Part shown: positions 1-64,000 of the stretch, in pieces
How the letters are laid out: each line of letters opens with the position of its first letter
Position numbering within the stretch: the stretch's first letter is position 1
Assembly (NCBI GenBank): GCA_030828385.1
Contig: JAURCS010000001.1
Coordinates: 62,001 to 126,000, forward strand
Direction: 5' to 3'
DNA length: 64,000 nt
Origin: Gammaproteobacteria bacterium
GTDB lineage: Bacteria; Pseudomonadota; Gammaproteobacteria; Pseudomonadales; Pseudohongiellaceae
The notes under the pieces: generated by a model
What the model was told of the DNA's origin: nothing
Databases searched by the model: none
Seen by the model: the letters and a program-made list of their open reading frames with translations, nothing else
Position numbers and translations under genes: made by a program

Positions 1-443
1 TGGACTGCATTTTCAAAGTCGCCTGCCTGTTGATAAAGCGCGCTGATAGCCAGATATTCCTGTGCCAGCTGTGACTCAAACGCGCCACCATTTTCAATCA
101 GGTTACTAATGCTGTTTTCATAGTCCTGAATGTCCTCAAATAACTCGGTAGCCGAACCCGCGCGGGCAGGAGATGCCATGGCAGCTGGCAAGGGTTTTGC
201 TGAATCATTACCAGCCCCGGATGAAAGCAGGATTTCATCAGGCTTCTCCAGGTAAACGCCCTCAAAAAAAAGTGTTCTTAACTCTTCTCTGGCCTGGCCA
301 TAAGAGAGAGCAGGTATAGATGCAGGAAGACAGATGATGACAGAAGAAAGCAGGTTTAAAGACACAGGGCGCAACGCAGTCAGAACCTGTATCGATGACT
401 GATAAAGTATATTAATTAATGTGGCATACAGCTTTTTTAGCAT
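1..443 (-). CDS. Secreted protein with TPR-like end, partial (continues past window start)
   Basis: Reading the minus strand from an ATG at 443, an open frame runs uninterrupted to position 1, so the C-terminus lies outside the window. Residues about 1-48 include a long hydrophobic stretch ending near a polar region, which looks like an uncleaved or atypical signal/anchor. The last visible residues (LAISALYQQAGDFENAV) have the pattern of a tetratricopeptide helix pair. It is divergent from the dehydrogenase gene at 729. The family cannot be named from this fragment; a TPR-type periplasmic or membrane-anchored protein is the best guess. Confidence 0.6.
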   Translation of the reverse strand, partial: MLKKLYATLINILYQSSIQVLTALRPVSLNLLSSVIICLPASIPALSYGQAREELRTLFFEGVYLEKPDEILLSSGAGNDSAKPLPAAMASPARAGSATELFEDIQDYENSISNLIENGGAFESQLAQEYLAISALYQQAGDFENAV

Positions 444-481
444 AAATCAGTAATATTGCATTACACAGGATACTTTTCTGT

Positions 482-727
482 TTGAACTATCATTTAAACT
501 CTCATCTGGACCGTCTTCTGAATGTAAGTCTGAATTCCCGCAACGACAAGTTGGTTACGCTGGCACAGGAAGAAGTCGTTCATAAAGTTATAGTAGTATC
601 TACGCCATTCATGGTCCTGCCAGATTGTTTAGATGAGACCGGACTTTGTCTCCAATGTTACACCGGGAGACAGGAAAAACCAGTGCCACGTGCCATCCTG
701 GCGCTGGATACTATGTGGAGTGAGTAA
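482..727 (+). CDS. Possible small protein upstream of the SDR gene (doubtful)
   Basis: An 81-codon frame opens with TTG at 482 and stops 1 nt before the ATG of the dehydrogenase, so the two could be co-translated. No family is recognised and no convincing Shine-Dalgarno site precedes the TTG. It contains two cysteines in a LCLQC motif, but nothing else suggests a fold. It may be a chance frame in a 285-bp gap or a remnant of an older gene. It is listed only because its length and its abutment to the next gene are somewhat unusual for chance. Confidence 0.25.
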   Translation: MNYHLNSHLDRLLNVSLNSRNDKLVTLAQEEVVHKVIVVSTPFMVLPDCLDETGLCLQCYTGRQEKPVPRAILALDTMWSE

Positions 728-728
728 A

Positions 729-1412
729 ATGAAAACAGTAGTCATTTCAGGTGCAAATCGAGGTATTGGCCTTGAATTCGTTAAACAATATCTTGCCTGC
801 GGCTATCAGGTAGTAGCCTGTTGCAGGGAACCGGACAAGGCTGAAAGCCTGCAGGCGCTGACCTGTACAGAGCTTCAGGTTCTGCCCCTTGATGTAACGG
901 ATGCCGGTTCCATCCAACAGTTGCCCGGTTTGCTCTCTGGCAGGGCAATCAGCCTGTTTATTAATAATGCCGGAGTTTATGGCGAAAGGCAGTCACTGGA
1001 CGAAGTTGAGGAAGAGCTATGGCTTGAGGTTTTTCGGGTTAATACTATTGCCCCATTATTGCTGACTCGTGCGCTGTTGCCATTGATGGATCGCCAGGCG
1101 CCAGGAAAGCTGGTGTATTTAAGCTCGAAAATGGGTTCCATTGCGGATAATTCAGGCGGCGGTATCTATATATATCGAACATCAAAAACCGCGCTGAATC
1201 AGGTAATCAAAAGTCTCTCCATTGACCTTGCTGGTGAGGGCTTGTTGGTTGCAGCACTGCACCCGGGGTGGGTGCAGACAGATATGGGTGGCCCGGGTGC
1301 TGATATTGATACGTTCACCAGTGTGACGGGCCTGCGGTCTGTCATTGAAAATCTGAACGCCTCGGGTAGCGGTGGCTTTTTCAATTATGATGGCTCGATA
1401 ATCCCTTGGTGA
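729..1412 (+). CDS. Short-chain dehydrogenase/reductase (C-factor-like SDR)
   Basis: This 227-residue protein is a classical NAD(P)-dependent SDR. The glycine-rich cofactor motif SGANRGIG lies at residues 7-14, the NNAG motif at about 79-82, a catalytic Ser in YLSSKMGS, and the YxxxK pair in YRTSK. After the active site it has the PGWVQTDMGG stretch typical of the CsgA/C-factor-like branch, which often acts on unknown carbonyl substrates. The ATG at 729 was chosen because GGAG lies about 8 nt upstream and the Rossmann strand starts immediately after it. A hairpin terminator follows at 1479. The substrate is unknown. Confidence 0.9.
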   Translation: MKTVVISGANRGIGLEFVKQYLACGYQVVACCREPDKAESLQALTCTELQVLPLDVTDAGSIQQLPGLLSGRAISLFINNAGVYGERQSLDEVEEELWLEVFRVNTIAPLLLTRALLPLMDRQAPGKLVYLSSKMGSIADNSGGGIYIYRTSKTALNQVIKSLSIDLAGEGLLVAALHPGWVQTDMGGPGADIDTFTSVTGLRSVIENLNASGSGGFFNYDGSIIPW

Positions 1413-1752
1413 AAAAATGCGGCTAAATGCTATTATAATTCAATAAATATAACTAAAGATCGCTTAAAATCATTAAAAATGCCTTCTCCGGAAAGGCATG
1501 TTTTAGCCTTATCGTATACAGCCCGCTGAATTTGCCATCCATTGGGCCAGATCCATGCTGCCTATGTCCGCGATAATCAAATCTTTAACGGTTACTCCTG
1601 CCAAAAACCGGTAATGCTACTAATCGCTTGCAGCCTGCTGGTCAAAAATATCTGCACCTCATGCAAATCCGGAAACAGAAAACGCAGCATTTGTTAGAGA
1701 TCAAATGTATTTCGGCAAATTTGGTTTATAAAGTGCCTCCGGAGGACCAGAT
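1413..1752. other. Intergenic region, 340 bp, between SDR and DUF1552 genes
   Basis: It contains a terminator hairpin near 1479-1504 and a GGAGG Shine-Dalgarno just before 1753. On the minus strand a 31-codon frame (TTG at 1604, TAA at 1511-1509) has protein-like composition but no recognisable family. DUF1552 genes of this type usually follow a large cytochrome-c/DUF1592-type gene; no trace of one is visible here. Confidence 0.5.
1479..1504 (+). terminator. Rho-independent terminator after SDR gene
   Basis: A perfect 7-bp stem (ATGCCTT at 1479-1485, AAGGCAT at 1493-1499) encloses a 7-nt loop and is followed by GTTTT. The stem is preceded by an A-rich run, so it could also work for transcripts from the other side. 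It lies 67 nt after the SDR stop codon. Confidence 0.6.
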
Positions 1753-3096
1753 ATGTTTATTTCCAAAAAATCACTGCCCAGAAGAACCTTTCTGAAAGGC
1801 GTAGGTGCCACCCTTGCTCTGCCTATGCTGGAGTCCATGTTGCCGGCATTTGCCTCCATGGCAATGGCGCAATCCCTGCAGCCAAAACGATTTACCGGGA
1901 TTTTCATTCCCCATGGTGCGGCGCCGGGTTATTGGGAGCCGGATACTAGCGCGGCAGGTTTTACCTATCCTTACATCTGGAAGCCGCTGGAACACCTGCG
2001 CCAACAGGTTGTGCTGACTTCTGGCATGTGGTCAACATCCGCGGAGAATCCTCCCGGTGTAACAGGCGCTGATCATTTTGTCGCCTCAGCTTTTCTGGCC
2101 GGTGTAAAACCAAAAAAAACTTCCGGTGCGGATGTCCAGGTAGGGACCACAATTGACCAGATTCTTGCCCAGGAAATTGGTCAGACCAATCTTTTGCCGT
2201 CATTGCAGCTTGCCGTGGAAGACCCGGGTTCAAATTCAACCAACTGCGGTGAGGGCTATAGCTGTGTTTATACCAATACTATTTCCTGGTCTTCGCCAAC
2301 GCGCCCGTTGCCGATGGAGATTAATCCCCCAGGTAGTGTTTGAGCGCATGTTTGGCTCCGGCGGTAGCGCCGAGGAACGGGCTTTGCGCAGGACACAACA
2401 ACGCAGCATTCTTGACTCAGTCACAGAAGATCTTGCCAAATTGAAAACCCAGGTAGCGGCTCCTGACCGGATGCGTCTGGATCAGTACTTTACTGATGTG
2501 CGTGAAATTGAACGACGTCTGCAAATCGCCATGCAGAAATCCGATGCGGTACCTTCCATGGCAGTGCCCTATGGCGTGCCGGAATCATTTGATGAACATG
2601 TGAAGCTGCAGTTTGATTTGCTGGCACTGGCTTTCCAGGCAGATATAACCCGTGTCGGCACCCTGTTGATGGCGCGTGACCTTACTGGTCGGGTATATCC
2701 TGAATCAGGCACTGATGTGAGCTTTCATGGCGGTTCCCATCATGCGGAAGATCCGGGTCGTATCGCCCAGTACGCCATTCTTAATCGTTATCATGCCAGT
2801 ATGCTGGCGTATTTCGCAGACAAACTGAATTCCATCGAAGAGGGCGAAGGTACCCTGCTCGATAACTCTGTCACCCTCTATGGTTCAAACATGGGGAACT
2901 CCAACCAGCATTTGCATTACGACGTGCCAAGGTTCTGGTGGGCGGCGCAGGAGGCAAGCTGAAAGGTGACAGGCACCTTGCCTTTGAAAGCAAAACCGTC
3001 CCCACCAGCAATATGTTGCTGAGTGTACTCGACATGTTTGGTATTGAGAGAGATAGCCTTGGTGATTCCACGGGGCGACTTCCTGGTCTTGGGTAA
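1753..3096 (+). pseudogene. DUF1552 (HXXSHH) secreted protein, two frameshifts
   Basis: Three frames join into one DUF1552-family protein of about 447 residues. The N-terminus carries a twin-arginine signal (RRTFLKG) and hydrophobic segment, so export of a folded protein is expected. The family motif HxxSHH is present as FHGGSHH in the second frame. The frame shifts +1 at a run of five C (2326-2330), where four C would keep INPQVVFER in frame. It shifts back near 2927-2931, where one extra base would give VPKVLVGG and continue to the TAA at 3094. The lesions compensate each other. Family function is unknown; it is usually next to DUF1592/DUF1588 proteins and ankyrin proteins, and the ankyrin gene follows here. 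Sequencing error and real decay cannot be separated. Confidence 0.8.
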
Positions 3097-3177
3097 GTTG
3101 GAATTGTTGTATTTGTTTATCCAGTAGTTGATGTTGGAATAAAAATTAACCACCTTAAAACATTGGTTGGAAAGAGA

Positions 3178-4929
3178 ATGAGGATCACCAAATTAGTTTT
3201 TTCTCTACTGCTGTCCTTTTGTGTGTGTTCATCTGTGCTGGCACAAGGTGAGTTAACAGCGGCAGTAATGAATGGGGACGCGGAAACTGTCAGTCGTCTA
3301 ATTCGCCAGAATGCAGATGTGAATGCCATTGAGCGCGATGGCACCAACGCCCTGCAATGGGCAATATATAACGAGAATTTAGCTATCGTACGTAATCTGT
3401 TGAATGCAGGTGCCGATCCCGAGGCTGCAAATCGTGAAGGGATGACGCCACTGGTTCTCGCAGCCATGAGCGGCAATGTTGAGCTGGTAGAGGTACTGCT
3501 TGATGCCGGTGCTGGAGTTAACCGCACCCTGGCAAATGGTGAGACCCCTCTGATGATGGCGGCACGCACAGGTAACCTTGAAACCATCCAGTTGATTCTT
3601 GATCGGGGTGCCGAAATAAATGCTGTAGAAAATTTGCGCGGTACTTCTGCACTCATGTGGGCTGCGGCAAACAAAAATGCACAGGCGGTAAAACTGCTGC
3701 TTGCGAACGGTGCCGACATGGCCATGAATTCAGCTGATGCTCCTCCCGGCAGGAATCCCTATCTTGCTCCGACTGCACGTAACCGTATCCGCGGTTTTTA
3801 TCAGGGTGTGGGTCAGGGCGGAGACTTTGGTGCTGAAGGTGAGCTTGCCAATCAGGATCTTGAACTGAGTATTACCCGCGAGGAAATGCTTGCCAGACTG
3901 CCTGAGCAGCTGGTTCAGGAATTTGAGAAGGAATTTGTTGAGGTCGGCGATTTTGGCGAGTCTATAAGTGCGGCTCCGCCCAAACAATGGGGTGGGCTGA
4001 CTGCATTGCACTTTGCTGTGCGTGAAGGTGACCTGGATGCCGTCAAGGTGTTGGTGGAGGCAGGTGCTGATGTTAATCAGGTCAGCGAATTCGGCTGGAC
4101 GCCATTGCTTACGGCGACGCAAAACCGCTATTACAGGATTGGGAAATTTCTGCTGGAGAACGGTGCGAATCCCAATATTGCCAATGAGGGTGGCTGGAAT
4201 CCGCTCTATATAGCCACCGATAACCGTAATATCGAAGGTGGCGATTATCCTACCCGCAAGCCCGATATGCCGCATCTGGATTTCATCAGCTTGCTACTGG
4301 AAAATGGCGCTAATCCGAATTTGCGCATGGCATCAAGTACCGAAACCCGAACCATTTTTACCCATCAGTGGTTGCGGGAGGAAGGCGCCACGCCTTTTCT
4401 GCGCGCAGCACAATCCAGCGATCTGGAATTGATGAAGCTACTCCTGCAATACGGGGCTGATCCCAATATCAATACCAGTGTCGGTGTCACGCCGCTGATG
4501 GTGGCAGCGGGCATCGCCTGGGTAGAAGGGGTTACCTTTGAATGGTCTGAGCAGGCAAACCGGGAAACCATTCAGATGCTTATTGAAATTGGCAATGATG
4601 TAAACGCACAGGACCGCGAAGACGGGCGCACCGCACTAATGGGCGCAGCACATAAGGGGCGCAACTACGCAGTACAGATGCTGGTTGATGCCGGCGCTGA
4701 CCTGTCATTAAGAGATATCGGCAGTCGCGATTCAGTGTACCAGTTGGCGGGAACTACCTGGCAGGCGATAGACTATGCAGAAGGACTGGTTCGCGTTGGC
4801 GTTCAGTCTGCAGAATCACACCCGGAAACGTCGGCTTTGGTGCGCAGGTTGATGCTTGAGCGGGGCCTGGAAGTGCCACCTGAAGGCAGAACGCTGGATT
4901 CGATTTGTGTGGTGTCTATTTGTCAGTAA
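3178..4929 (+). CDS. Secreted ankyrin-repeat protein
   Basis: This 583-residue protein begins with a Sec signal peptide (hydrophobic segment about residues 5-20, cleavage near VLAQ) and then consists of about ten ankyrin repeats. Repeat cores such as GMTPLVLAAMSGNVELVEVL and GWTPLLTA recur every ~33 residues. A less regular insertion at about residues 185-255 separates two repeat blocks. ATG 3178 is preferred over a TTG at 3163 because GGAAAGAGA lies directly upstream and the signal peptide then has a normal N-region. It follows the DUF1552 gene by 81 bp, a pairing common in environmental Gammaproteobacteria. It probably binds a periplasmic partner; which one is unknown. Confidence 0.88.
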   Translation: MRITKLVFSLLLSFCVCSSVLAQGELTAAVMNGDAETVSRLIRQNADVNAIERDGTNALQWAIYNENLAIVRNLLNAGADPEAANREGMTPLVLAAMSGNVELVEVLLDAGAGVNRTLANGETPLMMAARTGNLETIQLILDRGAEINAVENLRGTSALMWAAANKNAQAVKLLLANGADMAMNSADAPPGRNPYLAPTARNRIRGFYQGVGQGGDFGAEGELANQDLELSITREEMLARLPEQLVQEFEKEFVEVGDFGESISAAPPKQWGGLTALHFAVREGDLDAVKVLVEAGADVNQVSEFGWTPLLTATQNRYYRIGKFLLENGANPNIANEGGWNPLYIATDNRNIEGGDYPTRKPDMPHLDFISLLLENGANPNLRMASSTETRTIFTHQWLREEGATPFLRAAQSSDLELMKLLLQYGADPNINTSVGVTPLMVAAGIAWVEGVTFEWSEQANRETIQMLIEIGNDVNAQDREDGRTALMGAAHKGRNYAVQMLVDAGADLSLRDIGSRDSVYQLAGTTWQAIDYAEGLVRVGVQSAESHPETSALVRRLMLERGLEVPPEGRTLDSICVVSICQ

Positions 4930-4933
4930 AAAA

Positions 4934-4954
4934 GTCACAAGTCTCAAGTTGCAG
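4934..4954 (+). repeat. Heptamer array GTNNCAA, 3 units
   Basis: Units GTCACAA, GTCTCAA and GTTGCAG lie head to tail directly after the ankyrin gene and before its terminator. They belong to the dispersed GTNNCAA heptamer family also seen at 22513, 22643, 23846, 51852 and 51936. Confidence 0.6.
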
Positions 4955-4958
4955 GAAG

Positions 4959-4989
4959 AAAGGGCAGGTCAGCAGATCTGCCCTTTTTT
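4959..4989 (+). terminator. Rho-independent terminator after ankyrin gene
   Basis: A perfect 9-bp stem (AAAGGGCAG at 4959-4967, CTGCCCTTT at 4978-4986) encloses a 10-nt loop and ends in six T. It lies 30 nt downstream of the stop codon and is the clearest intrinsic terminator of the window. Confidence 0.85.
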
Positions 4990-5026
4990 GTTTTCAATCC
5001 ATGGTCCCAATGTTAATAGTAAACAA

Positions 5027-5076
5027 TGATAGCTAATTACTATCTAAAATTTATTAATATAATATATTAGCTATCA
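5027..5076. repeat. 11-bp inverted repeat with AT-rich spacer
   Basis: TGATAGCTAAT (5027-5037) and ATTAGCTATCA (5066-5076) are perfect inverted copies separated by 28 nt of nearly pure A/T. It sits between the convergent ankyrin and cytochrome genes, so it may be a cruciform or a weak bidirectional terminator. Confidence 0.5.
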
Positions 5077-5084
5077 GTATTGCT

Positions 5085-5654
5085 TTATTCATTGATCAGG
5101 TTGCGAATGGTGGGGTAGAACTGGGTGAAGGTGCCATTAAACTGGGCTTCAGCCATATGGCACTGAAAACATTCGCTGTTATCCGGCATTTTAGTTGAGG
5201 CATTGGCGGAGGTATCTTCAGCGGAGTAGAGGAAAAAAGCGCGGCCTTCGGCAAAACGCTCACTGTCGATGATATGAATTTCCTTTGCCTGCAGTTCTCC
5301 CTGTACAAAACCTGGTAACTGGGGACTGGATTCTGCTGCTGCGCCATAAAAAGACAGCAGAAACATGGTGCCATCTGCATACTCACCGTTATCCAGGAAA
5401 TAACGGTAGGCGGTTGGCTCCATGTGGACAACGCCTATGGTGCCTGGGTTACCGGGGTCAAAGGGATTATCGCTGTATTCGCTACCCAGAGAGCTGCCCA
5501 TATGAATCCATTCGTCGGTACGTTCGGGAAAAAACAGTTCGTTGTTCTCGAACCTGGCAACGCCGATGTTTTCCTGAGCCTGCAGTGTCGAAGAAAAAAC
5601 AAACGGCAATGAACACAGCAGGGCATTCAGGATAATAGAATTGAGTTTACTCAC
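5085..5654 (-). CDS. Cytochrome P460-like secreted c-type cytochrome
   Basis: The protein of about 189 residues has a Sec signal peptide (to about STLQAQ) and one heme-binding CxxCH motif near the C-terminus (ECFQCHMAEAQFNGTF), the arrangement of the cytochrome P460 family. Members oxidise or bind small nitrogen compounds or act in stress defence; which applies here cannot be told. GTG at 5654 is preferred over the GTG at 5663 because AGGAG at 5668-5664 is 8 nt upstream of it, whereas it directly abuts the other. The gene stands alone, convergent with the ankyrin gene. Confidence 0.78.
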   Translation of the reverse strand: MSKLNSIILNALLCSLPFVFSSTLQAQENIGVARFENNELFFPERTDEWIHMGSSLGSEYSDNPFDPGNPGTIGVVHMEPTAYRYFLDNGEYADGTMFLLSFYGAAAESSPQLPGFVQGELQAKEIHIIDSERFAEGRAFFLYSAEDTSANASTKMPDNSECFQCHMAEAQFNGTFTQFYPTIRNLINE

Positions 5655-5742
5655 GGCAAGCACTCCTTGGGGTAGCCAGATTTATAGTAACGATTGTATA
5701 GAATGTTGGCCTGCGAATTAACTGCTTTAGAAACAGGGGCAA

Positions 5743-6318
5743 TCAGAGATGCTTTACCAGCAACAGTGCATCCCCGGTAAATTTAATCAGGGGGTGGGGC
5801 ACAACGGGTTTTCGCATTACTTCCTGGAAGCCAAGGCGTAGATAGAAATCGTATGCGACGGTGTTGGCTTCAAACACAATAAGCGACATTTTTTGTAAGT
5901 GCTTTTGCCGACATTTGCTTTCGGCCATTCTCATTAATACAGAAGCAATCCCCTGCTGGCGCCAATTCGGATCCACAGCAACGCCGGCGATATACAAACT
6001 TCCGGGTTCTTCCAGGAGCCAGAACGGCTTCAGCACAGGGTCTTCCACCACATAGTCATCATCTTCTTTCATTTCATAGGAAAGAAGGACAGCGACTACC
6101 TTGTCATTGGCCTGGGCCACCAGGCAGTTTTCAAAACTGAAAGGCGTGTTTCGGCGTTCGTAACGTTGCTGACCTATATCCAGCAGGTTATCACCAGGTT
6201 TGGAAATCTTTGACCAGATGTAGTCAGAGACCCCGTCGGATGCGATGGAATATAATTCGGCAATGCGCCTGGCATCGTTCCTGCTTGCGGAACGAAAGTT
6301 GATGGAATCAGTTTTCAA
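5743..6318 (-). CDS. GNAT-family N-acetyltransferase
   Basis: A 191-residue protein with a GNAT fold: the acetyl-CoA loop is [11 protein letters not shown] at about residues 118-128, followed by the C-terminal [13 protein letters not shown] motif. Its start overlaps the stop of the carotenoid oxygenase gene by 4 nt (ATGA), so the two are translationally coupled and probably share the promoter near 7832-7881. The substrate is unknown; the coupling suggests a role connected to the oxygenase product or a shared stress response. Confidence 0.85.
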
Positions 6319-7775
6319 ACCTGACTGAGTTTGCGCTCATCTGCCCAGTTGCCATGTAACCCCTGGCGCAGACGGAAAGGTAGTTTGACCTTGCCGATGG
6401 GACCTTCCTCTATGGCTTGCGCATCCAGAATGGCCAGAGCAGAATAATTATTCACGATATCATCCACCAAAGCGATCAGGTAACCATCACCCTGGGGCGA
6501 GTCCGGGGACCGCGGAACAAAACAGGGTTCCTGAATGACGCTGTCAGGACCGCACCACCATTCAGACTGTTTGCCAGTGAGAAAATCCATATAGCCAAGC
6601 TTGTTCAGCATCAGGCCGGAAGCACGTCCACCGGGACCATTGAATGGCAATGACTGATCCATCACCAGTAACCAGCCATAGTCATGCTGCTGGGTGGCGT
6701 AGCGGTCGTCGATGCGGGGAAACTCCCCCATCATGTCAGTCATTCTTTCCGAGCTTTCGAATTCATCACCCTTGCTGTTGTAGTCCACCGTCCAGCGTGT
6801 CATGTATGACGCAGCTTCGTCCGGTTTGTAAGGGTTGCCATGCACATCAGGGAAGAAAGGGAACATGTTGTTTTTAGCCACCGGAACATCAAAGTGGACT
6901 TTGCTGCCATCATTAAATGCATTCATCACATGTGAACAAAACAGGTTGGGGCTCTTAAACCACTTCATATCCTTGGCATCGCCATCTCTTGGCATAACAC
7001 CTAAATAAACCGGCATGGTGGTATCAAAACCAAAATAGGGCATTCGTTTTTCAACACGCTCCCAGTTGCAGATGATTGGTACCAGATGAAAGCAGACATA
7101 GTCTTCAGTGACACCAAAGTCATGCATCATGCAGGTATAGGGCACATCAAACCAGACTTCCTTGAGTAATTCCCCGGTCGGACTGATTTCCATATAGGTA
7201 CATTCCTTGGTGCAAAGTCCCTTGGCGCCATAACTGAAGGCCACCATATTGCCGGTAATCGGATCAATTTTAGGATGAGCAGTAAAAGTTTCGCTGGTCA
7301 TCTTGCCGTCAAAATCAGTGAAACCAAAAGTCTCCAGCGTCAACGGGTCCATCAGCAAAGGAGGGCTGTCTTCCTTGAGGGCGAACAGTTTTCCGGCATG
7401 CACGATGGGCGTGGTATTGGCAGTACTTCGAATTTGACCTTTGACCGAGGGATCATCTGTTAGTGGATTACGGTAGGCGCCGAACAGTGCGTGTTCTGCT
7501 TCGCGCTCCAGTTTCCATTTATCGGTTTGTGCATAGCGCTGTTTGAAATCCACCTTACCGTTACGAAAACGGAAAAGTGAGATCATGCCGTCGCCATTGA
7601 AGAACTGGTCATCATCGAACTTGGGAGAAAACTGCTGGTCTGGATGAACCCGATGAAAAGTGCCATTGAGTTGAGATGGAATTTCACCTTCCACCTCGCA
7701 ATCCATAATGTCGCCTTCAAAGCGCAGCATGTTCAGGATGCCGGTGAAGGCCCGGGTTTCTGGAAAATGTGCCAT
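6315..7775 (-). CDS. Carotenoid cleavage oxygenase family protein
   Basis: This 486-residue protein belongs to the RPE65/lignostilbene/carotenoid oxygenase family, seven-bladed propellers that split a C=C bond using Fe(II) and O2. The four iron-binding histidines appear as H167 (FTAHPK), H218 (MMHDFG), H282 (CSHVMN) and H474 (GLHGNW). The N-terminal GTFHRVHPD and FNGDGM motifs are also family features. No signal peptide is visible, so it should be cytoplasmic. Possible substrates are carotenoids or stilbene-type lignin fragments; no carotenoid biosynthesis genes are nearby. Upstream lies an FNR-type box at class II spacing. Confidence 0.92.
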
Positions 7776-7831
7776 AGTCTTGCTCCGTGAATTCGTTATT
7801 GATTAAACCCGACAGGCTTTGTTATTTCAAT

Positions 7832-7881
7832 TGCGCTTATTCTAAAAAAGCCGGAAATCATACTGGCTTGATTTGCATCAA
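7832..7881 (-). promoter_or_regulatory. FNR/ANR-type box with -10 element (class II geometry)
   Basis: TTGAT-TTGC-ATCAA at 7868-7881 is a perfect match to the FNR/ANR/DNR consensus TTGATNNNNATCAA. On the minus strand a -10-like TAGAAT lies at 7844-7839, which would place the start point near 7832 and the box centre about 42 nt upstream of it. That is the spacing of FNR-activated class II promoters. Translation of the oxygenase starts about 57 nt further on. The spacing is read from sequence; the activation is inference. Confidence 0.7.
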
Positions 7882-7916
7882 CAGCCATAGCTTCAGAATT
7901 TCAAGGTGATGAATAA

Positions 7917-8429
7917 TCAGCCCGAATCAAGCGATTTGATAATTGTTCTGCAGGCTGCATCCTGGGCCAGAGTGTCACTGGCGATAGTGATGTCAGCATA
8001 TTTTCTGTAGAGGATGGAACGCTCTTCAAACAGGTCCTCAAAACTCTGATCCGGACGCCGGGCGATACCGCGCTGGTCGTAGTCTGTGATACGTTGTTTA
8101 AGCGTTTCCAGACTAACATCAAGAAAGATGATAGTGCCGTTTTCTGACAGGTGGGCCATGCTTTTTTCGCTATAAACTACGCTGCCCCCCGTTGCGATGA
8201 CCGAGTTTTGTACATCAAGAGTCATTACCCACTTTTCCTCAATTTCCCGTAAGGCCATATAGCCTTCTTTATTCAGGATATCCTGCAGGGAACGATGCTC
8301 ATGGGTCTGGATTACCACGTCGGTATCGACGAAATCACGCGAGGTGTTTTTGGCAAGGATAATACCAATAGTACTTTTCCCTGAGCCGGGCATACCAATG
8401 AGAACAAGGTTCTTTTCTTTCTGCGACAT
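7917..8429 (-). CDS. Shikimate kinase-like protein
   Basis: A 170-residue P-loop kinase with Walker A GMPGSGKST (residues 12-20), the DTD substrate motif at 35-37, LRE around R61 and a glycine motif at 80-84. The lid contains RRPDQSFEDLF and the C-terminal LYRKYAD helix is typical of shikimate kinases. The usual GGG motif reads GGS here, and the gene is not next to aroB, so it may be a second, divergent family member rather than the main AroK. It phosphorylates shikimate if the family assignment holds. The next gene downstream is the oxygenase, 141 bp away. Confidence 0.78.
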   Translation of the reverse strand: MSQKEKNLVLIGMPGSGKSTIGIILAKNTSRDFVDTDVVIQTHEHRSLQDILNKEGYMALREIEEKWVMTLDVQNSVIATGGSVVYSEKSMAHLSENGTIIFLDVSLETLKQRITDYDQRGIARRPDQSFEDLFEERSILYRKYADITIASDTLAQDAACRTIIKSLDSG

Positions 8430-8506
8430 GCTGGCTTTGATCCGGAAAATAAAGAATCGATTATAACTGATGTCAGTGACAGTTCGCGCTATCTAACGAG
8501 AGAGAA

Positions 8507-8935
8507 TTATTCAGAAAGATCGGTAATTGAAAAATGCAGAGAGCTACGATCAAAGCCTTCACGGTCATAAAAGCGGTGGGCATCAATACGATGCATCCCC
8601 GAGTCCAGGTGTAATTCCCGGCACCCCTGTTCCCTGGCATAGTGTTTTAACCAGTCAATCATGGCCTTGCCGGCGACTTGGGAGCGCATGGTTTCACTCG
8701 TAACCAGATCATCAACGTAAAGGCATTTTCCCCAGACGAGTTTTTCGTTCATGACAAAACCGGCAACACAGGCGACAGTATTATCCATTTCCACTATGGC
8801 GACCTGGTAGCCATCGGGCTGCTGTTTTTTGATCTGACTTATCAGCGACGCTGTATTGTATTGGGGACGTAACTGGAGCAATACAGGAGCAAGAGATAAT
8901 AGATCCTGATCAGATGACGCAATACGAATGTTCAT
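8507..8935 (-). CDS. GNAT-family N-acetyltransferase
   Basis: A compact 142-residue GNAT protein. Strand 4 is CLYVDDLVT, followed by a divergent acetyl-CoA loop (MRSQVAGKAMI) and the C-terminal ELHLDSGMHRIDAHRFYDREGF, which is the characteristic motif B. It stands in a run with another GNAT gene (8967) and close to the kinase. The acceptor substrate is unknown. Confidence 0.82.
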   Translation of the reverse strand: MNIRIASSDQDLLSLAPVLLQLRPQYNTASLISQIKKQQPDGYQVAIVEMDNTVACVAGFVMNEKLVWGKCLYVDDLVTSETMRSQVAGKAMIDWLKHYAREQGCRELHLDSGMHRIDAHRFYDREGFDRSSLHFSITDLSE

Positions 8936-8966
8936 GATTGTTTTCAGCCCACTCTATTTTCTTTAT

Positions 8967-9383
8967 TTATAAACCAAGCGCCATTGGAGTATGAAGAATA
9001 TTGGCTTCCATATAATCTTCACCACTACGGCAAAAGCCGAGCTTTTCATAAAAAGGCACAGCACTGATCTGGGCGCCAAGAAAAACCCGATCAAGGTTGT
9101 TGTTCCTGGCATGCTCGATCAGGCAAGACACTATCTGTTTGCCTATGCCCGTTTTTCTGTAATCCATGAGCACAGCAATGCGTCCAATATGGCCATCGGC
9201 CAGCATTCTTCCGGTACCAACCGGTGTGCCATTATCCAGAGCAAGAATTTGCACCGCATCCTCGTCCAGGCCATCAATATCGATATCCGGGTCAACGCCC
9301 TGTTCCAGACTAAACACGCGGTAACGTAATGACAGAATCTCTTGCGAATGTTCAGAGAAATTTTTTATCTCGAGAGTAATCAA
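8967..9383 (-). CDS. GNAT-family N-acetyltransferase (YjcF-like)
   Basis: A 138-residue GNAT protein. The N-terminal LRYRVFSLEQGVD pattern is typical of the YjcF/ElaA-like group. The cofactor loop is YRKTGIGKQIV at about residues 75-85, and the C-terminal strand and helix read FLGAQISAVPFYEKLGF. It lies 31 bp upstream of the GNAT gene at 8507 on the same strand, so the two may be co-transcribed. Substrate unknown. Confidence 0.85.
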   Translation of the reverse strand: MITLEIKNFSEHSQEILSLRYRVFSLEQGVDPDIDIDGLDEDAVQILALDNGTPVGTGRMLADGHIGRIAVLMDYRKTGIGKQIVSCLIEHARNNNLDRVFLGAQISAVPFYEKLGFCRSGEDYMEANILHTPMALGL

Positions 9384-9452
9384 GGGAGTGGAAACTCGTT
9401 GCTCGAGACAGTATTCATTGAATCAGTATTGGATAGTCTGTATTTCATCATG

Positions 9453-9710
9453 CTAGGTCATCGATAAGGCCATCAACTTCAGGGCGACATAAGGCACGAT
9501 GTTAAAAATCAAAATAGCCAGCTTGTAATAAGCCAGATAACTGAAATAGATAATATCCAGTTCTGTCATGGTGATATGAAATATCTTTGTATGGATAGTC
9601 TTGGTAAAACGGTTAAATGTACTGATAAAGAACGTTGCCAATAGTAGTAATGCGCTATTGATTACTGAGCACCAGCCAAAAAAGGCGGTAAAGAGACCTA
9701 GACTATCCAT
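9453..9710 (-). CDS. Small membrane protein, DUF6868-like
   Basis: An 85-residue protein with two predicted membrane segments (about 5-30 and 58-80). The pattern LFTAFFGWCSVINSALLLL, a central charged helix with HITMTELD, then SYLAYYKLAILIFNIVPY resembles the small DUF6868 family as remembered. No function is known for it. It is 15 bp downstream of the secreted protein at 9726. Confidence 0.65.
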   Translation of the reverse strand: MDSLGLFTAFFGWCSVINSALLLLATFFISTFNRFTKTIHTKIFHITMTELDIIYFSYLAYYKLAILIFNIVPYVALKLMALSMT

Positions 9711-9725
9711 AATGCTTGTCCTGCT

Positions 9726-10556
9726 TTAGTCGCTACTTCGAAAACTGGATTGCAGCAGATGGGTCAGCGTATGGACATAGCGCAGCTTGCCGTTTTCCAC
9801 CCTGAACAGATGGGTGTCTGGTGCTCCGCTACCGCCATTCGGTCCGCCGGCACCAAAGGTACAATAAACCACCACCGAGCCTAAAACTTCATCCACCACA
9901 AAACGACGATTGGCAATGTTCACGCCGGCGGGGACGCCCACTTCGCAACTGTCGTCGGGAGAACCCTTGCCGGTGTACATGCCGCCTTCCACACGAACAC
10001 AGGGAAAGCCCCAGGGAACCTGGTCAATTTTTCCTTCAAGAAACGCATCAAGATAGGCATTGGCGGCAGAAACCAGTGTGCCGCGGGTGTCGCGGTCTGC
10101 TGCGGGAATTGGCCCCCAGTCTTCAGTTGAGGAATACTTCAAATAATTGTCGGCGTTAAACAGCCAGTAGCCAGTGGTGGTCCAGATCATTTCCAGCTCG
10201 GCTATTTTTTCATGATTGATACGCATGCGTGTTCCCAGAACATAGGGCTCATCTGCATCGGTCACTATGACTTCGGTGAAGGTCTGGCAGCTGTCGGTAT
10301 CCAGCAGACTACGATGGAAATTGATCGTCATGGCTTTATTTACCAGTCCTTCATCAATATCCATACGCACTTCGTTTTCCCAGTAGCCGGCACCCGCAGG
10401 CAAGGGGAGCTCGGAAATGTCACCATTGGTCTGGGCATCTATATACATATCCACAGCTCGTTGCAGGCCGCCGCGGGTGCAGCTCACCTGGGCACTGACC
10501 AGCGGGGTAAGAAAGGTTCCTGCAAGAGCAAGGCCGAGTAGTAGTATACGTTTCAT
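9726..10556 (-). CDS. Secreted protein of unknown function, 276 aa
   Basis: A clear Sec signal peptide (residues 1-22, cleavage after LVSAQ or nearby) is followed by a soluble domain with four further cysteines. Two stretches (AVDMYIDAQTNGDISELP and AANAYLDAFLEGKIDQVPW) look like the first helix of an SnoaL/NTF2-like fold, so the protein may hold two such domains. No enzyme motif is evident. It is followed closely by the small membrane protein and is divergent from madL. Confidence 0.72.
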   Translation of the reverse strand: MKRILLLGLALAGTFLTPLVSAQVSCTRGGLQRAVDMYIDAQTNGDISELPLPAGAGYWENEVRMDIDEGLVNKAMTINFHRSLLDTDSCQTFTEVIVTDADEPYVLGTRMRINHEKIAELEMIWTTTGYWLFNADNYLKYSSTEDWGPIPAADRDTRGTLVSAANAYLDAFLEGKIDQVPWGFPCVRVEGGMYTGKGSPDDSCEVGVPAGVNIANRRFVVDEVLGSVVVYCTFGAGGPNGGSGAPDTHLFRVENGKLRYVHTLTHLLQSSFRSSD

Positions 10557-10629
10557 GAATAGCTCCTGATTGTGCGTTATGTTGCTTCAATACGGGTTAA
10601 CGGGTCGTGCTTTGGATTATTAATAATTT

Positions 10630-10657
10630 TTGGCCCTAACAGGATTCTTTTTATAAT
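10630..10657 (+). promoter_or_regulatory. Possible sigma-70 promoter for madL
   Basis: TTGGCC (10630-10635) and a perfect TATAAT (10652-10657) are separated by 16 nt in the gap between the divergent secreted-protein gene and madL. The start codon is about 120 nt downstream. The -35 is weak, so this is tentative. Confidence 0.35.
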
Positions 10658-10784
10658 AATTCAGCCAAAACTTTATTAAGCTATATCAATCAGGGCGTGT
10701 CAATTTGCCGGACCCGCGCAAATCCTGTAATAAGTATCTTTTAATTACGTAATTACGTCTCTTTTAAATCCAGGAACAAGACTT

Positions 10785-11177
10785 ATGATTGTTTACGGTG
10801 TTGCTTTGCTGTCCGTTTGCCTTGTCATCGGCATGCTGGCAGGTGAAACCCTCGGCGTTCTGTTGGGTGTGGATGCCAATGTCGGCGGTGTTGGTATCGC
10901 CATGTTGCTGCTGGTTTTTGCCAGTAATGCCGAAAAATTCAAAACGCTTGCCAGCGGGGCTGCCGGTGAAGGTATCAAGTTCTGGAGCGCCATGTATATT
11001 CCCATCGTTGTTGCCATGGCGGCGCGGCAGAATGTCGCTGCTGCAGTGGATGGCGGTTTACTGGCACTGGTAGCGGGTGTTGCTGCCGTCGTTGTGAGTT
11101 TTGCATTGGTGCCGGTATTGAGCAGATTAGGGGGCTCTTCAAATACTATATCCGCTGTGAAAGAAGACGTTCGCTGA
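10785..11177 (+). CDS. madL: Malonate transporter, small subunit MadL
   Basis: A 130-residue membrane protein with four predicted helices and the strongly conserved MadL opening IVYGVALLSVC... and LLGVDANVGGVGIAMLLL. MadL and MadM together form a sodium-dependent malonate uptake system in the inner membrane. The ATG at 10785 has AGGA 9 nt upstream. The stop overlaps the madM start by one base (TGATG), so the subunits are translationally coupled. The malonyl-CoA synthetase gene follows. Confidence 0.93.
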   Translation: MIVYGVALLSVCLVIGMLAGETLGVLLGVDANVGGVGIAMLLLVFASNAEKFKTLASGAAGEGIKFWSAMYIPIVVAMAARQNVAAAVDGGLLALVAGVAAVVVSFALVPVLSRLGGSSNTISAVKEDVR

Positions 11178-11935
11178 TGGATGTTATTGAAACCGTTTTT
11201 ATACGCAATAACCTGGTCGTCGCCTTTGCCCTTATCGGCGTCATTATCTGGATCTCCTATTATCTGGCAGACAAATTAACCGCTGGTCGTATTCATGGTT
11301 CTGCTATCGCCATTGCTCTTGGCTTGCTGGCCGCCTGGTGGGGCGGAGTAGTAACGGGTGGGCGTACCGGGGTAGCTGATATTGCCCTGCTGGGTGGCAT
11401 TGGCCTGATGGGTGGAGGCATGATGCGGGATTTTGCCATTGTTGCCACTGCCTTCGGGGTAAAACTGGGAGAATTGAAAAAGGCGGGGCTGGCGGGTGTT
11501 GTGTCCATCTTTGCCGGCGTACTGGTGTCATTTTTTGTTGGCGCCATCGTGGCCGTACTCTTTGGTTATAGCGACCCTGTAGCCATTACTACTATTGGTG
11601 CAGGGGCGGTGACGTATATCGTTGGGCCTGTGACGGGCGAGGCCATCGGTGCAAGTAGTGAAGTGATTACCTTGAGCGTAGCTGCCGGCCTGATAAAGTC
11701 TATCCTGGTCATGATCGGCACACCTCTGGTAGCCAAATCCATTGGCCTCAATAATCCCCAGTCTGCCATGGTGTTTGGCGGCCTTATGGGAACGACCAGT
11801 GGAGTTGCTGCAGGTCTGGCGGCAACCGATCCAAAACTAGTGCCCTACGGTGCCATGACCGCGACGTTCTATACCGGGGTCGGCTGTTTGCTTGGCCCCT
11901 CAATTTTATTTTTTATTGTCAGCTCTATTTTTTAA
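11177..11935 (+). CDS. madM: Malonate transporter, large subunit MadM
   Basis: A 252-residue, very hydrophobic protein with about eight membrane helices, glycine-rich throughout (LLGGIGLMGGGMMRDFAIV, VFGGLMGTTSGVAAGLAATD). These are MadM hallmarks. It works with MadL to import malonate across the inner membrane. It starts on the last base of the madL stop codon and is followed 22 bp later by the malonyl-CoA synthetase gene, giving one uptake-and-activation operon. Confidence 0.93.
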   Translation: MDVIETVFIRNNLVVAFALIGVIIWISYYLADKLTAGRIHGSAIAIALGLLAAWWGGVVTGGRTGVADIALLGGIGLMGGGMMRDFAIVATAFGVKLGELKKAGLAGVVSIFAGVLVSFFVGAIVAVLFGYSDPVAITTIGAGAVTYIVGPVTGEAIGASSEVITLSVAAGLIKSILVMIGTPLVAKSIGLNNPQSAMVFGGLMGTTSGVAAGLAATDPKLVPYGAMTATFYTGVGCLLGPSILFFIVSSIF

Positions 11936-11957
11936 TCAGCCTTAGAAGTCTATTTTT

Positions 11958-13466
11958 ATGGTCATGCATTCCTTTCCCACCCTGAATAACGACAATCACA
12001 CTATTGCCTTGCAGGACGGCGATCAATCCTGGACCTATGCCCAGGTTAATGCGCGCATAGACAATTTTGCTTTGGGCCTGCTGAAAGGTACCGGAGATCT
12101 TGAAGAGGAGCGTATTGCTTTTTTTATGCCAGCGAGCCTGGATTACGTCACCACCATGCATGGTATCTGCCGTGCCGGAGGCATAGCGGTTCCGCTTAAT
12201 GTGGCTTCAGCAGTATCGGAGCTTGAGCATTCACTTTCCTGTGCTGGCGTTACCCGCATGATCGCCAATGGGCACTATCGCGATGCTCTGATCGAGCTTT
12301 GTGCAAGTCTGAACATAGAACTTGTTAGCTGTAAAGAAGTGATGAGCATCGAAGAAAACCTTGATGGAAAAGGGCTGCCAGATGTAAATCCGTCACGACG
12401 GGCGATGATTCTATTTACCAGTGGCACCACCAATAAACCCAAAGGTGTTGTTAGTACCCATCGCACCATTGCGGCTCAGGTTACTACCCTGATTGATGCC
12501 TGGCGCTGGACATCCGATGATGTCATACCATTATTTCTGCCACTGCATCATATTCACGGCATTATTAATATTTTGAGTTGCGGATTATGGGCAGGGGCCT
12601 GTGTGGATTTATTTGCCGGCTTTGATATTCCGGCGATTACCCAAAAAATAAAAGCCGGGCACTATAACGTGTTCATGGCGGTGCCCACCATATATGTCAA
12701 ACTGATTCAGCATTTCGACACACTCAGTGCGCAGGGTAGTGATGAAGAGGTGAAGGCCATATGTGATGGCTTCAGGGCGATGCGCTTGAATATATCCGGT
12801 TCGGCAGCCTGTCCGGTAAAACTGTTTAATCAATGGCGCGAGCTCACCGGACAGGTATTACTGGAGCGTTATGGCATGACAGAAATTGGCATGGGTATTT
12901 CCAATCCCTATGAAGGTGAACGTCGTGCCGGTCATGTGGGTCAGGCCCTGCCCGGCGTTGAAGTGGCCTTGTTTGATGAAAACAATTATCAGATAACGAC
13001 AGACGCCACGCCAGGCGAGATTCGCATCAAGGGCGACAATGTTTTTCTGGAATACTGGGATAATGAAAAAGCCACTAGCGAGAGTTTTCATGATGGCTGG
13101 TTTTGTACCGGCGATGTCGCCGTCAGTGATGATGGTTATTATCGAATTATGGGACGTTCTTCCATCGACATTATCAAGTCAGGTGGCTATAAATTATCCG
13201 CACTTGAAATAGAAGGGGTATTGCTAACCCATCCGGATATACAGGAGGTAGCGGTGATTGGTGTGGAAGATGAAACCTGGGGTGAGGCAGTGGCAGCCTT
13301 TGTTGTGCTTAAGGAAGGGAAGAGCTTTGATTACGAAGCGCTGAAAAGCTGGTGCAAAGGAAAGATGTCTTCCTATAAAATTCCCAAGCTGTTAAAAACG
13401 CTGGACGCCTTGCCAAGAAATGCCATGGGTAAAGTGACCAAGCCGGATCTGAAAAAACAACTATAG
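11958..13466 (+). CDS. matB: Malonyl-CoA synthetase-like acyl-CoA ligase (MatB type)
   Basis: A 502-residue adenylate-forming enzyme of the ANL superfamily. The phosphate-binding loop is FTSGTTNKPKGV, the A5 motif is YGMTEIGMG, the hinge region reads DGWFCTGDVAV and the catalytic lysine lies in PRNAMGKVTKPDL near the C-terminus. With madLM directly upstream, malonate + CoA + ATP to malonyl-CoA is the most likely reaction. Malonyl-CoA could then feed fatty-acid synthesis or a decarboxylase located elsewhere. The symbol is inferred from context; specificity residues were not checked. Confidence 0.85.
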   Translation: MVMHSFPTLNNDNHTIALQDGDQSWTYAQVNARIDNFALGLLKGTGDLEEERIAFFMPASLDYVTTMHGICRAGGIAVPLNVASAVSELEHSLSCAGVTRMIANGHYRDALIELCASLNIELVSCKEVMSIEENLDGKGLPDVNPSRRAMILFTSGTTNKPKGVVSTHRTIAAQVTTLIDAWRWTSDDVIPLFLPLHHIHGIINILSCGLWAGACVDLFAGFDIPAITQKIKAGHYNVFMAVPTIYVKLIQHFDTLSAQGSDEEVKAICDGFRAMRLNISGSAACPVKLFNQWRELTGQVLLERYGMTEIGMGISNPYEGERRAGHVGQALPGVEVALFDENNYQITTDATPGEIRIKGDNVFLEYWDNEKATSESFHDGWFCTGDVAVSDDGYYRIMGRSSIDIIKSGGYKLSALEIEGVLLTHPDIQEVAVIGVEDETWGEAVAAFVVLKEGKSFDYEALKSWCKGKMSSYKIPKLLKTLDALPRNAMGKVTKPDLKKQL

Positions 13467-13479
13467 AAAATTTCTTTTT

Positions 13480-13833
13480 TTATGCGCTCATCAGATAGAA
13501 CAGCGCTCCGATCACTACTGAAATAATGATTACCAAAAAAAGTTTTCTGCCCTCTGAGGTTTTTGCGCTCAGCTTTGCGGGGATTGAGGAAGTTGAGGGT
13601 GTGGTTGCGCCGTTAGTTTGCAAGTCTCCATGTTCATATTCATCAATGATGGCTCTTGCTTTTGACACGTCTTCTTCTGCTACCTGTACATTGGCAAAAT
13701 CCATTGAAGCAATTCCACCAACGCCGCCCTGTAGATAGTAGCCACCGGCATAGGCCTCAATACCATTGGATTCCAACAGCCCTTTCACGATCTGTGCTTC
13801 AGTGATATTTCCTGCTTTGAAAACTAATTGCAT
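13480..13833 (-). CDS. DUF2007-type putative signal-transducing protein
   Basis: A 117-residue protein. The N-terminal ~70 residues match the DUF2007 ferredoxin-like fold (FKAGNITEAQIVKGLLESNGIEAY, then VQVAEEDVSKARAII). A linker and one C-terminal membrane helix (LFLVIIISVVIGALFYLMS) anchor it, with the domain in the cytoplasm. Function of the family is unknown. It is convergent with the acyl-CoA ligase, whose stop is only 13 bp away. Confidence 0.8.
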   Translation of the reverse strand: MQLVFKAGNITEAQIVKGLLESNGIEAYAGGYYLQGGVGGIASMDFANVQVAEEDVSKARAIIDEYEHGDLQTNGATTPSTSSIPAKLSAKTSEGRKLFLVIIISVVIGALFYLMSA

Positions 13834-13863
13834 GGTGTCTCACGAGTTGTGGCAAACAGGTTT

Positions 13864-14238
13864 TCAGGCTATGCCTTCGACAACTAATACGAAATAGATA
13901 AAGACAGTGTATACAACCAGGGCGAGTTCAACAACGAAGGCCAAAAGGCGGCAGGCATGAGCGAATGAGCCCATAAAGGAAAAGGTGTCATCATATTTAT
14001 GCATGATGTCATTGAAAAATGCCCGTAACAAAAAGCCAAATTTTTCTTCATCAGCGGTTCTTCCATACTGTGCCATCAAGCCTTTACTGTAGAGGAATAG
14101 TAAAGGCGACATGACGATATACACCAGGAAGCAGAAATTGATAAAGGGCAGCACGCCGCTAAAAAAGAAATTCGGGCTGGAGATATCGGCAAAGCGAAGG
14201 GATTGAATGCAGAGCGTCAGAATAAGTAAACGTAACAT
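13864..14238 (-). CDS. Membrane protein of unknown function, 124 aa
   Basis: Three predicted membrane segments (about 1-17, 28-50 and 95-120) surround a central charged stretch (YGRTADEEKFGFLLRAFFNDIMHKYDD). No family is recognised. It lies upstream of the DUF2007 gene on the same strand with a 30-bp gap, so the two may be co-expressed. Confidence 0.6.
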   Translation of the reverse strand: MLRLLILTLCIQSLRFADISSPNFFFSGVLPFINFCFLVYIVMSPLLFLYSKGLMAQYGRTADEEKFGFLLRAFFNDIMHKYDDTFSFMGSFAHACRLLAFVVELALVVYTVFIYFVLVVEGIA

Positions 14239-14276
14239 GGCGAATCAGCTTACCGTTTAATTTATCACTTGGATAA

Positions 14277-14294
14277 GCATGCAATGATGCATGC
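14277..14294. repeat. Perfect hairpin, 7-bp stem, downstream of metY
   Basis: GCATGCA (14277-14283) and TGCATGC (14288-14294) form a perfect stem with a 4-nt loop, between the metY stop and the next gene. There is no strong T run, so it may be a weak terminator or an mRNA-end stabiliser. Confidence 0.4.
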
Positions 14295-14403
14295 CAGGGC
14301 AGGATGCAGACGCCAACACGAAGTCAGCGTTGCATCAATGATATCCAGCTCTTCAATCCGATTTATAGAAAGCCAGAAAAGCACCTTCGCAGGGTACGTA
14401 TCG

Positions 14404-15675
14404 TTATGCCTTGTCCAAGGCCTGGCTAACATCAGCAATAATGTCGTCGATATGTTCAATACCTACGGAGATCCTGACGAGGTCAGTACTGACACCGGAA
14501 GCTGCCAGTTCTGCTTCATTGAGCTGCCGATGAGTGGTCGAGGCCGGGTGACAGGCAAGCGACTTGGCATCACCAATATTTACCAGACGTAAAATCATAT
14601 CCAGCGAATCAATAAATTTTGTACAGGCTTCAATGCCACCGGTGATTCCAAAACTCAGGATGCCGGAGGCTTTGCCCCCTGTGATTTTTTGGCAGGCATC
14701 ATAGTAGGGACTATCGGCCAGACCAGCATAATTGACCCACTCCACTTTGGGGTGTTGTTTGAGATAGTCAGCCAGTTTTTCTGCATTTTCACAGTGGCGA
14801 TCCATGCGCAAGCCCAGGGTTTCCAGCCCTTGCAGAATCTGGAATGCATTCATGGGGGATAATGCGGCACCGGTATTTCGTAATGGTACGACACGCAGTC
14901 GTCCAATATAAGCGGCAGGCCCCAGCGCTTCGGTGTAAACAACGCCGTGATAGGACGCATCCGGTTCGTTGAGCATGGGGAAACGATCCTTGTTCGCTAC
15001 CCAGTCGAATTTTCCTGAATCAACCACCACGCCACCAATGGACGTACCATGGCCACCTATGTATTTGGTCAGTGAGTGCACCACGATATCTGCACCCAGC
15101 TCAAAAGGTCGGCACAGATAGGGCGTGGCAACCGTGTTGTCAACGATCAGGGGGACGCCATGCTTGTGGGCTATTTCCGCCAGGCGTGCGATATCAACTA
15201 CATTACCCGCCGGGTTACCAATGGATTCGCAAAATACGGCTTTGGTATTTTCATCAATCGCTTTTTCAAAGCCATCAAAATCATCGGCGGACAGCATACG
15301 GGTTTCAACGCCCTGTCTGGGCAAGGTATGAGCAAAGAAATTATAGGTACCGCCATAGAGCTGACTGGTGCTGACGATATTATCGCCTACCGCAGTAATG
15401 CACTGGATTGCATAGGTTATTGCCGCCATACCGGAGGCAACACAGACAGAAGCCAGACCACCCTCCATGGCAGCTATGCGCTTTTCCAGCACATCTGTGG
15501 TGGGATTCATGATGCGGGTATAAATATTTCCCGGTACTTTAAGGTCAAACAGGTCTGCACCATGCTGGGTATTATCAAAAGTGTAGGAAGTAGTCTGATA
15601 AATCGGTACCGCGGCGGCCTTGGTGGTTTCTTCCGATTTATAGCCTTCATGTAATGCTATTGATTCAAGTTTCAT
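14404..15675 (-). CDS. metY: O-acetylhomoserine sulfhydrylase (MetY)
   Basis: A 423-residue PLP enzyme of the Cys/Met metabolism family. The cofactor lysine is K204 in VHSLTKYIGGHGT; the N-terminal YQTTSYTF and Y(T)RIMNPT motifs bind the phosphate of the neighbouring subunit. The length and the GGVVVDSGKFDW region fit MetY (OAH + sulfide to homocysteine) rather than the shorter MetB/MetZ. It would use the ester made by MetX, encoded at 29869. It is 22 bp downstream of the aldehyde dehydrogenase gene on the same strand. Confidence 0.92.
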   Translation of the reverse strand: MKLESIALHEGYKSEETTKAAAVPIYQTTSYTFDNTQHGADLFDLKVPGNIYTRIMNPTTDVLEKRIAAMEGGLASVCVASGMAAITYAIQCITAVGDNIVSTSQLYGGTYNFFAHTLPRQGVETRMLSADDFDGFEKAIDENTKAVFCESIGNPAGNVVDIARLAEIAHKHGVPLIVDNTVATPYLCRPFELGADIVVHSLTKYIGGHGTSIGGVVVDSGKFDWVANKDRFPMLNEPDASYHGVVYTEALGPAAYIGRLRVVPLRNTGAALSPMNAFQILQGLETLGLRMDRHCENAEKLADYLKQHPKVEWVNYAGLADSPYYDACQKITGGKASGILSFGITGGIEACTKFIDSLDMILRLVNIGDAKSLACHPASTTHRQLNEAELAASGVSTDLVRISVGIEHIDDIIADVSQALDKA

Positions 15676-15697
15676 GGTGATCCCCTTTAATTATTAT

Positions 15698-17059
15698 TTA
15701 CGAATTCTGATGACGGTATACGGCGCGCTCATGGGAAAAGGCCCTGAAGCCAAAGACACCATGATAACTTCCGGTTCCGCTACCGTTGACGCCGCCAAAG
15801 GGCAGTTTGTTTTCCAGGTAATGAGAGAACACGCCATTGACGGTGACACCACCGGATGAGGTTCTGTTCAATACCTTGTCGATATTGCCCTGGTCGTTAC
15901 TGTAAACATACAGTGCCAGTGGTTTGTCTCTTGCCTCTATATATGTCACAGCATCGTCAATACTGTCACAAGTCATCACGGGCAGTATTGGCCCAAAAAT
16001 TTCTTCCTGCATGATCTTCATATCCGGTGTGACATCTGTCAGCAGCGTCGGATGAATGGTGCGGTCACTTTCTTCCAGCACACCGCCGACAGCCACTTTG
16101 GCGCCCTTGGCAATGGCATCATCAAATAGTGACTGGATGCGCGCAAAGTTTTGCGGATTGACGATCTGGGCAATATTTTCTTTCTTGATATTGCCGTCTT
16201 CGTCATACAGATTCTCTTTGACTCTGGCCTGAAAGGTGTCGACCAATTCCTGTTTTTGCTCCGCCCCAATCAGCACATAGTCAGGACAGATACAGGCCTG
16301 TCCGCCATTAAACTGTTTGGCTCCCGCCAGGTCGCCGGCAATTTTCTTCACATCCACGCCCTGGTCGACTATGACCGGGGACTTGCCACCCAGCTCGAGG
16401 GTCACACTGGCGAGATGTTTCGCGGCGGCGGCCATCACCAGTTTGCCAACCCGGGTGCTGCCGGTGAAAAATATATGGTTGAACGGCAACTCCAACAGCG
16501 CGGTGGCAACACTGACATCGCCTTCAAACAGAGCCACTTCATTTTCATCAAAAGCTTCTCGAATGATGGCCGCCGCCACGCTTGCAGTAGCCGGGCACAG
16601 GTCTGTGAGCTTGACCATGCAGCAGTTGCCTGCGGCAATGGCTGCTGCCAGCGGACCCAGCACCAGTCCCAGCGGAAAATTCCACGGCCCCAATATCAGG
16701 CATACCCCACGCGCTTCCAGAACAATATTCGCTTTATCTTCTGGGTTCATGGAAGGGACCACGTCCACGGGCTTCATCCAGTCATCAAGATTATCGATAT
16801 TGCGCTGAATGTTCGCGGTGACATTGGCCACTTCAGTGATTCGTATTTCCTGCTCCGGTTTGCGGGTGTCCTGCCTTACTGCTGCCACAATATCATCGGC
16901 GTGGGCTTCTACCGCGTCTTTCAGTTTTTGCAGCTTGACCTTGCGCTGTTCAGCAGTAGAGGCTTTGCTGTCCCACTGCTGCTTTTGTTGAAGGGCAAAA
17001 ATGCGTTTAATTTCCGTCACAATATCAGGGGTATTCTGTGTGGCAGGGCTGGACATCAA
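15698..17059 (-). CDS. Aldehyde dehydrogenase (class 3-like)
   Basis: A 453-residue NAD(P)-dependent aldehyde dehydrogenase. The general base is E222 (TLELGGKSP) and the nucleophile is C256 (GGQACICPDY); the cofactor site FTGSTRVGK and the C-terminal PFGGVNGSGTGSYHG are also present. The short length and the ILGPWNFPLGL segment place it with class 3/coniferyl- and fatty-aldehyde enzymes. The substrate is probably an aromatic or long-chain aldehyde. Aldehydes released by the carotenoid oxygenase would be one candidate, but that link is speculation. Confidence 0.9.
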   Translation of the reverse strand: MMSSPATQNTPDIVTEIKRIFALQQKQQWDSKASTAEQRKVKLQKLKDAVEAHADDIVAAVRQDTRKPEQEIRITEVANVTANIQRNIDNLDDWMKPVDVVPSMNPEDKANIVLEARGVCLILGPWNFPLGLVLGPLAAAIAAGNCCMVKLTDLCPATASVAAAIIREAFDENEVALFEGDVSVATALLELPFNHIFFTGSTRVGKLVMAAAAKHLASVTLELGGKSPVIVDQGVDVKKIAGDLAGAKQFNGGQACICPDYVLIGAEQKQELVDTFQARVKENLYDEDGNIKKENIAQIVNPQNFARIQSLFDDAIAKGAKVAVGGVLEESDRTIHPTLLTDVTPDMKIMQEEIFGPILPVMTCDSIDDAVTYIEARDKPLALYVYSNDQGNIDKVLNRTSSGGVTVNGVFSHYLENKLPFGGVNGSGTGSYHGVFGFRAFSHERAVYRHQNS

Positions 17060-17219
17060 GTCTTCTCACTATCTTATGGTTAATGAATAATAGTTTATTA
17101 ATACGGATTTGCGACTATGCCGATGATTGACGCTTTTGGCAAGTTCAAGCCGCTTGCCGTACGTCCGGTAAAAACCTGCCACCTGCTTTAAAAATATATT
17201 GGGCTGGCCACGGGAGCTC

Positions 17220-17654
17220 TTATGGCTCTGGCCAATCAATAGTCATTTCCGAGCCGTAGGCCGTAGCGCGCCAGTTTCCCAGTAATTGTCGTGCGCGTTC
17301 ATGAATGCGCTCAGCCAGATCCCGGGAAGCCAGTTGTGGCTGCATTCTTTCCAGAATATCCTGGTAGGCATCTATGCCGGCATTGTTGCGAATCAAGGTT
17401 TGTACCGGACCCGCCAGTGATTCTGCGATCACTATTTCCTTGCCGGCAAGTGCCTTGCCATCCAGAGCGGCGCCTGCGGCCACTGATCCCCAGTAAGCAG
17501 CGCTCAGGGGAATTTCCATTTCAATAGCCAGATGGGCAAAGTCATGACGCAGAAAACTTCTGCTGTTGAGAATTGCTTCCTCAGTGGAATTGTCTCGACG
17601 AAAAACCTTTACCACATGCTCTTCATTAGAAATTTTTTTGAAGACTATTTTCAT
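17220..17654 (-). CDS. Conserved-looking protein of unknown function, 144 aa
   Basis: A soluble 144-residue protein with no signal peptide or membrane helix. It contains FLRHDFAHLAIE, AYWGSVAAGAALDG and a C-terminal helical part. The HDxxH-like stretch (RHDFAH) could bind a metal, but no family is recognised. It stands alone between the aldehyde dehydrogenase and a membrane protein gene. Confidence 0.65.
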   Translation of the reverse strand: MKIVFKKISNEEHVVKVFRRDNSTEEAILNSRSFLRHDFAHLAIEMEIPLSAAYWGSVAAGAALDGKALAGKEIVIAESLAGPVQTLIRNNAGIDAYQDILERMQPQLASRDLAERIHERARQLLGNWRATAYGSEMTIDWPEP

Positions 17655-17847
17655 ACTTTATGGGAGTTTTATTTGCCAGGTCAGTTAATGGCCTGAAAAA
17701 TATAATTACTCAAATCAAATTCCCTGTGTAAAAAGATGAACGGAACTTCATGATCACGGTTTCGAAATCTGCACTGATTGGCGTATAAATTGTATAAGCG
17801 AAAGTGATTTGACGGGAGCATGGAGCCCTGAGGCCAGGCAATCATTC

Positions 17848-17867
17848 GGGACAAGTTAACCTGTCCC
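17848..17867. repeat. Small hairpin downstream of membrane protein gene
   Basis: GGGACA (17848-17853) pairs with TGTCCC (17862-17867); the loop contains GTTAAC, itself a palindrome. It lies 9 nt past the stop of the gene at 17876 and lacks a T run. Confidence 0.3.
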
Positions 17868-17875
17868 AAAATTCA

Positions 17876-18622
17876 TCAAACACGGTAATAAACCATTGCT
17901 GCAATCTGCTGGAACAGTCCATTCATCGCTTCAGTTTGCACCACGGTCGCATGCAGGACCTGCTGGATAACAAGCCAGGCGACGCCGAACCAGGTGTATC
18001 TGGATATCGATTTTGTATTACGCCATTCATGATAAACAATGGCTGCAGCCATAGCATCAAGGGTCAGATACATGGCCATGACGGGAAAGCTTTGCAGTCC
18101 CAGGGGAATCATGTAGAGCCGATGAATACCTGGTGGCAGGATTGGCAGCATGGCAAACAGGATCAGGCGGCGATGATTTTCCGGCTTGCGTGTATTTCTG
18201 ATCGCCAGAGTAAAGAACAGGGCGAAGCCGACTACGGCCATGATGCCCAGATAAATGCCGTTGTTGTAATTAATGCCGGCAGGATTACCACGAGAACCCA
18301 GCAGCGTGATCAGCGCTCCCATAAAAATAACGGCAGTGGCCAGCGCAATTCCGAACATGCCCAGACTGCGGTGCAGTTTTATATTGCGTACATTGACCAG
18401 GCCCGCCTGAACCACCAACAGGATCATCCACAGGGAATAGACCATGCCATGAAGATGGACAACAGGAGGAGCAGGTGGAAATGTGCCGCTGGCCATGGGA
18501 TACCAATAGGTCATACCAAAACCGGAAAATACAAAAAACGCCATCAACAGCGTCATCCAGAAAAAGAATGAAGGCCTGAAGTTAGTAGTATGCTGTGAGT
18601 CAGCTTTTAGTGCGGCTTCCAT
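17876..18622 (-). CDS. Polytopic membrane protein with conserved histidines (DUF2306-like)
   Basis: A 248-residue protein with about seven membrane helices. Histidines sit at helix ends (VVHLHGMVYS, IKLHRSLG, ENHRRLI, GIHRLYM), a pattern shared with DUF2306-like and heme-binding membrane proteins. This suggests heme or metal binding, but that is inference. It is monocistronic, divergent from the rlpA-like gene with a 293-bp gap between them. Confidence 0.65.
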   Translation of the reverse strand: MEAALKADSQHTTNFRPSFFFWMTLLMAFFVFSGFGMTYWYPMASGTFPPAPPVVHLHGMVYSLWMILLVVQAGLVNVRNIKLHRSLGMFGIALATAVIFMGALITLLGSRGNPAGINYNNGIYLGIMAVVGFALFFTLAIRNTRKPENHRRLILFAMLPILPPGIHRLYMIPLGLQSFPVMAMYLTLDAMAAAIVYHEWRNTKSISRYTWFGVAWLVIQQVLHATVVQTEAMNGLFQQIAAMVYYRV

Positions 18623-18915
18623 GATCGATTTTCCCCCAATGAATTGCAGAGAATAAGCTTTTCTAATTATTTATCTGCTTTTAATTAATAGCATAATGCC
18701 TCTCTTATAGGGCAGCTCGCAATAGCAACCCAATATGAATTGAAAATTAATGACGAAAAAGGTTTTCTCTTTTTCATTTGTGAAAAGGTGTATTGCGTCA
18801 CATTTTAGTGTGCCAGATAAAAACCATTCAGGTGTAATTCAGAATCTAACCTCTAAGGTCTCGAAAAAGCGATAAAAAAAGAAAAATAGAGAAAGAGAGA
18901 AAGAGGAGAGTCATC

Positions 18916-19332
18916 GTGAAACGCTTGTTGCTGTTATGTCTGTGTAATTTCGTTCTGGCGGGATGTGCCAATATGTAACTAACTCTGAGTTACCCTGGTG
19001 TCGCTTCGACCACTTTCAGGGTGCCTGTGTCCTTGCCGGAGAATTACAGTGAAGCGGGTATTGCGTCCTATTATGCGCACAAGTATCAGGGCAGGCTGAC
19101 GGCCAATGGCGAGCGTTTTGATATGTATGCCATCACCGCTGCACACAAGACGCTGCCCTTTGATACCAGGGTGAGAGTGTTTAATGTCAACAACGGGCGC
19201 AGCGTGGTGGTACGTATTAATGATCGCGGCCCCTTTATTGAGGGCCGCATCATTGATTTATCCTATTCCGCCTTTGCCCACATAGCCGATCATGAGCAGG
19301 GGTTGGCGGATGTGGTGCTGGAAATACTCTGA
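18916..19332 (+). pseudogene. RlpA-like lipoprotein, in-frame TAA after lipobox
   Basis: From GTG 18916 (purine-rich GAGGAGAG just upstream) the frame gives a lipoprotein signal with lipobox LAGC, then meets TAA at codon 21 (18976-18978). The same frame reopens at once and encodes a complete double-psi beta-barrel RlpA domain: [40 protein letters not shown] and RIIDLSY. RlpA proteins are outer-membrane lytic transglycosylases acting on denuded peptidoglycan at the septum. A restart at GTG 19021 would make the domain without its export signal. It is therefore either a pseudogene or a base error. Confidence 0.78.
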
Positions 19333-19351
19333 GGTTCTGTGAACAGGCGTA

Positions 19352-21031
19352 TTATTCCTCGTCTGTCACACAACCTTCACTGGCACTTTTTACCAGGGTA
19401 GCGTACTTGTAAAGCACACCGCGTTTGGCAGGCAAGGGCGGTTGCTGCCAGTTGGCACGGCGCGCTTCAATTTCCTTATCGCTGATATCAGCCACCAGTG
19501 AATTGGTTTCCGCATCGATGGTAATGACATCGCCGTCCTGCAGCAGACCGATGAGTCCACCCACCTGGGCTTCCGGGGTAATATGACCCACTACGAAACC
19601 GTGGGTACCGCCAGAGAAACGACCGTCGGTAATCAGTGCCACGGATTTGCCCAGACCCTGGCCCATGATGGCGCTGGTGGGTTTCAGCATTTCCGGCATG
19701 CCCGGTCCGCCTTTGGGCCCACTGTAACGAATCACGACCACGTCACCGGCAACAATTTTTTGCTCGTGAATGGCCTGGTTGGCTTCGGCTTCACTGTCGT
19801 AGACCTTGGCAGGGCCACTGAACCTGAGTCCTTCCTTGCCGGTAATTTTGGCAACGGCGCCCTGTTCGGCGAGGTTGCCGTAGAGAATCCGAATATGACC
19901 ACTTTCCTTTAGCGGCTTATCCAGTGGATAGATCACCTGCTGCCCATCGCTCAGATCAGGTACTTCGGCCAGATTTTCAGCAACAGTTTTTCCAGTGACA
20001 GTCATACAGTCACCATGCAGCATGCCGGCAGCCAGTAACATTTTCATTACTGCTGGTACGCCACCCACATTACACAGGTCTTCCATCACAAACTGGCCGC
20101 TGGGTTTCAGGTCGGCAAGGTAGGGCGTCTTGTCAGCAATACGCTGGAAGTCATCAATGGTCAGATCCACATTGGCGGCTTTCGCCATGGCGATCAGATG
20201 AATAACAGCATTAGTGGAACCCCCGAGCACAGTGATAACAGTGATGGCATTTTCAAAGGCTTTCTTGTTCAGAATATCGGAGGGCTTGATGTCCTGCTCC
20301 AGCAGGTGACGCAGGGCCGGGCCGACACGCAGGCAGTCATCTTCCTTGTCACCTGACACAGCAGGATAACTGGAGTTGAATGGCAGTGCCATGCCGAGGG
20401 CTTCACAGGCTGAGGCCATGGTGTTGGCAGTATACATGCCACCACAGGCGCCAGCACCGGGGCAGGCATTTTCAATGACGCCCTGGAACTCCGTCGCTTC
20501 AATTCGGCCGGCGCTTAATTCACCGTAGGCTTCGAAAGCAGAAACGATGTCGAGTTTTTTATCCTTGTAACAGCCGGGTTTGATGGTACCCCCATAAACC
20601 AGAATGGCAGGGCGGTCGAGTCTGGACAGGGCCATCATGGCGCCGGGCATATTTTTATCGCAGCCGACAATAGTCACCACGCCGTCATACCACTGTGCAC
20701 TGACTACATTTTCGATGCTATCGGCAATAATGTCGCGGCTGGGCAGACTGTTGCGCATACCGTCAGTGCCCATGCTGATGCCGTCACTCACCCCGATGGT
20801 GTGGAAAATCAGCCCGATCAGATCTTCTTCCTGTACACCCTGTTTCACCACCTTCGCCAGATCGTTCAGGTGCATGTTGCAGGGGTTGCCTTCCCAGCCA
20901 GTGCTGGCAATACCAATCTGGGCCTTGTGCAGATCTTCCCGTGTCAGACCGATAGCGTGGAGCATGGCCTGGGCGGCTGGCAGGCTGGGGTCCTGGGTGA
21001 TAGTGCGGCTGTATTTGTTTAGTGCTTTCAT
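19352..21031 (-). CDS. ilvD: Dihydroxy-acid dehydratase
   Basis: A 559-residue dehydratase of the IlvD/Edd family. Fe-S and substrate residues are visible as [14 protein letters not shown] and [19 protein letters not shown]; the C-terminal [19 protein letters not shown] is the family signature. It converts dihydroxy-isovalerate and dihydroxy-methylvalerate to the keto acids of valine and isoleucine. The length matches the ~560-residue branch rather than the ~616-residue E. coli enzyme. It is downstream of argA by 51 bp on the same strand and convergent with rlpA. Confidence 0.95.
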
Positions 21032-21082
21032 AAAGTTACTCGGATATAGGTTTTATAATTCAGTGTAAGTAATCGGGTTTAA

Positions 21083-22426
21083 TTACAGCGATTTTACAAA
21101 AATTTTGGAATTTCGCTGATAGTTGTACAGGGATTTTTTCGTCTCCGGCAAACTGTCGAGATTGCTTTGTACAAATCCTCTTTCCATAAACCAGTGGGGG
21201 GTTTTTGTCGTCAATACGAACAGAGAGTTGATACCGGCCTTTCTGGCATTTTTTTCAATCTGCTCGAGAATTGATTGTCCCATATTCTTTTTTCGGTAAT
21301 CAGGATGAGTGGCAACGCAGGCCAGCTCCCCGGAATTCCCTTCCTGGGGATAAAGAGCACCACAGGCGATGATCATCCCTTCACGTTCAATAACCGTAAA
21401 CTGATTGATTTCACTTTCCAGCAGCTCTCTTGAGCGCGGCAAGAGCACGCCTTCTTTTTCCAGCGGCTGGATCAGTTCAAGAATGCTGTCAACATCATTA
21501 CTGTTTGCAGGTCGAATTTGCTCGTAATTTTCCTGGGTGATTAAGGTCCCGGCACCGTCACGGGTAAATAATTCGGTCAACAGGGCGCCATCTTCCACAT
21601 AGGAAATTACCTGTGAGCGTTTTACACCGCCTTTACAGGCCTTGGTGCCAAGCTCCAGATTACGCAATTGTCTATCCAGGCCGTTGCTATTAATTTTTTC
21701 TTCGATCAGCAACTGGGCTTCTTCGGCATTAAGTTGGCTGATGGCGGCGCCGGCATCATCCAGAATTCCCGCCTCACTGGAATAGATCAACAGCTTATCG
21801 GCTTCCAGACCAATGGCGGTACTTGAGGCCACTTCTTCTACGGTGAGATTAAAGACTTCTCCACTGGGGGAATAGCCAAGGGTAGACAGCAGCACCATAT
21901 TATTTGCTACCAGCTGTTTCTTGATGGCTTCGCTGTCGACTTTTCGTACTTCGCCGGTATGGCAGTAATCGATGCCTTCATGTACGCCATAAGGTTTGGC
22001 GATGACGAAATTACCGCTGACCAGATTAATTGATGCGCCCTGCATGGGGGAGTTTGCCATGCTCATGGAAAACACCGCCTCCAGGTCGTAACGTAATTTT
22101 GCAACAACCTGTTTAATTTGCTCAAGACTGGCCGCATCGGTAACACGCAATTTGTGGTGCAGATCGCCCTGCACATCATCATGTTTTTCGTCTCTTAATC
22201 CCGCGGTTTTCAGCGCTGCATCAATCTGTGGCCTGGCACCATGGACCAGTACCAGCTTAACCCCCAGGCTGTTGAGCAGGTTGATGTCGTGAGCGATATT
22301 GCTGAAATTCTCATGGGCCAGCGCTTCTCCAGGCAACATGATGACGAACACCTTACCTTGATAAGCGTTTATATAGGATGAAGACTGTCGAAACCACTTC
22401 ACATATTGCGTGTTATCAGTAGCCAT
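21083..22426 (-). CDS. argA: N-acetylglutamate synthase
   Basis: A 447-residue fusion of an amino-acid-kinase domain (about residues 1-290, VIMLPGEALAHENF and LVLVHGARPQID) and a C-terminal GNAT domain (about 300-440, ELACVATHPDYRKKNMGQSIL). This is the classical ArgA, catalysing the first step of arginine synthesis and inhibited by arginine through the kinase-like domain. The argE gene lies upstream on the same strand; a 244-bp gap with heptamer arrays and a REP-like palindrome lies between them. Confidence 0.95.
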   Translation of the reverse strand: MATDNTQYVKWFRQSSSYINAYQGKVFVIMLPGEALAHENFSNIAHDINLLNSLGVKLVLVHGARPQIDAALKTAGLRDEKHDDVQGDLHHKLRVTDAASLEQIKQVVAKLRYDLEAVFSMSMANSPMQGASINLVSGNFVIAKPYGVHEGIDYCHTGEVRKVDSEAIKKQLVANNMVLLSTLGYSPSGEVFNLTVEEVASSTAIGLEADKLLIYSSEAGILDDAGAAISQLNAEEAQLLIEEKINSNGLDRQLRNLELGTKACKGGVKRSQVISYVEDGALLTELFTRDGAGTLITQENYEQIRPANSNDVDSILELIQPLEKEGVLLPRSRELLESEINQFTVIEREGMIIACGALYPQEGNSGELACVATHPDYRKKNMGQSILEQIEKNARKAGINSLFVLTTKTPHWFMERGFVQSNLDSLPETKKSLYNYQRNSKIFVKSL

Positions 22427-22512
22427 GAGCTTTTTTATATTTCGGGTCCAGCGGTCAAAAAAGGGCAGGTATTGTAACGCAAACGCCTGAAAAATCGAAA
22501 GATTTTACAGCA

Positions 22513-22541
22513 GTCTCAAGTCTCAAGTTTCAAGTCTCAAG
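22513..22541 (+). repeat. Heptamer array GTNNCAA, 4 units
   Basis: GTCTCAA, GTCTCAA, GTTTCAA and GTCTCAA follow each other without gaps, then a G. It sits in the argE-argA gap, 50 nt from the REP-like palindrome. Confidence 0.75.
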
Positions 22542-22587
22542 GATTAAGCACAACCCGCAGGTATATAAAGGCAAAGTGGCAGCCTTG

Positions 22588-22628
22588 CAGGTCGGAAAAG
22601 GCCTGCAAGACCGTCATCCGACATGGCG
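22588..22628. repeat. REP-like palindromic element, copy 1
   Basis: CAGGTCGGAAAAGGCC...CCGTCATCCGACATGG forms a stem with GTCGGA and TCCGAC arms around an inner GC-rich part. It matches the element at 59213-59250 over most of its length, and its layout resembles the REP elements of E. coli and Pseudomonas. It lies between argE and argA. Confidence 0.7.
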
Positions 22629-22642
22629 ATCTGCGGGCGCCT

Positions 22643-22656
22643 CTTGCGACTTGCGA
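22643..22656 (-). repeat. Heptamer pair GTCGCAA (minus strand)
   Basis: Two exact CTTGCGA units on the plus strand equal GTCGCAA on the minus strand, matching the GTNNCAA rule. It lies 15 nt past the argE stop codon, on the other side of the REP-like element from the 22513 array. Confidence 0.55.
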
Positions 22657-22670
22657 CTGACTCTATGTAA

Positions 22671-23810
22671 CTATAAACAGTATTGCTTGATCAGGCTCTG
22701 CAGGATAGCAATGCAGGGTTTCACTTGATCAAGGCTCATGTATTCGTTGGGCTGGTGGGCCTGGTCGATACTGCCGGGTCCCAAGATGATGGTGTCCATG
22801 CCCAGTTGTTGCAGAAACGGGCCTTCGGTGCCAAAGGCGACGCTTTCCGGGGCATGTCCGGTGAGCGCTTCTATTTGTCGGCCCAGCTCGCTGTCTGCAT
22901 TGGCAAACGGGTCCACACCGGGGATCAGACGGGTCAGACTGATTTCGGTCTGATGTTTGAGGGCAATGGGCACAATCATTTCTTCAATGCTGTTGCGAAT
23001 GGCATCGCCTTCCATTCCCGGCAGCAGACGCACGTCAAATTCCAGATCACAGTGTCCGCAGATACGATTGGGGTTATCGCCGCCATGAATCACTCCGAGG
23101 TTAATGGTGGGCACATCTATCATGAAATGCGGGTTGTGAAATTTTGTCTGCAGCTGCTGGCGAAACTGCAGCAGGGCGGTAATCACTTCATGCATGGCTT
23201 CCAGGGCATTGCGTCCCAGTGCGGGGTTCGAGGAATGGCCGCTTTGACCCTGCACATGAATACCTTCCATCATGATGCCCTTGTGCATATTAATGGGCCT
23301 GAGACTGGTGGGTTCACCAATGACGGCAGCGCGGGCTTTGGGTCTGCCCTGTGCTGCCAGAGTACGCGCACCGGCCATGGAGCTTTCTTCATCGGCAGTA
23401 GCCAGAATGATGAGCGGTTGTTTCAGGTCTGCGGCAAGAAAATCCTGCACCGCTTCATGGACCACGGCAAAAAATCCCTTCATGTCGGTGGCACCGAGCC
23501 CAAACAGCTTGTTGTCTTTTTCTGTCATGGCCAGTGGATTGGTATTCCACAGCGCTTCATCAAAAGGCACGGTATCGGTATGGCCGGACAACACCAGACC
23601 ACCGGGGCCGCTCCCAAGCGTGGCGATAAGATTGGCTTTATTATGGCTTCCTGGCACGGGCAATACTTCACAGGAGAACCCCAGCCCTTCAAACGTTTCC
23701 GCCAGTAAATTAATAACGCCCATATTGCTCTGGTCAATAGCAGGGTTGGTAGAGCTAACAGAATGCTCGCTCAATAAACTATCAAACAACTCAAAAAACT
23801 TTAAATTCAT
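22671..23810 (-). CDS. argE: Acetylornithine deacetylase
   Basis: A 379-residue M20 metallopeptidase-family enzyme. The metal-binding motifs are LSGHTDTVPF, GATDMKGF and TADEESSMAGA; the conserved FGTEGPFLQQLG occurs near the C-terminus. It removes the acetyl group from N-acetylornithine to give ornithine. A start at 23810 directly gives a full-length protein. It is upstream of argA, with which it shares the pathway. Confidence 0.93.
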   Translation of the reverse strand: MNLKFFELFDSLLSEHSVSSTNPAIDQSNMGVINLLAETFEGLGFSCEVLPVPGSHNKANLIATLGSGPGGLVLSGHTDTVPFDEALWNTNPLAMTEKDNKLFGLGATDMKGFFAVVHEAVQDFLAADLKQPLIILATADEESSMAGARTLAAQGRPKARAAVIGEPTSLRPINMHKGIMMEGIHVQGQSGHSSNPALGRNALEAMHEVITALLQFRQQLQTKFHNPHFMIDVPTINLGVIHGGDNPNRICGHCDLEFDVRLLPGMEGDAIRNSIEEMIVPIALKHQTEISLTRLIPGVDPFANADSELGRQIEALTGHAPESVAFGTEGPFLQQLGMDTIILGPGSIDQAHQPNEYMSLDQVKPCIAILQSLIKQYCL

Positions 23811-23845
23811 TTAGCTATCGTCCCTGTGTTCGATAAACTTTTTTT

Positions 23846-23869
23846 ACTTGTAACTTGTAACTTGTAACT
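23846..23869 (-). repeat. Heptamer array GTTACAA, 3 units (minus strand)
   Basis: ACTTGTA is repeated three times plus ACT on the plus strand; read on the minus strand this is GTTACAA, a member of the GTNNCAA family. It separates phhB from argE. Confidence 0.7.
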
Positions 23870-23873
23870 GGGT

Positions 23874-24227
23874 CTATGGCGCCGAGACCAACATCGACGC
23901 CCGATCACACCGAGCCGCCATAATAAAATCATTGCGGTGCAGTCCGTTCAGGGTATGGGTCCACCAGTATATAGTCACCTTTCCCCATTCGATAACGATG
24001 ACGGGGTGATGATTAACCTGCTCTGCCATCTCGCCGAATTTTTTTCCCAAGGCCAACAAGGTCAGGTAATCGTTAAAACGATACTCGCGCCTCAGTTTTT
24101 GTATGCCGTCTTCTTCTACTACAGTCCATTCGGGCAGAGCACACAACAATGTCTCAGCTTCTTCCTTGCTTGCTGCTGCCAGATCTTTTCTTCCTGCAAT
24201 TACTTCTTCATCAGCCAGAAGTGCCAT
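23874..24227 (-). CDS. phhB: 4a-hydroxytetrahydrobiopterin dehydratase
   Basis: A 117-residue pterin-4a-carbinolamine dehydratase. The active-site signature QVNHHPVIVIEWGKVTIYWW...THTLNGLHRNDFIMA contains the expected His-His-Pro and later His and Asp. It recycles the pterin cofactor of phenylalanine hydroxylase. No hydroxylase gene is in the window. A GTNNCAA heptamer array abuts its stop codon. Confidence 0.92.
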   Translation of the reverse strand: MALLADEEVIAGRKDLAAASKEEAETLLCALPEWTVVEEDGIQKLRREYRFNDYLTLLALGKKFGEMAEQVNHHPVIVIEWGKVTIYWWTHTLNGLHRNDFIMAARCDRASMLVSAP

Positions 24228-24254
24228 ATCTAATTCATTCCTTTAAAAACAGTT

Positions 24255-24686
24255 TTAATCAGCGGATTCTTTGTCCAGGACCGCAGTGGTTAGTCGCGCA
24301 ATACACACCAGCTTTTCTTCATTATCGATGATCTTTATCTCCCACACATGGGTCTTGCGGCCAATATGCAGAGGGCGTGCTATACCGGTAACCAGAGGCG
24401 GCATGCCTGGTCGTAAGTGGTTGGCGTTGATATCAAGGCCGACAATAAAATGTTCATCATCACAACAAAAATTCGAGGCGGCGCTGCCCAGGGTTTCTGC
24501 GAGCACCACCGATGCTCCGCCGTGAATGATCCCCATATGCTGCTGCGTGCGTGCATCCACCGGTAGTGTGCCCTTCAGAAAATCGTCGCCTATTTCGGTG
24601 ATTTCCATGCCGATATGTTCACACAGGGTGCCTTTCATCAGGTCGGTGATGATTTGCAGGGATATTTGTTTTTTCCAGATTGCCAA
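24255..24686 (-). CDS. Hotdog-fold thioesterase (PaaI/YbdB-like)
   Basis: The frame encodes a hotdog thioesterase with the HGGASVVLAETLGSAASNF motif, including the conserved HGG and a downstream Glu. It hydrolyses an acyl- or aryl-CoA or carrier-bound thioester. The open frame extends back to 24806 into the upstream gene, but the family N-terminus (IWKKQISLQ) starts only after TTG 24686, preceded by AGCGAGAA; a GTG at 24710 is an alternative. This gives 143 residues, the normal length. It follows the ElyC-like gene by 43 bp. Confidence 0.82.
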   Translation of the reverse strand: MAIWKKQISLQIITDLMKGTLCEHIGMEITEIGDDFLKGTLPVDARTQQHMGIIHGGASVVLAETLGSAASNFCCDDEHFIVGLDINANHLRPGMPPLVTGIARPLHIGRKTHVWEIKIIDNEEKLVCIARLTTAVLDKESAD

Positions 24687-24729
24687 AGTGTTCTCGCTTT
24701 TTTCTGTCACTAAAGAAAGGGAAATAGTG

Positions 24730-25536
24730 TTAACAGGCCTCGGGAAAGAAAGCCGATGTCTTGCCGGTAATAAAATAGACCAGCAGTCCAACCCATTCTC
24801 TTGCATAGGAATTCAGATCATCGAGACTATCAACCGGATCAAAAGACAGCTGCCATGAGCGCCCGGGTGTTGTTTGGTGATCCACCGGGTAGGGAATGAC
24901 CGGCCAGTTCTGCTGACAGAATACACCAACAGCTCTTGGCATGTGAGTTGCCGATGTCACTAAAAGCCAATTTTCACCTGGCTGAGGATTCATCAATGCC
25001 TTGCTGTTAATGGCGTTTTCGTAGGTATTACGGGAATCTCTTTCTATTTCCAAACGGCTTTTTCTAATACCCATGCTTTCCAGAAAATACAGCGCAACAT
25101 CGGCTTCTTTATATTCCTGATCCAGCAGGGTACCGGCTCCACCGCTAAAAATAAGTTTTGCCCGCGGATGACGCCTGGCCATTTCAATAAAGCCAAAATA
25201 GCGATCCGCAGCAGCGCCAAACTCAGGCTGGTCCCAGATATAGGAGGTTAGCGGATCAATGGCACCGCCAAGCAGAATGATGCCATCTACAGACCGGGGC
25301 AGTTCAGGATTGGCGGGAAAGCGTTTTTCCAGCGGTGTTGCCAGCCAGCCATCAACAGGTAGGAGTGTGATCAGGACAAGTAACACAGCGGATGCACCCA
25401 GCAACAGCCTTGCAACTTTTGTCTGGTCTAAAAAAAGCAGGGCGGTTCCTGCCAGCGCCATCAGCAATATTAATGTGCCTGGGGATAACAGTGCCCAGAG
25501 TATTTTGGAGAAGAAAAAAAACAGGCTATTTGCCAT
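24730..25536 (-). CDS. ElyC/SanA/YdcF-family (DUF218) membrane protein
   Basis: A 268-residue protein with two N-terminal membrane helices (about 5-30 and 35-60) and a DUF218 domain. The domain motifs are DGIILLGGAID, AKLIFSGGAG, ERDSRNTYENA and LLVTSATHMPRAVGVF. ElyC acts in peptidoglycan and undecaprenyl-phosphate carrier metabolism in E. coli; the domain arrangement here matches ElyC best. Function in this organism is inferred from family membership. Confidence 0.85.
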   Translation of the reverse strand: MANSLFFFFSKILWALLSPGTLILLMALAGTALLFLDQTKVARLLLGASAVLLVLITLLPVDGWLATPLEKRFPANPELPRSVDGIILLGGAIDPLTSYIWDQPEFGAAADRYFGFIEMARRHPRAKLIFSGGAGTLLDQEYKEADVALYFLESMGIRKSRLEIERDSRNTYENAINSKALMNPQPGENWLLVTSATHMPRAVGVFCQQNWPVIPYPVDHQTTPGRSWQLSFDPVDSLDDLNSYAREWVGLLVYFITGKTSAFFPEAC

Positions 25537-25645
25537 GAACTGATATTACCCGGTCTGCTATATGGTAGAAATAAGACGAGTGAAAAATGAACCCGGCAAA
25601 CATACCGGAGTGGTTGGCAGGGATTATCAGCTAAGGAAGGGATTA

Positions 25646-25667
25646 TCTCAAACGGATACGTTTGAGA
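25646..25667. repeat. Strong hairpin, 9-bp stem, 4-nt loop
   Basis: TCTCAAACG (25646-25654) and CGTTTGAGA (25659-25667) are perfect inverted copies around GATA. It lies 3 nt past the stop of the small gene at 25671. The tail on the minus strand (TAATCCCTT) is only weakly T-rich, so this is a terminator or a 3'-end stabiliser. Confidence 0.5.
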
Positions 25668-25670
25668 GAC

Positions 25671-26042
25671 TTAATGCCTGGCGATTAATGCTTTGACTTC
25701 GTCCATGGTTTTGCCGGTTTGTTCCGCACACAGATCGAGAAAATCCATGCCATAAGCGGCGGTGAGTATTTTTATATTGGCAATCGTGGTTCCCAGTTCC
25801 AGCAAGCGCAGTATGTCCAGATCGGTAATGGCATGAATCTGATCCAGTACCAGTCCGTACTCACGGCAGTAACCCTCGGGAAATGCGCGAAATCGGCATT
25901 GGTTTTCTTTTTTGACCAGTGAGCTGCAAAGTTGATTAAGCATATCTCTCCCCTGTGCCAGGCGATTGAATGAAGACTCCGGCTCGGGGGATCGGTCTTC
26001 GGAAATTTTCCGAGCAAGTAAAAAAGAGATGACATTGTTCAT
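25671..26042 (-). CDS. Small protein of unknown function, 123 aa
   Basis: A soluble, mostly helical protein starting MNNVISFLLARK. ATG 26042 is preferred over a TTG at 26084, which would add a cysteine-rich, unlikely extension. Four cysteines are present in the chosen form, none in a recognised metal motif. It is directly downstream of the broken fnr gene on the same strand. No family recognised. Confidence 0.6.
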   Translation of the reverse strand: MNNVISFLLARKISEDRSPEPESSFNRLAQGRDMLNQLCSSLVKKENQCRFRAFPEGYCREYGLVLDQIHAITDLDILRLLELGTTIANIKILTAAYGMDFLDLCAEQTGKTMDEVKALIARH

Positions 26043-26153
26043 GGCAGCTATTGTTAATCGAAACAATAGGCAACAACAAATCAATTATTTTGGATGCTTG
26101 ATGTATGTCAAGACAAGCAGGTCATCAGTGACCCCCTGACAATTAATCAGCAA

Positions 26154-26894
26154 TTATTTTGCCGCGTGGCAGATTGATTGCAGCTGTTCGTGGTCGTTGA
26201 TATGAATTTCGCGTCCGTCGACTTTGATCAGTCCTTCTTTTTGCAGGCGGCTGAAAGTACGACTTACGGTTTCGATAGTCAGCCCAAGGAAATTACCTAT
26301 ATCCATTCTGGACATGGGCAGTCTTAGTGAATTGGGTGACAAGTTGCGGCGGCCAAAGCGTCTGGACAGACTAAGCAGCAAGGTGGCTACACGACCTTCG
26401 GCATTTTTCTTGCTCAGGGTTAACATCATCTGGTGATCAGCTTCTATTTGCTGGCTCATCAACTGGAAGAAGTGGCGTTGTAAAACCGGTATCTGCAGTG
26501 ACAGCTCTTCAATTCTTTAAAATGGAATTTCACAAACGGTTGAGGTCTCCATGGCCATAACATTACAACCATGTTTTTCGGTACCAATACCGTCAAAGCC
26601 GAGGATTTCACCAGGCAGGTAAAAGCCTGTCACCTGCTCAACACCATCGTCATCAAGCAGGTAGGTTTTTATCGAGCCCGAGCGCACAGCAAAAATAGAA
26701 GTGAAACCATCCCCGGTCCTGTAAATATGTTCTCCGGCCTGTATCGGACGACTGCGTTTGATAATGTTATCAACCTTGTCGATATCCTTGATGTCCATCG
26801 CAATGGGTAGTCACAACCCCTTGAGATTGCAGTCAGAACAGGACGACTGTATAAAACCATGGTTACAGGCAATATTGTAAGGATCAGTTGTCAT
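26154..26894 (-). pseudogene. fnr: FNR/ANR-type oxygen-sensing regulator, two in-frame stops
   Basis: The frame from ATG 26894 encodes a complete FNR-type protein of 246 codons, interrupted twice without loss of frame. N-terminus: CSDCNLKGL is followed by TGA at codon 28 (26813-26811), exactly where FNR has the cluster ligand matching Cys29 of E. coli. After LPIAMDIKDID the CRP-like sensor follows (GEHIYRTGD, VRSGSIKTY, EQVTGFYLPGE), with a cysteine in GCNVMAME. TAA at codon 126 (26519-26517) replaces the usual Glu of CEIPFE. The dimer helix and DNA-binding helix-turn-helix (GNFLGLTIETVSRTFSRL) are intact. FNR controls the aerobic/anaerobic switch. Either a pseudogene or two base errors. Confidence 0.85.
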
Positions 26895-27015
26895 AGGTCT
26901 TCCAAAAAATTTGTTCAGCTATTGCACTTGACAGTCAGGAATTTTAAATAATGCGCTAAGTTATTGTTATTTATCTATTATAGCTGACCCAGAAAGGATT
27001 AGTAGCAGCACTTTT

Positions 27016-28206
27016 TCAACCTGGAGCAAGGGGGATTATGTTTTCGGGCATGTGCTCATCAGGCATAAATTCCGCCAGTACATTGTTGAGGAAATTATAG
27101 CCTTTGTCGGTGGTGGCCAGATTTCCTTTTTTGAGCAGGCCGGCATGTCGTAATCGCTGCAGGGAACCTGCAATGTCACTGATCGGCAGACCGGTGCGCT
27201 GCTCATAAAGGCTTTCTTCAGTACCTGCACTCAGGCGTAATGCATTCATCATAAATTCAATAGGAAGCTCGGCCGGGGAAATCGTTTCGCTGCCGGCCAG
27301 AGTGTTATCGGCATGTTCCAGGTAACTGGCGGGCTGCCTGATTTTTCGGGTCCTGACGATTCGCTGTTCTGCGGGCAGGGTAATTTTGCCATGAGCGCCG
27401 GCGCCGATCCCCAGATAGTCTCCAAAACGCCAGTAATTCAGATTGTGGAGTGATTGTTTATTCGGTTTGCTGTAAGCAGACACTTCGTAGCGCGAAAATC
27501 CCTGCCGGGATAATAATTCCACACCAGCTTCCTGCATATCACTTAGCAAATCATCTTCGGGTAATGCCGGTGGTTTGCTGTAAAACACGGTATTGGGCTC
27601 GATGGTAAGCTGATACCAGCTCAGATGCTCAGGTTCAACAGCCAGCGCGGCGCGCAGGTCGGCCAGTGCTTCATCAATACCCTGTTGTGGTAAACCAAAC
27701 ATCAGGTCCAGATTGAAATTGTCGAAGCCGGCGGCTCTGACATTGGCGGCTGCGGTCAGCGCTTCCGTATCATCATGGACACGACCCAGTGCCAGCAGGT
27801 ATTTTTTGTTGAAACTCTGAATGCCAAGGGACAGCCGGTTAATGCCCGCATGACGAAAATCCCTAAACTTTTCCATTTCAAAGGTGCCGGGATTGGCTTC
27901 CATGGTAATTTCCAATGTTCCCGAAAAATGCAGTTGTTCTGAGATACCGGCGAGGAGTTTTTCAATACTTTTTGGAGAGAACAGACTGGGAGTGCCACCA
28001 CCAATAAAAATAGAAGTCAGTTCGCGACTCTGAACCCAGGGCAGGTCGCGCTTGAGGTCGGCAAGCAGACTATCGACATATGCTTGCTCAGGTAATTCGC
28101 CCTGAAAAGCATGGGAGTTAAAGTCGCAGTAAGGACATTTTTTAAGACACCAGGGAATATGAATATAAAGTGATAATGGTGGTAGTAAAAGTTGTGCCCG
28201 CTTCAT
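27016..28206 (-). CDS. hemW: HemW, radical SAM heme chaperone family
   Basis: A 396-residue radical-SAM protein with the CxxxCxxC cluster motif in HIPWCLKKCPYCDFNSH and a HemN-like C-terminal domain. The GGGTPS motif is present. HemW-type proteins lack coproporphyrinogen oxidase activity and insert heme into respiratory enzymes. The open frame extends 30 codons further, but ATG 28206 is chosen because it overlaps the rdgB stop (ATGA) and the family starts just after it. Conserved order rdgB-hemW as in Pseudomonas. Confidence 0.93.
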   Translation of the reverse strand: MKRAQLLLPPLSLYIHIPWCLKKCPYCDFNSHAFQGELPEQAYVDSLLADLKRDLPWVQSRELTSIFIGGGTPSLFSPKSIEKLLAGISEQLHFSGTLEITMEANPGTFEMEKFRDFRHAGINRLSLGIQSFNKKYLLALGRVHDDTEALTAAANVRAAGFDNFNLDLMFGLPQQGIDEALADLRAALAVEPEHLSWYQLTIEPNTVFYSKPPALPEDDLLSDMQEAGVELLSRQGFSRYEVSAYSKPNKQSLHNLNYWRFGDYLGIGAGAHGKITLPAEQRIVRTRKIRQPASYLEHADNTLAGSETISPAELPIEFMMNALRLSAGTEESLYEQRTGLPISDIAGSLQRLRHAGLLKKGNLATTDKGYNFLNNVLAEFMPDEHMPENIIPLAPG

Positions 28207-28814
28207 GCCGGTAGGCAGGCCAGCAGTTTTTGCAGAGCCTGAGAGCGATGGCTGATAGTATTTTTTACCAAAGGATCCAGCTCTGCCGATGCACATTCAT
28301 GGGAAGGGACATAAAAAAGCGGATCATAACCAAAGCCATTGCTGCCCACTTCGCTGAACATAATGCGTCCTTCCCAGGTTCCCTGACAAATCAGCGGCAT
28401 GGGGTCTTGCGGAAAACGGACCAGGGCAATACAGCATTGGAAGCGGGCACCCCTGTCAGCTTCGGCAACCTGCTCCAGGTTTGCCAGCAACAGGGCGTTG
28501 TTGGCGGCATCGTTTTTTTCACGACCTTCGTTGAGTCCGGCATAACGCGCGGAGAATATGCCGGGCTCCCCATTCAGGGCATCCACTTCAAGTCCGGAAT
28601 CATCCGCCAGTGCCGCCATACCCGTATGCTTGCTGGCATGGCGCGCTTTGATAATAGCGTTTTCAACAAAGCTCAGCCCATCTTCCACGGCATCCTCTAT
28701 CTCAAATTCAGATTGGGGAATGAGCTCGATATTTCTGGGCGCCAGTATATCCTGCAATTCTTTCAGTTTGGCGCTGTTGCTGCTGGCCAGTATGATTTTA
28801 TCCATAGGAATCAT
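28203..28814 (-). CDS. rdgB: XTP/dITP pyrophosphatase (RdgB/HAM1)
   Basis: A 203-residue nucleotide-sanitation enzyme that hydrolyses non-canonical purine triphosphates (dITP, XTP). The family motifs SSNSAKLKELQDIL, FVENAIIKARHASKHTG, ADDSGLEVDALNG and GSNGFGYDPLFYVP are all present. ATG 28814 has AGG a few bases upstream; an internal ATG at 28805 is possible. Its stop overlaps the hemW start, so the two are coupled. Confidence 0.94.
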   Translation of the reverse strand: MIPMDKIILASSNSAKLKELQDILAPRNIELIPQSEFEIEDAVEDGLSFVENAIIKARHASKHTGMAALADDSGLEVDALNGEPGIFSARYAGLNEGREKNDAANNALLLANLEQVAEADRGARFQCCIALVRFPQDPMPLICQGTWEGRIMFSEVGSNGFGYDPLFYVPSHECASAELDPLVKNTISHRSQALQKLLACLPA

Positions 28815-28832
28815 GTGCTGCCTGTTGCCTGC

Positions 28833-29285
28833 TTAATTATTGTAGACCCGGGTTTCCCAGGAAATTTCATGGACAGTACCGCTGTTTTCCGGCTCGACCT
28901 CAAGGCGAAAACGTATAATTTCTGCATTGGAATATTCAAACTCACCAATGTAATAAATAGCCTTCTCTTCACGGATCTCCCTGAATGCCAGATCGCCAAC
29001 CTGTCCTAGCAGATTGCGTTTACCGCCACTGACACTGGCCGCCACTGCCTGCATCGTGCCATCAGTCTGTTTTTTCATAACACTGATATTCAGGAAAGCA
29101 CGCCTGTCACTGCGCACAATGCCATACTGACGGGCGATGTCTGCCTTGAGAAAGGTAGTGTTAACTGCCTGGTAATACACCCTGTAGTCGCCGAAGTTTT
29201 CTGATTCCGCCATGGCATTACCAGACAGCAATCCCAGCCACGGAATTAACAGTAAGGATGTTATTTTTTTTACAAAATTGAGCAT
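28833..29285 (-). CDS. DUF4426 periplasmic protein
   Basis: A 150-residue protein with a Sec signal peptide (cleavage near NAMAES) and a beta-rich mature part (FGDYRVYYQAVNTTFL, ARQYGIVRSDRRAFLNIS). It matches the DUF4426 family, which regularly follows metW in Pseudomonas-type genomes, as it does here (gap of 3 bp). Function unknown; its fixed position suggests a link to the metXW operon or only co-transcription. Confidence 0.82.
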   Translation of the reverse strand: MLNFVKKITSLLLIPWLGLLSGNAMAESENFGDYRVYYQAVNTTFLKADIARQYGIVRSDRRAFLNISVMKKQTDGTMQAVAASVSGGKRNLLGQVGDLAFREIREEKAIYYIGEFEYSNAEIIRFRLEVEPENSGTVHEISWETRVYNN

Positions 29286-29288
29286 GGT

Positions 29289-29879
29289 TCAGCGCGTGAA
29301 ATGATAGATGGCATTGATTCCGAACAGGTTTGGATTCAGATTCATCAAAAAGCTGCTGCGGTGATTAAAATCCACCACAGTCTTATGCAGGATGGTGATA
29401 TTGCGTTCTTCGCAAAGGGTATCAAAATCCTTGATGGTGCAATGATGGATATTGGGAGTGTCATACCACTCATAGGGCAGTGCACTGGACTGCGGCATAT
29501 TGCCCTGGCTGACCAGTTTTAGCCGATGTCGCCAGTAAGCAAAATTCGGAAATGTAATAATGCATTTTTTGCCGATGCGCAGCATTTCTTCCACCAGAAT
29601 ATCCGGTCGCTCCACAGTCTGCAGTGTCTGGGCAAGCAGCACCGTATCGAAACTGTCGGATCTGAAATTGGCAAGGCTTTTATTCATGTCCTGCTCAATG
29701 ACATTAACACCGGCCTGCAGACAAAGGTTGATATTGTCGGGGTCAATTTCCAGTCCACAGTCGAATATGTTTTTCTCACTTTTAAGATGTGCCAGGAATG
29801 AGCCATCACCACAGCCCAGATCAAGCACCCGCATATCCGGCTCTATCCATTGCTGAATAATTTTCAGATCAGCCCGCAT
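29289..29879 (-). CDS. metW: MetW, methionine biosynthesis methyltransferase-like protein
   Basis: A 196-residue class-I SAM-dependent methyltransferase fold: motif I is [15 protein letters not shown], followed by GLEIDPDNI and the [16 protein letters not shown] motif. MetW is always beside metX and is needed for MetX function in several Proteobacteria. Its start overlaps the metX end by 11 bp. It may act with MetX as a complex, which is known of the family and not shown here. Confidence 0.93.
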
Positions 29880-31074
29880 CTGGTTTAGCCTCCTTGCCGG
29901 ATATCTCTTCGATCACGCATCCAAGATAGGATTTAAGCGCCTGGATATAGCGGGGAATGGGCATAAGAAAGGCATCATGGCCCTGATCGGCTTCGACTTC
30001 GAGATAGCTTACCTGTTTTTCAGCTTTTAGCAGGGTATTAACGATCTCCCGGGATCTTTCAGGTGGAAAGCGCCAGTCACTGGTAAAGGAGATCACCAGA
30101 AATTTGCACTGGCTGTCCAGAAATGCCTTGCTCAGATCAAAATTGTAATCCACAGCGGGATCAAAATAGTCCAGTGTTTTGGTAATCAAAAGATAACTAT
30201 TGGCATCAAAACTGTGAGAGAAAGTTTCGCCTTTATATTTCAGGTAGCTTTCAACCTGGAAATCCACGTCATAGCTGAAATTCAGTTTTCCCGAGCGCAG
30301 GTCACGACCAAAGTTGCCTTCAATGGCATCCTTGCCGAATTTGTCGCGCATGGCATTATCGGAAAGGTAGGTCACATGCCCAATCATGCGTGCCAGCATC
30401 AGCCCGCGTTTTGGGTAGGTGTTGAAATCATAGTAGCGGCCGGCATGGAAATCCGGATCATTGGTTATGGACTGGCGTGCAATCTCATTAAAAGCAATAT
30501 TTTGCGCAGACAATTTTGGTGCCGCCGCAATAATAATGGCATGGCCAAGTCTGTCGGGATAGGAAATAGCCCAGCGCATTACCTGCATCCCGCCCAGACT
30601 GCCGCCAATGACAGCGGCCCACTTATGGATACCGAGCCGGTCAGCCAGACGTGCCTGGCTTTTAACCCAGTCACGCACCGTAATTATAGGAAAATCCGGC
30701 CCGAATGGTTTGCCGGTTGCGGGGTCAACTGATGACGGTCCGGTACTGCCTGCGCAACCACCAAGATTGTTCAGACTAACAATAAAGAAATGATTGGTAT
30801 CAAAGGCTTTACCCGGGCCAATACAACAATCCCACCAACCGGGCTTTTCTTTTTCATCATCAGGGTTGTGATAGCCGGCAGCATGATGATCACCACTGAG
30901 GGCATGGCAAACCAGGATGGCATTGGATTTATCCGCATTCAGTTCTCCATAGGTTTCCACCATCAGGTCATACTGTTCGATCACACGCCCGCTACGCAGT
31001 TCCAGTGGCTCATCAAAATGAAAGAGCTCCGGAGACACGATGCCGACAGAATCTGCTGGAATGCGTTTTGCCAT
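29869..31074 (-). CDS. metX: Homoserine O-acyltransferase (MetX)
   Basis: A 401-residue alpha/beta-hydrolase-fold acyltransferase. The nucleophile is S159 in [14 protein letters not shown]; the Asp and His of the triad are in [13 protein letters not shown] and [10 protein letters not shown]. MetX in Gammaproteobacteria may use succinyl-CoA or acetyl-CoA; the presence of MetY (14404) is compatible with the acetyl ester. It activates homoserine for methionine synthesis. Gene order metX-metW-DUF4426 is conserved. Confidence 0.93.
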
Positions 31075-31159
31075 TGTTTAAAAATACAAAGTAAAAATCT
31101 AAAGTTAATAAAAGAGTAAATAAAAAAACGAAAATTATCAGTCTGATTTTATTACCTGT

Positions 31160-31762
31160 TTATATACCGATGACATACATTGCCGCTTGTGCGCTTAATC
31201 GCAAGCCCTGTCTTAATGTTCCCACCACCATTATTTCCACCACCTGAATGGAAAGAAAAATAAATATAGGTGAAAAATCCAGGCCACCCATGGGCGGAAT
31301 GACTTTTCGGAACAGTGACTGCAGAGGCTCCAGCATCTGTTGCACCAGCATCAGAGCCGGATTGCCGCTGTGAGGTGCTACCCAGCTGGCAATTATAGAG
31401 ATTAACAAACCCCAGAAATAAATTTTCAGAATCAGTGAAAGCATGCCCAGGAATGACCAGCTCAGCAAGGTACCGATACCGGGAATGACAAAGCCCGCGG
31501 AAAAGATCATCAGCGTTGTTGCCAGGGTACTGATCATCAGTGTCAGCAGTAACGAGGCAATATCAAAATTCCGCCAGGACGGAATGATGCGTCGTGCTGG
31601 ATTCAGAATGGGGCTCGTCATTCTTACCAGGGACTGAGTGACGGGATTATAAAAATCTGCCCGGCTGGCCTGTAATAAAAACCGCAGTAACAATGCCAGT
31701 ACTATTAACCCGCCCAGGGTATTTACCAGCAATATAATGACCTGACCTACAGATGATGACAT
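31160..31762 (-). CDS. YggT-family membrane protein
   Basis: A 200-residue inner-membrane protein with two YGGT repeats, each a pair of helices with the pattern SLVRMTSPILNPARRIIPSWRNFD and ML..LQSLFRKVIPPMGGLDFSPI. The family has been linked to cell-envelope and osmotic functions. It lies between metX and proC, as in Pseudomonas. Confidence 0.9.
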   Translation of the reverse strand: MSSSVGQVIILLVNTLGGLIVLALLLRFLLQASRADFYNPVTQSLVRMTSPILNPARRIIPSWRNFDIASLLLTLMISTLATTLMIFSAGFVIPGIGTLLSWSFLGMLSLILKIYFWGLLISIIASWVAPHSGNPALMLVQQMLEPLQSLFRKVIPPMGGLDFSPIFIFLSIQVVEIMVVGTLRQGLRLSAQAAMYVIGI

Positions 31763-31792
31763 TTATCTTTCCTGACTACTGAGTAATTCTTT

Positions 31793-32638
31793 TTACGTGG
31801 CTGGCTTGACCGTTGCCGGTTCAGCTGCCGCCAGTTCGCGTGAACGTTCAGCTGCTTTTTCCAGCGCGCGGCCAACCATAGCATTGAAATCTTCCGATGC
31901 AAACTGCTGCAGGGCAGCTTCTGTCGTGCCGCCGGGAGAAGTTACGCGACGGCGTAATTCCGAGACCTCAACATCGCTGGACTGCGCCAGCCGGGCTGCT
32001 CCCAAGGCTGTTTGCTGACACAGCAGCTCTGCTGTTCTGGCGTCCAGTCCAAGGCTGACCGCCGCTTCCTGCATGGCTTCCATAAGCAGGAAAAAATAGG
32101 CCGGACCGGAACCGGATAAGGCTGTTACTGCATCCATATCAGCTTCCTTTTCCAGCCAGCAGACGATACCTACCGCACTCAATAGCTTTTCAGCAGCAGA
32201 TTTTTGCAAGTCAGAGCAATGGGGGTTGGAAAAAAGGGCGCTGGCACCGGTTTGCACCAGGGCTGGCGTATTGGGCATGCATCTTACAATGGCCTGTTTT
32301 GGGTGACTCCAGTGCTGCAGGGAGTCCATGGCAACACCGGCAGCAATGGAAATCAGTAAACAATCATTGGCGCAGAGGGTATCGTGAAGCGGCTTTAGTA
32401 CATCAGCGAGTACCTGCGGCTTGACAGCGAGGATTACCGTGGAGGAATTACTGATTATCGTCTTGTTGTCAGTGCTGGTATTGATTCCCTTGTCAGCAAG
32501 GGCGGCCAGCGTCTCGGTATTGGTATCCGAGGCATGGACGTGTTCGGGTTGCCAGCCATTGGCAAGCAGGCCATCAATGAGCGCGCTTGCCATGTTGCCG
32601 GCGCCAATAAAACCGATAGTTAAATTTTCTTCAGACAT
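31793..32638 (-). CDS. proC: Pyrroline-5-carboxylate reductase
   Basis: A 281-residue NAD(P)H-dependent reductase, last step of proline synthesis. The cofactor motif is IGFIGAGNMASALIDGLL at the N-terminus, followed by AVKPQVL, the conserved RCMPNTPALVQTGASAL and the C-terminal RRVTSPGGTTEAAL signature. It lies between yggT and yggS in the standard order. Confidence 0.95.
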   Translation of the reverse strand: MSEENLTIGFIGAGNMASALIDGLLANGWQPEHVHASDTNTETLAALADKGINTSTDNKTIISNSSTVILAVKPQVLADVLKPLHDTLCANDCLLISIAAGVAMDSLQHWSHPKQAIVRCMPNTPALVQTGASALFSNPHCSDLQKSAAEKLLSAVGIVCWLEKEADMDAVTALSGSGPAYFFLLMEAMQEAAVSLGLDARTAELLCQQTALGAARLAQSSDVEVSELRRRVTSPGGTTEAALQQFASEDFNAMVGRALEKAAERSRELAAAEPATVKPAT

Positions 32639-32704
32639 CTGGCGATTGTACCTTAAAGACCCGATAAAGCCTTATTGCTGTGGCAGTTTTACACATTTTG
32701 AATA

Positions 32705-33400
32705 TCAGCGTGCTTCCCGGGGGCCAAAAATATCCGTGCCGATACGGATCATGGTGGCACCTTCGGCGATAGCCGCTTCAAAATCATTACTCATGCCCAT
32801 GGATAGGTGCTGACACTGATCCAGGCCTTGGGCAAGCAGCTTGTCCCTGGCTTCACGAAGACGTCTGAAATTGTCCCGTTGTATGTTTGCATCATTGCTT
32901 GCTGCGGGAATCGCCATCAAGCCTGACAGCACCAGGTTAGGTAAAGACTCTACTGCATTGGCAAGCGCCTCAAGCTCATCCACACTGATACCGGCCTTGC
33001 TGTCTTCATTGCTTATATTTACCTGTAGCATGATATTGAGCCCAGGCAAGCTCGAGGGGCGCTGATCATTCAGGCGTTGCGCAATTTTTAGTCTATCCAC
33101 ACTATGAACCCACTGAAATGACTCGGCTATTGCACGGGTTTTATTGGACTGGATAGGGCCAATGAAATGCCAGTGTAGTGGCAGGTCTTTTAAGGCATCG
33201 ATTTTCTCCAGTGCCTCCTGCAGGTAGTTTTCTCCGAAATGCTTTTGGCCGGCCTGGTAAGCGATTTTAACTTTATCGGCACCATGAGTTTTGCTGACGG
33301 CGATCAATTGCACAGCCTTATCACTTCGCCCATACTTTACTTCATAGAGTGAAATCAGTTGGCGAACTTTTTCCAGGTTTTCGGGTATGCTCAATGACAT
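32705..33400 (-). CDS. yggS: Pyridoxal phosphate homeostasis protein (YggS/PLPBP)
   Basis: A 231-residue alanine-racemase-like barrel protein. The PLP lysine is in LIAVSKTHG, followed by FGENYLQEALEK, WHFIGPIQSNKTRAI and the C-terminal LSMGMSNDFEAAIAEGATMI and RIGTDIFG motifs. It keeps the PLP pool in balance and is not an active racemase. It is divergent from pilT, as in Pseudomonas. Confidence 0.94.
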   Translation of the reverse strand: MSLSIPENLEKVRQLISLYEVKYGRSDKAVQLIAVSKTHGADKVKIAYQAGQKHFGENYLQEALEKIDALKDLPLHWHFIGPIQSNKTRAIAESFQWVHSVDRLKIAQRLNDQRPSSLPGLNIMLQVNISNEDSKAGISVDELEALANAVESLPNLVLSGLMAIPAASNDANIQRDNFRRLREARDKLLAQGLDQCQHLSMGMSNDFEAAIAEGATMIRIGTDIFGPREAR

Positions 33401-33445
33401 ATTTTTTCCTTCACAAGGTTCCGATTATAGGGGGTATAAAACCAG

Positions 33446-34480
33446 ATGAATATTCAGGAATTACTTAACTTCAGCGTACAGCAAGGCTCATCTGACCTGC
33501 ATATTACCGCTGGCATGCCACCCCTTATACGTGTTGATGGTGATATTCGCCGTATCAATGTGGATCCAATAGATCACAAGGAAGTCCATGGGCTTATTTA
33601 TGAAATTATGAACGACAGGCAGCGCAAGGATTATGAGGAGCATCTTGAGTCAGATTTCTCATTTGAAGTTCCCGGTTTGGCCCGTTTCAGGGTCAACGCC
33701 TTTGTCCAGAATCGCGGCGCAGCCGCCGTTTTCAGAACTATTCCTTCCAAGGTACTCACCATGGAACAGCTTGGCATGGGCAAGGTGTTTGAGGATATCT
33801 CCAACAATCCCCGTGGCCTGATTGCGGTAACCGGACCTACAGGTTCCGGTAAAAGTACTACCATGGCAGCGATGATCGATTATATCAACTCCACCAAGTA
33901 TGAGCATATCCTGACCATTGAAGATCCCATAGAATTTGTTCATGAAAGCAAGAAGTCGCTGATCAACCAGCGTGAAGTTCATCGTGATACCCATGGCTTT
34001 AATGAAGCTTTGCGCTCAGCCTTGCGTGAAGACCCTGACATTATTCTGGTTGGTGAATTGCGTGACCTGGAAACTATTCGTCTGGCATTAACAGCTGCAG
34101 AAACCGGTCACCTTGTCTTCGGTACTCTGCATACGACGTCTGCTGCTTAAACTATCGACAGGATCGTGGACGTATTTCCGGCTGCAGAAAAAAGTATGGT
34201 GCGTTCCATGCTCTCGGAATCATTGCAGGCGGTTGTCAGTCAGACCTTGCTGAAAAAAGTTGGCGGTGGCCGAGTGGCTACCCATGAGATTATGATCGGT
34301 ACATCAGCTATTCGAAATCTGATCAGGGAAGACAAGATTGCCCAGATGTATTCTGCAATCCAGACCGGACAGTCAGTAGGCATGCAGACTTTGGACCAGT
34401 GTTTGAAGCAACTGGTTGCCAAAGGGCTGGTTGATCGTCAGGAAGCGAAATCCAAAGCCAAGGACGGTAATCAGATCTAG
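33446..34480 (+). pseudogene. pilT: Type IV pilus retraction ATPase PilT, in-frame TAA
   Basis: The frame from ATG 33446 encodes a full 344-residue PilT. Walker A is GPTGSGKSTT, the Asp box ILTIEDPIE, Walker B DIILVGELRD and the His box GHLVFGTLHTTSA. At codon 235 a TAA (34148-34150) replaces the invariant Lys of SAAKTIDR. The same frame continues unchanged through VFPAAEKSMVRSMLSES and the essential AIRNLIRE motif to the TAG at 34478-34480. PilT powers pilus retraction and twitching. Truncation at residue 234 would remove AIRNLIRE. No pilU follows, unlike in Pseudomonas. A one-base change (AAA to TAA) explains it. Confidence 0.87.
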
Positions 34481-34539
34481 CCCCAGTTACTGGCTGTTGG
34501 CGTTGTTTATTTTCAGGCGGCGCTGATCTTTTTCCTGCC

Positions 34540-34977
34540 TTAACTTGATCTTTCATTCAAAAAGGATTCAAGAATCAGTTGCGCAGCCAGACTGTCGACT
34601 TCCGAGTGTTCATCAAACCTTTTTCCGGCTGCTTCAGCATTGGCTCTGCCAATTTCCCTGGCTTCACGCGTGCTCAGGCGTTCATCCATCTTGAAACAGG
34701 GCAGCTTGAATCTTGCTTCCAGTTGGGTGATAAAGCGACCAGCTTTTTTTGTCATTTCGTTGCTGGTGCCATCCATATTGAATGGCATGCCAATGACCAG
34801 CGCATCGGGTTTCCACTGGCTGACTACCTGTGCCAGTTCATTCCAGTCGGGAATACCCTGCCTGGCCTTGATAAGCGGTAAAGGCGATGCGGTGAGGGTC
34901 ACAGTCTGCCCCACAGCCAGCCCCATTTTTTGAGTGCCGAAATCAATGCAGAGCAGAGTTGTAATTGCTGAGTTCAG
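34540..34977 (-). CDS. ruvX: Holliday junction resolvase-like RuvX/YqgF, CTG start
   Basis: A 145-residue RNase H-fold nuclease taking part in 16S rRNA 5'-end maturation and possibly recombination. The catalytic Asp lies in LLCIDFGTQKMGLAVGQ. The first ATG (34926) comes after this Asp, so the real start must be upstream. The frame is open back to a TAA and contains no ATG, GTG or TTG there. CTG at 34977-34975 fits: AGGA lies 8 nt upstream and the protein then begins at the usual family position. Later motifs (VIGMPFNMDGT, MDERLSTREA, VDSLAAQLILESF) are intact. Order ruvX-algH-tonB is conserved. Confidence 0.85.
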   Translation of the reverse strand: MNSAITTLLCIDFGTQKMGLAVGQTVTLTASPLPLIKARQGIPDWNELAQVVSQWKPDALVIGMPFNMDGTSNEMTKKAGRFITQLEARFKLPCFKMDERLSTREAREIGRANAEAAGKRFDEHSEVDSLAAQLILESFLNERSS

Positions 34978-35019
34978 AAGCTTTTTCCTGTTTATGACCG
35001 GAATTTAATTTCCGGAAAA

Positions 35020-35589
35020 TTAATCATGACCAACATCAGTGGTTAACTGGTCCATGGAAAAACCAAGCGTCGAGGCTGCCATGTCCGGTTTGCGCTTAAA
35101 ATCCCTGGAAAAAACAATCTCCTTACTGGCAGGGCAGGTTATCCAGGAGTTACCGGCAATTTCCAGTTCCAGTTGACCTGGGCTCCAGCCGGCACAACCC
35201 AGGGTAAGCAGGTAATTCTCCGGACCCTCGCCACGGCCAATATCATCCAGTATGTCCTTTGAGGTGGTGATACTGATGTCATCGGTGATCTGGTGTGTTG
35301 ATGTCCATTTTCGACCGGCATCATGGAGAATAAACCCTTTTTCAGTTTCCACGGGGCCTCCCGAGAGCACCGGCTCTTCAAGACCTTGCCCATAGCGAAA
35401 GTCGATATCGAGCTGGCTGAATATTTCCTTTAATTGCACTTTAAGGGGCAGATTGACCACAATGCCCAGAGCGCCTTCTTCTGCGCTATGTTGCCACATG
35501 TAAATCAGGGTATGGCCAAAATATGAGCCATTCAGCTGTGGCATGGCAATTAGAAAATGGTCTGTGAGATTAAGCGTTTCGTCATTCAT
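35020..35589 (-). CDS. algH: YqgE/AlgH family protein (UPF0301)
   Basis: A 189-residue protein with the family motifs NLTDHFLIAMPQL, SYFGHTLIYMWQHS, EGALGIVVNLPL and LSGGPVETEKGFILH. AlgH is a transcription-linked regulator of alginate in Pseudomonas, with unclear molecular role. It is located between ruvX (42 bp) and tonB, the standard order. Confidence 0.92.
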   Translation of the reverse strand: MNDETLNLTDHFLIAMPQLNGSYFGHTLIYMWQHSAEEGALGIVVNLPLKVQLKEIFSQLDIDFRYGQGLEEPVLSGGPVETEKGFILHDAGRKWTSTHQITDDISITTSKDILDDIGRGEGPENYLLTLGCAGWSPGQLELEIAGNSWITCPASKEIVFSRDFKRKPDMAASTLGFSMDQLTTDVGHD

Positions 35590-35687
35590 GAGTCTGTTGA
35601 GTATAAATTGTTATCCTGAGACTAATATTGGGGTGCTGTCAGTAGTTTCAACTGCTATTCAACTTTCATCCTGCTACCACAGGAGAA

Positions 35688-36575
35688 TCAGAAGCTGCGG
35701 AAGGAATTGCTCTGATGAAACTGCCAGGTTCTTATAATGTCGAGAATATCGGCTTCCTGTTTCAATTCGTCCGGAAAGGCTGCGAACGGGGAGGCTAGGT
35801 AGACAATGCGGATGGCTGATTCGTCCAGTATTCTATGGCCGGAGGAGCTGAGAATACGAACATCAGCTACGCTGCCATCAGAGCGTAGTGACACCAGCAG
35901 CCTGAGATTGCCATAAATGCCCTCGGCACTGGCCTCGGCAGGATAATTCAGGTTGCCCACAGCCTCGACTTTTTTGCGCCAGTTGTCCAGGTACAGGGAG
36001 TCCCGGGATTTCTGGGTAGAAGCGGATGAAATGGTGTAGCGTCGAGGCCGCTTGGCATAAGCCTGTCGGCGAATATCCAGCTGTGCCTGCAAGCTGGCCA
36101 GGCGGTCATTTAGCTGACTTTCGGTCAGGTTTTCCAGTGGTTGTTCTTCAGTTTCCTGTTGCGGTTGTTCGCTGGGTTCATCATTAATCTGCTGCAGAGA
36201 TTCGGTTTCAGTGGCCAGCACCTGATCAGTGAGTTCTGTTTTTTCGGTCAGTGATTCAACAAAAGGGCTGACATCCTGAATCAGGTCTTCATTGAAGCGG
36301 GATTCCACTGGCGTACTAGGCGCGGCCTTGTCCTCAAGACTGCCGCTTCCCTGCTGGTTTTCCTGGGCTAGAAAATCCGCATTGTCGGGCGCTTCCTCGC
36401 TACGGTACTGGGCAAGGGTGACTTCCATTGAAGTAGTGGTGTTCACATTTTCCAGAATGCTGAAGCCGACGCCAAGAATCAGCACCACATGCAGGCAGAT
36501 AGAAACAAACATAGTGAAGCCGAATCTTTCACCGGAAAGTGCTGTAGCTTCTGTGGAGACGGCAGTATTCATCAA
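35688..36575 (-). CDS. TonB-family energy transducer
   Basis: A 295-residue protein with one N-terminal membrane anchor (about residues 20-42), a Gln/Glu-rich periplasmic spacer and a C-terminal TonB domain (GNLRLLVSLRSDGSVADVRILSSSGHRILDESA). It resembles the TonB paralogue next to gshB and algH in Pseudomonas, linked there to twitching and pilus assembly. The spacer is acidic and glutamine-rich rather than proline-rich. Confidence 0.87.
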   Translation of the reverse strand: MMNTAVSTEATALSGERFGFTMFVSICLHVVLILGVGFSILENVNTTTSMEVTLAQYRSEEAPDNADFLAQENQQGSGSLEDKAAPSTPVESRFNEDLIQDVSPFVESLTEKTELTDQVLATETESLQQINDEPSEQPQQETEEQPLENLTESQLNDRLASLQAQLDIRRQAYAKRPRRYTISSASTQKSRDSLYLDNWRKKVEAVGNLNYPAEASAEGIYGNLRLLVSLRSDGSVADVRILSSSGHRILDESAIRIVYLASPFAAFPDELKQEADILDIIRTWQFHQSNSFRSF

Positions 36576-36617
36576 TCTATGTGCAGAGACTTTCCTGAGT
36601 CGTTTTTGCTATTTCTG

Positions 36618-37578
36618 TCAGTCACGCAACTGCTGCAGTTTTTGCTCAATACAGTTCATCAGGTCGCCGGCAATATCCAGATTGAATATTTCATCCAGCT
36701 CCCTGATACAGGTCGGACTGGTAACATTTACTTCAGTCAGATAGTCACCAATCACATCAAGACCGACAAATAATAGCCCGTTTTCTTTCAGCGTAGGGCC
36801 CACCTGGTCACAAATCCAGCGATCTCTGTCACTTAGCTCCACCCCTTTTGCGGTGCCGCCGGCGGCAAGGTTGCCGCGGGTTTCATTAGCGGCGGGTAGT
36901 CGGGCCAACGCAAAGCCAACAGATTTTCCATCAATCATCAGAATGCGTTTGTCGCCACTGGAAATTTCCGGAATAAAGGTTTGCGCCATAATTTGTCGGG
37001 TACCGTATTCAGTTAGCGTTTCTATAATCACACTGATATTGGGGTCACCGGGTTTTATACGAAAAACACCGGTGCCGCCCATGCCATCGAGAGGCTTGAA
37101 AATGACATCTTTCTGAGCTTTATAGAAATCCTGCAGCAATTCCTTTTTTCGCGAAACCAGCACAGGCGTACAGCATTGTGGAAAAAGGGTAGCACTGACT
37201 TTCTCATTAAAGTCTCTGAGCGCTTGCGGCCTTGTTTACCACGAGTGTGCCGCCTTCCTCAGCCTGTTCGAGGATATAGCTGCAATAGATATACTCGAGA
37301 TCGAAAGGTGGATCCTTGCGCATCAGGATGACATCAACGTCGGCCAGTGATTGTCGGCTTTCAGGGCCAAGCGTGAAGAAGTTCTGAGGATTCATTTCTA
37401 CACTCAGGTCCTGCATGATGGCCATGGCCTTGCCATCTTCAAGATATAAACCATCCTGTTCAATGTAGAATAGTTGCCAGCCTTTTTTTTGCGCTGCATT
37501 CAACATGGCCAAAGTTGTATCTTTTTTGAAATTTATGGACTGGATTGGGTCCATGACTACGGCAAGTTTTACTGTCAT
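36618..37578 (-). pseudogene. gshB: Glutathione synthetase, single frameshift
   Basis: Two frames together encode a complete glutathione synthetase (319 residues): N-terminus VKLAVVMDPIQSINFKKDTT, C-terminus with ATP-grasp motifs FKPLDGMGGTGVFRI, TRQIMAQTFIPEI and VNVTSPTCIRELDE. The shift occurs near 37230, where an extra base (GGCC for GCC in AAG-CCG) changes VVNKPQALRDFNEKV into an early stop. One base removed restores the product. It joins gamma-glutamylcysteine and glycine. gshA (60703) is intact. Position next to tonB is conserved. Confidence 0.87.
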
Positions 37579-37808
37579 TTACTACTCCGGCGGAATGCGG
37601 TCAATGGCTGGCGGGAAAGTTTATCGATTATAACAAAAAGCAGTTTACATGAACCTTGTGATTCCGGGCACTGAAATAGGGTGAAATTATCATTATTCCT
37701 TTCGCGATTTAATGCGCTTTTTTGGTGCTTTTTTGCTCCTTCCTTTGCGCTTAACTTTGTTACAATGCCGGCCTCATCAATCATCTTCATTTATCTTGGG
37801 ATATTCAA

Positions 37809-38342
37809 TTGCGTCTTCTTGGTTTTTACTGGGGCATAGCCGGTGTCATCGCTTTTATCTCCTTTGCCGTGGTCAGACTGAGTCCACGCATCGCTGAAAT
37901 AACGGAATATTCCCTTAGCCCGCTGCAGTGGCTGGTATTGGTAGGGTTTGTATTGTGGATGGCCTGGGCGGAAGGTTATAAGGGATTTCACCGCGCGTTT
38001 GCGCCGCGGGTTATTGCCAGAGCCAGATATCTGCGCACCAACACCGAGTCCTCTCATCCGGTATTGGCGCTATTGGCTCCGCTATTTTGCATGGGTTATA
38101 TCCATGCAACCCGGAAACGAAAAATTGTATCCATCGCGGTTACTTCAGTTATTGTCGGGCTGGTGATGTTATTACGTATCACACCGCAACCATGGCGCGG
38201 AATCATTGATGCCGGTGTGGTGACCGGGCTTAGCCTGGGCATACTTTCGATCGTTTACTTCTGGTTTCAGGTGGAGAGTGGCAATTGGAATCATCCAGTG
38301 GCGCTGGATCTGCCAGGGTCGGATACCAAGAAGGAAGCCTAG
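37809..38342 (+). CDS. Membrane protein of unknown function, 177 aa
   Basis: A protein with about four membrane helices (7-27, 38-56, 100-120 and 127-150) and a positively charged middle part (FHRAFAPRVIARARYLRTN). The start is TTG 37809, with GGGA 8 nt upstream; no ATG lies before the first helix. It is divergent from gshB and convergent with the glycosyltransferase gene. No family recognised. Confidence 0.62.
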   Translation: MRLLGFYWGIAGVIAFISFAVVRLSPRIAEITEYSLSPLQWLVLVGFVLWMAWAEGYKGFHRAFAPRVIARARYLRTNTESSHPVLALLAPLFCMGYIHATRKRKIVSIAVTSVIVGLVMLLRITPQPWRGIIDAGVVTGLSLGILSIVYFWFQVESGNWNHPVALDLPGSDTKKEA

Positions 38343-38358
38343 CGCAAAGCAACAGACC

Positions 38359-41300
38359 TTATTGCGTTAACACTGCCCTGAGCTGCGCTTCAGCTGCTGT
38401 AAATGAAAAATGCTCATCAATATTATGCTTGCCAGCATCGGAAAGCTTTTGCCACAAGTCCTGATCGCTATAAAGGCGCAGAATTTCCCTGGCAACGTCT
38501 TCCGGCTGCTCTGCAATCAGAATGTCCTTTTCATGTTCCAGATTCATGCCCTCTGCGGCAATGGGTGAAACCACCATCGGCACACCAAAAGACATACTGG
38601 AATTAATTTTGCCTTTTACTCCAGCGCCATAGCGCAGCGGAGCAATGGAAATCCTGATGTCATTAAACAGCGGTTCGATATCCGCCACAAACCCGGTAAT
38701 GATGACACGATCACTGGCTCTGGCTTTTATACTGGCCGGAACATGACCACCGACAATAAGCAGCTTGATATCGCGGTTTTGTGCATGCACGAGGGGGAAT
38801 ATCTGATCCAGAAAATACTGCATGGCGTCGCTGTTGGGGGGGTGTTCAAAGTTTCCTATAAACAGCATGTGCTCCCTTTCTGCAAATGACTTGCCGGTGG
38901 TAAAGGTCTGGTGAATATTGGAAAGCAGGCCAACATTTATTTCAGGGGCCTCCTGTTTGAAAAGTTCCAGCTCTACCGGGCTGACTACCAAGGTGGTATC
39001 GGCCTTGCGCGCAATAGTGAGCTCCTGAACTTTGCGCATAGCAGCAGACTCAGCCAGGTGTTTGTCTCCGGTTAACTCGGCTTCACGCTGTTCGCGTAAA
39101 AAATGCAGATCTACCGTATCAAAAATTATTCGGGCATGGGGGCAGCTTCTTTTTACTTCATCAATATACTTTTCTGCATAATCCGCTCTGCTCAGGATTA
39201 CTGTTTCAAATTGCTGGCCAAATTCCTGCAGGTATTGCTCCACCGAGTGGATATAGGGCACATACTGACATTCAATACCCAGGGCCTGCATTTGTGGCGT
39301 GTACTTTTCGTGGTAATGCATGTTGGCTGGCAGGAAAGTTACTTTATAACCCAGGGTCTGAAGAATTTTCAGGACATTAAACATTCGCAGCGATCCGGAA
39401 TCGTGATCAGGCATTAGTACCCGCGCATCAATAACGAGGATATATTTGTCCACATGCCGTTCTTTTTCCCGGTGCGGCTGTCTGCCATTGGGACGATGAT
39501 GTTTAAGTGTATCCTGCCAGCGGTTGAAAAACTTCTCATGGTTTAGCTGCTGGTATTGTTTGATACCACTGCCTATGTCGGTGCCGGAGGTGATGCCCTC
39601 AAAATGAATGATGCTGGCATTGGGTTGGTAATACACTTTTTTACCGGATTCGCGTACCTTGAATGCAAGGTCCGTATCTTCGTAATAGGCTGGTACATAG
39701 CGGGGATCAAATTTTCCCAGGGTCCTGAAATCATCAAGAGCAATCATCAGGCAAGCCCCGGAACAGTAATCAACCTGTCGGCAGTAACTGTACTGGGGAT
39801 GATTGGGATCTTCGCCACGGCCGAAATTCCAAGCAGAGCCATCTCGCCAGACGATACCGCCAGCTTCCTGTAGCGTGCCATCGGCAAAAACCAGTCTGGC
39901 GCCAACCAGCCCGGCATCAGGAAAATCTATAAAGGTCTGCAGCAGCGCGGCAAGCCAGTGTTTTCTGACTTCAGTATCATTGTTCAGCAGCACCAGAAAC
40001 TCACCCCTGGCAGCATCAGCGCCCTTGTTACAGGAGTGAATAAAGCCCAGGTTTTCTTCATTCCGGATGACGTTTATACCAGTGATTCTGGAAAGCATTT
40101 GCGTCGTTTTGTCGGACGAGCAGTCATCAACCACAATCACTTCAAAAGGAATATCATTAGCATGGTCAAGAATGCTCTTCAGACAATGAAAGGTATAGTG
40201 GTACTGGTTATAAACAGGAATAACGATACTCACCTTTGGCTGCGCAAAGGTTGGAAAATCCAGAGGAGCATAGTTTTTGGAGATACTTGTTTGGGCTTTG
40301 ATTTCTTCAGCCCTGCTGAGCCGGGCAGCAATAATATCTTTTAGTCTGACAGCGATTCCACCAATGCCATCGGTGCGTAAAAAATAGCGCAACCTGGTCA
40401 GCGCTCTTAATGGTCGTGTCAGTCGCCAACTCTTGCTGTGATAAATAACCTGTAGTTCATGGTGCAAGGCATGGTTATAGTTTTTCTGCGCTATTACTTC
40501 TTGCTTCTGCGCTATTACTTCCTGCTCAGTTTCGTGAAGATCTTCTGCGAGACTGTTCAGTTTGGCTTGTGAATCTTTTTGAAGCTTATCCAGTTGTTCC
40601 CGTAACAGGTCAATATGAGATTTTTTTTCCTTAATATTGGCGTCCAGATTTTCGACTGTTTTTTCAAAAACAGCGAGGCGTGGGAATTCCCGGCTGCGGT
40701 TTATCAGTGCCAACAGCCTTTGCTCTGGCCAGCGTTCAAGCCATTTTTTATAAATAGCCAGACGAAAACCATCGATATCATCTTCTGTATTTTCCTTGGC
40801 ACCAAAGCCGCTGCTGCCAGCCACCCTATAGGTAGCCGTACACAGATTGCTAAACAGAAATTCGTGTTGTTGAGCCAGCTGAAGCCAGAAATCCCAATCT
40901 TCGAAACGATCAAAGGCAGGATCAAAACGATAGCCTACAAGAAGCAAGCTGCGTTCAAACAGGACTGCATGGATAGGAATAAAGTTTTCAATCATCAGGC
41001 GTACCGGGTCAAATGCGTGGGCAAAAGACGGGGTTTCTTCAAGCTCGCCATCAGTCATGACCCTCACCGCACTGTAGGCAAGTCTATAATTTTTTTCTTT
41101 GCCCAGAGCCTTAACAAGCGTAGCAATATGGGCAGGATCAATAGAGTCGTCATCATCCAGAAACAGGCAGTAGTCACCTGCGGCCTGTTCCAGGGCCAGG
41201 TTGGCAGCATGGGATCTGCCATGCTCTGCCTTGTTATTTACCCAGCGAATTTCTGTTGGGCCTGGCTCGGTAAATTCAGCAGAGAAATCTTCGCCGCCAT

Positions 41301-41424
41301 CATTAACAATAACTATTTCAATGGGGGCATAAGACTGGGCCAGGACTGATGCAACGGCTTCTTTTAATAGTGTTTGCCTGTCTTTGGTGCGGATCAAGAC
41401 AGAAACAAGAGGGGTGGTATTCAT
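38359..41424 (-). CDS. Three-domain glycosyltransferase (GT2-GT2-GT4), 1021 aa
   Basis: A large cytoplasmic multi-domain glycosyltransferase. Residues ~5-210 form a GT2 domain (VSVLIRTKDRQTLLKEAV, FLDDDDSIDPAH). A coiled coil lies at ~245-325. A second GT2 domain spans ~398-640 (VSIVIPVYNQYHYTF, LLNNDTEVRKHWL, YYEDTDLAFKVRESG) and is rhamnosyltransferase-like. The last ~340 residues form a GT4-like domain (MLFIGNFEHPPNSDAMQYF, SIAPLRYGAGVKGKI). It probably builds a repeat of an O-antigen or surface polysaccharide. It is placed next to DUF484, where xerC usually stands, and no other polysaccharide genes are nearby. Confidence 0.88.
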   Translation of the reverse strand: MNTTPLVSVLIRTKDRQTLLKEAVASVLAQSYAPIEIVIVNDGGEDFSAEFTEPGPTEIRWVNNKAEHGRSHAANLALEQAAGDYCLFLDDDDSIDPAHIATLVKALGKEKNYRLAYSAVRVMTDGELEETPSFAHAFDPVRLMIENFIPIHAVLFERSLLLVGYRFDPAFDRFEDWDFWLQLAQQHEFLFSNLCTATYRVAGSSGFGAKENTEDDIDGFRLAIYKKWLERWPEQRLLALINRSREFPRLAVFEKTVENLDANIKEKKSHIDLLREQLDKLQKDSQAKLNSLAEDLHETEQEVIAQKQEVIAQKNYNHALHHELQVIYHSKSWRLTRPLRALTRLRYFLRTDGIGGIAVRLKDIIAARLSRAEEIKAQTSISKNYAPLDFPTFAQPKVSIVIPVYNQYHYTFHCLKSILDHANDIPFEVIVVDDCSSDKTTQMLSRITGINVIRNEENLGFIHSCNKGADAARGEFLVLLNNDTEVRKHWLAALLQTFIDFPDAGLVGARLVFADGTLQEAGGIVWRDGSAWNFGRGEDPNHPQYSYCRQVDYCSGACLMIALDDFRTLGKFDPRYVPAYYEDTDLAFKVRESGKKVYYQPNASIIHFEGITSGTDIGSGIKQYQQLNHEKFFNRWQDTLKHHRPNGRQPHREKERHVDKYILVIDARVLMPDHDSGSLRMFNVLKILQTLGYKVTFLPANMHYHEKYTPQMQALGIECQYVPYIHSVEQYLQEFGQQFETVILSRADYAEKYIDEVKRSCPHARIIFDTVDLHFLREQREAELTGDKHLAESAAMRKVQELTIARKADTTLVVSPVELELFKQEAPEINVGLLSNIHQTFTTGKSFAEREHMLFIGNFEHPPNSDAMQYFLDQIFPLVHAQNRDIKLLIVGGHVPASIKARASDRVIITGFVADIEPLFNDIRISIAPLRYGAGVKGKINSSMSFGVPMVVSPIAAEGMNLEHEKDILIAEQPEDVAREILRLYSDQDLWQKLSDAGKHNIDEHFSFTAAEAQLRAVLTQ

Positions 41425-41451
41425 GGCTGTAACCGGAGTCAGGCGCTGGGA

Positions 41452-42180
41452 CTAAGCCGCCAGACGAGAGATATGCACCACAAGTATTTCGCCTATGAAG
41501 TCGAGGAACAAGGTATCAAGGCTTGAATTGAAATGATTGTGCTTGTCACTACCTATTACCAGAATCGGCGCGCTGTATTGATCAGCCCCACTGATACTGT
41601 CGCCGGGGTGAATCGGAATGATGGCGGCAGATAAAATTTCTTTTTGACTGTCAGGGAATAGCAGTCGGGCCTGTTCAGGAGACAGCTCACAACAGAAGGT
41701 ACGTTTTTTCTCAAAAAGCTTGCCCATTTTTTCCCTGGTTGGTCCGGCGGGAAGAATGTGAATGCCTTTTTTCCGGGCATCGCTGTCAGGCTTGTCAGCA
41801 ATAAAAAGTAAGTTGCTGGCATCAGCTGAAAACTCGGTTTTTAACGTATCAGCGACTATGCTGGATAAGCTCTTAAGGCTATCGCTTTTTATTATTTCGA
41901 GGATGACAATGCGTGTTTTTTCAAACAGGGCATCATTTTCTTCAGCATTAAAAATGAAATTATTGATATTGTTCTGAAGATCCCGATTGCGCTCGCGGAA
42001 CAGGGCTACCTGTCTTTCAAGCAGGGATATTGCACCACCACTGACATGGGGAATAGTGAGCTCCAGTAACAGATCGGCTTTGCGATTGAAGAAATCAGGA
42101 TTCTCTATCAGGTACTTGCTAACAGAGTCGTCATCAAGTGTTCCACTTGATACTGCATGATTGCTGGAATCTGATTTCAT
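41452..42180 (-). CDS. DUF484 (GAF-like) family protein
   Basis: A 242-residue protein with a short N-terminal motif (VSKYLIENPDFFNRKADLLLEL) and a helix SLLERQVALFRERNRDLQ that precedes a GAF-like domain. This is the DUF484 family, found between dapF and xerC in Pseudomonas and E. coli. It overlaps the dapF stop by 4 bp. Function is unknown; xerC is missing downstream. Confidence 0.88.
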   Translation of the reverse strand: MKSDSSNHAVSSGTLDDDSVSKYLIENPDFFNRKADLLLELTIPHVSGGAISLLERQVALFRERNRDLQNNINNFIFNAEENDALFEKTRIVILEIIKSDSLKSLSSIVADTLKTEFSADASNLLFIADKPDSDARKKGIHILPAGPTREKMGKLFEKKRTFCCELSPEQARLLFPDSQKEILSAAIIPIHPGDSISGADQYSAPILVIGSDKHNHFNSSLDTLFLDFIGEILVVHISRLAA

Positions 42181-43013
42181 ATTTCAATACTTCCCTCGAA
42201 GACTGTCGTCGCAGGTCCGGTTTTAAACACCGGTGAATTCCCTCCCTGCCAGTTTATTTGTAGTGATCCACAAGGCAGCTGCACTTGAACTGTATTGTCC
42301 AGCAGACCCTGACGAATTCCTGCCACTACTGCTGCGCAGGCGCCCGTGCCACAGGCCAGGGTTTCACCCGCACCTCGTTCAAATACCCTGAGTCTGATTG
42401 TACCTTTATTAACCACCTGCATGAAGCCGGCATTGACGCGACCGGGAAAACTGGAATGATTTTCTATCAACGGTCCCCATTCAGTCACTGGCGCTGCATC
42501 AATATCAGGCACAACCAGCACCGCATGGGGGTTACCCATGGACAACACTGACAGTTCCAGATTTTCTCCGTTGCCAAGTTGCAGTGGGTAGGTGAGCGCC
42601 TCATCATCGGCAATAAACGGAATTTCTGCTGGGGTAAAAACCGGTGCGCCCATGTTTACGGTGATTTCGCCATCATCCCGGGCCTGGCAGTGCAGAGAGC
42701 TGTTATTGACCAGTTGCAGCGTGAGTTCGCTGTTGCTGCTTAGCCCTCTGGCCTGGATAAAAGACACCATACAGCGCGCGCCGTTGCCACAGTTTTCTGC
42801 CTGGCTGCCGTCAGGATTGTAGACCAGGTAGGCAAAGTCATGCCCCGGGGCAGTGGCTGGAGCAACGATGAGTAATTGGTCAAAGCCGATGCCGGTGTGT
42901 CGATTACCAAGTTGCCGAATCTGATCCGGGCTCAGGTTTATGGGCTCGCTAACGCCATCAAGAACAATGAAGTCGTTACCCAGGCCATGCATTTTAGTGA
43001 AATTGAGAGTCAT
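42177..43013 (-). CDS. dapF: Diaminopimelate epimerase
   Basis: A 278-residue PLP-independent epimerase interconverting LL- and meso-diaminopimelate for lysine and peptidoglycan. The two catalytic cysteines lie in AENCGNGARC (C75) and LACGTGACAAVV. N-terminal FTKMHGLGNDFIVLDG is the family signature. It lies 8 bp after lysA in the conserved lptM-lysA-dapF order. Confidence 0.95.
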   Translation of the reverse strand: MTLNFTKMHGLGNDFIVLDGVSEPINLSPDQIRQLGNRHTGIGFDQLLIVAPATAPGHDFAYLVYNPDGSQAENCGNGARCMVSFIQARGLSSNSELTLQLVNNSSLHCQARDDGEITVNMGAPVFTPAEIPFIADDEALTYPLQLGNGENLELSVLSMGNPHAVLVVPDIDAAPVTEWGPLIENHSSFPGRVNAGFMQVVNKGTIRLRVFERGAGETLACGTGACAAVVAGIRQGLLDNTVQVQLPCGSLQINWQGGNSPVFKTGPATTVFEGSIEI

Positions 43014-43021
43014 GATTCAGC

Positions 43022-44269
43022 TCAATCCAGCGGATTTTCCAGCGCCAGCTGGTCCTCATAGGTTTCCCGACGCCTGGCCAGATGAACCTGATCGCCGTCC
43101 ACCAGCACCTCGGCGGCGCGATTGCGGGTATTGTAATTGGAGCTCATGGCAAAACAGTAAGCGCCGGCTGATCGCACTGCCAGCAGGTCGCCATTATCAA
43201 TTGCCAACTCTCGCTGACGTCCGATGAAATCGCCGGTCTCACAGATTGGCCCCACCAGGTCATAGGTATGAACTGCTACAGTTTCATTTACTTTCACCGG
43301 TACCACGTCCATCCAGGCCTGGTACAAAGCTGGGCGAATAATGTCATTCATGGCCGCATCAACGATGGCAAAACGGTGTTCACCGTTGGTTTTGATATTG
43401 TTTACATGGGTCAACAAGACACCGGCATTGGCACAAATAGATCTTCCCGGTTCCAGTACCAGGGTTAAGGGCCGCTCGCCAAGCACCTGCCTTACCGCCT
43501 GAATCAATTCCTGGGGTGTCGGTGGCGTTTCATCCCGGTACTGCACGCCGAGCCCGCCGCCGATATCCAGATGCCTGATGCTGATGCCCTCAGCTGCCAG
43601 CTCATCTATCAGCAGAAGGGTGCGTTCCAGCGCCGCCAGAAAGGGCTCGATACTGGTGAGCTGGGAACCTATATGGCAATCCAGACCGATCAACTCCAGT
43701 CCTGCCATGGTGCTGGCCTGCCGATAAAGCAGGCGTGCATCTTCCATGGAAACACCGAATTTGTTTTCTTTCAGTCCGGTAGAAATATAGGGATGGGTCT
43801 TGGCGTCCACATCCGGATTAACGCGAATGGAAACCGGTGCGCGTACATTTCTTTGCATGGCGACATCGTTCAGCTGTACAAGCTCCAGCGCTGATTCAAC
43901 ATTGAAGCAATGAATGCCGGCATCCAGTGCTGCATGCATTTCCTCAATGGTTTTGCCGACGCCGGAAAAAATAACACGGGCTGGATCACCACCAGCGGCA
44001 ATCACGCGAGCCAGTTCGCCACCGGAAACAATATCAAAGCCACTGCCCAGTTTGGCCAATACACTCAGCACGGCCAGATTGGAATTGGCTTTAACCGCAT
44101 AACAGACCAGATGAGTGCATCCTGCGAGTGCCTCTTCGTAGGCTCGATATTGTTGCTCCAGAGCGGCCCGGGAATAGACAAAGCAGGGCGTGCCAAATTC
44201 CTCGGCGATCCGGGTCAGCGCTACTGCTTCAGCGAAAAGCTGATTATTTTTAAATGTAAAATGTTCCAT
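43022..44269 (-). CDS. lysA: Diaminopimelate decarboxylase
   Basis: A 415-residue fold-type III PLP enzyme that makes lysine from meso-diaminopimelate. The PLP lysine is in VCYAVKANSNLAVL; further motifs are GSGFDIVSGGEL, IDCHIGSQL-type sequence LDCHIGSQLTS, LDIGGGLGVQY, EPGRSICANAG and the C-terminal GPICETGD. It is preceded by lptM. Confidence 0.95.
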   Translation of the reverse strand: MEHFTFKNNQLFAEAVALTRIAEEFGTPCFVYSRAALEQQYRAYEEALAGCTHLVCYAVKANSNLAVLSVLAKLGSGFDIVSGGELARVIAAGGDPARVIFSGVGKTIEEMHAALDAGIHCFNVESALELVQLNDVAMQRNVRAPVSIRVNPDVDAKTHPYISTGLKENKFGVSMEDARLLYRQASTMAGLELIGLDCHIGSQLTSIEPFLAALERTLLLIDELAAEGISIRHLDIGGGLGVQYRDETPPTPQELIQAVRQVLGERPLTLVLEPGRSICANAGVLLTHVNNIKTNGEHRFAIVDAAMNDIIRPALYQAWMDVVPVKVNETVAVHTYDLVGPICETGDFIGRQRELAIDNGDLLAVRSAGAYCFAMSSNYNTRNRAAEVLVDGDQVHLARRRETYEDQLALENPLD

Positions 44270-44285
44270 AGCCTGACAGGGTCTA

Positions 44286-44402
44286 TTAATTGAATTGTGT
44301 GGCGGAGGGAGGAACCAGAGGTCCTTTTTGTCCGCATGCGCTCAGCCCTAATCCCGATAACAGGCAAAGACTAATCAATAGCAGTGACAACAGTTTTCTC
44401 AT
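44286..44402 (-). CDS. lptM: Small lipoprotein LptM (YifL)
   Basis: A 38-residue lipoprotein: signal MRKLLSLLLISLCLL, lipobox LSAC and the family tail GQKGPLVPP. LptM stabilises the LptDE translocon of the outer membrane in E. coli. ATG 44402 is chosen because upstream codons would give an atypical N-terminus. Placed between cyaY and lysA as in other Gammaproteobacteria. Confidence 0.9.
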   Translation of the reverse strand: MRKLLSLLLISLCLLSGLGLSACGQKGPLVPPSATQFN

Positions 44403-44616
44403 CGCCCTCGTTACCTCTTGTTTATAAAGCAAGTATCTGGAGATCAGGAATCGATTGGCTGGATAATAGTGATTTATATCGCAACTAATTCTGTAAGCGG
44501 CCATTATACTGGTTAATACTGTCAGCAACCAATCGCTGATTTAAGCCGGGGACGATATAATTGCAGTTCAAAGCTCGCACGAGCAGGCAGCCATCATTAC
44601 CAGGATAGAAAAGACT

Positions 44617-44931
44617 ATGACAGAACAGGACTTCAACTCCCGTTATGAACAAACATTGCTGGCCATTGAAGATGCCGTCGAGGAAAGCGGCGAAGATCTG
44701 GATTATGAGTCAGTAAACGATATTCTTACACTGACCTGTACTGATGGCACGGCTATCATCATCACCCGGCAGTCAGCTACCCGGCAGTTATGGCTTGCCG
44801 CTAGAAGTGGCGGTTTTCACTTTGATATGCACGATAGCAGTTGGGTGTGTGATTCTGATGGGGAGACATTATACGACAAATTGTCGGCAATCTGTCTGGA
44901 GCAGGGAGGCGTCAGTATTCAATTTCCATGA
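44617..44931 (+). CDS. cyaY: Iron donor protein CyaY (frataxin)
   Basis: A 104-residue frataxin homologue that binds iron with acidic N-terminal helix residues (AIEDAVEESGEDLDYE) and modulates Fe-S cluster assembly. Conserved beta-sheet residues occur in IIITRQSATRQLWLAARSGGFHF. It is divergent from lptM-lysA-dapF, the usual arrangement. Confidence 0.93.
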   Translation: MTEQDFNSRYEQTLLAIEDAVEESGEDLDYESVNDILTLTCTDGTAIIITRQSATRQLWLAARSGGFHFDMHDSSWVCDSDGETLYDKLSAICLEQGGVSIQFP

Positions 44932-45000
44932 GAAATTGTTTACTTCAAGCTTATTTCTATTGCCAATTGCGACTTTTATTAAGAGGATTGTTGCAGGCAA

Positions 45001-45029
45001 CTGCAAGAGTGATTGGAATACTCTTGCAG
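45001..45029. repeat. Perfect 10-bp inverted repeat between cyaY and mscS
   Basis: CTGCAAGAGT (45001-45010) and ACTCTTGCAG (45020-45029) form a perfect stem with a 9-nt loop. It sits between two convergent genes, but neither side carries a T run. It may be a factor-dependent or bidirectional 3' structure. Confidence 0.5.
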
Positions 45030-45124
45030 CACCTGCGACCATTCCTGTCATTTGTACTACTTATAACTGAAATTTTTTCATTAGCTAGTAATAGATTGCT
45101 TATAAAGAAATCAGCAATTAATAA

Positions 45125-45934
45125 TCAAGCGACATTGTGCATGTAAACATCTTGCTGCGGATAAGGGATTGAAATGCCAGCATCATCCAGACTGTTTTTG
45201 ATGGCTTCAATGATGTCCCAGCGTGCTGCCCAGTAATCCGCTGTATTAACCCAGGGCCTGACCACCAGATTAACACTGCTATCAGCCAGTTCGGCAACGG
45301 CAACAACGGGCGCCGGATCAGTCAGAACACGAGAATCCTTGCTCAGAACATCCAGAATAATATCCTTGGCCTTGCCCATGTTATCGTCATAGCTGATACC
45401 AATGGTCAGATCGATTCTACGAGTAGCCAGTGCGCTGGCATTAACGATAGTGCTACCGAAAACTACGGAATTTGGTACGATGATGCGCTGATTGTCGCCG
45501 GTGTGCATCAATGTGCAAAACATACCAATTTCATCAACCACACCACTGACTCCGCTGACACTAATAAAATCACCTATTTTAAAAGGTCTGAAAACAATGA
45601 TCATGACACCGGAGGCAAAATTTGACAGGGAGTCCTTAAGTGCCAAACCAATAGCCAGGCCGGCGGCACTGATAATGACCATTAGTGAGGTGACATTGAC
45701 GCCGAGTTGATCGATGGCCGCCAGAACCACAGCAATAAACAAAACGGCATAAAGCATACCGCCCAGAAATTTGACCAGCATTTCATCCTGGTTGGCTTTA
45801 CGTAATAATTTTTTGGTAAAGTTGGCAATGGCTTTTGCAATCCATTTACCGATTACAAATATTGCCAGAGCGATAATTATTTTAATTGCCCAGGGAATGA
45901 TAAGCGTAATTATCATATCTTGATTGATTTCCAT
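45125..45934 (-). CDS. Mechanosensitive channel, MscS family
   Basis: A 269-residue small-conductance channel. Three N-terminal helices are followed by the pore helix with AAGLAIGLALKDSLSNFASGVMI, then the beta domain (FKIGDFISVSGVSGVVDEIGMFCT and NSVVFGSTIVN) and the C-terminal portal. The length is near that of E. coli MscS. It relieves turgor on hypo-osmotic shock. It is monocistronic, convergent with cyaY. Confidence 0.92.
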   Translation of the reverse strand: MEINQDMIITLIIPWAIKIIIALAIFVIGKWIAKAIANFTKKLLRKANQDEMLVKFLGGMLYAVLFIAVVLAAIDQLGVNVTSLMVIISAAGLAIGLALKDSLSNFASGVMIIVFRPFKIGDFISVSGVSGVVDEIGMFCTLMHTGDNQRIIVPNSVVFGSTIVNASALATRRIDLTIGISYDDNMGKAKDIILDVLSKDSRVLTDPAPVVAVAELADSSVNLVVRPWVNTADYWAARWDIIEAIKNSLDDAGISIPYPQQDVYMHNVA

Positions 45935-45988
45935 AGATATCTTTTACTATGTTAATTGCGTTCTTTTATTACTGGTTTTTCCAAATGT

Positions 45989-47380
45989 CTATTTGATTAC
46001 TTTCTTTGCTGCTTCTATTGCAAGCCTTACCTGTGCCGGCGCAGTGCCGCCAATGTGATTTCTCGCATTAAGTGATCCTTCCAGACTCAATACCGAAAAA
46101 ACGTCCTGCTTTATCTCTGGTGAAAAAACTTGCAGTTCTTCAAGGCTCATTGCCGCCAGGTCCTTGTTTTTTTCAACGCCATAAGAAACCGCTTTGCCAA
46201 CCACTTCATGGGCATCACGAAATGCCATGCCTTGCCTGACCAGATAGTCAGCCAGGTCGGTAGCGGTAGAAAAGCCCTTAAGTGCGGCTGTTCGCATGCT
46301 TTCTTTTTTTGCCTTGATAGCCGGAATCATGTCGGCGAATGCTTTCAGGCAGTCGTTAATTGTATCCAGGGTATCAAACAGAGGTTCCTTGTCTTCCTGG
46401 TTGTCCTTGTTATAGGCAAGAGGCTGAGACTTCATCAATGTCAGCAGGGAAACCAGGTGGCCATAAACGCGGCCGGATTTGCCGCGTACAAGTTCAGGTA
46501 CGTCAGGGTTTTTCTTTTGTGGCATTATTGAAGAGCCGGTACAGAATCTGTCCGGTAGCTCAATGAAATCAAATTGCGCCGAGGTCCAGATAATCAGCTC
46601 TTCGGATATTCTTGACAGATGAGTCATCAATAGACTTGCAGCGGCACAAAACTCTATGGCAAAGTCACGGTCACTGACGGCGTCCAATGAGTTTGCTGCA
46701 GGCTTGTCAAAACCCAATAGCTCAGCGGTCATATTCCTGTCGATGGGAAATGAAGTGCCTGCCAAAGCCGCTGCTCCAAGGGGTGAAATATTAACGCGCT
46801 TTCTGCAATCCTGCATGCGTTCATAATCCCGCTGCAGCATTTCAAACCAGGCCATCAAGTGATGGGCAAAACTTACTGGCTGTGCTGTCTGCAAATGGGT
46901 AAATCCGGGCATGATGGTTTCGGTTTCTTTTTCAGCGAGGCTGATGATGCCTTTCTGAACCTGCCTGATGGCGACAGAAACAGCATCAATACCATCACGC
47001 ATAAATAAACGGATATCAGTGGCGACCTGATCGTTTCTCGATCTACCGGTATGAAGTTTCTTGCCCACATCACCAATCTTTTTGGTTAGAGCCGCCTCTA
47101 TATTCATATGCACGTCTTCAAGACTGACAGACCACTGGAAGCTTTCTGCTTCTATTTCATCCTTTATTTGCCCCAATCCCTGAATAATTTTCTCGCTTTC
47201 TTCAGTAGTCAGAATTTCCTGCTTTGCCAGCATGGTGGCATGAGCGATGGAGCCGGCGATGTCTGCCCGGTAAAGACGCTTGTCAAAGGTGACAGACGCC
47301 GTGAACCGTTCCACGAATTCATCAGTGGCTTCGGAAAAACGACCGCCCCAGAGCTTGCCTGCTTTTGGATCCTGGCTCAT
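45989..47380 (-). CDS. argH: Argininosuccinate lyase
   Basis: A 463-residue fumarase/aspartase superfamily enzyme cleaving argininosuccinate into arginine and fumarate. The active-site loop is [16 protein letters not shown], with the other motifs [14 protein letters not shown]-type ([15 protein letters not shown]) and [12 protein letters not shown]. It is divergent from hemC as in Pseudomonas, with a 196-bp gap. Confidence 0.95.
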
Positions 47381-47576
47381 GTGTGAGTACTTTTAGTTAA
47401 CTAGACAAATAACAAGCCGACGATTATAGCAATGGAGGGGATGGTTGGGGTAGCTTCAGTATTGATAAAGCGTAAAATAGGAATTCCGGCTTTCCAGTGT
47501 CAGTGGCGCGCTGTAACAATTATGCAACAGTTATAAGCATTAATAAGTAGCAGAAAAGGCTGTAAGAGCAGTATCT

Positions 47577-48518
47577 ATGAGCAAGGAAATTCTTCGAATC
47601 GCAACCCGTGAAAGCCCTCTGGCCATGTGGCAGGCTGAATATGTGCAGCAGGCCCTGCTTGATCGCTATCCCGATTTACAGGTGGAACTGCTACCAATGA
47701 CGACCAAAGGTGACCAGATTCTTGATGCCCCCTTGTCGAAAGTCGGCGGTAAGGGGCTGTTTATGAAAGAGCTGGAAGTTGCCATGCTGGAAGGCAGGGC
47801 AGATATCGCGGTTCATTCCATGAAAGATGTCCCGATGTTTTTTCCCGAGGGTTTGATGCTGGCCGTCATCTGTAAGCGCGAGGATTTTCGCGATGCCTTT
47901 GTTTCCAACCAATACGCCAGCTTTGACGCGCTGCCAGCAGGGGCTGTTGTGGGTAGTTCAAGTTTGCGACGTCAGTGTCAGCTAAAGGCCATAAGACCGG
48001 ATATCGAGATCAGGGATTTACGCGGTAATGTGAATACACGCTTGCGCAAACTGGATGAAGGCGAATATGACGCCATTATTCTGGCTGCGGCAGGCCTTAT
48101 TCGTCTCGGCATGTCAGACAGAATTGCCGCTTTCCTTGACACCGCAACTTGCCTGCCGGCTGGCGGGCAAGGCGCTGTGGGGATCGAATGCCGGATTGGC
48201 GATACTGAGACCTTAAAGCTGCTGGAAACTCTTTCCCATCGCGAAACCGCTGTCTGTGTGAATGCGGAACGGGCCATGAATACGGGTCTCAATGGTGGAT
48301 GTCAGGTACCCATAGCCTGCCTGGCAGAATTAGCAGGTACAGGAGCAGAGGAAACCGTTCACATCAGAGGCCTGGTGGGTGAAACTGACGGATCAAAAAT
48401 ATTATTCAGTGAAAGAAAAGGGCCTTCCTCTGAAGCTAATGCACTGGGCAAGGCGGTGGCTGATGAATTGTTGAATCAGGGTGCAGACAGGATTCTGGCA
48501 CAATTTGAGATGTCATGA
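47577..48518 (+). CDS. hemC: Hydroxymethylbilane synthase
   Basis: A 313-residue porphobilinogen deaminase. The dipyrromethane-cofactor cysteine is in [11 protein letters not shown], the catalytic Asp in VHSMKDVP and the [14 protein letters not shown] start is typical. It polymerises four porphobilinogens into hydroxymethylbilane. First gene of the hemCDXY run, followed after 63 bp by hemD. Confidence 0.95.
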
Positions 48519-48581
48519 CGCGCCATTTCCAATGATTACATTCGCAAAGAAATCGCCAGAGCTGAAGGAACCCTCCCACTA

Positions 48582-49337
48582 ATGCTTGAAGGCAAGTCTA
48601 TCTGGATTACCCGACCTGAAGGACAGGCTGAAAGTCTTGTTATGAGTCTGGAAGAAGGCGGTGCCCGCCCCAGCCTGTTGCCCATGCTCGCTATTTCTCC
48701 TGTTGCCCTGGATGAAAACATCAAGGCGACAATATTGTCACTGGATCAGTATGACCTGTTATTTTTTATCAGTACCAACGCCGCGACACTGGGAGGGGAG
48801 TTGATTCATAATTACTGGCCGCAGTTTCCCGAGCAACTGGCCATTTACAGTGTTGGCCCGACCACTGCCAGGGTTATAGAAAGCTATGGTTTGAAAGCGG
48901 AGTATCCAGTTGAGCGCATGAGTAGTGAAGGTCTGCTGGCGCTTGCATCACTGGCGCAGCTGGAGGGCAAGAAAGCGCTTATTGTGCGCGGTGTTGGCGG
49001 ACGTGAATTACTGGCTTCAGCCTTGCGCGAACGAGGGGTACTGGTAGATTACCTCGAGTTATACCAGCGCACCATGCCGGCATACGAGCCGGGTTACCTT
49101 GCCAATAGTCTGGCTAATGAGCCTCCGGCGGCTGTTATCGTGACCAGTGCAGAAGCGCTAGCCAATTTTTCGGCATTGCTACAGCGGGATAATGTCAACG
49201 CAGGTTCTGTGCCGCTGTTTGTTTCTTCACCGCGTATTGCCGAGAATGCAGCGGAATTGGGGTTTGTGCAGACTATTACCATGTCAGGAGCAGACGATAG
49301 GGCTATAATCGAAAGCCTGAAAACACATCTTCACTGA
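48582..49337 (+). CDS. hemD: Uroporphyrinogen-III synthase
   Basis: A 251-residue HemD with the typical two-lobed weakly conserved sequence: SIWITRPEGQAESL, LLFFISTNAATLG, IYSVGPTTARVI and the late motifs IVTSAEALANF and VSSPRIAENAAELGF. It closes and inverts ring D of hydroxymethylbilane. Located between hemC and hemX. Confidence 0.92.
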   Translation: MLEGKSIWITRPEGQAESLVMSLEEGGARPSLLPMLAISPVALDENIKATILSLDQYDLLFFISTNAATLGGELIHNYWPQFPEQLAIYSVGPTTARVIESYGLKAEYPVERMSSEGLLALASLAQLEGKKALIVRGVGGRELLASALRERGVLVDYLELYQRTMPAYEPGYLANSLANEPPAAVIVTSAEALANFSALLQRDNVNAGSVPLFVSSPRIAENAAELGFVQTITMSGADDRAIIESLKTHLH

Positions 49338-49344
49338 GAACCGG

Positions 49345-50577
49345 ATGAGCAATAAAGAAAACACCCCCGCACAGAATAAAGGTGAGCAGCAGAGCGCGGC
49401 GAACAGCGGCGCAGGCGCTGCGGGTGAAAAAACAGGTTCGCTCAGGACTGCCAGTGCTGCATCTCCGGCGCGCCCTTCAGGTAGCAAAGCTGGCGGCAAC
49501 TTCAGTCTGTTCCTTAATATTCTTCTGTTGGCCGCGATTGCTGTTCTTGCTTATTTTATGTACGAGCAGGACAAGGTCGTAAAGGTTTTGTTTGAACAAC
49601 AAAATAGTCTCAGTAGCGAGCGTATTAACACTGGCGCACAGGTCAGCCAGTTGCAATCTTCCTTGCAGTCACTGGGAAGTCAGTTACAAGATCAGCTGGC
49701 AGAAACACAGCAGGCATCTGCTTCTCTCACCCGTAACCTGATCCAGCAGTCCATGCAGGAACAGGATGCAGAAATTGAACGTCTGCAAAACGAATTGATC
49801 AGCACCCGTCTGAGAATTAACTCCAATAATCCGGGGGCAAGCCAGCAATGGTTGCTGGCAGAAGCTGCTTCATTATTAAGGCTGGCACAGCAGCAGATGG
49901 TGGTAGCGCGAAATGTAAGAACTGCCCAGGCACTTTTCATTGCAGCGGACGATGTGCTGAAACAGATTGATGATCCTGCCATTTTTTCTGTGCGGGAAGT
50001 TCTTGCCGGAGAACTGGCGGCTATTCGTGGCGTCTCCGAAGTGCCAATACAGGATATTTATCTACAGCTTGGGGCGATCTCGCAGCAGCTGGAATCACTG
50101 CAGGTGAATAATGATCTGCAACAGCAGGTAGCAGCAGGGGAGCGAGTTGCACTGTTAAATAATGAGCGTGTTGAAGAACCTGGCTTGCTGTCACAGTTTT
50201 TTTCAAGCCTGGGCAATCTTGTAAACCGGTTTCTCGTTGTCAGGCGACGTGATACGCCTCTTGATGCTTTGATGACTCCAGGGCAGGAAGCGGCCCTGTT
50301 ACAAACGGTGCGTCTGCAACTGGAGCAGGGTAGAACCGCGCTGTTAAAAGGCGAGCAGGAAATATATAGCGCCAGTCTTTTGCAGGCGCGTAACAATATT
50401 AATAATTACTTGTCCGGCGAAGCTTCCATGAAGAACAGCATACTTGCCAGTCTCGATGGCCTGATTAACAGACGCATTGTCACCGAAGGCCCGCCCCTGA
50501 TACGCACCCGCAGCGCACTTGACCAGATCATTTTGGCCGGTGAACTGGCGAGTGGAAGGATACAGCCGCCAGAATGA
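49345..50577 (+). CDS. hemX: HemX-family membrane protein
   Basis: A 410-residue protein with an Ala/Gln-rich cytoplasmic N-terminus, one membrane helix (about residues 54-72) and a long coiled-coil periplasmic part ending in a conserved domain (SSNN-type GASQQWLLAEAASLLRLAQQ). HemX is always next to hemD and hemY; despite the name, no methyltransferase activity is visible here. Its stop overlaps the hemY start (ATGA). Confidence 0.88.
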   Translation: MSNKENTPAQNKGEQQSAANSGAGAAGEKTGSLRTASAASPARPSGSKAGGNFSLFLNILLLAAIAVLAYFMYEQDKVVKVLFEQQNSLSSERINTGAQVSQLQSSLQSLGSQLQDQLAETQQASASLTRNLIQQSMQEQDAEIERLQNELISTRLRINSNNPGASQQWLLAEAASLLRLAQQQMVVARNVRTAQALFIAADDVLKQIDDPAIFSVREVLAGELAAIRGVSEVPIQDIYLQLGAISQQLESLQVNNDLQQQVAAGERVALLNNERVEEPGLLSQFFSSLGNLVNRFLVVRRRDTPLDALMTPGQEAALLQTVRLQLEQGRTALLKGEQEIYSASLLQARNNINNYLSGEASMKNSILASLDGLINRRIVTEGPPLIRTRSALDQIILAGELASGRIQPPE

Positions 50578-51806
50578 TTCGACCTTTTATCTACAGTCTT
50601 GTCGCGCTTGGAGTAGGTGCCTGGCTTTACACCATGCTTGGTGATGATCCGGGTTATGTGCTGATTTCCTTCGCTACCTGGTCAGTGGAAAGTACCCTGG
50701 TTGCCCTGGTATTGTTTCTGCTGGTCCTGCTGGTTCTTGTTTTTGGCTTTTATAAACTCCTTGCAATGCTCAATCCACTTGGTCTGTTGAAAGGGGATTC
50801 ATGGTTTGGCGCGTCGCGCCGCAGAAAAGCCGCCGCCGCTGCCAGCGAAGACGGCTTGCGTCTGTTATTACTGGGCCACTGGCAGGATGCCTATAAATTA
50901 CTGGTTGAGAATGCGGGCCGAGTCGACAGCCCGGTATTCAATTACCTTGCCGCAAGTCTGGCTGCCTGGCAACGCAAAGATGATGCCTCGTGGAACTACT
51001 GTCTGGAGCAGGCCGCACGTAAAGCAGGCACATCCAGTCCCGCTATCAAGTCTCTGAAAGCCCTGCTTGAGTTCCGCTCCGGAAAAATTGAACAAAGCCT
51101 GGCGATTCTCATCGCGTTGGATAGAGAAGCCCCTGGTAGTCCCTATGTGTTAAACCTGATCATGAACTGTTATCTCACTTTGCAGGATTGGGAAAAGCTC
51201 GGAACCTTGATGCCTGCACTGGAAAAACACAAGGTGGTTAATGCTTCAGAAATGCTTCGCCTGCAGGCAAAAATTGCTGCCCATAGTTTGAGTCGAATCA
51301 ACCTGCAAAACGGCACTGCCAGTCTTTTAAAAAGTCAGTGGCAAAGCATGGACAAGGAAGTAAAGCGCAACGAAGAAATGACGCTGGTCTACATGGAAAA
51401 GTTGCAGGAATTTTTACTGCCTGAAGAAGCCCTGGCAGTGGCATTGGCCTTCCTTAAAAAACAGTGGAGCGATCAGGTCGTTTTAAAAACAGGTTTTCTG
51501 GATGCCGCTGAACCTGGCAGATTATTGGTGCAGCTGGAACAATGGATAAAGGAAAGGCCTAGTAATCCGGCATTGATGCTCAGCCTGGGTCGCGTCAGTT
51601 TACGCAACAAACTATGGGGCAAGGCCAGGGAATATTTTGAAAGCAGCCTGCGTTTTTCAAAGAGCAAGGCTCTTTCTGCAGAAGCCAATGCCGAGTTAGC
51701 CCGACTGATGGACCATCTGGGTGAACATGCACACAGTGCTTCTCTTTATAGAAAAGCCCTGGCGCAGTTGGAGCATCGCTTGCCTGAATTGCCTATGCCG
51801 GAATGA
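50574..51806 (+). CDS. hemY: HemY-family TPR membrane protein
   Basis: A 410-residue protein with two N-terminal membrane helices (about 3-20 and 38-62) and a TPR-rich soluble part (LGHWQDAYKLLVENAG, ASLAAWQRKDDASWNYCLEQA, LWGKAREYFESSL). It is the gammaproteobacterial HemY of the hemCDXY operon, unrelated to protoporphyrinogen oxidase HemY of Bacillus. The role is thought to be scaffolding late heme steps. Confidence 0.88.
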   Translation: MIRPFIYSLVALGVGAWLYTMLGDDPGYVLISFATWSVESTLVALVLFLLVLLVLVFGFYKLLAMLNPLGLLKGDSWFGASRRRKAAAAASEDGLRLLLLGHWQDAYKLLVENAGRVDSPVFNYLAASLAAWQRKDDASWNYCLEQAARKAGTSSPAIKSLKALLEFRSGKIEQSLAILIALDREAPGSPYVLNLIMNCYLTLQDWEKLGTLMPALEKHKVVNASEMLRLQAKIAAHSLSRINLQNGTASLLKSQWQSMDKEVKRNEEMTLVYMEKLQEFLLPEEALAVALAFLKKQWSDQVVLKTGFLDAAEPGRLLVQLEQWIKERPSNPALMLSLGRVSLRNKLWGKAREYFESSLRFSKSKALSAEANAELARLMDHLGEHAHSASLYRKALAQLEHRLPELPMPE

Positions 51807-51808
51807 CT

Positions 51809-51879
51809 TAAGCGGAAAAAAGATGAAGGAAAAAGGATAAAGGTGAGCGGAGTAACAAGTTGCAAGTTGCAAGTCTCAA
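51809..51879 (+). repeat. Composite heptamer array (purine-rich class then GTNNCAA)
   Basis: From 51809 the sequence divides into 7-nt words in constant register: TAAGCGG, AAAAAAG, ATGAAGG, AAAAAGG, ATAAAGG and TGAGCGG. It then passes with a one-base offset of the reading frame into GTAACAA, GTTGCAA, GTTGCAA and GTCTCAA (51852-51879). The first words recur in almost the same order at 59042-59083. It lies just after the hemY stop. Confidence 0.65.
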
Positions 51880-51935
51880 GTGAAAATAAGGATTCCTGAT
51901 ATATTGCGTTAGATGTCTGGCAAGCGACAATCTTG

Positions 51936-51984
51936 CTTGTCTCTTGTCTCTTGTCTCTTGTCTCTTGTCTCTTGTCTCTAGTCT
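51936..51984 (-). repeat. Tandem heptamer CTTGTCT, six exact units plus one variant
   Basis: CTTGTCT is repeated six times (51936-51977), then CTAGTCT. On the minus strand the unit is GAGACAA, close to the GTNNCAA family. The last unit covers the ubiD stop codon (51980-51978), so the array has grown up to, or into, the end of the gene. Confidence 0.85.
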
Positions 51985-53453
51985 TCTTGATCGAAAATAC
52001 CCAGTTCGTCCCAGATAGAATCAATTTTATTTTTTACGTCTTCCGACATGCTGATGGGGGTGCCCCATTCGCGGGTGGTTTCACCGGGAAATTTTGAGGT
52101 GGCATCGAAGCCGATCTTTGAGCCGAGGCCAGAAACCGGTGAGGCAAAATCAAGATAATCAATGGGCGTGTTTTCTATGATGACTGAATCCCTTGCCGGA
52201 TCCATTCGGGTTGTCATTGCCCAGATAACATCCTGCCAGTTTCTTACGTCCACATCATCGTCTGTCACAATAATAAATTTGGTATACATAAATTGGCGCA
52301 GGAATGACCATATTCCCATCATTACGCGTTTGGCATGCCCGGGATATTGCTTCTTCATACTGACCACAGCCATACGATAGGAACAGCCTTCCGGCGGGAG
52401 ATAGAAATCAACGATTTCAGGAAACTGCTTTTGCAGTATCGGCACGAATACTTCATTCAATGCCACACCCAGTATGGCGGGCTCATCTGGCGGCCTGCCA
52501 GTGTAGGTGCTGTGATAAATCGGATCCTTGCGATGAGTGATTCTGTCCACGGTAAAAACCGGAAATTGTTCGACTTCGTTGTAATAACCAGTGTGATCAC
52601 CAAAAGGTCCCTCATCGGCAACTTCATCGAGGTCAAGATGACCTTCGAGGACAAATTCAGCCGAGGCGGGGACTTGAAGTGAGTTGCCGATTGAGTTGGC
52701 GACTTCGGTTTTACTGCCCCTGAGCAATCCGGCAAAACCATATTCCGACAGGGTGTCAGGTACAGGGGTGACGGTGCCAAGGATGGTCGCTGGATCTGCA
52801 CCGATAGCTATTGAGATCGGAAAAGGTTCACCGGGGTGTGCTACTTTCCACTCACGGAAATCAATGGCGCCACCACGATGCGCAAGCCAGCGCATAATCA
52901 GCTTGTTCCTGGACAGCAACTGCATACGGTATATGCCAAGATTTTGTCTATCCTTGTGCGGTCCACGGGTAATCACCAGCGGCCATGTGACCAATGGCGC
53001 TGCATCACCAGGCCAGCAGGTCTGAATAGGCAATAAACCAAGATCCACATCATCGCCTTCAATGACGACTTCCTGACAAGGAGGTTTTTTTACCAGTTTA
53101 GGTGAAAGGTATAAGGCATTTTTAAATTTGGGGGCCTTGTCGAGCAGGTCTTTCCAGCCGGTTGGCGGCTCAGGTTCCTTAAGAAAGGCCAGCAGTTTAC
53201 CCACATCACGCAAGGCGCTGACATCTTCCTGACCCATACCCATAGCAACGCGTTTCGGCGTACCAAACAGGTTGCCCAGTACAGGGATGGAGGAGCCTTT
53301 GGGGTTTTCAAATAAGAGGGCTGGACCTTGCTGCTTGAGAGTGCGGTCGCAGATTTCGGTAATTTCCAGGTCAGGATCAACTTCGGTGGTGATGCGTTTT
53401 AATTCGCCGGCAGCTTCAAGTGCCTGGATAAAGTCACGCAGATCCCTGAACAT
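51978..53453 (-). CDS. ubiD: UbiD-family prFMN-dependent decarboxylase
   Basis: A 491-residue enzyme decarboxylating polyprenyl-4-hydroxybenzoate in ubiquinone synthesis with prenylated FMN. Family features include [19 protein letters not shown] at the N-terminus, the central [16 protein letters not shown] and [15 protein letters not shown], which carries catalytic acidic residues. The stop codon lies inside a heptamer repeat. It is convergent with hemY. Confidence 0.94.
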
Positions 53454-53553
53454 TACTCAGCCTCGGATAGGGTGTTATGGAAAGGAAGTAACAATTATAT
53501 AAAACGTAGCAGTCTCGAAGAAGCTGATAAATAATCAGTGAGCTGAATTCGAA

Positions 53554-54813
53554 CTATTTACGTTTCATTGACTTGAAAAATTCTTCGTTGGTCTTGGTGT
53601 CCTTGAGCTTGTCGAGAATGAACTCTGTTGCGGGAACATCTTCCATTGAAGTAAGCAGCTTGCGCAGAATCCAGATACGTTGCAGTTCTTCTTCGGTGGT
53701 CAGCAGATCTTCCCGACGGGTTCCTGAGCGACGTACATTGATTGCCGGGTAAACGCGTTTCTCGGCCATCTTGCGATCCAGATGCAGTTCCATATTACCG
53801 GTACCCTTGAACTCTTCATAAATAACTTCGTCCATTTTGGAACCGGTTTCAATCAGGCAAGTAGAAATAATGGTAAGGCTGCCGCCTTCTTCTACATTTC
53901 TCGCTGCACCAAAAAATCGTTTCGGTCTTTCCAGAGCGTGGGCATCAACACCACCGGTGAGTACCTTGCCTGAAGACGGAATGATTGTGTTATAGGCGCG
54001 GGCCAGACGCGTCATGGAGTCAAGCAGGATAACCACATCTTCCTTATGTTCTACCAAACGCTTGGCTTTTTCAATGACCATCTCGGCAACCTGTACATGG
54101 CGTGCAGGCGGCTCATCAAATGTACTGGCAACTACTTCGCCGCGTACCGAACGCTTCATTTCTGTTACTTCTTCAGGACGCTCATCGATTAAAAGAACGA
54201 TTAGTCTGCAATCTGGAGAATTGCGTGTAATTGATTGTGCGATATTCTGAAGTATCAGGGTTTTACCCGCTTTCGGTGGAGACACAATCAGACCACGCTG
54301 ACCTTTACCAATGGGTGCAACCAGATCAATAACGCGGGAGCTTAAGTCTTCCGAGCTGCCATTACCGGCTTCAAGAACAATGCGTTCATCGGGAAAAAGT
54401 GGCGTGAGATTTTCAAAAAGGATTTTGTGTTTGGCATTTTCGGGTTTATCAAAATTAATTTCGTTAACTTTCAGCAATGCAAAGTAACGCTCACCATCTT
54501 TGGGTGGCCGGATTTTTCCGGCAATAGTATCGCCCGTTCTTAAATTAAAGCGCCTGATCTGGCTTGGAGATACATAGATATCATCCGGTCCCGCAAGGTA
54601 GGACGCATCTGCAGAGCGAAGAAATCCAAATCCATCCTGCAGTATTTCAAGAACACCATCACCATATATGTCTTCGCCATTTTTCGCATGGCGCTTGAGC
54701 ATGTGGAATATGACATCCTGTTTCCGTGTTCGGGAAACATTGTCCAGGCCCATCTCGTGAGCAGCTTCGATTAATTCAGATATAGGTTTGGTTTTTAATT
54801 CAGAAAGATTCAT
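53554..54813 (-). CDS. rho: Transcription termination factor Rho
   Basis: A 419-residue hexameric helicase. The N-terminal RNA-binding domain contains GFGFLRS; the Walker A is [14 protein letters not shown], Walker [17 protein letters not shown] and the R-loop [20 protein letters not shown]. It ends transcripts at C-rich untranslated sites. It is followed upstream (minus strand) by a 362-bp leader region and trxA, the conserved trxA-rho order. Confidence 0.96.
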
Positions 54814-55175
54814 GGTGTAAATGCAGCTAATTTATTTAGGAGGCGAACGGCGTAGTTCGACTAATTGGAGGTTAGGATTTAAAAGTCTTAATTAATCAGT
54901 AACGATTATACTTTTGATTTTTTTATTTTCTTGCGGGTTATTCGGGTTAATTGCTCTAGGAAAAGATGTCGGAGAGACGAGTACGTAAGTAATCTATCAC
55001 CCCAATATGCAGGTGTCCAGAAAAAATATACTGATTTTTTATAGGAAAAATAGTGGATGTAACTGAACGACAATTAAAAATGGCTCTAAGGACATCATTT
55101 TTTGTAAATCAAAGTCATACTTCAGAGCCATTATTACCATTCAGCCATACTAAATGTGATAGCAGTGAGTTGCTA
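54814..55175. other. Intergenic region, 362 bp, trxA to rho (rho leader)
   Basis: The part nearest rho (to ~54850) contains an AGGAGGC-like stretch read on the plus strand; on the minus strand a TATAAT lies at 54910-54905, about 90 nt before the rho start, without a good -35. An inverted repeat of 9 bp (55079-55132) and the trxA hairpin (55158-55177) are also here. rho leaders are autoregulated in E. coli; nothing here proves it. Confidence 0.45.
55079..55132. repeat. 9-bp inverted repeat with 36-nt spacer
   Basis: AATGGCTCT (55079-55087) and AGAGCCATT (55124-55132) are perfect inverted copies. The flanks continue to pair with one bulge (AAG against CTTC). It could be an mRNA hairpin in the trxA 3' region or a small repeat element. 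Confidence 0.4.
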
Positions 55176-55177
55176 TC
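55158..55177 (-). terminator. Hairpin at the trxA stop codon
   Basis: GATAGCA (55158-55164) and TGCTATC (55171-55177) form a perfect 7-bp stem with a 6-nt loop that begins inside the trxA stop codon. The following sequence on the minus strand is ACATTTAG, so it is at best a weak terminator. Confidence 0.35.
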
Positions 55178-55502
55178 AGATACTGCTATCGAGAAATGCT
55201 GCTAATTGGGATTTTGATAATGCGCCAACTTTTTTGGCGTCTGCATTACCATTTTTAAACAGGATTAATGTAGGAATACCCTTAACATTATACTTGGGCG
55301 CTGTTTCAGGATTTGCTTCCACATCAAGTTTGCAGATTTTTACTTTACCGGCATATTCTTCAGCAATCTCTTCAAGTACTGGCGCTATCATTTTGCAGGG
55401 TCCGCACCATTCGGCCCAGAAATCAACGAGCACAGGGCCGGTTGCATTGAGGACATCTTCTTCAAAACTGTCATCTGTTACGTGGGAGAGGTTTTCGCTC
55501 AT
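55176..55502 (-). CDS. trxA: Thioredoxin 1
   Basis: A 108-residue thioredoxin with the active site WCGPC (C33 and C36), preceded by [18 protein letters not shown] and followed by the conserved cis-Pro region [13 protein letters not shown]. It is the general cytoplasmic disulfide reductant. Located upstream of rho on the same strand, the usual order. Confidence 0.96.
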
Positions 55503-55670
55503 TGTGGTTTCCTTGAAATGGTGATTATTGAATTACGGAATCATTCAGTAGGTTAATAATAAGGGCAAATTGTGACTATTCAAGTGAATAAGCGCAATAT
55601 TACTGAAACTGTAATTGGCCAGTACGATTACCCTGGCTGGTTCCAGCTTCTGCTCTTCTTTTTTATCGGG

Positions 55671-56714
<1,044 letters not shown>

Positions 56715-56881
56715 CTATTTCTGCTGTCCCCACTGTTTACCAGTAATATTGCCAGTCAATATGTCTGTAAATGAGGGCGACACTATATAACATTACGCCG
56801 CACGGAGTAAGCTTTGAGGGTTTTTCCGGTCTGTTCTGCTACTGACCAAATTGCCCGCAAATCAAGATAATAAGAAAATCT

Positions 56882-59023
56882 ATGAGTATTCAAAAAGTAG
56901 TCCTGCTGGTCATTTTTCTTTCCCTGATCGCTCTGTTTTTTGCCCTTGATTTGCAGCAGATTTTCAACCTTGAGTATTTTCAGGCACAGCGTGATGTCAT
57001 TCTTGCCTACAAGACGGAAAATTTCTGGCTTTCCAGCCTGATATATTTTCTGCTGTATATCATCATTGCGGCCCTTTCCCTGCCTGCCGCTGCCATTTTG
57101 ACTATTGCTGGCGGCGCTGTTTTTGGCCTGGCCTGGGGACTGCTGATGGTTTCTTTCGCCAGCACGATCGGTGCCACGCTGGCCTTTCTGCTTTCCAGAA
57201 CCCTGCTCAGGGACTGGGTGCAGACAAGGTTCGGCAGGTATCTCAAGCCAATCAATGAAGGTATCGAACGTGATGGTACGTTTTACCTGTTTACCTTGCG
57301 TCTGATCCCTGTATTTCCGTTTTTTCTGGTTAATGCGCTGATGGCCCTTACTCCTATCAGCACCCTGTCTTTTTATATGGTGAGTCAGTTGGGCATGCTG
57401 TTTGGTACTGCGCTGTATGTGAATGTAGGCGCAGAGTTGGGAATGGCCACCAGTTTGCCGGATATTTTCAATATCGGCGTTATCAGGGCCGTGGTGGTGC
57501 TGGCCATCTTCCCCTGGCTGGCAAAACTGTTGCTCAGAATACTCAGGAATCGCAAAGTACTGGCACCCTGGAAAAAGGATAAACCGCGACATTTTGATAG
57601 CAACATGGTGGTCATCGGGGCCGGCTCAGCAGGCCTGGTTAGCGCCTATATTGCCGCGCTGGTCAAAGCCCGCGTAACTCTCATAGAAAAACATCAAATG
57701 GGTGGGGACTGCCTGAATACCGGCTGCGTTCCCAGCAAGGCCCTGATTCGCAGTGCCGGGGTTAATCATCTCATCAAGCGAGCCTCTGAATTTGGTCTGG
57801 AAGATGCCTCGGCCAGAGTGAATTTCAGCGCCGTGATGAAACGTATCAGGGAAGTTATCAAGACAATTGAGCCCCATGACTCTGTAGCGCGTTACAGCGA
57901 GCTCGGGGTAGATTGTGTTCAGGGGGAAGCTACTATTACCTCGCCCTGGATCGTGCAGGTCGGGGATCAGAAAATTTCAACTCGCAACATAGTAATTGCC
58001 ACTGGTGCCAGGCCCTGGGTACCGCCGATTCCCGGCCTGGAAAAAATGGATTATCTGACTTCAGATTCAATCTGGTCACTTGAAACCTTGCCGGATCGAC
58101 TGCTGGTGATGGGTGGCGGTCCCATTGGTTGTGAGCTGGCGCAGGCTTTCTCGCGACTTGGCTCCAAAGTCACTATTGTGAACCGCTCTGATCGAATTTT
58201 ACCCCGTGAGGATGTGGATGTTTCCGAGTTCATCAGTGAGCGTTTCAAAGCAGAAGGAATAGAGCTCATTACTTCCCGGGAAGTAGAAGGCTTTACGCAA
58301 GCCGATGGCAACAGGTTCGCTATTACCAGCGGCGCTGACGGTGAATTACCTATTCCCTTTGATCAGGTGCTGGTGGCCGTAGGCAGAAAAGCCAATACAG
58401 AACACCTTGGCCTGGAAACCCTCGACGTCGTGTTAAACGCCAATGGCACAGTCAAGGTTAACGAGTACCTGCAAACCAATTACCCGAATATTTTTGCCTG
58501 CGGTGATGTGGCCGGGCCTTACCAGTTTACCCACATGGCGTCTTTCCAGGCCTGGTTTGCGGCGGTAAACAGCCTGTTTGGTGTCTTTAAAAAATTCCGC
58601 ATCCATTACAATGTGGTGCCCTGGGCGACGTTTATTGATCCGGAAGTTGCCAGGGTTGGTCTCAATGAACTTGAAGCGGAAGAAAAAGGCATCAAGGTTG
58701 AAGTCACCCGTTATGGTATTGATAATCTGGACCGTGCCATTGCCGATAGTGAAGCCGTGGGCTATGTCAAAGTGTTGACGGAGCCGGGCAAGGATAAAAT
58801 TCTGGGCGTCACGATTGTTGGTTACCACGCCGCGGAATTAATTAATGAATTTATTCTGGCCATGACCCATGGCCTGGGATTGAAAAAAATTATGGCAAGC
58901 ATCCATATTTATCCAACACTTTCCGAAAGCGGCAAATTTGCCGCTGGTGAGTGGCGCAAGAAAAATGCGCCGCAGTGGATCATGCCTTATCTTGAGAAGT
59001 TTCATCGTTGGAGGAGGGGGTAA
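56882..59023 (+). CDS. TVP38/DedA-like membrane domain fused to a pyridine nucleotide-disulfide oxidoreductase
   Basis: A 713-residue fusion. Residues 1-~225 form a SNARE-associated (TVP38/TMEM64-like) domain with about five helices (GGAVFGLAWGLLMVSF; LRLIPVFPFFLVNAL). Residues ~235-713 form a FAD-dependent disulfide oxidoreductase of the dihydrolipoyl dehydrogenase/mercuric reductase group. That part has the FAD motif GAGSAG (246-251), redox pair C277/C282 in GGDCLNTGCVPSK, NAD motif GGGPIGCELAQAF and the dimer-interface HIYPTLSE. The C-terminal catalytic His is replaced in HIYPTLSE-type fashion as in relatives. Membrane-tethered electron transfer is inferred; its substrate is unknown. It is divergent from hemB. 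Confidence 0.88.
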   Translation: MSIQKVVLLVIFLSLIALFFALDLQQIFNLEYFQAQRDVILAYKTENFWLSSLIYFLLYIIIAALSLPAAAILTIAGGAVFGLAWGLLMVSFASTIGATLAFLLSRTLLRDWVQTRFGRYLKPINEGIERDGTFYLFTLRLIPVFPFFLVNALMALTPISTLSFYMVSQLGMLFGTALYVNVGAELGMATSLPDIFNIGVIRAVVVLAIFPWLAKLLLRILRNRKVLAPWKKDKPRHFDSNMVVIGAGSAGLVSAYIAALVKARVTLIEKHQMGGDCLNTGCVPSKALIRSAGVNHLIKRASEFGLEDASARVNFSAVMKRIREVIKTIEPHDSVARYSELGVDCVQGEATITSPWIVQVGDQKISTRNIVIATGARPWVPPIPGLEKMDYLTSDSIWSLETLPDRLLVMGGGPIGCELAQAFSRLGSKVTIVNRSDRILPREDVDVSEFISERFKAEGIELITSREVEGFTQADGNRFAITSGADGELPIPFDQVLVAVGRKANTEHLGLETLDVVLNANGTVKVNEYLQTNYPNIFACGDVAGPYQFTHMASFQAWFAAVNSLFGVFKKFRIHYNVVPWATFIDPEVARVGLNELEAEEKGIKVEVTRYGIDNLDRAIADSEAVGYVKVLTEPGKDKILGVTIVGYHAAELINEFILAMTHGLGLKKIMASIHIYPTLSESGKFAAGEWRKKNAPQWIMPYLEKFHRWRRG

Positions 59024-59027
59024 ATTT

Positions 59028-59083
59028 AAGAGGCAAGAGGCAAGCGGGATAAAAGATAAAGGATAAAGGATAAAGGTGACCGG
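59028..59083 (+). repeat. Purine-rich heptamer array, 8 words in register
   Basis: AAGAGGC, AAGAGGC, AAGCGGG, ATAAAAG, ATAAAGG, ATAAAGG, ATAAAGG, TGACCGG: the 7-nt phase is kept while the word changes. The order AAGCGG, then AT-words, then TGASCGG is shared with 51809-51850. Confidence 0.7.
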
Positions 59084-59212
59084 GGCGGGTGGAATGGTGG
59101 GCTGGATGAGACCGTTTGCTTCGATCTGACAAAATAGTATTCCTTGAATACCCGCAGGGAAATATCTACCTGTAGGTCAAGATAGAAGATGATAGATACT
59201 TTACAGGATAAA

Positions 59213-59250
59213 CAGGTCGGATAAGGCCGCAGGCCGTCATCCGACATGGG
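59213..59250. repeat. REP-like palindromic element, copy 2
   Basis: GTCGGAT (59216-59222 region) and ATCCGAC close a stem around AAGGCC-GC-AGGCC, giving an almost perfect palindrome. It matches the copy at 22588-22628 apart from a 3-nt length difference in the middle and one T/A change. The shape is like the REP elements of enterobacteria and pseudomonads. Confidence 0.75.
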
Positions 59251-59327
59251 CCTGAAGGGTAGTCGAAAAAATTGGTCAGGAGTTTATAGTGAACTCAGAC
59301 CTCAAAGCTTCAATATCATCTATAGTT

Positions 59328-59522
59328 TCAGGCAAATGGCTGTTTATGCTGATTGTCTTTGCTTTTGTAAATTCTGACCCAGAATAAAAGCTCAAAGGCT
59401 GCACCAAGCAGAAAAAACAGTTTAAAGCCCGGGGTGTGACCGATCGCGTAGCATGCAAAGGTTGCCGTCAGGAAACTGAAAGTCACCAGTAGTCGCGACC
59501 ATGATTGAGGCTTGAACCACAT
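59328..59522 (-). CDS. Small membrane protein, 64 aa
   Basis: A 64-residue protein with two membrane helices (about 9-28 and 31-50) and a basic tail (YKSKDNQHKQ). It starts 2 bp after the rsd stop codon and so is probably co-translated with it. No family recognised; the residue pattern is that of a real membrane protein. Confidence 0.55.
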   Translation of the reverse strand: MWFKPQSWSRLLVTFSFLTATFACYAIGHTPGFKLFFLLGAAFELLFWVRIYKSKDNQHKQPFA

Positions 59523-59524
59523 AT

Positions 59525-59974
59525 CTAGCGCGTTAGTTCCAGCAGTTGGTCTTCAAGGGCAAAGCGAAGTGTTAGTGCATTATCCAGTCTGGCCAGGTCA
59601 ACGGGCAGCGATGCATCTTCGGAAGAATGCGTCAGCTCATCCTTGTATTTTTCATTAAAACTCAGGGCGAGATCCGTGGTGTTTTCGATACTCTGGTAAA
59701 TATTATCCAGCAGCTCCCTGTGCACTTCCAGTTGCTCTGTGCTGTCATGCAGCAGTTTTTCATACACTTCAAAATGACCGGCGGAGATATAATCCATCAG
59801 CGATTCGCAAAAACTTTCTATGGGGAAATCCTGTTCTTCCAACTGAAGCGCATGATCTGAATAAAGTGACTCATCAAGGTTTTCGTGGATTGACTCACGC
59901 TGATTTTTCCAGCGCGTGATAATGGCTTCGATTTCCTCGCGTCTGGCAGCAGAAATATTCCGGTTCATTGTCAT
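59525..59974 (-). CDS. rsd: Rsd/AlgQ family anti-sigma-70 regulator
   Basis: A 149-residue helical protein. FCESLMDYISAGHFEVYEKLL is the Rsd/AlgQ signature and TTDLALSFNEKY is the later motif. Rsd binds the major sigma factor in stationary phase and shifts RNA polymerase to alternative sigmas; AlgQ controls alginate in Pseudomonas. It lies next to dsbB, the same neighbours as algQ in Pseudomonas. Confidence 0.88.
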   Translation of the reverse strand: MTMNRNISAARREEIEAIITRWKNQRESIHENLDESLYSDHALQLEEQDFPIESFCESLMDYISAGHFEVYEKLLHDSTEQLEVHRELLDNIYQSIENTTDLALSFNEKYKDELTHSSEDASLPVDLARLDNALTLRFALEDQLLELTR

Positions 59975-60091
59975 TCCTTTTTCATTTTCTTTTTATTTCT
60001 CTTGATTTTTTAATTAGCTTTTTCATTTGCCTTCACTTTCATCAAGCTCTTGCTTTGTGCATTGCCATTTTTGTTGGTGCAGCCAGAAATG

Positions 60092-60125
60092 AAAACCTGT
60101 ACCAGCATCCTAGGTCAGGTTTTTC
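60092..60125 (-). terminator. Terminator hairpin after dsbB
   Basis: AAAACCTG (60092-60099) and CAGGTTTT (60116-60123) form a perfect 8-bp stem with an inner ACC/GGT pair. On the minus strand the stem ends in TTTT, giving an intrinsic terminator 45 nt after the dsbB stop. It separates dsbB from rsd. Confidence 0.6.
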
Positions 60126-60168
60126 ACAATAGCCAGAAATATGGCGATTAACTGTAAGCGGAGAGTGC

Positions 60169-60681
60169 CTACTTGCGGAAGGCTTGCCAGATGCAGACCC
60201 CGGCCAGGGCAGTAAAGCCCACCAGACTCCATTGGGGAATGCTCATCCCGATGACGGGATCCTGCCAGGCGATTTCTGCACAATTGCCATCACCGGTAAA
60301 CATGGTGGCCAGTGCTTCGGTAAGAGGAAACTCCTGGAACATATAGGCGACACTCGGTCCGCAGGCAGGAACCTGATCTTTGGGTAAGTGCTGCAGCCAG
60401 ATTTGACGAATGGCAAAACCGCCGCCGGCAGCGGCAAACAGCGCGGCCAATAAACCATAGACCACTTTACCGGTCCCACTGGGGTTATGGATAAAGGCAA
60501 TTAACGAGGTAAACCCTGCCATAACAAAGAAAAACCGCTGGGTCATACATAATGGACAGGGCTCCAGCATCATTACTTTTTCCATGTACATGGCGATAGC
60601 CAGCAGCGTGACACAAAACAGGAAGATGTAGAGATAGAGCAGGCGTGTCTGTAACAGTTTTTGTAGCATAGGATTATTCAT
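60169..60681 (-). CDS. dsbB: Disulfide bond formation protein B
   Basis: A 170-residue inner-membrane protein with four helices. The first redox pair is C42/C45 in LEPCPLCMTQRF; the second pair lies in the periplasmic loop (VPACGPS and GDGNCAEIAW). It re-oxidises DsbA and passes electrons to quinone. It is 21 bp downstream of gshA on the same strand. Confidence 0.94.
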   Translation of the reverse strand: MNNPMLQKLLQTRLLYLYIFLFCVTLLAIAMYMEKVMMLEPCPLCMTQRFFFVMAGFTSLIAFIHNPSGTGKVVYGLLAALFAAAGGGFAIRQIWLQHLPKDQVPACGPSVAYMFQEFPLTEALATMFTGDGNCAEIAWQDPVIGMSIPQWSLVGFTALAGVCIWQAFRK

Positions 60682-60702
60682 AATTGGATTAATACAAGGT
60701 TT

Positions 60703-62271
60703 TTATGAAGCATTCATTTGCTTCAGGTAAGTTTCAAAATCAATGGTATCCGAAGATTCTATCGCTTCCCTCTCAAGATTGGATTTTTCAGACATTTCTT
60801 TCAATGAGTTCAGCTTTTTTTCATCCAGCGTTTGAGCACGGAAGTAATCGCTGTTAGCAAGAGACTGATTCATGGCAAAAGTAAAATAAGGTGTTTTTAA
60901 TTCATCCATGCGCTGTAGAATTTTTGCCGAGGGAGTCAGTGCGCTGTCCTGAACTTTTGCAAGTTGTGCCTGGGTGGCTTTACGGTGTACGTCATTGCCG
61001 TGAATGTCGTCCATTAATCCGGAGATCTCAAGCGTTTCAGCTAGGATTTCTTCTGCCCAATCCTGCAGGGGAATTAATTTTCCGGTACTGCTAAGTTCCA
61101 GCCCGGGTTCCCTGCCACGATTAACCACGGTCCTCAGATTCTGTTCAATTTCAGTATATTCATCGGAATCGGAAGGTCGACTTTTGCGCAGTAAGCAGAA
61201 TAAAAGAAAGCTGTTAAGGAAATATATTTCCTCGTTATCAATACCAACCGGCAGGAAGGGGTTAAGGTCCAGACAGCGAACCTCAATATACTCAACTCCC
61301 TGTTGGCGTAAAACCTGAACTGGTCGCAAGCCCGAAGAAGTTACCCGTTTGGGTCGTATGGTGCTGTAAAACTCGTTTTCAATTTGCAGGATATTGTCAT
61401 TGAGTTGCTTGAACTGACCGTTTTCCGGTGCAAACTTTTTATAGGGTGCATAGGGCGTTTTAATCGCACTGGTCAGATCATTGGCATAGTTTTCCAGATT
61501 GTTGTAACTGACATAAAGACCTGACTGGGCATCACTGGTGTAACCAAGGTCACCCATTCTAAGACAGGTGCCATGAGGCATATAAAGTGTGCCATGGTCA
61601 TACTCTTCAAGACCATGGTGTTTGTTGTTTCGCACAAAACTCTTGCACACCGCCGGTGATGCACCAAACAAATAAAGTAGCAGCCAGGAATAACGGCGGA
61701 AATTTCGGATCAGATTAAAATATTGTTCGGTTTTGAAATCCTGCAGCGGTAGCTCTGATCGATTCAGGTCTTTATATAATTCCCAAAAACTATCCGGCAA
61801 TGAAAAATTGAAATGAATGCCGGCAATGGTTTGCATCGCTCGCCCATAGCGGTAACTTAGTCCCATGCGGTACAGCGTTTTAAGTTTCGCTACATTGGAT
61901 GAGCCGTATTGTGCCAGGAGAATTTTGCTGTCGTCATCCAGCACGCAGGGCATGCTCGAGGTCCACAGCAATTCTTCCCGATCCATCTGGGTAAACAAAA
62001 AGGTATGCAGGTCTGCCATATAGTCCAGACATTTATCGGGAGAATGAAAAACTGGCGTAATAAATTCCAGCAGTGCTTCGGAAAAATCCGTGGTTACGCT
62101 GGGATGGGTGAGTGGAGAGCCGAGGCCAGCCGGGTGCAGGCTTTGGGCAATATGACCTTGCGGATTAACGCGCAGGCTTTCCTTTTCTATGCCGATACCA
62201 ATATCAGAGAGGCAACCTATTTTGGAGGACTCGGTGAGCTGGCTCAGGCGCTGCTTCAATTGATCCGGCAA
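60703..62271 (-). CDS. gshA: Glutamate-cysteine ligase
   Basis: A 522-residue class I glutamate-cysteine ligase with GIEKESLRVNPQGHIAQS, the ITPVFHSPDKCL region and the motif YIEVRCLDLNPFLPVGID. First step of glutathione synthesis, forming gamma-glutamylcysteine from Glu and Cys. No lesion is seen, in contrast to gshB at 36618. Confidence 0.94.
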   Translation of the reverse strand: MPDQLKQRLSQLTESSKIGCLSDIGIGIEKESLRVNPQGHIAQSLHPAGLGSPLTHPSVTTDFSEALLEFITPVFHSPDKCLDYMADLHTFLFTQMDREELLWTSSMPCVLDDDSKILLAQYGSSNVAKLKTLYRMGLSYRYGRAMQTIAGIHFNFSLPDSFWELYKDLNRSELPLQDFKTEQYFNLIRNFRRYSWLLLYLFGASPAVCKSFVRNNKHHGLEEYDHGTLYMPHGTCLRMGDLGYTSDAQSGLYVSYNNLENYANDLTSAIKTPYAPYKKFAPENGQFKQLNDNILQIENEFYSTIRPKRVTSSGLRPVQVLRQQGVEYIEVRCLDLNPFLPVGIDNEEIYFLNSFLLFCLLRKSRPSDSDEYTEIEQNLRTVVNRGREPGLELSSTGKLIPLQDWAEEILAETLEISGLMDDIHGNDVHRKATQAQLAKVQDSALTPSAKILQRMDELKTPYFTFAMNQSLANSDYFRAQTLDEKKLNSLKEMSEKSNLEREAIESSDTIDFETYLKQMNAS

Positions 62272-62556
62272 AGCAAAATTCCTGAATAGTAATTAATGAA
62301 TATTCGGTTGCTCTTGTACATCACAGCCTTGGCTTAAATAGTAACAATAATGATCGTGTTGTAGGCTATCTAATTGCAGTAACTTATTAATATTGTTGGG
62401 GATTTACTGCAGGATTTAGCGTCCGGGAGACTGTGGCTGGGGATTATGCCATAGATACCAGCGTCTGGATAATTCAATTTCCCCATATTTTTTGGTGCCA
62501 GGGCGCTAGTTAGCCTTTAAATCGTGCATATTCCCTGAAATTGGAAAAACAGCTAC

Positions 62557-62973
62557 TCAGGTTTCGTTGGTTTCTCTTTTAAAGCGATGAATCTTGCGAC
62601 GATCCTGTTTGGTGGGTCGCCCACTGGCAAGCGGATTCATGTCACGCTGAAGTTTTCGCTGTTCTGCATGGAGTCTGCGTTTTTCTATACTTTCCGCACT
62701 TTCTTCATAGAGCAGAGCAGCCTGGGCAGCACCGCCACGTTTGTCCGACAGTCCTGTAACGGTAACCGTTTTTTCATCCCAGCCCTGTCGAATTTCAAGC
62801 ACACTGCCCAACTCAATGTCGCGGCTACTTTTAGTACGTGCGCCGTTGCAGTGGACCTTGCCGCCTTCAATAGCCTGTTTTGCCATGGATCGGGTTTTAT
62901 AAAATCTGGCAGCCCAGAGCCATTTGTCGAGGCGGACCTTGGTAGTGGAATTTGATTTATCGTGTTGGCTCAT
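62557..62973 (-). CDS. hslR: Heat shock protein 15 (HslR)
   Basis: A 138-residue protein starting with an S4 RNA-binding domain (VRLDKWLWAARFYKTRSMAKQAIEGGKV) and a basic C-terminus. Hsp15 recycles stalled 50S subunits carrying nascent chains. It is followed upstream by yrfG (22-bp gap), a conserved pair. Confidence 0.92.
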   Translation of the reverse strand: MSQHDKSNSTTKVRLDKWLWAARFYKTRSMAKQAIEGGKVHCNGARTKSSRDIELGSVLEIRQGWDEKTVTVTGLSDKRGGAAQAALLYEESAESIEKRRLHAEQRKLQRDMNPLASGRPTKQDRRKIHRFKRETNET

Positions 62974-62995
62974 AATTCTTGCGCCGGGATCTGGA

Positions 62996-63655
62996 TTAAA
63001 GTCCTGCAGTCATTAATTCATCAAGATGGACAATACCATTGAAATGGGAAGCCTCCCGGGGATCTATTCCAGAGTCCGGATGCAATACCTGAACCAGCTG
63101 GCCAACTCCGCCGCGTTTTGCGCACTCCAGCACCGGCATGCTGTCATCAATAAACAGCGCGCGGGAAAGCTCAAATTTTTCGCGCTCTTCAAGTTTTTCC
63201 CAGAAACCATCATTTTCCTTGGCAAGATTAAACTCATGGGAACTGATCATAACCTCAAGATGCTGATCCAGTCCTGACGCCGCCACCTTGATCGCCAGCG
63301 CTTTGGGATGAGCATTGGTGAGCAGTACGATGTTTTTATCCATGCTTTTGAGAAAGGCGAGAAATTCTGGGCAGTGGGGTCGCATGCGGATTAAATGACG
63401 CACTTCCTTTTTTAAGGCCTCGACATCCAGATCCAACTGGTCAGACCAGTGATCCAGGCAATACCAGAGCAGACTGCCATGGGTAGCTTCTGACATTTGC
63501 TGCAGGGTTTGCCGTGCTTCTGCCAGGGGGATGTCACGGTGCTGGGCGACTCTGGCGGGAAGGAATTCCAGCCAGAAATAATTATCAAAACTTAAATCCA
63601 GCAAGGTGCCATCCATATCAAGTAGCACGGTATCAACTTCTGTCCAGTTCACCAT
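62996..63655 (-). CDS. yrfG: GMP/IMP nucleotidase YrfG (HAD family)
   Basis: A 219-residue HAD phosphatase. Motif I is VLLDMDGTLLDL, motif II LLTNAHPKALA, with a conserved Lys and the final motif FIDDSMPVLECA. E. coli YrfG dephosphorylates GMP and IMP. It is divergent from cysQ; nudE, often between them, is absent. Confidence 0.9.
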   Translation of the reverse strand: MVNWTEVDTVLLDMDGTLLDLSFDNYFWLEFLPARVAQHRDIPLAEARQTLQQMSEATHGSLLWYCLDHWSDQLDLDVEALKKEVRHLIRMRPHCPEFLAFLKSMDKNIVLLTNAHPKALAIKVAASGLDQHLEVMISSHEFNLAKENDGFWEKLEEREKFELSRALFIDDSMPVLECAKRGGVGQLVQVLHPDSGIDPREASHFNGIVHLDELMTAGL

Positions 63656-63761
63656 AATGGAATTTCAAACAAGTCGTGAAAACATCTATTATAATCGACT
63701 GCGAGTTTAATGCTCTTTATAGCGACAGTTTTCTTTTAGTAATTATGCGGGGAAATAGCAA

Positions 63762-64000
63762 ATGATACTGGATGATCTAAAAATTATTGCCCGGGATGCT
63801 GGTAAAGCCATTATCGAGGTTTATGATCGTGATGAAGAAATTACGATTACCACCAAGGATAATGATTCCCCGCTTACTGAAGCTGATCTTGCTGCCCATC
63901 GGATTATTGTCGATGCACTGCGTGAACTGACACCGGCGTTACCAATTCTCTCTGAAGAATCAAAAGCGGTTTCCTGGGAAGAAAGACAGTGCTGGGAAAC
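63762..64000 (+). CDS. cysQ: 3'(2'),5'-bisphosphate nucleotidase CysQ, partial
   Basis: The first 79 codons of an inositol-monophosphatase-family protein, cut by the window end. Visible are AGKAIIEVYDRDE, the lithium-sensitive family SPLTEADLAAHRIIVDAL motif and LPILSEES, which provides metal-binding Glu. CysQ degrades pAp from sulfate assimilation. ATG 63762 has GGGGA about 8 nt upstream. Confidence 0.9.
   Translation, partial: MILDDLKIIARDAGKAIIEVYDRDEEITITTKDNDSPLTEADLAAHRIIVDALRELTPALPILSEESKAVSWEERQCWE

Follow-up and report, generated by a model that had tools for sequence, protein, structure and literature searches.

FNR and Anr control the cbb3 oxidase through TTGATNNNNATCAA boxes. 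Laboratory strains that have lost a global oxygen regulator are already known. An excerpt of one report describes an amber at fnr codon 141 in Escherichia coli BL21(DE3) and many B strains, with full-length FNR undetected in BL21(DE3) by Western blot (PMC3149613), and an excerpt of another describes truncated Fnr in radiation-evolved E. coli, in each of the nine isolates obtained by further evolution of one line (PMC3939492). Here we analyzed a stretch of 64,000 nucleotides (the window; positions 62,001 to 126,000 of contig JAURCS010000001.1, assembly GCA_030828385.1) from a gammaproteobacterium of the family Pseudohongiellaceae, in which an earlier note, made from the letters alone, had pointed to an fnr gene interrupted twice in frame. 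The locus is very probably a recently inactivated fnr and one of several such losses in its genus.

Results

Two Stops in an Otherwise Ordinary fnr

The window’s genome (G000; 2.62 Mb in 149 contigs, completeness 100, contamination 0.83) was compared within a set of seven species genomes of its genus (G000 to G006), all from uncultured Gammaproteobacteria and one per species; all seven are, or look like, metagenome assemblies (five are tied to such records). The FNR reading frame lies on the minus strand, from window position 26894 to 26154, and comprises 246 codons, two of which are stops, plus a terminator; the plus strand of 26154-26894, read in a single frame, has stops throughout. We confirmed both interruptions on the minus strand, as a TGA at codon 28 (26811..26813) and a TAA at codon 126 (26517..26519, after CEIPF), and found no other stop over the 246 codons. 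The remainder is, as the note had described it, an ordinary FNR. The frame is otherwise open, its two longer pieces match the NCBIfam family PRK11161 (FNR; E 4e-32 and 2e-33, both scoring under the whole-protein cut-off, which fragments would be expected to do), and Pfam recognizes cNMP-binding and Crp helix-turn-helix domains in the pieces; the family match is present over both the sensor and the DNA-binding parts.

Cysteines 10, 19, 22, 28, 110, 121, and 242 are invariant in an alignment of 10 open relatives. We take codons 19, 22, 28, and 121 to be the four cluster ligands by E. coli numbering, codon 28 being Cys29, an assignment made from the aligned relatives, with E. coli FNR itself outside the alignment. 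The gene in G000 encodes three of these four cysteines. Where relatives have their third N-terminal [4Fe-4S] cysteine (codon 28; Cys in 9/9 of those compared), it has TGA instead, and the placement of this stop on a cluster cysteine thus held up. The TAA had been said to replace a glutamate: its position is right, and the residue is Glu in six of the nine relatives compared and Ala, His, or Thr in the other three.

No single open frame runs from the start to the helix-turn-helix. The product predicted from the gene as written is a 27-residue peptide that breaks off where the third N-terminal cluster cysteine should stand. If translation began again at the codon-33 ATG, the result would be a 93-residue piece that ends at the TAA and lacks both the N-terminal cysteines and the helix-turn-helix DNA-binding domain. 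Because the first product would end at 27 residues and the restart piece has neither cysteines nor helix-turn-helix, no oxygen-sensing regulator should be made, and the gene as it reads would give no active protein. We found no second close FNR in the genome, the sole other match being 25% identical, and with two stops in the only close copy the oxygen switch is most likely lost, as the note had proposed.

Probable Losses of fnr Across the Genus and Family

The gene is flanked upstream by the conserved hemW (27016..28296, minus strand) and downstream by a LigA-like small protein (25671..26084, minus strand) and an ElyC/DUF218 protein (24730..25536, minus strand). In G003 and G005, fnr is open and adjoins hemW as in G000, and the changes in G000 are disabling relative to these orthologues at the same locus; the open copy of G003 lies on a contig titled with coverage 1.04. 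In G001, hemW and ElyC are adjacent with nothing fnr-like between them, the two genes marking the flanks of the empty site, and the LigA-like gene is not found at that place. The other three genomes carry lesions of their own. In G002, the start is ATT for ATG, with no in-frame ATG, GTG, or TTG back to the preceding stop, and the ATT could serve as a weak start; in G004, there is one TAG; G006 has lost two bases at codon 19, which aligns with the first ligand cysteine, and also carries a TAG and a deletion of three bases. Across these closest genomes, fnr is therefore open in two of seven, carries different disabling changes in four, counting the TGA and TAA of G000, and is absent from one.

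Outside the genus, 27 of 30 genomes from other genera of the family have a near full-length, stop-free fnr match. The three exceptions are G025, with no close match; G024, with a frameshift near codon 170; and G007, with an out-of-frame deletion around codons 150-173 in a gene that a contig end cuts as well; the latter two belong to the same genus, g2. The difference from 2/7 is significant (Fisher p 0.0023, a value that weakens if G002 is counted as open and that concerns this family, 21 genomes of other families being left out). A tree from hemW, fnr, and pilT joins G000 with G002 (97.2% identity over 50 kb), then G003, and then G005 (support 100, 100, and 79; deeper nodes 67-83). The lesions would represent at the least two independent losses of fnr and, on this tree, four or five. 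Several genomes also contain weak Crp-like or fragment matches (about eight among the matches listed, mostly at 23-27% identity, with one or two apparent stops each within the aligned stretch). A short FNR-like C-terminal fragment with a TAA, 60% identical over 40 residues, is present at G003:C202:3485-3604.

Substitution Pattern

Read by eye, the G000 branch of fnr shows two nonsense changes beside some five synonymous ones and no more than one missense, whereas random changes in this gene would give nonsense and missense in a ratio of about 1:24 (nonsense making up ~4% of amino-acid-changing changes). This is unlike free decay, which would rarely bring a second stop before any missense change. 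The dN/dS of fnr is 0.13 between G000 and G002 vs. 0.02-0.07 in wider fnr pairs, although intact-looking neighbors at the same short distance are high as well (hemW 0.10, ElyC 0.33). Over 14,283 codons, G000 and G002 differ by 887 synonymous, 328 missense, and five accepted nonsense changes. Of these five, two fall in fnr, one in pilT of each genome, and one in rlpA; two same-gene pairs among five would arise by chance with a probability of roughly 0.0145. Differences between the two genomes are transition-dominated, with no C>A excess in G000 (149 vs. 161 A>C). An oxidative-damage signature, brought up by the C-to-A or G-to-T form of some G000-branch changes in fnr, was rejected, as no such bias appears over 55 kb of G000/G002.

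Other Broken Genes and Assembly Controls

Three other conserved genes are broken in the same 18 kb of G000: an rlpA-like gene (18916..19332, plus strand) with an internal TAA near its start (18976-18978); pilT, of the type IV pilus retraction ATPase family (33446..34480, plus strand), with a TAA at 34148-34150; and gshB, encoding glutathione synthase (36618..37578, minus strand), with a frameshift near 37231 and a single frame in G002 and G006. Stops in pilT recur in G002 (G002:C113:24779-25813; TAA at another codon) and in a partial copy in G004 (TAG), and G001 gave no pilT match at E 1e-100. The gene is open in G003, G005, and G006 and broken or undetected in the other four of the seven genomes. 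A PilB match over the cut-off was found in only G003 and G006 of the seven.

Several further observations were made in passing. On contigs C22, C44, and C3 of G002, several ATPase genes of the type IV pilus or secretion kind are fragmented. The ElyC gene is split by a frameshift in G005 (G005:C149), and in a multicopper oxidase piece near 376620 of G006:C15, a TAG stands where the G000 protein has Trp. A dispersed repeat of ~41 bases, possibly a REP- or MITE-like element, occurs in the window at about 51814-51853 and 59047-59088; among the candidates listed, its copies are numerous in G000, G002, G003, and G005 and scarce in G004 and G006.

Control genes were clean. Translation-type GTPases found with the SelB model showed 0 internal stops in 58 matches across the seven genomes, and an ABC-ATPase search (268 matches) showed none among the matches listed. 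Six other 20-kb stretches of G000, scanned against G006 with nonoverlapping frames, matched 80 of 109 G006 frames over 78,166 bases with no accepted lesion. Four G000 stops were left out of this control, three of them in antisense-looking weak frames (55-58% identity). Leaving out the fourth was a judgment call: its frame matches G002 at 96.6%, and the stop precedes a methionine by two codons within a variable N terminus. Also omitted were G000 stops at window positions 55522 and 55549, which appear only when the short G000 frame at whose end they lie is compared with a longer frame of G002; stops ahead of the likely start in hemW of G005 and in a large oxidoreductase of G005 and G006; and a nonsense difference at 51801, where the G000 frame ends naturally two codons later. 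Other stops in G005, G006, G014, and G001, some in low-identity or opposite-strand frames, were not counted. The clean control genes argue against poor assembly of G000. Beside fnr, 3/57 genes are broken in the window region vs. 0/80 elsewhere (p 0.07), and of the G000 branch-specific changes at conserved sites, 15/29 fall within the 18 kb vs. 7/27 for G002 (Fisher p 0.06); the cluster of lesions could mean that genes here are truly decaying or that the assembly is weaker in this stretch.

The cbb3 Operon and FNR Boxes

A ccoN match over the cut-off was found in only three of the seven genomes, G000, G003, and G005. The operon in G000 has ccoN, ccoO, and ccoP all open behind an FNR-type box, TTGATATCTATCAA, which has an equivalent in G003 and is the same in G005. 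From this box and the known action of FNR and Anr, the operon is probably under FNR control in G000. Between G000 and G003, the dN/dS of ccoN, ccoO, and ccoP is 0.03-0.06, a range that mostly reflects the time before fnr broke and is no proof of present cbb3 use. In G002, the flanks of the operon are joined in a clean deletion of about 4.3 kb, and at the junction the flank alignments overlap by ten bases that form a short direct repeat in G000. A search for narG found it in 0/7 genomes of the genus.

By exact pattern, FNR boxes number 10 each in G000, G002, G005, and G006, 17 in G003, 7 in G004, and 4 in G001, against 0-4 for the reversed pattern, which is a poor control since the pattern contains TAG. 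One box, on contig C32 of G000, has a counterpart of the same spelling in G001, which lacks fnr; not every box, therefore, need serve FNR. Another exact FNR-type box lies between two minus-strand genes at window positions 7868-7881.

Discussion

A TGA exactly on a cysteine, in a protein that is otherwise conserved, invites the thought that selenocysteine insertion or stop-codon readthrough still delivers a full-length FNR, and the earlier note had raised it while counting the TAA against it. That objection is sound, as the second stop is indeed TAA and the stops are not all UGA. Moreover, neither SelB over the family cut-off (eight sub-cut-off matches resemble other GTPases) nor tRNA-Sec over the gathering score was found in G000, and the damage in related species consists of TAG codons elsewhere in the frame, a frameshift, or deletion. 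We reject the idea as extremely improbable. The position of the stop is also unremarkable: a relative’s fnr allows 81-83 nonsense changes in a single step, with 3.7% of their weight on the four ligand cysteines, and because a random pair of nonsense changes hits a ligand at least once in about 7% of cases, a TGA at a ligand needs no special explanation. The case is most likely one of repeated gene loss, with no new reading of the genetic code. No Rfam model matched the window at the gathering score. Elsewhere in the genus, SelB and tRNA-Sec lie side by side in G005 (G005:C104) and G006 (G006:C1), two of the seven species, and neither reaches the cut-off in the others.

A consensus or assembly error would leave fnr open in the population, with the stops arising from low coverage or mixed reads. 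The assembly is of metagenome type and known here from its consensus alone, and two nonsense changes with almost no missense are what such an error might leave behind. The same could be said of the pilT and rlpA stops and the gshB frameshift, which share one 18-kb stretch with fnr, and of the mild excess there of G000 changes at conserved sites. We nevertheless consider it unlikely: control genes of the same assembly have no accepted stops, the G000/G002 differences are dominated by transitions and by synonymous over missense codons with no C>A excess, and separate assemblies of related species show other lesions in fnr. The otherwise conserved protein, the different lesion in each species, and the still open cbb3 operon would also fit fnr and pilT losses kept as population polymorphisms, each assembly sampling a null copy; however, the comparison comprises one genome per species, and we regard such standing null alleles as very unlikely. 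Recent inactivation of fnr, the reading we prefer, would itself be in some tension with a protein nearly unchanged apart from its stops and with a boxed cbb3 operon that is still present.

In this genus, where no nitrate reductase was found, the regulator’s remaining visible duty is probably the FNR-boxed cbb3 operon. In G000, the sensor would be dead with the operon still open, whereas in its closest relative, G002, the operon has been cut out. We infer a loss of FNR control with cbb3 as a likely orphaned target, the order of events being likewise read from the genomes. The rewiring that the note had offered as the alternative to loss may have occurred, the boxed operon being still open. A more specific scenario, which we put forward tentatively and think unlikely, is an ordered dismantling: the sensor died first, cbb3 and its box are still open, and the operon either answers to another regulator by now or will soon be lost by deletion, the fate it met in the sister species, with fnr and pilT as repeated targets of loss on leaving low-oxygen surfaces. 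Overall, the lineage is most likely shedding fnr, pilT, and, in part, cbb3. If true, this would offer a natural series, resting on seven assemblies, in which to ask whether the regulator or its regulon is lost first, the type IV pilus motor and partly the high-affinity oxidase disappearing alongside fnr. Our search for literature linking fnr loss to cbb3, pili, or streamlining, which had most subscription journals outside its reach, returned nothing on the genus.

A broken fnr is of a known kind, and the point added here is its repeated loss in one uncultured genus. As in the excerpted account of E. coli B strains (PMC3149613), a nonsense change sits in an otherwise normal fnr; the B strains, however, have one amber in a laboratory lineage, whereas G000 has two stops in an uncultured species whose relatives have lost the gene repeatedly. 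As in radiation-evolved E. coli, loss of fnr is tolerated, but that case is one of laboratory evolution, and the excerpt of the report ties it to neither cbb3 nor pilus loss (PMC3939492). Finally, G000, G003, and G005 resemble the FNR/Anr-cbb3 systems in having a box upstream of ccoNOP. Unlike in those systems, the regulator in G000 is broken while the box and the operon, with their control predicted from sequence, remain.
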